Source: Pseudomonadota bacterium (GTDB taxonomy: Bacteria; Bdellovibrionota_C; UBA2361; OMIW01). Taken from it: a DNA stretch of 27,924 nt. Location: contig OMIW01000141.1 of NCBI GenBank assembly GCA_900299205.1, positions 1-27,924 of the forward strand, written 5' to 3'. The notes under the pieces are model-generated. The model made no database searches. It had not been told where the DNA came from and worked only from the letters and a program-made list of their open reading frames with translations. Position 1 is the stretch's first letter. Each line of letters opens with the position of its first letter. Both the position numbers and the translations under genes were made by a program. This document shows, piece by piece, positions 1 through 27,924 of the stretch.

Positions 1-206
1 GGCTTAACGATCTGCTGAACCTTCGAACCTCCTTCCACGGCCTTCTTAGCCTTGGGAGCTGCGACCTTCTTAACAGCCTTGGTGGCTACAACTTTCTTTA
101 CTGCCTTTACCTTCGCGGGTTTTGCTGCTGCTTTCTTCGCAACGGGCGCTTTCTTAGCTGCAGCTTTTTTTTCTACTTTGCCTTTCTTTGCGGGCTTTGC
201 GGCCAT
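1..206 (-). CDS. Lys/Ala/Pro-rich histone H1-like tail protein, partial (runs off left edge)
   Basis: The visible 68 codons are the N-terminus only; the gene continues beyond the left edge. The segment is dominated by Lys, Ala, Pro and Val in repeats of the KKAAAKK and AKPAK kind, with almost no acidic residues, so it is strongly basic and probably disordered. Such tails occur on bacterial histone H1-like proteins and as N-terminal extensions of HU, DksA-like or other nucleic-acid-binding proteins; which applies cannot be decided without the missing C-terminal part. The ATG at 206 has GAGGG upstream. A second in-frame ATG at 221 has its own AAGGA seven bases before it and would add five residues, so the start is ambiguous. 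The low-complexity character is seen directly; nucleic-acid binding is inferred. Confidence 0.6.
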   Translation of the reverse strand, partial: MAAKPAKKGKVEKKAAAKKAPVAKKAAAKPAKVKAVKKVVATKAVKKVAAPKAKKAVEGGSKVQQIVK

Positions 207-599
207 GGTACTATCCCTCATAAAAAAATCCTTCATCACTTGCCCCCCAGTTCTCGCACCCGATCTTACCCCACCAACCGGAAAACGGACGGCAAGGTGA
301 CAATCGCTGCTCGCAAATTGCGACGGTAAGGTCACGTGAATTCAGATGACATGGTTAAACTCGTCGGACAGCGGAACATCACAAGTGACTCCACTGAGGA
401 CCTAGACAGGAACCTTTCAGTTCTCTGCCTTCCGATCATAACGACAAGACAGCTCTCCCCTTGCCGACCAAAGTAATCCTGAAATTTCCGGCGAGATTTC
501 GGGAAATACACCCCTCCTCTGATCGACTCGTTACCTGTTGCATGCCCTTCTCGGCGTGCACTCAATAACTATAAGAATACCGCTCGGAACAATCAACGG
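207..599. other. Intergenic region without a convincing gene
   Basis: This gap lies between the basic-protein gene and the nuo operon terminator. Short open frames exist on both strands (for example 332-565 minus) but they have no recognisable domain, ordinary composition and no clear ribosome binding site. It must hold the promoter and leader of the minus-strand basic-protein gene, but I could not pick a convincing -35/-10 pair. I saw no tRNA-like or repeat structure. Confidence 0.5.
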
Positions 600-628
600 A
601 AAAAAAAACGAAAACCCACGGTTTCTCG
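600..628 (-). terminator. Intrinsic terminator of the nuo operon
   Basis: Read on the minus strand, an 8-bp stem (CGAGAAACC with one bulged G, pairing with GGTTTTCG) with a three-base loop is followed directly by nine T. It starts 37 bases after the nuoN stop, where the end of the operon transcript is expected. The stem is AT-containing and carries a bulge, so efficiency is uncertain, but stem, short loop and T tract are all in order. Confidence 0.7.
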
Positions 629-665
629 GAACAAATTACTTTTTCTGCGATAGTCCGAAGATTTC

Positions 666-2165
666 CTACGGCTGTCTGACAAAAACTCCGTGGGCAACCG
701 CTTGCGCCCTGTTGTGGACAAATGAAGGCGTTAATCCAAGGATAATTGATGCCGCAACCATTGATCCGATCACAATCCGGGTACCAAGGGGAGACACAAA
801 GTGCGGAGGAGTTACATCAGTTGCCTGTTGAACATACATGGCACTTATGACCCTGAGATAAAAGTAGCACGAAATGGCGGAACATATCGCGGCTACCACT
901 GCAAGCCCAACAAAATGAGATTGAACGACTACGCTTAGGAGATAGAACTTTCCAACAAGACCGACAGTCCCCGGAGGAAGCCCCGCCAGAGTGAGCAGAA
1001 AAAGGGTCATCGCCGCAGCAATTCGAGGATTAGTTCGTGAGAGTCCAGCAAAAGAACTGATATCATCCGCCGATGGTTGGTCGACACGATCACCAGTAAC
1101 AGCCATCGTGACTGCAAACGCACCGAAGGTAACCACTGAGTATGCAACTATATAAAAAAGAAGAGCTCCTCCGCCGGCCGCTCGCGCTCCCGGAGGCAGA
1201 AGCGCTGCTGTCATGTATCCCACATGAGCGACGCTTGAATACGCGAGCATCCTTTTTACGTTACGCTGCCGAACGGCAACTATATTACCAACGATCATGG
1301 TCAATAGCGCCACGGTCCAAGCACTACCAAGCCACCAACCCGCGACCTCGTTATGGCCAAAGCCATTCCAGAGGAGTCTCATCGCCATCGCCAACGCTGC
1401 GGCCTTGACCACACTTGCCATGTAGGCGGTGACTGGGGTAGGGGCTCCTTGGTACACGTCAGGCGCCCAGAAATGGAAGGGCACTGCACCGAGCTTGAAG
1501 AAGACCCCTACGAGAATCAGTCCCACTCCAAAAATAGCCGGAATTTGCCTCACCGATACCAACTCCCGGGCGATTACCGCAAGTTCAGTGCTTCCGGTAA
1601 CCCCATATAAAACCGACATACCGTACAGGAGAAATGCAGAGCTAAAGGAACCAAGAATAAAATATTTGAGAGCGCCCTCGACGCTCCTTCGAGAACTAAC
1701 CGCAGACCCACAGAGGCAGTAAAGACCCAGCGATAACGCTTCTAGTCCGACAAAAATGGTTATTAGCTCACCCGCTCCAACCAACACAATCGCACTGGCT
1801 GAAGTCATCAACAAGAGACCGTAATATTCAGGACTCGACGATATCCCAAGAGATTTAAGCCGACCAAACGACATTGCCACCACAACGAGTGTTCCCGTCA
1901 GCACCAATACCGTAAAGAACCATGTAACGGGGTCATGAAGAAATCCGGCTCCAAACAATCCTGCATTCAGGACGCCCGAAGCTCCCACACCAGCGGTGTA
2001 CCCACCCTCAAACAGGAACGGCACACTGAGGGCGACCAACAGGAGGGCAAGAGCCCCGAACGCTGGAATACGCTCTTCTCCTCGAGGCGCAAGAGCCAGC
2101 ACCATTCCACCCAAACCTAGTACCGCTGTCGGTATCACCGCGACCCATTGCGTGACATTTGTCAT
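666..2165 (-). CDS. nuoN: NADH-quinone oxidoreductase subunit N
   Basis: This is a membrane antiporter-like subunit of respiratory complex I that takes part in proton translocation. It has 499 residues, close to the roughly 485 of E. coli NuoN, and is almost wholly hydrophobic helices. The conserved charged residues of the family are visible: Glu142 in GLEALSLG, Lys224 in FFKLGAVPFHFWAPD, and Lys254 in the broken-helix segment after APTPVTAYMA. The ATG at 2165 is preceded by an AAGAAGGGG ribosome binding site. It is the last gene of the nuo run, 63 bases after nuoM and followed by a terminator. Identification is firm because NuoL, NuoM and NuoN are all present as three distinct paralogues in the usual L-M-N order. 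Confidence 0.97.
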   Translation of the reverse strand: MTNVTQWVAVIPTAVLGLGGMVLALAPRGEERIPAFGALALLLVALSVPFLFEGGYTAGVGASGVLNAGLFGAGFLHDPVTWFFTVLVLTGTLVVVAMSFGRLKSLGISSSPEYYGLLLMTSASAIVLVGAGELITIFVGLEALSLGLYCLCGSAVSSRRSVEGALKYFILGSFSSAFLLYGMSVLYGVTGSTELAVIARELVSVRQIPAIFGVGLILVGVFFKLGAVPFHFWAPDVYQGAPTPVTAYMASVVKAAALAMAMRLLWNGFGHNEVAGWWLGSAWTVALLTMIVGNIVAVRQRNVKRMLAYSSVAHVGYMTAALLPPGARAAGGGALLFYIVAYSVVTFGAFAVTMAVTGDRVDQPSADDISSFAGLSRTNPRIAAAMTLFLLTLAGLPPGTVGLVGKFYLLSVVVQSHFVGLAVVAAICSAISCYFYLRVISAMYVQQATDVTPPHFVSPLGTRIVIGSMVAASIILGLTPSFVHNRAQAVAHGVFVRQP

Positions 2166-2228
2166 GACACCCCTTCTTTGTGGTGTGTTAATAATTGTTG
2201 CCTTATCCGTTGCTTGCAGCTCACGCCC

Positions 2229-3860
2229 CTAGAGCGACATCGGTCGGGAAGGATATTCACTTTGCTTCTGCATCAACACCCCCCGTGGGGCCATATCCTC
2301 AGGGATGAGTGCCTCCCGGGTCAGTTCAGACTCCCGAAGCACATGCGATCGCTCTTTTGTTATTTGGAGCGATCGCACCACGGAGGGCTCAATCAGATCA
2401 ACCAGAGGCTGAGGAAATAAACCGAGCCAAAATACGAGAATCAGCAAGGGGGCTAGGGTAACTGCTTCTATGAGGCGAATATCTGTTAGCCCTTCCCTAG
2501 CCGGATTCACCTCTCCGTACATGGTCTTCATGTACAGCGTCAGCATGTATACGGCTCCGAGCACAACACCAGCCAAGGCGAAAAAGGTTAGCATTGGATA
2601 GGTCTCATAGCTCCCCGACAGGATCATGAACTCCCCGACAAACCCGTTGGTTAAAGGGAGAGCTATCGAACTGAGCGTGAATAGTAAAAATAGCGTCGCA
2701 AAGACCGGTACCTTCGCGGCGATGCCGCCATAATCGGCTATTAGCCTTGTGTGAGTCCGATCATAGAGCACCCCAACAAGAAGAAAGAGAGCTCCCGTCG
2801 ATATTCCATGATTAATCATTTGAACAGTCGATCCTGTCACCGAGAGACTGGTACCGGCTACCAACCCCAGTACGCAATACCCCAGATGAGATACCGAGGA
2901 GTACGCGACCAGCTTTTTTATATCAAGCTGAACCCAGGCGATGCAGGCGCCATAAATTATCCCGATAACAGCAAGCGCCGCGAGATATGGAGCAAAAACC
3001 GCTGCCCCGTCAGGGAACAGCGGATATCCAAATCGAAAAAGGCCGTACAGCCCCATCTTCAGGAGAACACCTGCCAATACAACGGACCCTCCTGTCGGAG
3101 CCTCGACGTGCGCATCTGGCAACCAGGTATGAAGCGGGAATAGCGGTATCTTGATACACATCGCTAGGGCGAAGGCGGCAAAGAGCCATATTTGCTCCTG
3201 AAGGGTGAATCGTGCGTGCAAAAGATCGCCAAGAAGGAAGGAGGGAAGCTGCACTCCCGCCTGATCATACGCCATCCAAGACGTATAAAGAATCGCTACG
3301 AACATGAGAACGCTTCCGACCGCGGTATAAAGGACGAATTTCATACTCGCGTAAACTCGGCGCTTGCCCCCCCAGATGCCAATAATCAGGTACATCGGAG
3401 CAAGCATGAACTCCCAGAAAAGATAAAAAAGAAACAGGTCGAGGGCAACTAGAGTGCCCAGCATGGCAGTTTCGAGCACAAGCATACAGGCGAGATATCC
3501 GCGCACCGATTCATGAATTGAATGGGAGGAAAGCACTATCAAAGGCATCAGAATCGTGGTCAGCAGGATGAGAGCAAGACTTACCCCATCGATGCCCAAC
3601 TCGTATCGGACACCGAGGGCCTCAATCCACCGAAACGACTCCACTAACTGATAGCCCGGCTGATTCGACGAAAATCGACTCAGTGCAAGTAATGACAAAA
3701 TCAGAGTCATGACGGTGAAGCCGAGCGCCAATCCTCGTGACCGCAACTGCCCTTCTGGAGAGTCCCCCCCAGGAATTGCATAAAGAACGATGGCTCCCAG
3801 CAAAGGTAGCCAAACAAGTGCACTCAACAGAGGAAATCCGTCCAGTAACGCCATACTCAT
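2229..3860 (-). CDS. nuoM: NADH-quinone oxidoreductase subunit M
   Basis: This is the second large antiporter-like membrane subunit of complex I. About 543 residues, with Glu150 in FWEFMLAP, Lys237 in CIKIPLFPLHTWLPDAH and Lys268 in LLKMGLYG, the residues thought to relay protons in this family. The frame can be extended four codons to a GTG at 3872, but GGAGGAG at 3864-3870 fits the ATG at 3860, so that start is chosen. The protein is about 35 residues longer than E. coli NuoM because of a hydrophilic C-terminal tail (after the last helix, from about VRSLQITKERS), rich in Glu, Arg and Ser. The DNA of that tail holds a perfect inverted repeat, listed separately. Confidence 0.97.
   Translation of the reverse strand: MSMALLDGFPLLSALVWLPLLGAIVLYAIPGGDSPEGQLRSRGLALGFTVMTLILSLLALSRFSSNQPGYQLVESFRWIEALGVRYELGIDGVSLALILLTTILMPLIVLSSHSIHESVRGYLACMLVLETAMLGTLVALDLFLFYLFWEFMLAPMYLIIGIWGGKRRVYASMKFVLYTAVGSVLMFVAILYTSWMAYDQAGVQLPSFLLGDLLHARFTLQEQIWLFAAFALAMCIKIPLFPLHTWLPDAHVEAPTGGSVVLAGVLLKMGLYGLFRFGYPLFPDGAAVFAPYLAALAVIGIIYGACIAWVQLDIKKLVAYSSVSHLGYCVLGLVAGTSLSVTGSTVQMINHGISTGALFLLVGVLYDRTHTRLIADYGGIAAKVPVFATLFLLFTLSSIALPLTNGFVGEFMILSGSYETYPMLTFFALAGVVLGAVYMLTLYMKTMYGEVNPAREGLTDIRLIEAVTLAPLLILVFWLGLFPQPLVDLIEPSVVRSLQITKERSHVLRESELTREALIPEDMAPRGVLMQKQSEYPSRPMSL
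2344..2377. repeat. Perfect 11-bp inverted repeat with two GCGATCGC palindromes, inside nuoM 3' end
   Basis: The arm TGCGATCGCTC at 2344-2354 is repeated as its exact reverse complement GAGCGATCGCA at 2367-2377, separated by 12 AT-rich bases. Each arm contains the octamer palindrome GCGATCGC. In the nuoM reading frame the arms encode parts of the hydrophilic tail (VRSL and ERSH), so the hairpin is compatible with coding. The symmetry is seen directly; any role in mRNA stability or as a protein-binding site is inference. Confidence 0.75.
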
Positions 3861-3863
3861 TAT

Positions 3864-3870
3864 CTCCTCC
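3864..3870 (-). promoter_or_regulatory. Ribosome binding site deciding the nuoM start
   Basis: GGAGGAG lies three bases before the ATG at 3860 (the shorter AGGA core gives a more usual distance). The alternative GTG start at 3872 would lie upstream of this site and has no comparable site of its own. Confidence 0.7.
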
Positions 3871-3924
3871 ACCTCTCGGCTTTTCCGCTGTTCTTGTGTT
3901 CGGATCTTGTAAAAATGAGGGAAC

Positions 3925-5829
3925 TCACCAGACGAGATACACAGCTACCATCGTCGCGATCGCCCCAAAAAGATAGAGAGCATAGTGCCTTACGTCTCCC
4001 GTTTGCATCGTACGCACGAGCTCCCCTGATACCTCAACCACTTCAGCGGTCCCGTTTACTGTCCCATCGATAACCCCTTGATCGACGCCTCGCCACAACA
4101 CTCGCGATACTCCCTCTAACGGGCGAACGATGAGAGTCTGGTACACCTCATCGATGAAATATTTACCCTGCAAAAGCCTCAAAAGGAGGGGTATTGCCTT
4201 GGCGATCGCTGGAGGAACGGAGGCCAGAGGACCATAAAGAAATACTCCGATCAGCACACCAAGAACTCCGATCCACGACGCACCCAACGAATCAATCGGA
4301 GCGAGGGATTCATGAGCATGGGCTCGGGGAAGGACCGCCTCCAGGTAATGTGGGAGTGAATGCTCAAGCCCAATTCCACCAATCACCGCCAAAACCGCCA
4401 AGACAATGAGTGGAACCGTCATCTTCCATGGTGATTCATGCGGGTGCGCATGGCCTCGATATGAGCCGAAAAACGTCAACACAAGGGATCGGGTCATGTA
4501 AAAGGCAGTCAAGCCTGCAGTGACACTCGCAATGAGTACAATTATCGGAGCAGATGCCACGATTAGGCTATTTGGACTCTGACCTAGGGATGCCAAAATA
4601 GCGTGTTTCGAGTGAAACCCCGAAAATGGATAAATGCCGGCAATTGCTAAAGTGCTGATAAAATAGGTGATGAAGGTCACCGGCATCAGACGTCGCAAGC
4701 CCCCCATTTGCCGCATATCTTGCTCATGATGGCAACCATGAATTACTGAGCCAGCTCCGAGAAAAAGGCACGCCTTAAAGAATGCGTGGGTTATTACATG
4801 AAAGAGCGCGACCCAATAGGCTCCCGCCCCAGCCGCCAGAAACATGAACCCGAGCTGACTCACGGTCGAGTAGGCGAGAACTTTCTTTATGTCGTTCTGA
4901 GCAACCGCGATCGTCGCTGAGATAAAGGCGGTCAGAGCAGCAACGACAACAACAATAAGACCTAATTCAGCACCGGCCGAATCAAACACGAAGTGCGCCC
5001 TGGCAAAAAGATAAACACCTGCGGTGACCATCGTGGCCGCATGAATAAGTGCTGACACCGGGGTGGGGCCTGCCATTGCATCGGGCAACCACACAAAGAG
5101 AGGAAGTTGAGCAGACTTTCCCGTCGCGCCAATAAATAGACAAAAACCGATCAGGGTACAAACTGCCGCAAGTTTCGGGTCAAAGAGGGCGGCTGCCTCC
5201 CCCAATCGATCATTCAGCAATAAGAAATCGACCGTACCAAAGTGCTTGAGGAGAAGGAATATGCCCATGAGCACTCCTGCGTCCCCAATCCGATTGACTA
5301 CGAACGCCTTTCGACCCGCCCCACAATAATTTAGATTGCGAAACCAGAAACCTATGAGGAGGTAAGAACAGAGCCCGACCCCTTCCCAGCCGATGAATAG
5401 AACTAATAGATTCCCTCCCAAGACCAAAACGAGCATGGAGAAGAGAAAGAGATTTAGATACGCGAAGAATCGGGGCATGCCCTCATCATCCGCCATATAG
5501 GCGGTTGAATAGAGGTGGATGAGGGAGCCGATGCCCGTGATGACAAGACACATAACCGAGGACAATCGGTCTAAACGGAGCGTCATATCAAAGGCAACCT
5601 GCCCCACCCCGAACCATCGCCACAGATGCGCCTCTTTTATTGCTGAAGGGGCAAGGTCAAAAACCCCCTTTAAGGTCAAAGCGAACGCTACAATTGCCGC
5701 GAAGGTAGCGATTACTCCCGAAAAAACTCGGTTTTTGCGACCTAATCCATACGCTGCAGCCGCTCCTACGAGCGGTGCTAATGGAATCAGTGCGGGATCG
5801 AGGGAGGTAATAACCTGCCGAGTGTCCAT
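3925..5829 (-). CDS. nuoL: NADH-quinone oxidoreductase subunit L
   Basis: This is the distal antiporter-like subunit of complex I, which besides its transmembrane helices carries the long lateral amphipathic helix of the membrane arm. It has 634 residues, slightly above the 613 of E. coli NuoL. Visible family hallmarks are GWEGVGLCSYLLIGFW with Glu149, the ATGKSAQLPLFVWLPDAM segment with Lys238, and the following GPTPVSALIHAATMVTAG broken helix. The C-terminal region ends in a hydrophobic helix (YALYLFGAIATMVAVYLVW). The ATG at 5829 lies three bases after the nuoK stop codon, so translation is probably coupled. Confidence 0.98.
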   Translation of the reverse strand: MDTRQVITSLDPALIPLAPLVGAAAAYGLGRKNRVFSGVIATFAAIVAFALTLKGVFDLAPSAIKEAHLWRWFGVGQVAFDMTLRLDRLSSVMCLVITGIGSLIHLYSTAYMADDEGMPRFFAYLNLFLFSMLVLVLGGNLLVLFIGWEGVGLCSYLLIGFWFRNLNYCGAGRKAFVVNRIGDAGVLMGIFLLLKHFGTVDFLLLNDRLGEAAALFDPKLAAVCTLIGFCLFIGATGKSAQLPLFVWLPDAMAGPTPVSALIHAATMVTAGVYLFARAHFVFDSAGAELGLIVVVVAALTAFISATIAVAQNDIKKVLAYSTVSQLGFMFLAAGAGAYWVALFHVITHAFFKACLFLGAGSVIHGCHHEQDMRQMGGLRRLMPVTFITYFISTLAIAGIYPFSGFHSKHAILASLGQSPNSLIVASAPIIVLIASVTAGLTAFYMTRSLVLTFFGSYRGHAHPHESPWKMTVPLIVLAVLAVIGGIGLEHSLPHYLEAVLPRAHAHESLAPIDSLGASWIGVLGVLIGVFLYGPLASVPPAIAKAIPLLLRLLQGKYFIDEVYQTLIVRPLEGVSRVLWRGVDQGVIDGTVNGTAEVVEVSGELVRTMQTGDVRHYALYLFGAIATMVAVYLVW

Positions 5830-5832
5830 ACG

Positions 5833-6135
5833 TTACAGCCTTAGTTCGGTAGCCGAGGTGGATTCCACTGAGCGAGCAGTGCGGAACAGCGCAATAAAGA
5901 TGGCAAGCCCTACCGCTGCCTCAGCCGCGGCAACGACCATAACAAAAAAGACGGCCACCTGTCCGGTGAGGTTCCCCACCGACTGTGAAAACGCGACAAA
6001 TGAGAGATTCACCGCATTGAGCATAAGCTCGATGCACATGAACACAACTATCACGTTACGGCGAACAATAACTCCCACAGCTCCAATCGCAAAAGTTATC
6101 GCAGCTATCGCCAGTATGGTATGTATTCGTTCCAT
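5833..6135 (-). CDS. nuoK: NADH-quinone oxidoreductase subunit K
   Basis: This is a small three-helix membrane subunit of complex I, homologous to MrpC. It has 100 residues, the usual length. The two conserved membrane glutamates are at Glu36 ([11 protein letters not shown]) and Glu72 ([10 protein letters not shown]), the same numbers as in E. coli NuoK. A GTG one codon upstream (6138) is also in frame, but AAGGA is better spaced for the ATG at 6135. It lies between nuoJ and nuoL, as in standard nuo operons. Confidence 0.96.
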
Positions 6136-6181
6136 CACGGTTCCTTTAGTCCGAGGGCCATAGAATTATTCTGAATCCCGG

Positions 6182-6688
6182 TTACTCACTCGCAATATTC
6201 GGAATCCTCGCGCGTCGCCCGAGCGTTACCGCTCCGACCACTGCAATAAGAATCAAAATTGAGGCAACCTCGAAACAATATACATAGTCGGTATACACAA
6301 GCTTCCCTATCGCTCGAACCGTCCCCTCCGGAGCTGAAAGATTACTTAGGCCAAGCCACCCATCCCAGATAGGGACCACGGTAAGCAGAAAGAACCCCGC
6401 AATAATCGCCGCGCCGACCCGCAAAATAAAATCACTCTTTTTGCCCGCCTCGCCCTTCACATTAAGCAGCATTAATACAAAAAGAACGAGTACGACAATC
6501 GCTCCCGCATACACAAGTATTTGAACAGCCGCGAGAAAATGTGCGTTCATGGCAGCATAAAAAGCTGCCACCGTTATAAGATTCCCAACAAGCGCGAGTG
6601 CACTCACAATCGGGCTTCTCGCCGCCACTACAGAAACCGCCGAAATTAGCATGCACACCGACAAAATCGCTATCGTTACCGACATCAT
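6182..6688 (-). CDS. nuoJ: NADH-quinone oxidoreductase subunit J
   Basis: This membrane subunit of complex I has 168 residues and about five hydrophobic segments. The conserved stretch AVQILVYAGAIVVLVLFVLM is the third transmembrane helix characteristic of NuoJ/ND6. Two adjacent ATG codons (6688 and 6685) follow GGGAGCAAGGAG; either may be used. In typical operons nuoI precedes nuoJ, but here only 72 bases separate nuoJ from nuoH and no ferredoxin-like frame fits, so nuoI is absent at this locus. Confidence 0.95.
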   Translation of the reverse strand: MMSVTIAILSVCMLISAVSVVAARSPIVSALALVGNLITVAAFYAAMNAHFLAAVQILVYAGAIVVLVLFVLMLLNVKGEAGKKSDFILRVGAAIIAGFFLLTVVPIWDGWLGLSNLSAPEGTVRAIGKLVYTDYVYCFEVASILILIAVVGAVTLGRRARIPNIASE

Positions 6689-6760
6689 CTCCTTGCTCCC
6701 GATATCCTGGTTCGAATTTTCCGAGCCTCTCCAACTCCCTTAAAAGGAAGACCCTATCGA

Positions 6761-7852
6761 TCATCCTTGAGCGATTACCAACCGAACGGCCGCCGTGATC
6801 ATTAAATTCACCATAGAGAGAGGCAGCAACACCTTCCAACCAAGCGACATCAACTGATCGAATCTAAATCGTGGAAGGGTCCACCGGATGATAATCTGGA
6901 GCATCGATAGGGCGATTACTTTCCCCATTAATACTCCATGCCCAACGAGAGCAGCCCACCAGAGCCCCTCCGGCAGAGTGATAAACGGAATCTCCCAACC
7001 ACCAAAAAAGAGAATGGCCAGAAGTAGAGAGAAAAGACCGATCTCCGCAAACTCCCCCAACCAAAAGATCAGGAACTTCATCCCGGAGTATTCGGTGAAA
7101 TACCCTGCTACCAATTCCGATTCACTCTCGGGAAGGTCAAAGGGTCCTCGTTTGGTCTCAGCCATCCCTACTATAAAAAGTATAAAAAATCCAAGTGGCT
7201 GGGAGAATATTCCCCAATTAAAGATCGACCCCGCCTGCTGACGAACCATTTGATATGGATCGAGAGTTTGAAAAATGACAACGGCAGTGACAAAACAGAG
7301 CCCCATCGCAAGCTCGTATGAAACCATTTGAGCCGCAGCTCGCAATCCCCCGAGGAGAGAGAACTTGTTATTACCCGTCCAACCCGCCATCGCCACCCCG
7401 TAGACGGCGAGCGAACCCATCGCGAGAATAAAGAGCAAGCCCGAATCGATTGGCGCGACCTGGGGAAGAATCGTGACGCCCCCAATGGTGAAAGCTGGGG
7501 CCATCGGGATCGCCGCGAATGCGACGAAAACGGGGAGAACAGCAAGAAGCGGGCCCAGCGCATGCATGACCGTGGAGGTTCCCTCAGGAACGAAATCCTC
7601 TTTGAGCAGAGCCTTTACGGCGTCACACAGAAGGGTGTTTATAACCCCAAGAATACCCAGCCAGCGAACGACGAAGAACGCTGGACGAAGCGGTGCAATC
7701 GAAGTTGTGAAATATGCCCCTGCCCGATTGGCGCCGATCCGATTCTGAATAAGAGCTGAGCCCTTTCGCTCGAACCACGTACAAAAGGAGGAAAGGCCCA
7801 TGATAATATTAAAGAGGACGAAAACCTTGACCCCAAGAATCAACAATTCCAT
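6761..7852 (-). CDS. nuoH: NADH-quinone oxidoreductase subunit H
   Basis: This membrane subunit connects the quinone chamber of complex I to the proton-pumping arm. It has 363 residues; E. coli NuoH has 325. Both family signatures are clear: the WFERKGSALIQNRIGANRAG loop near the N-terminus, and PFDLPESESELVAGYFTEYS in the middle, whose acidic loop forms part of the quinone-linked channel. AGAGGAATGT directly precedes the ATG at 7852. An 87-base gap separates it from nuoG upstream. Downstream, the nuoI gene expected before nuoJ is missing. Confidence 0.97.
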   Translation of the reverse strand: MELLILGVKVFVLFNIIMGLSSFCTWFERKGSALIQNRIGANRAGAYFTTSIAPLRPAFFVVRWLGILGVINTLLCDAVKALLKEDFVPEGTSTVMHALGPLLAVLPVFVAFAAIPMAPAFTIGGVTILPQVAPIDSGLLFILAMGSLAVYGVAMAGWTGNNKFSLLGGLRAAAQMVSYELAMGLCFVTAVVIFQTLDPYQMVRQQAGSIFNWGIFSQPLGFFILFIVGMAETKRGPFDLPESESELVAGYFTEYSGMKFLIFWLGEFAEIGLFSLLLAILFFGGWEIPFITLPEGLWWAALVGHGVLMGKVIALSMLQIIIRWTLPRFRFDQLMSLGWKVLLPLSMVNLMITAAVRLVIAQG

Positions 7853-7939
7853 ACATTCCTCTTTTTGCGCCCTCGGCCTAATTTATTACGGGTTAGATTC
7901 GCCCTTCTCTTGCCCTGAATTTGAATGCTTACCAAGAGC

Positions 7940-9664
7940 CTATGTCGCGAGCACAACCCCACCAGCCTTTATATCTTTCAGGCGCAAGCCCTTGAGCCGC
8001 TCCTCTGAGGACAGAATCCCTAACGTAAGCTCCCGGTCGTTTTGAGAAGGAACCAGCGCACCCCCGGAGATGGTGGACCACTCATTGAGCACTCTCCATT
8101 CAGGCATGGTTCCCTCAGGTAACTCAACCACTCGATCGGTGTACTGCAGGTGGTAGCCACGGTTGACGACCAAGCCACTTTTTTCGAGGATACTGCGACC
8201 GGGGATTACCACAGAGACCGTTGAAACCAAAGGATTCGTCTTATCAGTGCCGATGAACAAAGAGGTCTGACATCCCTGTACCGCTGATAATATCTCGGCA
8301 TCGAGATCCTCACGTGCTATCGCGCGCTCTCCGATGAAGAACACTCGGGAGAACACCCCCCCCCGAAGTTTGCGAATCGCCATCTCATATCGATCCCCTA
8401 AGAACTTCTCCCCGAAAGATCCATCTCCGCCCAATTCGCCACCCTCTTCGCGACGAAAGAGCTGCCCAATCTGTGCTCCCCGGAAATTGGCCGCATAATC
8501 AGGGCTGATAAGGATCTTTTCAACAGAGGTTAGTTCCCGCTCCCGATATGCAAGGGCTACAAAAGCCCGGGGCATTCGCGCTTGGATAAAGCGACGAAGA
8601 ACAACATACTCCTCAAGGACAAGGTCAGGCGCAACAAATATTGCCGCCTCATCCTCGGAAGACTTGGGAAGAGCACGAAGGGCTTCAGTTAAAGTGACCG
8701 GCTTCCCCCCTACTGATGGTGATGTAAGCCTATCTCGAGGGAGAAATCGACCAAAACCGTACCGGCCCTCATCACAGAGCCATTCCTTATTCACCGCCTG
8801 ATTATAACGGGCCTTCACCTGCACGACCTCGTGCGCGTCCCGAACGGCCACCCGAACATTGCACCCTGTTGAACAACCGGGGCAAATTGCGTCAGTCTGC
8901 TTGGAAAACCATATCCGGGAGTTAAAACGCCACTCCCGATGAGTCAGTGCACCGACTGGACAAAGATCCACCACGGTTCCCGAGAGTGGGTTGTCGAGCG
9001 GTCGATCAGGACTAACCGCGATAACAGTGCGATCTCCCCGATTGAGGAGCCCGATTTCTGAGGTCCCCGTTATCTCGTCACAGAAACGAACACAGCGGGA
9101 GCACATAATACATCGCTCACCATCAAGCATCACCGTCGGTCCGAGAGGTTCGGCCTTAACCTTGTGGACTTTATCTTCGAGAAATCGGCTGGGACGACCG
9201 TTATATTCGTAATGATAGTCCTGTAATTTACAATGACCTGCTTGATCGCAGACGGTACAATCCAAGGGATGGTTCGCCAGGATAAACTCGAGGACTGATG
9301 CTTGGCCCTCAACGACCCCCGAATCGGTGGCCTGGGTCGTGACCTCCATCCCCTCTGTTGCACCGGTATTACACCCGATCGATAGCCGAGGCACTCCCTT
9401 CACCTGAATCTGGCACATCCGACAGTTACCAGCTATTGAGAGGTCGGGGTGATAGCAATAATGGGGGATGTCCTTACCAAGTAAGCGAGCAGCCTCAATG
9501 ATATTGGTTCCTTTGCGAACGCGAACTTGAGCACCATCGATCGTAACCGTGACCAAATCGCTTTCAGGCACACCTGATTGCGTCACAATTGTCACTGCCT
9601 CCGGGCCGAATCCACTCTGCCCAGATGTTACATTTCCTGAGGTATCGGAAGGAGTTCCTGTCAT
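7940..9664 (-). CDS. nuoG: NADH-quinone oxidoreductase subunit G (short form)
   Basis: This iron-sulfur subunit of the peripheral arm carries electrons from the NADH module toward NuoI/NuoB. Ligands can be read off: Cys70, 81, 84 and 98 for the 2Fe-2S cluster N1b; His132 with Cys136, 139 and 145 for N5; Cys185, 188, 191 and 235 for N4; and Cys251, 254, 258 and 287 for the extra cluster N7, found only in some bacteria. At 574 residues it is much shorter than E. coli NuoG (about 900), with a reduced molybdopterin-oxidoreductase-like C-terminal part; the frame ends normally, so this looks like a compact form and not a break. About 35 non-conserved residues precede the 2Fe-2S domain. Its ATG overlaps the nuoE stop as ATGA, in the place where nuoF normally lies. 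Confidence 0.95.
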   Translation of the reverse strand: MTGTPSDTSGNVTSGQSGFGPEAVTIVTQSGVPESDLVTVTIDGAQVRVRKGTNIIEAARLLGKDIPHYCYHPDLSIAGNCRMCQIQVKGVPRLSIGCNTGATEGMEVTTQATDSGVVEGQASVLEFILANHPLDCTVCDQAGHCKLQDYHYEYNGRPSRFLEDKVHKVKAEPLGPTVMLDGERCIMCSRCVRFCDEITGTSEIGLLNRGDRTVIAVSPDRPLDNPLSGTVVDLCPVGALTHREWRFNSRIWFSKQTDAICPGCSTGCNVRVAVRDAHEVVQVKARYNQAVNKEWLCDEGRYGFGRFLPRDRLTSPSVGGKPVTLTEALRALPKSSEDEAAIFVAPDLVLEEYVVLRRFIQARMPRAFVALAYRERELTSVEKILISPDYAANFRGAQIGQLFRREEGGELGGDGSFGEKFLGDRYEMAIRKLRGGVFSRVFFIGERAIAREDLDAEILSAVQGCQTSLFIGTDKTNPLVSTVSVVIPGRSILEKSGLVVNRGYHLQYTDRVVELPEGTMPEWRVLNEWSTISGGALVPSQNDRELTLGILSSEERLKGLRLKDIKAGGVVLAT

Positions 9665-10218
9665 ATTACCTCCGACTTAGGACAACCGGGCAATCCCCCA
9701 GACATGGCATCGGTTACTGAAGACAAACGAAGATTGGGCTGTTCTTTTTCAATTCTATCGAGCAATGCTTCCAGCTTTTCGGGGTCCAGGTTTTCAAAAT
9801 AAAAATCATTTATCTGGACCATCGGAGCCGTGCCACAAGAACCGAGGCACTCAACTTCCTCGAAGCTCCACAACCCATCAGAGGTCGCCTCGTGTGCTTT
9901 GGTACCAAATCGTTTTTTTACGCACGACGTCAACTCGGGCGCCCCCCTAACTGCGCACGAAAGGGTGCGGCACACCTGAACGTGATAGCGGCCGACCGGC
10001 TTTTTGTAGTACATCGTATAGAACGATGCCACCTCCATCACATGAACTGGAGGAATACCCAGCCGAGAAGAGACCCACCGAACCGCCTCTTGCGATATAT
10101 GACCGAAATGCTGCTGCGCAAGGTACAGCGCTGGCATAATGGCCGAACGAGATTGCGGGTACTGCTTCTTTACCTCGACTAATTTTGCCTCAAAATCGGC
10201 TGGCAAATCGACATCCAT
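9661..10218 (-). CDS. nuoE: NADH-quinone oxidoreductase subunit E
   Basis: This thioredoxin-fold subunit of the NADH-oxidising module has 185 residues. The N-terminal helical part (residues 1-75) and the ferredoxin-like part are both complete. The 2Fe-2S cluster N1a ligands are visible as Cys83 and Cys88 (CRTLSC) and Cys124 and Cys128 (ECLGSCGTAP). NuoE normally works bound to NuoF, which carries FMN and the NADH site; no nuoF lies in this window and NuoE is not fused to one. The protein ends with a short polar tail (GGLPGCPKSEVI). It overlaps nuoG by four bases. Confidence 0.96.
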   Translation of the reverse strand: MDVDLPADFEAKLVEVKKQYPQSRSAIMPALYLAQQHFGHISQEAVRWVSSRLGIPPVHVMEVASFYTMYYKKPVGRYHVQVCRTLSCAVRGAPELTSCVKKRFGTKAHEATSDGLWSFEEVECLGSCGTAPMVQINDFYFENLDPEKLEALLDRIEKEQPNLRLSSVTDAMSGGLPGCPKSEVI

Positions 10219-10258
10219 ACAGTCCCATTACCTATGCTTAAAATCTCTTCGAGGCGTC

Positions 10259-10278
10259 TTTCCTTACTTCCAAGGAAA
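10259..10278. repeat. Inverted repeat in the nuoD-nuoE spacer
   Basis: Seven-base perfect arms (TTTCCTT and AAGGAAA) flank a six-base loop in the 103-base gap between nuoD and nuoE. It could form a weak RNA hairpin for processing or partial attenuation. It lacks a T tract on the nuo strand, so it is not called a terminator. Confidence 0.4.
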
Positions 10279-10321
10279 AACCTCACGTGTACGGCAAAAG
10301 CTCGGCGTTCAGCCGACTCCT

Positions 10322-11569
10322 CTACCTGTCGCACTCCCCCCCAATCATGTTGATCATGCCAAAAGTGGGCACAATATCCGCGACCGATTGGCCGACGAGC
10401 ATCTTCTTCATCGCACCCATATGGATAAAGCTCGGCGCTCGCACATGAACTCGGTACGGCCTCCCGGTCCCGTCAGAGACCACAAAGAATCCTAGTTCTC
10501 CATTCCCCCCTTCGACCATCTGGTAGACGTCACCCACTGGAGGTTCAATCCCTTTTATGACCAACTCAAAATGGCTGATCATACCCTCGATCGATCCATA
10601 CACCTCATCTTTCGGAGCAAGAACTATCCTTGGATTATCGACTGAGATCGGCCCCTCTGGCAAACGGGCCATCGCCTGCTCACAGATCCGCATCGACTGC
10701 TCCACCTCCGCCATCCGCACCTGGAATCGGTCGTAATTATCCCCCTTACTGCCCAGCGGGACCTCAAAATCAAAATCCTCGTATGATGAGTATGGGAATG
10801 CCTTTCTCACGTCATACGAAACACCCGAAGCACGAAGCAGAGGACCTGTTATCGAGTATGCTATTGCCTCATCAGCCGAGAGGACCGCTACGTCGCACAT
10901 GCGGTCAATAAAGATTCGATTTCGACTTAAGAGCTTATCACTTTGCTCTACCTGAAATCGGACCTGTTTGAACGCTGCTGCCATTCGAGTCGCAAATCCA
11001 TCCGGAAGATCGGACTTAAGACCCCCTACTCGCCCGTACGAAATCGTCAAACGAGCTCCGGTAACCTCCTCAACAAGCTCCCACAACGCCTCACGAGCCT
11101 GCATGAGGTACAGCATCACGGTAAAAGCACCGAGCTCCATGGCCGACGCTCCAAGGCAAGTCAGGTGGTCGGAGATCCGCGATATTTCGGACATAACCAC
11201 CCGGACATACTGACACCTTTTTGGCACCTCGATACCAAGTAATTTTTCGACGGTGAGACACCAACCTACATTGTTAATGATCGGCGAAACGTAATTGAGC
11301 CGATCCGCATAGGGCATTACCTGATTATAATCGACGGTCTCACACATCTTTTCAAAACCGCGATGCAAGTAGCCCACCTCGACTTCTGCATCGATAATCT
11401 TTTCATGCTCAAGTTCAACCACCAACCTAACCGTGCCATGTGTTGCCGGATGGGCAGGCCCCATGTTGAGTATCATCGTCTCGGTGTGGAGATCATCCCC
11501 GAGTGCTCGGGGTCGCATATGGGTGGTTACCCCCCCTGCTCCATAATCAACATTCAGAAGATCGCTCAT
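10322..11569 (-). CDS. nuoD: NADH-quinone oxidoreductase subunit D
   Basis: This 49-kDa-type subunit forms much of the quinone-binding pocket of complex I, next to NuoB. It has 415 residues, the usual size for a separate NuoD (in E. coli it is fused to NuoC; here it is not). Recognisable elements are the GPAHPATHG loop with the quinone-pocket histidine, the MPYADRLNY motif with the quinone-contacting tyrosine, and the C-terminal IGGECDR end, as in other stand-alone NuoD proteins. It follows nuoC after 86 bases. Its obligate partner NuoB is not encoded in this window. Confidence 0.97.
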   Translation of the reverse strand: MSDLLNVDYGAGGVTTHMRPRALGDDLHTETMILNMGPAHPATHGTVRLVVELEHEKIIDAEVEVGYLHRGFEKMCETVDYNQVMPYADRLNYVSPIINNVGWCLTVEKLLGIEVPKRCQYVRVVMSEISRISDHLTCLGASAMELGAFTVMLYLMQAREALWELVEEVTGARLTISYGRVGGLKSDLPDGFATRMAAAFKQVRFQVEQSDKLLSRNRIFIDRMCDVAVLSADEAIAYSITGPLLRASGVSYDVRKAFPYSSYEDFDFEVPLGSKGDNYDRFQVRMAEVEQSMRICEQAMARLPEGPISVDNPRIVLAPKDEVYGSIEGMISHFELVIKGIEPPVGDVYQMVEGGNGELGFFVVSDGTGRPYRVHVRAPSFIHMGAMKKMLVGQSVADIVPTFGMINMIGGECDR

Positions 11570-11655
11570 AGGTATCTCTTTCGGGGAATCATCTGTGGGG
11601 AATATCTAAGTCTTGGAAACGGGCTACGACCAGAACCAACTCTCCAAAGTGAGCT

Positions 11656-12270
11656 CTATCGATTCGCCGATTCCGTCCCCCTTCGGCGCGGGCTAATTGC
11701 CACCAGCTCGGGTCTCTTCATATCGATAGCTGTATTTCGTACCTCCGGAGCCCTGAGTGGAATGCGCGGCTGTTTGCCTTGGACAGGATAATCTTTCCGG
11801 AGGGGATAGCCCTTGAACTCATCGTACATCAGGATGCGACGAAGGTTAGGATGTCCCCGGAAAACCACGCCATACATATCCCAAGCCTCTCTCTCCATGA
11901 AGTCAGCACCTGGCCACAGGTCCGACACCGAGTCAACAACTGCATCGCCCTCCGGTGCCCAGACCCTCACTCTTAACCGCGCATTCGTGGAGAGAGATAA
12001 AAGGTGATAAACCACCTCGAAACGCTCCTCGGCACTGTCCATCCAATCGACAACGGTAACGGAGACAAACATATCGAAGCGATAGATAGGATGTGATTTC
12101 AGCTCCTCAAAAAATCTGCGCTGATGCCCCCGTTCACACCACACTTCGAGGTCCCCGAGCCGAACCCTTGACCTTGTAACCAAGGGGGCCCCATCGTGCT
12201 GAAGAGCGGCCACCGCTACCTGCACCTCTTCCGGCGAATTTCTGTTCGCCAAACCCGACTGAGAACCCAT
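11656..12270 (-). CDS. nuoC: NADH-quinone oxidoreductase subunit C
   Basis: This 30-kDa-type subunit of the peripheral arm has 204 residues from the chosen start. The family signature is intact: EREAWDMYGVVFRGHP followed by RILMYDEFKGYPLRKDYP. The frame stays open to a GTG at 12402, adding 44 residues of unusual Gly/Arg-rich composition, but the ATG at 12270 has a strong AAGGGGGG site just upstream and gives a family-like N-terminus. It is the first gene of the run: nuoA and nuoB, which normally precede it, are replaced by a divergent helicase gene. Confidence 0.94.
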   Translation of the reverse strand: MGSQSGLANRNSPEEVQVAVAALQHDGAPLVTRSRVRLGDLEVWCERGHQRRFFEELKSHPIYRFDMFVSVTVVDWMDSAEERFEVVYHLLSLSTNARLRVRVWAPEGDAVVDSVSDLWPGADFMEREAWDMYGVVFRGHPNLRRILMYDEFKGYPLRKDYPVQGKQPRIPLRAPEVRNTAIDMKRPELVAISPRRRGTESANR

Positions 12271-12274
12271 GTAT

Positions 12275-12282
12275 CCCCCCTT
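12275..12282 (-). promoter_or_regulatory. Ribosome binding site deciding the nuoC start
   Basis: AAGGGGGG lies four bases before the ATG at 12270 on the minus strand. The longer frame starting at 12402 has no comparable site, so the shorter NuoC is preferred. Confidence 0.65.
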
Positions 12283-12425
12283 AGCCTTCTCCGCCCGATG
12301 CCCACCCTGCGAACATCCACGAAACCGCACCCCTCGTGGGAACGCTCCGGAAAATCCGCCCCCCAGGTCCATCACCACCTCGGCACGGCTTTCTCGCCAC
12401 ACTGAGTGGCCTGAAACACTACCCT

Positions 12426-12452
12426 TTTATATGAACAGCCCCGCCGAAGCAA
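12426..12452 (-). promoter_or_regulatory. Candidate promoter of the nuo operon
   Basis: On the minus strand TTGCTT (12447-12452) is followed after 15 bases by TATAAA (12426-12431). The -10 match is good; the spacer is shorter than the usual 17. It would give a leader of roughly 150 bases before the nuoC ATG at 12270. It is the only sigma70-like pair I could pick in the divergent region on this strand. Confidence 0.4.
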
Positions 12453-12570
12453 GATATGGCCATGTCTCTCGGCCCAAATTTCGCCCCAAACTTTCAGCAC
12501 CGGTTAAAACAAAAAACACACATCTGTGCACGCGACTCTTAAGTTTTCTCGCCGATTAGCCGACCCTTGC

Positions 12571-12583
12571 TATAGTTTAAAAT
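12571..12583 (+). promoter_or_regulatory. Candidate -10 region upstream of the HelD-like gene
   Basis: TATAGTTTAAAAT lies just before the helicase frame in the divergent nuoC/helicase region. No good -35 is seen at normal distance. If it is used, the first ATG at 12600 would have a very short leader and the ATG at 12633 a more usual one. Confidence 0.25.
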
Positions 12584-12599
12584 CGCGTTTTCTTTTCGC

Positions 12600-14711
12600 A
12601 TGTTTATAGCAGTGTCGTTTTTGCCTGGTTGTATGAATTCTGTTTTGACCCCAGAGGAACTTGCGATTATTGCGGAGGAAGAGGGCATTCTCCGCACCGT
12701 AATGATCGGTCTTCAACTCCAAGAAGCCGACCAAACGCGGCGACTTACGGTCGAGACCAATCGGGCCCGAAGACTTACTCACGAATTAGTTGCATCTCGA
12801 AGATTCGAAGAAAAGGCCTCTATCGGAGATCAGGAGCGACTTTCGCACACTCTCAAGGAAAGGAGCGAGGAAGAGGTCGAGCGCCTCCATGCCCTTCTCA
12901 GTAGACCTTATTTTGCCCGCCTTGTAATCCAGGAGGAATCCGATTCAGGACCTGTTGAGCGAGAGTTCAAGGTAGGGCACTTCCCGAACGGCAACTGTCG
13001 TATCGTCGATTGGAAAAAGGCGCCACTATCAAAATTATATTACCATTACAAAGAGGGTGATGAGTTCGCAGAGGAAATTCAGGGGATTGATCGATACGGT
13101 ATCATAACGTTGCGACGTCAGGTCGATATTGAACAAGGAATTCTCCGAAAAGTAACCTATTCTGGCGGATCTCTCGTTTTAACAGACAACGGCTGGCGCA
13201 GAGGAGGAGATCAGGCGGTTGGGACATCCGCTTCTTTCTCTGCATCTTCGAGCCTTCCTGACGTCCTCTCTTTCATCTCAGCGAACCAATTTGACGCCAT
13301 AACTCGAGAAGCTCAGTCTCCTGTCCTCATTCAAGGAGTGGCAGGGTCTGGGAAGACCACCGTCGCTCTCCATCGAGCCGCTTGGCTGTTCAGCGAGTGT
13401 CGAGATGAAATCGCTCCCGACAGAAGTGCCATCGTTGTGCTCAACCCATTACTGAGGAGCTATATCAAGAATTCTCTCGAAAAACTCTCGGTACCCAGCG
13501 TGACCGTGTACACGCTGCCAGAATGGACATCTAAAACGCTCAATTTGGGCTCAGAATCTCGAGCCACGACCGCTGTGAACGGCTCCGCCGCAAGCGTCTC
13601 TGCGAGAACAAGTGGCACCCTTATTCGACACTTGGAGCCTCTCATCCGAGAGCATTCTTTTTTAAACGAATATCCGGGAGAAGCGATCGGCAGTCTCGGT
13701 CGAGGGTTCCTAGAAAATATTCGCTCTTTGTTGATTGCTGCCCTATCTTCACATTCCAATCAAATCCACCAGCAATCAAAAAAGGTAACTCGGCACTTGG
13801 ACGGGGTCCAGGAAGCAATCGCTTACTACTCTTCGATTCAAGTCGACGAATTCGACCGGCACGACCTTATGCTCGCCCTCTGGATTCAACTTGAGGCTCT
13901 CCGCATCGGAAAAGATTTACCCTTTGACCCAATTCTCTATGATGCGATCATTGCCGATGAAGTCCAGGATTTGAACGCGATCGAGCTGTCATGCATCGCC
14001 CTCGCCGCAAAAAATTCCCGAGGGCTTACCCTCGTCGGAGATTCAGCACAACAAACCGAGCGTGACGATTCCCTGCCCGGCTGGTCATTTGTGCGCGAGG
14101 TGCTCCGTAAACCAAATGAACCCGAGGTGCCTCTCATACACCTCACGGTTCCATACCGGTGCACCCTGCCAATTATGCAGTTCGCTGCCGCATGCCGGGG
14201 CGATGAGCTTCCTAATGAAGGTCGCACCGGACCTCGTCCTCTCTGGGTTCGATGCAAGCGGGAGGAAATAGGGCACGCTCAGATGATCCAGTGGCTCACC
14301 CACGCATTACAGGTTCATCCGGGCACTCTCTGCTCAGTTCTGTGTGCGTCGCGGGAGGAGGCTCGAATAGCCGCGTCTCTCCTGAAGCCAACTTTTGGTA
14401 ATTTACTTGAATTAGCAGACCCGAGCGCTTTCACCCTCGACGAGGGAATCCTCGTTAGCGACATCTCACTTGCGAAGGGACTGGAGTTCTCATCCGTTGC
14501 CCTCTGGAATCCGAGTAAAAAGAAGCTCCCCGACTCTCCCCTTTCGGCGAACCTTCTGTATGTAGCCGCGACCCGGGCACAGGATGAGCTTTGCGTGATT
14601 AGCTGGGAACAGCCATCACCCCGGCTCCCAGGGTTCCACTCTGCCCTCGTTGATGCCTATACTACGGACAACGAAGAGCCAGTGGAGCCTGCGAACCATG
14701 ATCACCAATGA
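12600..14711 (+). CDS. helD: HelD-like superfamily 1 helicase (RNA polymerase recycling ATPase)
   Basis: HelD proteins are UvrD-like ATPases that enter RNA polymerase and release it from DNA and stalled complexes. The 703-residue protein shows the HelD layout: a charged N-terminal region (about 15-100) likely to form the coiled coil that enters the secondary channel, then PYFARL and the IVDWKKAPLSKLYY motif matching the VDWRaPisslyY signature of HelD, then the helicase core. Core motifs are GVAGSGKTTVALHRAAWL (Walker A, about 246), DEVQD (Walker B, about 453), LVGDSAQQT, PYRCTLPIMQFA, LAKGLEFSSVAL and LLYVAATRAQDEL. The VALHRAAWL continuation separates HelD from UvrD, Rep and PcrA. The start is uncertain: neither ATG 12600 nor ATG 12633 has a clear ribosome binding site. 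HelD is best known from Gram-positive bacteria. The gene overlaps the next one by 14 bases. Confidence 0.85.
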   Translation: MFIAVSFLPGCMNSVLTPEELAIIAEEEGILRTVMIGLQLQEADQTRRLTVETNRARRLTHELVASRRFEEKASIGDQERLSHTLKERSEEEVERLHALLSRPYFARLVIQEESDSGPVEREFKVGHFPNGNCRIVDWKKAPLSKLYYHYKEGDEFAEEIQGIDRYGIITLRRQVDIEQGILRKVTYSGGSLVLTDNGWRRGGDQAVGTSASFSASSSLPDVLSFISANQFDAITREAQSPVLIQGVAGSGKTTVALHRAAWLFSECRDEIAPDRSAIVVLNPLLRSYIKNSLEKLSVPSVTVYTLPEWTSKTLNLGSESRATTAVNGSAASVSARTSGTLIRHLEPLIREHSFLNEYPGEAIGSLGRGFLENIRSLLIAALSSHSNQIHQQSKKVTRHLDGVQEAIAYYSSIQVDEFDRHDLMLALWIQLEALRIGKDLPFDPILYDAIIADEVQDLNAIELSCIALAAKNSRGLTLVGDSAQQTERDDSLPGWSFVREVLRKPNEPEVPLIHLTVPYRCTLPIMQFAAACRGDELPNEGRTGPRPLWVRCKREEIGHAQMIQWLTHALQVHPGTLCSVLCASREEARIAASLLKPTFGNLLELADPSAFTLDEGILVSDISLAKGLEFSSVALWNPSKKKLPDSPLSANLLYVAATRAQDELCVISWEQPSPRLPGFHSALVDAYTTDNEEPVEPANHDHQ

Positions 14712-14964
14712 AATTCTAACCCTTCTTGTATGCCCGGAATCCCGGCAGCCTCTGAGACGAGCTGATGCGGAGACGGTGGCCCGCTTCAAGGGTATGGCGG
14801 AGGATGGATTGTTATATACGATTACAGGGAAGGGGTCTCCGCCAGAATTCGACGATATCCTTGTGCGGGAGGATGGATCCGTGGGTTATCTCGTGAGGGG
14901 GGGGATCCCTATGCTGCTCGCTGACCATGGAATATCTATGGCTCAATCTCTTCAGGAGGGCTAG
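14698..14964 (+). CDS. Trm112-like small protein
   Basis: An 88-residue protein of the Trm112/YcaR (UPF0434) type. It has the LLVCPESRQPL N-terminal knuckle and ends with a VGYLVRGGIPMLL motif, matching the LrdGIPvLL end of the family. Between them is a longer spacer (about residues 25-60) than in YcaR. Only one of the usual zinc-ligand cysteines is kept (CPES instead of CPxC), so zinc binding is doubtful; CPES-type members are known to me from other phyla. Trm112 activates methyltransferases in eukaryotes and archaea; the bacterial role is poorly defined. The ATG at 14698 lies inside the end of the helicase gene, which indicates co-transcription. Its 3' half lies antisense to the end of pssA. 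Confidence 0.75.
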   Translation: MITNEILTLLVCPESRQPLRRADAETVARFKGMAEDGLLYTITGKGSPPEFDDILVREDGSVGYLVRGGIPMLLADHGISMAQSLQEG

Positions 14965-15822
14965 CACGGTTAGTAGATTCGCCGGCATTGTTTCGCTCCC
15001 GTTGTTGACGCCCAACAGCCCATATACGACCCCTGATGAGGCATATCCAAAACTGACCACGAGCAACCCTATGCGCGCGCTATACCATAAAAGCGCGATA
15101 AAAGCAGCTAACGCCACGACCTCCGGGAGATGCAAATGACTGAATTTGAGCATCTTTACGCTTGCATAGGGGATTGAAGCCACCATCAGGATCCCGAGAA
15201 CTAGGGTGATAATCGCAACTAATCCCACCGCAAAGGAGCTCATCACAGGCTCCGGTATCGCGTACACCATCGACGCCATTGCTGCTGCCGCTCCCGGTGA
15301 CGGCAAACCGACGAATGCACGCAATGTCGGAGGCGCTACATTAAATCGAGCAAGCCTTCCTGCTGCACACACCGCATAGAGGAATGCGACCAACACCCCG
15401 ACCTCGTCGGCTTGCATTTTGAAGCACCAGTTGTAAACCAACAGTCCTGGTGCCAAGCCAAACGAGACAAGATCACTAAAAGAATCGAACTCCACTCCAA
15501 AGGGTGAAGTTGCATTAAGTCGGCGCGCAACCCGACCATCAAGCCCATCGAGGAGTATGGCAAAAAGCACAGCCAGGGCCGCCTCCTTGAATCGTCCTGA
15601 AGAGCTGTAGACAATCGAAAGAAAGCCACAGAACATATTTCCAACGGTCACTGCGTTGGGTACCAAAAAACGACTCCTAACAATCCGACCCCGAAGCCGT
15701 TCCCTACGCGCCTCTCTCTCTTGCGGAGATAATGTTTTCATACCGATACTCCCCATCTCAACTTCCGCCGAATTCGGCAAAATCGATCCCTGCTTCAACG
15801 GAAATACATGTCCCCTTCTCAC
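14812..15822 (-). CDS. pssA: CDP-diacylglycerol-serine O-phosphatidyltransferase (phosphatidylserine synthase)
   Basis: This membrane enzyme makes phosphatidylserine from CDP-diacylglycerol and serine, the route to phosphatidylethanolamine. The CDP-alcohol phosphotransferase motif DGx2ARx8Gx3Dx3D is perfect (Asp95 to Asp117), preceded by PNAVTVGNMFCGFLS, typical of the PssA subgroup. Several hydrophobic helices follow. The frame starts at a GTG (15822) preceded by GAGAGGAG; ATG codons at 15756 and 15741 are alternatives that would remove a poorly conserved N-terminus. The last 60 or so residues are hydrophilic and go beyond the usual domain; this tail overlaps the Trm112-like gene tail-to-tail. 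It follows the upstream minus-strand gene after 16 bases, so the two are probably one transcript. Confidence 0.9.
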   Translation of the reverse strand: MRRGHVFPLKQGSILPNSAEVEMGSIGMKTLSPQEREARRERLRGRIVRSRFLVPNAVTVGNMFCGFLSIVYSSSGRFKEAALAVLFAILLDGLDGRVARRLNATSPFGVEFDSFSDLVSFGLAPGLLVYNWCFKMQADEVGVLVAFLYAVCAAGRLARFNVAPPTLRAFVGLPSPGAAAAMASMVYAIPEPVMSSFAVGLVAIITLVLGILMVASIPYASVKMLKFSHLHLPEVVALAAFIALLWYSARIGLLVVSFGYASSGVVYGLLGVNNGSETMPANLLTVLALLKRLSHRYSMVSEQHRDPPPHEITHGSILPHKDIVEFWRRPLPCNRI

Positions 15823-15838
15823 TACTCACTCCTCTCAA

Positions 15839-17923
15839 TCACCGATCCAGCCAAACAATGGTGGGGCATGAGCCGGTCCTCAATAATTCTTCCCGCAGCA
15901 TGCCATCTATGACGTCCTCTTGCGACTTAGACAGCAGCCAGCGGACCCGAGCGATGACCAAACACCTTTTTTTCAGCGGCAATTTGCCACACAACCCGTA
16001 AATAGTTCGGAGACCGGCGGGATGCATTGATACATCCTCTGATAGCGAGACTCCGCCGCCCCCCGCTGCAATTATGGCTCGAAGTAACTCATGAGCATAC
16101 CCCACCCTCGGCACTCGAAGAACTAGCTGCTCCAGCGGAATCGCCCTCAATTCTTGAGTTGATAGCCCAAAAAATGCTGGAAGCGCCCGACATCCCTGAA
16201 ATCCCTCACTTATCTGCCGAGTCGAGATGCCTTGCGCTCGAGCAATCGGGAGTCGGGCTCCCAATTCAGCTAGATGATGAAACACACCCGACACTTCACC
16301 CACCTGCCCTTTTTGTTCCGCGATTTCAAATGGGGACAGCTTAATAACTGCTCCCCTATCACCGCTGGCTCGGACCAGACCCTCAACCCGCTTGGACAAT
16401 TCGGACGGATCTTGGTGAGATCTGAGATCAAGGCGAATTTTTGCGATTAACCCTGAACATATCGTCGTCCAGCCGTCAGGGACTCCCCACTGACTCTCGG
16501 GAGCTATTGCTTCACCAGCGCGAAAAGCATTCTGAATGGAGCACTCGGTAACCAAAGAAGCTCTCCCCTCATCGGTGTGGGTCAAAAAAATAAGTCTCGT
16601 TGCCGAACGTGCAGCATAATTCTCCTCATTTCGCTTCCACCATTCACCCACATCCTCTGGGCTTAATTGATTGACGACAACCTGTAGACCCGACAATCCT
16701 CTGCACTGTATTCGAGCAACCGCTAAGTCGAGCACATCTGCCGGACAAAGAGAGCTCAGCCGACTCGCGACCATAGCTTCTGCGATTCGCTCCTTCGACT
16801 GAACAATCCTCTCCAAAAACACCGTATCGATGCCCTCAAGTCCGGTCTCCCGTGCAATACCAATAATCGCTTGAGCCACTGTTCGGAGATTTCCTGCAAG
16901 CAGCTCATTGAGCGATTGTCGACCCAAGAAAAAATTCCGCTGAAGCGATGATCGGGTTTGACCGTCTCTCGTGACCGCTCGGCTTAACTCTCGGAGGGTG
17001 GGAGATAGAGAGATATCTCCACACCTAAGACAACGGATTGATTCACCATATGCCCCGAGCCTTTGAAAGCCCGTGCCCTCCGTCGTGACAATCCCAATGT
17101 CAAGACGTCCTGGATATCGAGTGCGGATATCCCGAAGCCATTGCACCCCCTCGCGGATATCGACCGGCACACTAAGAGAGGCAACTACCACCCCCTCACT
17201 CCCTGAGCCATCTTTTTTGACCACTCCTCGATCATCGCTCCGGATTAAACGATCACCGACTAAAACTCGAGTAACGCCGAAAAATGAGCTTAGCTGCTCC
17301 AGGCAGGGATCATCTGGTGCTCGCGGAACCACGCAAACTGCGATTCCCTTCTCAACTGAGGCAAGTTTCATCGCCAACTGGGAGGCTGTGTCTCGCGTAA
17401 CCATCGCCCCGCATCCAGTGCACGCCCAAGAACCCAGCAGGGTTACAATCTCCAGCAGGAGCTGCTCAAGACCAAAAAGATGTCCAACTGTTCTACCTGA
17501 GCCGACCAAATCGAGAATGTTAATTGGGACAATCCACGGGAAGCCCTCGAGAGTAACGGGAGTGTGACACCGACTTTTCGCCCCTCTATCCCCGATGCAA
17601 TCACCTTGTTGCGAATGGGCTCTCTGCCGAAAAGCCTCCCATATGGACGAGATTTGCCAAATGTCAGAGCTTTCGAGGAGAGCACATGGTTCCGAGGGGC
17701 TTACCAATCGGAGGATAAAGGGTGTTTCGGAATACTGTCTCACATGACCTATTGGCTCAAAAAAACAATGCGGGTGTAATATCCTATGCAACCCTACCTC
17801 ACTGACTACCAGAAGTGTACAATAGAGGTCCCAATTGGACACGACCTCCTCATCCCTCTTGCCCGTTTCGCTCCATAAGCCATGACCTCCGTCCGACATC
17901 CCAACGTGCTCTCTTTTCTTCAC
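15839..17923 (-). CDS. Large protein with local UvrA-like zinc-knuckle region; function unknown
   Basis: A 694-codon frame of uncertain function. Residues about 125-310 run like the part of UvrA around its insertion domain: a TLEG...GSGRTVGHLF segment resembling the PRSTVGT stretch, a leucine-rich helix ending in C168xxC171G, a segment like the UvrB-binding insert (VTRVLVGDRLIRSDD), then ESIRC298xxC301. I see no Walker A, no ABC signature (LSGGE) and no Walker B, so it is not a working UvrA by sight. The rest, rich in Arg, Leu and Glu, is unrecognised. The start is unclear: the frame opens at a GTG (17923) that would overlap the divergent DUF58 gene by 42 bases, and no ribosome binding site is obvious there or at ATG 17899, so the true start may lie further in. 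The UvrA resemblance is my reading by eye and could be coincidental. Confidence 0.5.
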   Translation of the reverse strand: MKKREHVGMSDGGHGLWSETGKRDEEVVSNWDLYCTLLVVSEVGLHRILHPHCFFEPIGHVRQYSETPFILRLVSPSEPCALLESSDIWQISSIWEAFRQRAHSQQGDCIGDRGAKSRCHTPVTLEGFPWIVPINILDLVGSGRTVGHLFGLEQLLLEIVTLLGSWACTGCGAMVTRDTASQLAMKLASVEKGIAVCVVPRAPDDPCLEQLSSFFGVTRVLVGDRLIRSDDRGVVKKDGSGSEGVVVASLSVPVDIREGVQWLRDIRTRYPGRLDIGIVTTEGTGFQRLGAYGESIRCLRCGDISLSPTLRELSRAVTRDGQTRSSLQRNFFLGRQSLNELLAGNLRTVAQAIIGIARETGLEGIDTVFLERIVQSKERIAEAMVASRLSSLCPADVLDLAVARIQCRGLSGLQVVVNQLSPEDVGEWWKRNEENYAARSATRLIFLTHTDEGRASLVTECSIQNAFRAGEAIAPESQWGVPDGWTTICSGLIAKIRLDLRSHQDPSELSKRVEGLVRASGDRGAVIKLSPFEIAEQKGQVGEVSGVFHHLAELGARLPIARAQGISTRQISEGFQGCRALPAFFGLSTQELRAIPLEQLVLRVPRVGYAHELLRAIIAAGGGGVSLSEDVSMHPAGLRTIYGLCGKLPLKKRCLVIARVRWLLSKSQEDVIDGMLREELLRTGSCPTIVWLDR

Positions 17924-19252
17924 GGGCTGACCGTTCGCAACCCAATCACGATAAGGGGCTTGGGCCTCGTTAGTGTGGCCGCCTATTTTCTTGGAGGCCC
18001 ACCCTCTGAAGCTTTCGATATTGTCGCTCGATACCTCGGATTAGGTGTCTCTTTGCTCCTTACGTACTGCATTTTAGGTGGCTTGTTCTCAAGAGCACTA
18101 TTCTCCCGCAACGCGACCGTTTCCCTCGCCTCTCGACCTGCATCCGAAGGTCGCTTTACTTCGGGTCGTTCGATATCCCTCACCGCGTCTACCCGACTAG
18201 GAGCCCGGCTCCCCTTTTTCAGGCTCCGTATCGCGCCTGTCTGGCCCGAGGCTCGTGTCACCCATCCAATTCCTGAATTGAGTTCTGCGTGGGGAGGCGT
18301 TTTTAGTGCCTCTTTCCCGGTCATTCTTCCGCATCGGGGCGAATGGTCAGTCACCAAACTTCGCGTAACCTGCTCAGACATCCTCGGGCTTACCTCTATC
18401 CGTTGGGAGTGTCCTATCGAGCTCCCCCTACGACTTACTATTTACCCCCCACCTTCCTTGGAACACGAACTGCCAATTGTCTCAACTCGGCGTAGTTCAG
18501 GCGAGGTTACCCTCTCCGACTCACCCGCAGAAGGTGAGCTCTTCGACCTTAAACGATACGATCCCTCGGATGGTATTCGCCGAATTGTGTGGAAAATATT
18601 TGCTAGGACGGGGGAATTGGTTGCCCGACACCCCGAACCCTACAATCAGCCGGAGGGGAAGACTATTGCGTTCATCATAGCGGAGAAAGATGAGGATAGA
18701 GTTGCCGCCGAAGGTTGGAGATACCTCGTTCGTGCGGTGTCCCTCGGGATGGAGGTCCGATGCGGATGTCTCGGTATGAGACCAGCCCGTCATTTAGGGA
18801 GAAATATCCCCGATATCGAGCGACTAATCCTCGACAGCACATGGGACGCGATTGACCAACAACTCATCCCCGATCTCCAGCACTTCGTTTCCGAGCTCAT
18901 CGAAGACAGCTCAATCGGGGAAACTCACCAGATTGCCCTATTTATAAGCAGCCGCCGACTGTTTGACTCATCAAGGTCCGACCTCTTGACGTTTAGTCGC
19001 GAATTACTGAGTTCGCATGGACTAGAGCCCGTGTGGTACATTACTCCCGAAGCTTCAGCCTCGACAAATCTGCCGAAACCCTTACCACCCCGCTTTGAGA
19101 GGACCTTTTCTCCCCGCAAACTCGGGGCATGGTGGTTTATGCGGCCAAATCCCAATGCGGAAGATACAATCGACGCCCAAGAGATGCTTCATGCGGTGAG
19201 AATGCGTGCCAGTGGGCTGGGTGGCCGCGTTGTCATTTGTAGCTCGCTTTAG
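17882..19252 (+). CDS. DUF58 domain-containing membrane protein
   Basis: 456 residues. Two hydrophobic segments near the N-terminus (about 25-75, including the GLGLVSVAAYFLGG start and LGLGVSLLLTYCILGGLF) are followed by a beta-rich part with surface-domain character, and then the DUF58 core LFDLKRYDPSDGIRRIVWKIFARTGELVARH, matching the family pattern of a Tyr-x-x-Gly-Asp-like turn, RxIxWK and SARTGxLvV. The C-terminal half resembles a VWA-like fold. DUF58 proteins usually sit beside MoxR ATPases and transglutaminases, as here. The ATG at 17882 has no clear ribosome binding site. It is the first gene of a same-strand run and is divergent from the UvrA-like frame. Confidence 0.88.
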   Translation: MTSVRHPNVLSFLHGLTVRNPITIRGLGLVSVAAYFLGGPPSEAFDIVARYLGLGVSLLLTYCILGGLFSRALFSRNATVSLASRPASEGRFTSGRSISLTASTRLGARLPFFRLRIAPVWPEARVTHPIPELSSAWGGVFSASFPVILPHRGEWSVTKLRVTCSDILGLTSIRWECPIELPLRLTIYPPPSLEHELPIVSTRRSSGEVTLSDSPAEGELFDLKRYDPSDGIRRIVWKIFARTGELVARHPEPYNQPEGKTIAFIIAEKDEDRVAAEGWRYLVRAVSLGMEVRCGCLGMRPARHLGRNIPDIERLILDSTWDAIDQQLIPDLQHFVSELIEDSSIGETHQIALFISSRRLFDSSRSDLLTFSRELLSSHGLEPVWYITPEASASTNLPKPLPPRFERTFSPRKLGAWWFMRPNPNAEDTIDAQEMLHAVRMRASGLGGRVVICSSL

Positions 19253-19276
19253 TCTCATTTCATTTGCAAATCTCAC

Positions 19277-21490
19277 ATGCCCTTAAAGATACTCAACGCG
19301 CTATCAGCATCCATACATCGAGCCCTTTTATTAGCGGCGGTGGCCCGGTTGTTCCTTTTTATCTCCGCTCTTTTTCTTATCGACAATCTCATCGATCTGG
19401 CAAGCTATCCTTACCTCCTTATTACAGCTGGTGCGATGGGTATCAGTTCGGCGGTAATCATCACTCCATGCCGAATTACCTCTCGCGGTATTGTCACAGT
19501 CACCATCATCGCTCTCTTGGTATTCCATGTACTGGTTGGAGCATTTCTCCGTCTCCCTCCATTCGGCGCTGACTCACCCCTAACCCCCTACATCATTGCA
19601 GAGCACGCTACCCTCGCTACCTGGACATTTCTCGCGCTGACCCTCTCCTCCGTCATCGTCTTCCGTCATCGTTGGGCGGTCACCTCTGAGCTGCTCGCGC
19701 TTCTCTCAGGAATCGTCTGCCTTCTCGCAGCCCACCGAAATCTTCACATCGACAAACCGAAGTTCATCGCGTCTTTGGCTTGGGATCTAAACCTCGAGTA
19801 TCTTTCCACCTTCCTTGTGATTGCTGCGGTCTGTCTCGGGGGTGTTCTCAGCTACATTACTGCGCTCTCCCTCAATTTGGGGCGCACTGACGCTGTCGGT
19901 GCGATCGCTGCTCAGCAAACTCCTCTTCGAAGATTATCGCGGTTGATCCCTCCGATCATTGTTGTCCTTTCCCTTTGGGGGCTTGGGGAAGGGCTTTATC
20001 GTTCGTTGGAAAAATCTGTGGGAGCTCGCGCGGCAAACGGTGTGGGTCAGAGCAAAGAGGAGGGTGTTAGCCCATTAGATTTTCACTCTGCTGTAGGGGG
20101 AACAGCTCAACCTGCGGCACTCGTTCGACTCGATGGAGACTATCCGGAAAATCCCTTCGCGAAAAAGCTCTACCTCCGCGAATCTGCCCTTTCTCAGCTC
20201 GCCGATAATGCGATGGTAATGGCCCCTGCCCAATTCGACCAAGACGTGTTCCGCGGCTCTCCTCACCAGCCCTTTCACCGCGATAAGGACTCTCATCTCG
20301 ACGGTAGAATAGAGCTTCCGCAATCAATATTTCTGATCGCGATGGCCGAAAACCCCTTCGCGGTAGATTACCCAACGAGCATGATACCGCTGAAGAATCC
20401 CCGCCCTGACCGTTTTAAGTCGGCTTACAGGGCACTCTCACTCGCTCCGACTTTTTCTATTGAGAGTCTAGAGGGTCGAGATGTTGGCGACCCCCGTTGG
20501 AGTGATGATGAGCGACTGCATTACACGATCTACCATCCTGACTACAGGTACGCCGAATTTGCGAAGAAAATAACTGCTGGAGTGACCGGGAAAGTTTCTC
20601 AAGCCCTTGCCGTAGCCGAGTGGTTATCAAAAAACGCAATTTATACACTCCAACCAAATCATGAAGTTCCGACGGGAGGCGATCCGGTCGAGCCTTTCCT
20701 CTTCGGAGATCTTCGGGGGTATTGTGTTCACTTTGCCCATGCAACTGTGTACCTCCTCCGTTCTTTGGGTATTCCCTCCCGAATCGCCACGGGATATATG
20801 ACCGATCTCAGCCAGTCAAAAGATGGTCATATACTTCTTCGTATGAGTGATCGTCACTCCTGGGCTGAAGTGTATGTGACTGGTATCGGCTGGGTTCCCT
20901 TTGATACTCAACCCGAACAAGTTGAGAGTCACGCCGACTCACCGGTAGACGTAAAAGCTCTTGAGGAGCTGATGGGCATGATCGGACCAGACGAGGAGAT
21001 TCTCGCCCCGTCTGATATTTCAAACGAGCCTGGCATGGACGATACACGGTCACGGTGGTCCCCGCCGTCTCCTAAGCTCGTGCTTTGGGTACTCTCAGTA
21101 TCCGTGGTATTTCTTCTCATGGTGAAGCTTTTCCTTCGTTTCGGGTGGATGGGCTATCGATCCTACCAGGGTCGGTTGCGGGCCTCCTTTCGGACCGTCA
21201 TCAGCATTCTGCGTGATGCGGGCTTTCCCCGGCACGAGGGAGAAACCTACTCCGAATACGAGCAACGCATCACCTGTATCCTGGGATCTCCCTGTTTTCT
21301 TCTCCGTCCCGCTCTCCTTCGGAAGACTTATGGCCCTCAGGTTAGTACCGAAAAATTATCCTCATCTGAGATCGATCATTGGCGAACTCGAGATGTCCAA
21401 GTCATCCGGGCCCATCTCAAGAAAAGACGATGGCGAGCTCTCAGCTCTCTCGCATCCGCTATGGCATTTCTTAGGGGAGAACTGTCGTGA
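19277..21490 (+). CDS. Membrane transglutaminase-like protein (TgpA-type)
   Basis: 737 residues in the layout of the DUF3488/transglutaminase/DUF4129 family: about six N-terminal transmembrane helices (residues 15-240), a long extracytoplasmic part, a transglutaminase core, one further helix (about 595-620, LVLWVLSVSVVFLLMVKLFL) and a cytoplasmic tail with the GFPRHEGETYSEYEQRI motif typical of DUF4129. The catalytic triad is visible: Cys483 in RGYCVHFAHA, His527 in DRHSWAEVYV, Asp543 in PFDTQPE. An active enzyme outside the membrane is therefore likely; its substrate is unknown. The stop overlaps the next start as GTGA. An ATG at 19277 without a strong ribosome binding site, 24 bases after the DUF58 gene, suggests coupled expression. 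Confidence 0.9.
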   Translation: MPLKILNALSASIHRALLLAAVARLFLFISALFLIDNLIDLASYPYLLITAGAMGISSAVIITPCRITSRGIVTVTIIALLVFHVLVGAFLRLPPFGADSPLTPYIIAEHATLATWTFLALTLSSVIVFRHRWAVTSELLALLSGIVCLLAAHRNLHIDKPKFIASLAWDLNLEYLSTFLVIAAVCLGGVLSYITALSLNLGRTDAVGAIAAQQTPLRRLSRLIPPIIVVLSLWGLGEGLYRSLEKSVGARAANGVGQSKEEGVSPLDFHSAVGGTAQPAALVRLDGDYPENPFAKKLYLRESALSQLADNAMVMAPAQFDQDVFRGSPHQPFHRDKDSHLDGRIELPQSIFLIAMAENPFAVDYPTSMIPLKNPRPDRFKSAYRALSLAPTFSIESLEGRDVGDPRWSDDERLHYTIYHPDYRYAEFAKKITAGVTGKVSQALAVAEWLSKNAIYTLQPNHEVPTGGDPVEPFLFGDLRGYCVHFAHATVYLLRSLGIPSRIATGYMTDLSQSKDGHILLRMSDRHSWAEVYVTGIGWVPFDTQPEQVESHADSPVDVKALEELMGMIGPDEEILAPSDISNEPGMDDTRSRWSPPSPKLVLWVLSVSVVFLLMVKLFLRFGWMGYRSYQGRLRASFRTVISILRDAGFPRHEGETYSEYEQRITCILGSPCFLLRPALLRKTYGPQVSTEKLSSSEIDHWRTRDVQVIRAHLKKRRWRALSSLASAMAFLRGELS

Positions 21491-23499
21491 GATTGCATAG
21501 ATTTTCTCTGCCTCGCTCGCTAAGTCGTGCAAATGCTCACAGGGATTATCCGTCAAGGATTGAGCTATCGATTTACTATCGATTTCTTGCAGTAGTGGTA
21601 ATACCTCTGGGCTTGACCGTCTCTATCCTCACTTCATCGTTTGCACAACCCCTTCTCCCTGATGTATCAGATCCGTGGGGCAACGACGCTGAAGACCCCT
21701 CGGAGATGGCACCTTCCGACAAAACGGCAGAAGAGCTTACCGAAGAAGCTGAATCTCTTCTCTCCGACGATGGCCACCTTCTCGAAGCACGCACAAAGCT
21801 GCTGAACGCCCTGAGGAAGAACCCCTCCTACTACCCCGCTTACGTGAGTCTGAGCTATTACTATCTGGCTCATGTGTCCCACTTTCGATTGGCAATGAAG
21901 TACATAAAAGCGGGCGAGCGTCTTTTCCGCGAGCAAAATGGAGATCCCCCTTATCTCAATCCCGTCATCGAATCGCGGCATGCACAGATTCTCTACCTTC
22001 TCTCTCAGGCTCGACTCAACCTCGATGACTACTCAGGCTCGCTTGCCGTTCTCGATGAGATACAATCCCGGGGCTATCTCACCCCTTCCTATGCTGGTTC
22101 TCGAGCGTGGGTCTTAATGAAGCTCGGTCGAATCGATGAGGCGATTCGAGAGGCGCGCATAGGACTCCTCATGCGGGCTGAACCTGCACGAACCCTCAAT
22201 ATGCTCGGGATACTACTCTCCATGAATGGTCAACCCGAGCCAGCAATCGAAGCCTTAAAAAAGGCCTCCGCGATTGAGACAAGTCTCGGAAAGCAGGGGC
22301 AACCTGCCACACCAGTAAATAACATGGGGGAGGTATATGAGGAGTTGTTCGAGGATGATAAAGCCGAAGCCTCGTGGATCAAAGCGAAGTCGTATCATGA
22401 CGGCTGCGAACACGTCCTGCCAAGTCTTAACCTAGCACTCCTCTATTTAGAGCAGCTCAAGGTTACAGAGGCGAATAATTCGATTTCATCGTTCCTATCG
22501 TGTGTCGCTCAATACTCTCTCCGAAGCGATGAAGAGCACCGAGCTCTTGTCGGCCTTGCTCGGGGGCGATTTAATCTTCATCTCGGAAAGCCTGGCGAAG
22601 CGTTATCACGCTTAAGCGAAGCCTATGAATATATTCAGTGGTTCGGCAAAATCGGGACAAATCAGGACGACCTTGAGATCGGCATTGTTATCACAGAAGC
22701 GCAGTCCTGGCGGGCGCTGGCCAATCGACTCTCAGTTCATATCGCTTCGGGCGTCCTCGAATCGATTCGCGACAGGGCTGCCATTCTGCGAGCCCGGTTG
22801 ACTAGTTGGTGGCTTTATCGAAAGGCCGCTCGCCTGCTTGCAGAACGACTGCGAAACATTGAAGACCTGACAGTTAGGAATACCGACAGTTTAATCGAAT
22901 ACAGTACATTCGGAGAGGTACTCTCTTACGTTCCTCTGGTGCCTTTTGAGCGACGACTTTCTGACGAGCAAAAGCGTGATAAACGCTCGATAGCTCAAGT
23001 TTACTACACCGCCTACCTTGGTGAGAATCAGCTTAAAAATGGCGAGTCTTCTCGGGGAATCGCCAACCTTGAGGACGCCCTTCGCCGTTGTCGGCCTAAG
23101 TACGATGAAGGACTAAGGCTCCATATTTTGACATTGCTTGCATCTCAACATTCCTCCTCTTCTGCGAGATTCATAGAGCTTGTGGGCGCAATCTTTGCGA
23201 TATCCCCCTCAGCTCTGCGTAACGCTGGACTCTCCTTACCCATCATATTCTCGGGTAGTGATACAGATCTAGGTCACGCCCTGGAGGAGGGTGGTTTTGA
23301 ACTCGCCAATGGGACGAATACTCCTTTTTCGGTTGAAGTAACTGGTAGTCAGGACAGAGAAATATCACTAGTGTATACTGCCAAACCCGGGGTATCGACG
23401 CGGCTAACGGCGCGTGGAGATTCATCAATCACGCTCGTAAATAATCTTAATGAGGCGGTTTTTTCTGTTTCGTTGTCAAGCGACCGAAAAAACGGGTAA
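21487..23499 (+). CDS. Secreted tetratricopeptide-repeat protein
   Basis: 670 residues starting at a GTG that overlaps the stop of the transglutaminase gene (GTGA). A hydrophobic stretch at about residues 32-50 ending in SILTSSFAQ looks like a signal peptide with a long n-region and a cleavage site after SFA. The mature part starts with an acidic linker, then helical repeats of TPR type (for example LLEARTKLLNALRKNPSYYPAY and ARTLNMLGILLSMNGQPEPAIEALKKA). A short beta-rich C-terminus (about 590-670) ends the protein. It would sit in the periplasm as a scaffold, which fits TPR partners (BatE-like) in MoxR/DUF58 clusters. The specific function is not recognised. Confidence 0.8.
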   Translation: MRLHRFSLPRSLSRANAHRDYPSRIELSIYYRFLAVVVIPLGLTVSILTSSFAQPLLPDVSDPWGNDAEDPSEMAPSDKTAEELTEEAESLLSDDGHLLEARTKLLNALRKNPSYYPAYVSLSYYYLAHVSHFRLAMKYIKAGERLFREQNGDPPYLNPVIESRHAQILYLLSQARLNLDDYSGSLAVLDEIQSRGYLTPSYAGSRAWVLMKLGRIDEAIREARIGLLMRAEPARTLNMLGILLSMNGQPEPAIEALKKASAIETSLGKQGQPATPVNNMGEVYEELFEDDKAEASWIKAKSYHDGCEHVLPSLNLALLYLEQLKVTEANNSISSFLSCVAQYSLRSDEEHRALVGLARGRFNLHLGKPGEALSRLSEAYEYIQWFGKIGTNQDDLEIGIVITEAQSWRALANRLSVHIASGVLESIRDRAAILRARLTSWWLYRKAARLLAERLRNIEDLTVRNTDSLIEYSTFGEVLSYVPLVPFERRLSDEQKRDKRSIAQVYYTAYLGENQLKNGESSRGIANLEDALRRCRPKYDEGLRLHILTLLASQHSSSSARFIELVGAIFAISPSALRNAGLSLPIIFSGSDTDLGHALEEGGFELANGTNTPFSVEVTGSQDREISLVYTAKPGVSTRLTARGDSSITLVNNLNEAVFSVSLSSDRKNG

Positions 23500-23534
23500 C
23501 GGATTCCAAATTCGAAAACAGGAGCACCAAAGCC

Positions 23535-24515
23535 ATGGTCCAGGAAGCTTTCACTGTCGCCTCAACATTACGAACATCCCTCGGTAAGGTGATTCGGGGT
23601 CGTGATGACACAATAGCGCTCGTCGTCGCAGCGATTTTAGCCGATGGTCATGTCCTTCTCGAGGACTATCCCGGCTCGGGCAAGACGACACTTGCAAAGA
23701 CTCTTGGACGACTGATCGCAGCGGATGAGGGGAGTAATCGAGATTGTCTTCCCTTTCGCCGAATCCAGTTTACACCCGACCTACTCCCTGGAGATGTCCT
23801 CGGCGTCACCGTTTTTGAACCCCAATCTGGAAACTTTAGATTTCAACATGGACCCATCTTTGCTCACATCGTGCTCGCAGATGAGATAAATAGAACGGGA
23901 CCGAAGGTGCAAGCTGCATTCCTCGAGTGTATGGCGGAAAAACAGGTGACTATTGACAATGTCACTCGCCCTATCGATGACCTCTTTTTTGTGCTTGGCA
24001 CGCAGAACCCGCTTGATATCGCCGGAACCTATCCTCTTCCCATCGTACAGCTCGACCGATTCCTTATGAAGATACCGATGCCGTATGTTAGCGCTTCTTA
24101 TGAAGAGGAGATTCTTCGAGATGCTGAAAACATCCATCATGAACTTGAGAATCTTAGTCCTGTAGTAACGAGGAGTGCGATTTTAGCTGCCCGCCGTGAG
24201 ACAAAAACAGTCCATATCTCGGCGGCGATTCGGGAGTGCTTAGTTAATATGATGCAGGCAACGCGGACCTCACCAGCGATACAATTCGGCGCATCGACCC
24301 GAGCCGCACTAATGCTGCAATCTGCAGCCCAAGCGTGGGCGGTAATTCACGATCGAGACTTTGTGACGGAGGACGATCTCAAAGCCCTCTACCGGCCCGT
24401 TCTACTCCATCGCATGAAGTTTCATCCTGGACCTCAAGAGCCCGGCTCTGTCCTTGAGCATTTAATGGTACCGATTCTCGAGAAGCTAATAGCATCGCAG
24501 GTCATAAGACGATGA
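23535..24515 (+). CDS. moxR: MoxR-family AAA+ ATPase
   Basis: 326 residues with the full AAA+ core of the MoxR subgroup: HVLLEDYPGSGKTTLAK (Walker A, residues 46-52), FRRIQFTPDLLPGDVLG, HIVLADEINRTGPKVQAAFLE (Walker B, around 117), FVLGTQNPLDIAGTYPLP (sensor 1 region) and LDRFLMK (arginine finger region). MoxR ATPases act as chaperone-like remodelers together with DUF58/VWA partners. In most clusters moxR is the first gene; here it follows the DUF58, transglutaminase and TPR genes. An AGGAG site lies upstream of the ATG at 23535. A gap of about 220 bases follows, containing a short GC-rich hairpin (CCGAG/CTCGG at 24583-24601) with only a weak T tract. Confidence 0.93.
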   Translation: MVQEAFTVASTLRTSLGKVIRGRDDTIALVVAAILADGHVLLEDYPGSGKTTLAKTLGRLIAADEGSNRDCLPFRRIQFTPDLLPGDVLGVTVFEPQSGNFRFQHGPIFAHIVLADEINRTGPKVQAAFLECMAEKQVTIDNVTRPIDDLFFVLGTQNPLDIAGTYPLPIVQLDRFLMKIPMPYVSASYEEEILRDAENIHHELENLSPVVTRSAILAARRETKTVHISAAIRECLVNMMQATRTSPAIQFGASTRAALMLQSAAQAWAVIHDRDFVTEDDLKALYRPVLLHRMKFHPGPQEPGSVLEHLMVPILEKLIASQVIRR

Positions 24516-24721
24516 AATATCAGGGCTTTGTATTTTATCCCTCATTACGATAACTATTGTGATGTCGTCCCGTCGTGCCGCCCCGAGTAAACGGTGCTCG
24601 GAGCCTTTCTGAGTAATAGGGCTAAGGTTTTTCTGCCTCCCCAGCCGATACCTACTCCGTCCTACCTAGGTTGGCCCAGATTCCTGTATGCCAGCCTCTC
24701 TGTGAGGGCCGAGAGACTGCT

Positions 24722-24727
24722 GAGGAG
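24722..24727 (+). promoter_or_regulatory. Ribosome binding site deciding the start of the anchored protein
   Basis: GAGGAG lies six bases before the GTG at 24734, giving a protein that starts directly with a signal-anchor helix. The longer frame from a TTG at 24671 has no such site. Confidence 0.65.
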
Positions 24728-24733
24728 ATTCCT

Positions 24734-25846
24734 GTGCTCCGTATTTTCGCAACAACCTGCTTGATCGGGGTGATATCGTGCGTCGCATTTTTATTTAGCG
24801 TCCCCACGCTGGTCGAGTCCAGGTGTCGTGAGCAATTAATGACCTATCTTGCTCAACCCCAATCGTGGAGAAATTTGTCACTTTTATCGGCATCCTTCAC
24901 CTCACTGGATGTTGGTAATCTTCTCTTTGGTGGCCGGGGCCCTACACCCCTAACTGTGGAGATATCTCAGCCAACCCTTCTGTTCACCCGTGAGTCCACC
25001 CGTTACGGAGGAACATTTGCGACGTTTCAAGCCTCTGCAGATTCCTTTCTTATCTCATCGAGTAGCACCGACCCCCTCGGTGGTATTCTTCGCGGAGAAA
25101 AAATCATCATATCTCCAGTAGCTCATTCGACTCGAGAAAGGCAGCTGGCGGAGGAACAGCTCATTTCGTACGACAATGTTCCCGTACTTACCCTCGATAA
25201 GGTCGTAGTGCCTTTGCCGAATGCGAGAGCCAAGCCGAGGGAAGCCCTTAATTTGGGATTTGATATCCTTATGAAAGTCGTCGAAGAAGGGGGAACTCCT
25301 CATGCAATAACCGTAACAGGAGGAGTGTCTATCCCGGTGCTGGGAGAATCAGTCCCTCTCGACGTAAAAAGCAAGAAAAGTCTTTTTAAGCTCTCACTGC
25401 CGAGAGAGAAACTTAGCTCTCTTGAAATTCGAGATCCACTGTCATCAGCCGAAATAGATGCATTTGAGGCATCCCCCTTTACCTTCTGCTACGTCATCTT
25501 CCTCAGAACTGCCGCTGAGCAGTACGCCCATCAGTTTGTGGCTAATACGCCAAAATTGGCTCAATCCTCCCTATCTCCCTCCGAGTTGGCAGTCCGCTAC
25601 GCCGTGTATGGCTATTTTCTGTCTCGAATTTTCGGCCCAGAATCTGCCCGTCTGATTGCGGCTCTGTTCTCCTCTGGTCGCGAACTCCAACCCTCAGTGG
25701 GAGAGACGAAGCAAGATTCATCTCTGCGAGCTCGGACCTCTGAACTCCTTTCGGTCGGTTTTACGCTCTCGGAAGAAGTGCAATCAACTCCTCGCGATCT
25801 GCCGCGCTCCTTGACGAAGGAGAGTATTCTGATGGGTAAGGTTTGA
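24734..25846 (+). CDS. Membrane-anchored protein of unknown function
   Basis: About 370 residues from the GTG at 24734. I do not recognise the family. The N-terminus (LRIFATTCLIGVISCVAFLF) is a signal anchor or signal peptide; the rest is soluble, so the protein most likely faces the periplasm. The middle (about 70-235) is rich in beta-type alternation with Leu, Thr, Ser and Val, followed by an alpha-helical part (265-325, FCYVIFLRTAAEQYAHQF and SELAVRYAVYGYFLSRIFGPESARLIAAL) and a charged Ser/Thr/Glu-rich tail. Single-anchor beta-rich proteins of AsmA or lipid-transfer type look similar, but I see no decisive motif. It lies between the MoxR gene and a Ser/Thr kinase gene on the same strand, so it may belong to either unit. 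Confidence 0.75.
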   Translation: MLRIFATTCLIGVISCVAFLFSVPTLVESRCREQLMTYLAQPQSWRNLSLLSASFTSLDVGNLLFGGRGPTPLTVEISQPTLLFTRESTRYGGTFATFQASADSFLISSSSTDPLGGILRGEKIIISPVAHSTRERQLAEEQLISYDNVPVLTLDKVVVPLPNARAKPREALNLGFDILMKVVEEGGTPHAITVTGGVSIPVLGESVPLDVKSKKSLFKLSLPREKLSSLEIRDPLSSAEIDAFEASPFTFCYVIFLRTAAEQYAHQFVANTPKLAQSSLSPSELAVRYAVYGYFLSRIFGPESARLIAALFSSGRELQPSVGETKQDSSLRARTSELLSVGFTLSEEVQSTPRDLPRSLTKESILMGKV

Positions 25847-25934
25847 GGCATAGAACTGTGATCAAAGATAGATTGCCGGGGGGCGATGCGAACTGAGCCA
25901 GACCAACGGTCACCCTTGTTTGGGAGATCCATAG

Positions 25935-27029
25935 ATGAGAAATATACTAAAGGCTGGTGAACTTGTTAACAATCGATACCAAGTTGTCCGTCCGCTTGGA
26001 GAGGGGGGTATGGGAGTGGTGTATCTTGCTAATGATACTCTCCTAGGAAACAACTCCGTCGCACTCAAGGTCCTTATAAAGGGCCACTCCAACACCGACG
26101 ACATCATAAAGCGTTTTTTTCGTGAAGTTGAGGTGATGAACAAAATAAATCATCCTTCAATCGCACGAACATTTGATGTGGGACAAAATGATGAACTGAT
26201 ATTTTTCTCCATGGAATATCTGAATGGACATCCTCTTGATGTATTAATCGACCCACAAAATCCCCTGCCTATTGAGCGAATCTCTCATCTTGCCGGCCAA
26301 ATATTCGAGGGGCTCGATGCCATTCACTCCCTTGACATCGTTCATCGTGACCTTAAACCCAGTAACATAATTATCCTCCCGGGTGATGTCGTAAAAATAA
26401 CTGACTTCGGGATTGCTCGCTACCAGCAGTCAGAGATGAGTCAACTGACCCAGCATGGCGCAGTTCTGGGCACCCTTGAATACCTTGCCCCTGAGCTTAT
26501 TTTAGGGCATCCGGTCACTCACCTCGCAGATCTCTACAGCGCAGGATGCCTCCTGTACAAAATGATCTGCGGAAGACTGCCTTTCGACGTTTCAAATCCT
26601 GGCAAACTTCTCCTGGCGCACGTAGAGCAACATGTGCCGCCTCCCTCAACCATTCGGACCGACACTCCGCAGTGGCTATCCCACCTTACTATGAAGCTGT
26701 TAATAAAAAGTCCGCGGGAGAGGATCCAATCGGCCAATCTTGCCCTCAAAATGCTCAAAGATCAGCAATCGATCCGATTCGACTCTCACTCCGCATCCCA
26801 CAATCCCTCTACCCAAATACATCATCTTGAACGGAGGGAGTCCTCAAAAATAGCGACATCCCGACGGATGCAACAGGCTGAAATGATGGCTCTCATCACG
26901 CAACGTCAGCGTGAGAGGAAATCCGAAATTCTCGCCGGGCTGCTCGGTTCCGCTCTTTTCGTCGGATTTCCTCTGGTTATCATGTATCGAAGTTATCGCT
27001 ACATATGCGACCTCTTGATGTTACCTTGA
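25935..27029 (+). CDS. Membrane-anchored Ser/Thr protein kinase (Hanks type)
   Basis: 364 residues with a complete eukaryotic-like kinase domain: glycine loop GEGGMGVVY (22-30), ATP lysine in VALKVL (Lys45), HRDLKPSN with catalytic Asp139, TDFGIA with Asp157, and LAPE at about 184-187. It is an RD kinase, so activation-loop phosphorylation is likely; the loop holds several Ser/Thr. After the domain come a Ser/His/Arg-rich linker, a Gln/Arg-rich helix and one transmembrane helix (about 332-351), with only a 13-residue tail outside. There are no PASTA or other sensor domains, so a partner may supply sensing. GGGAG lies upstream of the ATG at 25935. The base composition of the N-terminal part is somewhat more AT-rich than its neighbours. 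Confidence 0.93.
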   Translation: MRNILKAGELVNNRYQVVRPLGEGGMGVVYLANDTLLGNNSVALKVLIKGHSNTDDIIKRFFREVEVMNKINHPSIARTFDVGQNDELIFFSMEYLNGHPLDVLIDPQNPLPIERISHLAGQIFEGLDAIHSLDIVHRDLKPSNIIILPGDVVKITDFGIARYQQSEMSQLTQHGAVLGTLEYLAPELILGHPVTHLADLYSAGCLLYKMICGRLPFDVSNPGKLLLAHVEQHVPPPSTIRTDTPQWLSHLTMKLLIKSPRERIQSANLALKMLKDQQSIRFDSHSASHNPSTQIHHLERRESSKIATSRRMQQAEMMALITQRQRERKSEILAGLLGSALFVGFPLVIMYRSYRYICDLLMLP

Positions 27030-27101
27030 TCCTCATGAGTGCAGCGAACTTGTGTCCCTACAACCTCGCACCTCACCAAAAAATCGGGTATGCTCTCAGC
27101 C

Positions 27102-27924
27102 ATGAGCCGCATTTTAGTAACAGACATTTCCGTTCACGGCATCGGTTGGGGAATCGGCGATCCTCAAACAGGGGCCATCGCGATTCCATTTTCGCTTCCT
27201 GGAGATATCGTTGAACCCCTAAAGAGCCAGACCAAGCCAGCATCCGCCCATCTCATCGCCGATCCGGTATCTCCGGTGGAGGATCCAGTATTCGAGCACC
27301 AGGTTAGCTCGACTACAAGAGAGGCCTCCCCCATCCCCGATTTTCACCTCATCCAATCCTCACCCTATCGCCAGACCAGTCCATGCTCGGCATTCCCCAA
27401 CTGCAGCGGATGTGCCTTTATGCACGCCAAGGCGAATTGGCAGATTGAATTCAAAGAAAAATTAGTGCGCGCTTTAGTGGGCGAGCTTGCATGTTCAGCT
27501 CAATGGGACCCTCCCCTTCAAGGAGAAACCGAGCGATACCGGCGCAAAGCGAGATTGCGCGCCCGCTGGGATGCAAAATCGAGCACTCAGTTTATCGGTT
27601 TCAAAAATCGCTTCGGAAGATTTATCGCTGATGTCGCGGAGTGCGCTATCCTCGCGCCCCCATTTGATACCCTCATCACTCCCCTGAGAGCCCTTCTCGG
27701 TTCTCTGTCAGTCCGGGCATCGATTCCTCAGCTCGAGCTTGCCGTAGGCGAGGAGGGAGCTGCCCTCATACTCCGACACCTTGCTCCCCTTGATGACAGC
27801 GATGAAAATGAACTTCTCGCGTTTGCCAAAAAAGTGGGGATTTTCTTATACCTTCAGCCAGGCGGGCCAGAAACTATTCGACTACTCTGCTCTCCTCTCA
27901 CTACCCCCACCCCCCCTGCCCCCC
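27102..27924 (+). CDS. RlmD/TrmA-type RNA (uracil-5)-methyltransferase, N-terminal part (runs off right edge)
   Basis: The visible 274 codons cover the N-terminal TRAM-like part (DISVHGIGWGIG...FSLPGDIVEP) and the iron-sulfur and central domain of an RlmD/RumA-type enzyme, which methylates uracil C5 in 23S rRNA using S-adenosylmethionine. Cysteines in the pattern C-x5-C-x2-C (CSAFPNCSGC) plus a later Cys in VAECAIL match the 4Fe-4S ligands; RYRRKARLRARW and FIGFKNRFGRF match the conserved strands after them. The catalytic domain lies beyond the window. An in-frame ATG at 27090 is an alternative start. It lies 72 bases after the kinase gene. The final 25 bases are C-rich and read as a Pro/Thr linker; they may be real or an artefact of the sequence end. 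Confidence 0.85.
   Translation, partial: MSRILVTDISVHGIGWGIGDPQTGAIAIPFSLPGDIVEPLKSQTKPASAHLIADPVSPVEDPVFEHQVSSTTREASPIPDFHLIQSSPYRQTSPCSAFPNCSGCAFMHAKANWQIEFKEKLVRALVGELACSAQWDPPLQGETERYRRKARLRARWDAKSSTQFIGFKNRFGRFIADVAECAILAPPFDTLITPLRALLGSLSVRASIPQLELAVGEEGAALILRHLAPLDDSDENELLAFAKKVGIFLYLQPGGPETIRLLCSPLTTPTPPAP

Follow-up and report, generated by a model that had tools for sequence, protein, structure and literature searches.

A complex I gene cluster in which nuoE adjoins nuoG, in a genome that encodes nuoF at a separate locus

The window (the whole stretch of DNA analyzed, 27,924 nucleotides long) carries on its minus strand the genes nuoC-D-E-G-H-J-K-L-M-N, the main complex I cluster of the genome. 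The cluster and its divergent neighbor are laid out as follows:

12600..14711, plus strand: UvrD-like helicase gene, divergent from nuoC (PF00580/PF13538)
11656..12402, minus strand: nuoC (TIGR01961, 138.7 bits, above the cut-off)
10322..11569, minus strand: nuoD (TIGR01962, 500 bits, above the cut-off)
9661..10218, minus strand: nuoE, with N1a ligands C83, C88, C124 and C128 (TIGR01958, 163 bits against a cut-off of 142.4; PF01257)
9661..9664, minus strand: ATGA overlap of nuoE and nuoG, the site of nuoF in relatives (from the sequence and the relatives' C-D-E-F-G order)
7940..9664, minus strand: nuoG, in a short form (574 aa) that carries the N1b, N5, N4 and N7 ligands (best match TIGR01973, 367.5 bits, below the cut-off of 470)
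6761..7852, minus strand: nuoH (profile match)
6182..6688, minus strand: nuoJ (profile match); nuoI is not between nuoH and nuoJ but on contig C170
5833..6138, minus strand: nuoK (PF00420)
3925..5829, minus strand: nuoL (TIGR01974, 691 bits)
2229..3872, minus strand: nuoM (TIGR01972, 583 bits)
666..2165, minus strand: nuoN (TIGR01770, 367 bits)

Elsewhere in the window, the plus strand between 17882 and 24515 holds genes that, by the look of their sequences, would encode DUF58, transglutaminase-like membrane, TPR and MoxR-type AAA ATPase proteins.

The TGA stop codon of nuoE, at 9661, overlaps the ATG of the nuoG frame by four bases (ATGA), and a GGAGG lies four bases upstream of that ATG. No nuoF frame is found within the window, so the four-base overlap without nuoF that had been read from the sequence at the outset stands, although the word “fused” does not if taken literally, nuoE and nuoG being two separate frames. 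The cluster lacks nuoA, nuoB and nuoI as well. The claim that both proteins retain all of their cluster ligands is also borne out, since the N1a set of NuoE is complete and NuoG has those of N1b (C70/81/84/98), N5 (H132/C136/C139/C145), N4 (C185/188/191/235) and N7 (C261/264/268/297). A Pfam scan of NuoG finds the Fer2_4, NADH-G_4Fe-4S_3, Fer4_Nqo3 and Molybdop_Fe4S4 domains; the protein is too short to reach the TIGR01973 cut-off, and its best match is still NuoG. The overlap ATG is a plausible, not a certain, start for NuoG, since homology with relatives begins about 33 codons in and the relatives themselves begin about 5 to 20 codons before the core. Three in-frame GTG or TTG codons lie 65 to 89 bases downstream of this ATG. 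The longer N-terminus of NuoG could be thought a scar of nuoF, but a by-eye comparison showed no likeness between the two.

The genome to which the window belongs is a metagenome-assembled genome (MAG) of 2.45 Mb in 206 contigs, 90% complete, and it was searched for single protein families. Exactly one Complex1_51K protein was found in this 90% complete genome, on contig C135 (8041-8559). It is a NuoF of 422 aa that scores 567 bits with TIGR01959, against an equivalog cut-off of 558.65, and has the PF01512 and NADH_4Fe-4S domains. It aligns along its length with Nqo1 of Thermus (2fug_1, 1.8e-123) and with other solved NuoF chains. The glycine-rich GRGGAGFPTGTKW and the motifs NADESEPG, GAGAYICGEET and NNVET are all kept, and the N3 cysteines are present as C345xxC348xxC351 and C392. 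The last three of these motifs line the FMN/NADH site of Nqo1. The search of the rest of the genome that the original prediction had called for thus returned one match, with both the flavin and nucleotide motifs and the N3 cysteines, and of the two options then offered, it is the one placing nuoF elsewhere in the genome that holds.

The other missing subunits are likewise found on other contigs. The nuoB gene is on C129 (L066), where it adjoins a methionyl-tRNA-synthetase-like gene, and its product is over the Pfam cut-off. The nuoI gene is on C170 (L067); NuoI is the best match, but its 103 bits fall short of the 113 that TIGR01971 sets as its cut-off, which is true of NuoI in all 28 genomes searched. 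The nuoA gene is on C78 (L186). With nuoF, nuoA, nuoB and nuoI on four other contigs, all 14 subunits are encoded, across five contigs.

The second option was that the NADH module had been rewired, so that another protein would pass electrons to NuoE and NuoG from some donor in place of NADH. An operon without nuoF invites this reading, and a NuoF without FMN is known in NUO-2 of Nitrospina gracilis (PMC3578206). However, the single NuoF of this 90% complete genome is canonical, with FMN/NADH motifs and N3 ligands, and its ortholog lies between the same NuoE and NuoG in relatives. Rewiring would also require that this canonical NuoF serve another complex, but there is no other Complex1_51K protein, and thus no competing flavoprotein of that family, in the genome as searched, and the only homolog of NuoE is the window's own. 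Since the sole Complex1_51K protein of the 90% complete genome is a canonical NuoF, we reject a change of donor as extremely improbable.

The gene order of relatives shows where nuoF would once have been. In the families of the same order other than f11, every genome in which the cluster was read (13 genomes) has nuoE and nuoF adjacent, in the order C-D-E-F-G or as much of it as the contig holds. The UvrD-like divergent neighbor flanks the E-F-G cluster in nine of these 13 (G002, G003, G004, G006, G007, G012, G014, G017 and G019), and since the window has the same neighbor, it represents the same locus, formerly with nuoF. This helicase gene accompanies the locus in many families of the order. 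The outgroups from the class (G029, G031, G033 and G034) have E-F-G too. The comparison of gene order that the original prediction had proposed therefore cuts both ways: relatives with the standard order at this locus do exist, and F left an ancestral C-D-E-F-G, but the junction is not made spurious by this.

The family f11 has the same junction as the window. In all nine genomes in which both loci were read (G010, G013, G016, G018, G020, G021, G024, G026 and G027), nuoG comes straight after nuoE, and a different contig carries nuoF. Two further f11 drafts lack a gene, nuoF in G025 and nuoE in G023, and these absences are probably draft gaps. The junction is also seen in the public records L106, L107, L108, L113, L115, L116 and L133, several of which belong to genomes already named. 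That f11 shares the junction supports the earlier view of an established arrangement and not a recent deletion. The neighbors of nuoF in f11 (a phosphodiester-glycosidase-like gene and unknown genes) are identical across the six genomes compared and differ from those in the window's genome, where nuoF lies 212 bases behind clpS-clpA.

One could still suppose that the true place of nuoF is between nuoE and nuoG and that assembly or binning dropped or misjoined it, the genome being a fragmented MAG. However, nine f11 MAGs show the E-G junction too, as do the named public records. Also, nuoF is not at a contig break but has flanking sequence of about 8 kb on one side and about 4 kb on the other, and the contigs are alike in GC (0.52-0.55). 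In gene trees, the NuoF of C135 clusters with NuoF of the same order, which means that it is not on a stray contig. The recurrence of the junction across f11 genomes leads us to reject an artefact, which has hardly any likelihood left.

Some differences between the families concern the rest of the cluster. NuoM of f11 (L069, L071, L073, L077 and L079) is 40-43% identical to the window's, compared to 56-62% in the E-F-G families read, and NuoN is 39-42% identical in f11 compared to 43-51% in the E-F-G families. NuoD, NuoH and NuoK are about equally close to the window's in both. It is possible, judging from these identities, that the distal membrane genes of f11 have evolved faster or been replaced. 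In three other MAG records (L125, L126 and L174), nuoH comes directly after nuoE and the cluster contains neither nuoF nor nuoG; Complex1_51K proteins are encoded elsewhere in each of the three genomes. One of these, L125 (CAMBFS010000088.1), is titled Klebsiella pneumoniae, with a cluster C-D-E-H-J-K-L-M and a NuoE 48% identical to the window's. This cluster looks unlike an enterobacterial nuo operon, and the MAG is probably mislabeled.

Whether nuoF left the cluster once, in a common ancestor, or twice, in the window's family (f1) and in f11, is a closer matter, and two departures have a little less than an even chance. The differing contexts of nuoF speak for two events, as does the UvrD-like neighbor, which the window retains and which was not seen at the f11 cluster. 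These two observations fit either two events or one event followed by rearrangement. In the rpoB tree the window and f11 do not group together, and a quick combined IQ-TREE needs two changes, with the node left open. Against this, a FastTree of concatenated NuoC-H groups the window with f11 inside the E-F-G families (support 0.99), a FastTree of NuoC-H plus rpoB again groups them (0.96), and a single clade survives an AU test on rpoB (p 0.54). A tree of NuoJ-N was set aside, the contigs being truncated and too much data missing. A more elaborate proposal, that nuoF is a separately regulated unit in this order (behind clpS-clpA in the window's family), which would let the NADH-oxidizing capacity of complex I be set apart from the remaining enzyme, and that the separation arose twice, appears very unlikely.

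It is highly probable from the genes found that the window's cluster and the outlying genes together encode a standard 14-subunit proton-pumping NADH:quinone oxidoreductase with a relocated nuoF. NuoF has its N3 ligands, NuoE those of N1a, and NuoG those of N1b, N4 and N5, as complex I demands, and the connecting module (NuoB, C, D and I) and the membrane subunits (A, H, J, K, L, M and N) are present as well. In the scheme we propose, nuoF would have given up its place between nuoE and nuoG for a locus of its own, leaving nuoE joined straight to nuoG, with nuoA, nuoB and nuoI likewise at separate loci. Once translated from its own locus, NuoF would assemble with NuoE and NuoG into the usual NADH-oxidizing N-module. 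Electrons would then pass from NADH to the FMN of NuoF, to N3, to the clusters of NuoE and NuoG, to NuoI and NuoB, and on to quinone. Gene content, motifs and the relatives' gene orders are matters of observation; expression, assembly, NADH-dependent quinone reduction and proton pumping are predicted, and relocation as the origin of the separate nuoF is inferred. The enzyme is almost certainly of the usual NADH-driven kind, with its gene order rearranged. Dispersal of complex I genes is general in the class, since the class relatives searched have nuoB and nuoI outside the main cluster (about 12-16 kb from each other in G001, G003, G007 and G012), and with nuoF it has gone one step further. 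In practical terms, an operon without nuoF in a draft genome does not equal a swap of electron donor, and reading the main cluster alone would miscall the lineage as having an NADH-less complex I.

Other complexes show how such a cluster might be read. The complex I-like enzyme of 11 subunits, which has no NADH module and occurs for example in Desulfitobacterium hafniense (PMC11238625), resembles the window in having an operon without nuoF. An enzyme of that kind lacks NuoE, NuoF and NuoG, whereas all three are encoded here. Nitrospina gracilis offers a nearer likeness, since its NUO-2, a second complex described in 2013, has a nuoEGD cluster with nuoF2 and nuoB2 separate (PMC3578206). This means that nuoE and nuoG clustered without nuoF are already a published arrangement. 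The NuoF2 of that complex reportedly has extra clusters and no FMN site (PMC3578206); in contrast, the NuoF found here is canonical and the sole copy, with FMN-site motifs present and no added Fe-S domain in a Pfam scan of its 422 aa.

The canonical Nuo/Nqo enzyme, Nqo1-14 of Thermus thermophilus, is matched in all 14 subunits, and the FMN, NADH and Fe-S ligand motifs of NuoE, NuoF and NuoG are kept. The differences are that the genes are on five contigs and not in a single A-N operon, and that NuoG is short. Work on E. coli by Oppermann in 2022, cited in PMC12361115, reportedly found, as its title has it, that complex I assembly does not require a particular order of the nuo genes, which fits the unlinked N-module genes seen here. 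The present genome adds a natural example of a complex I with unlinked N-module genes, and otherwise little beyond annotation. Set beside these systems, it is a known enzyme in a rearranged gene order, a case of ordinary operon dispersal.
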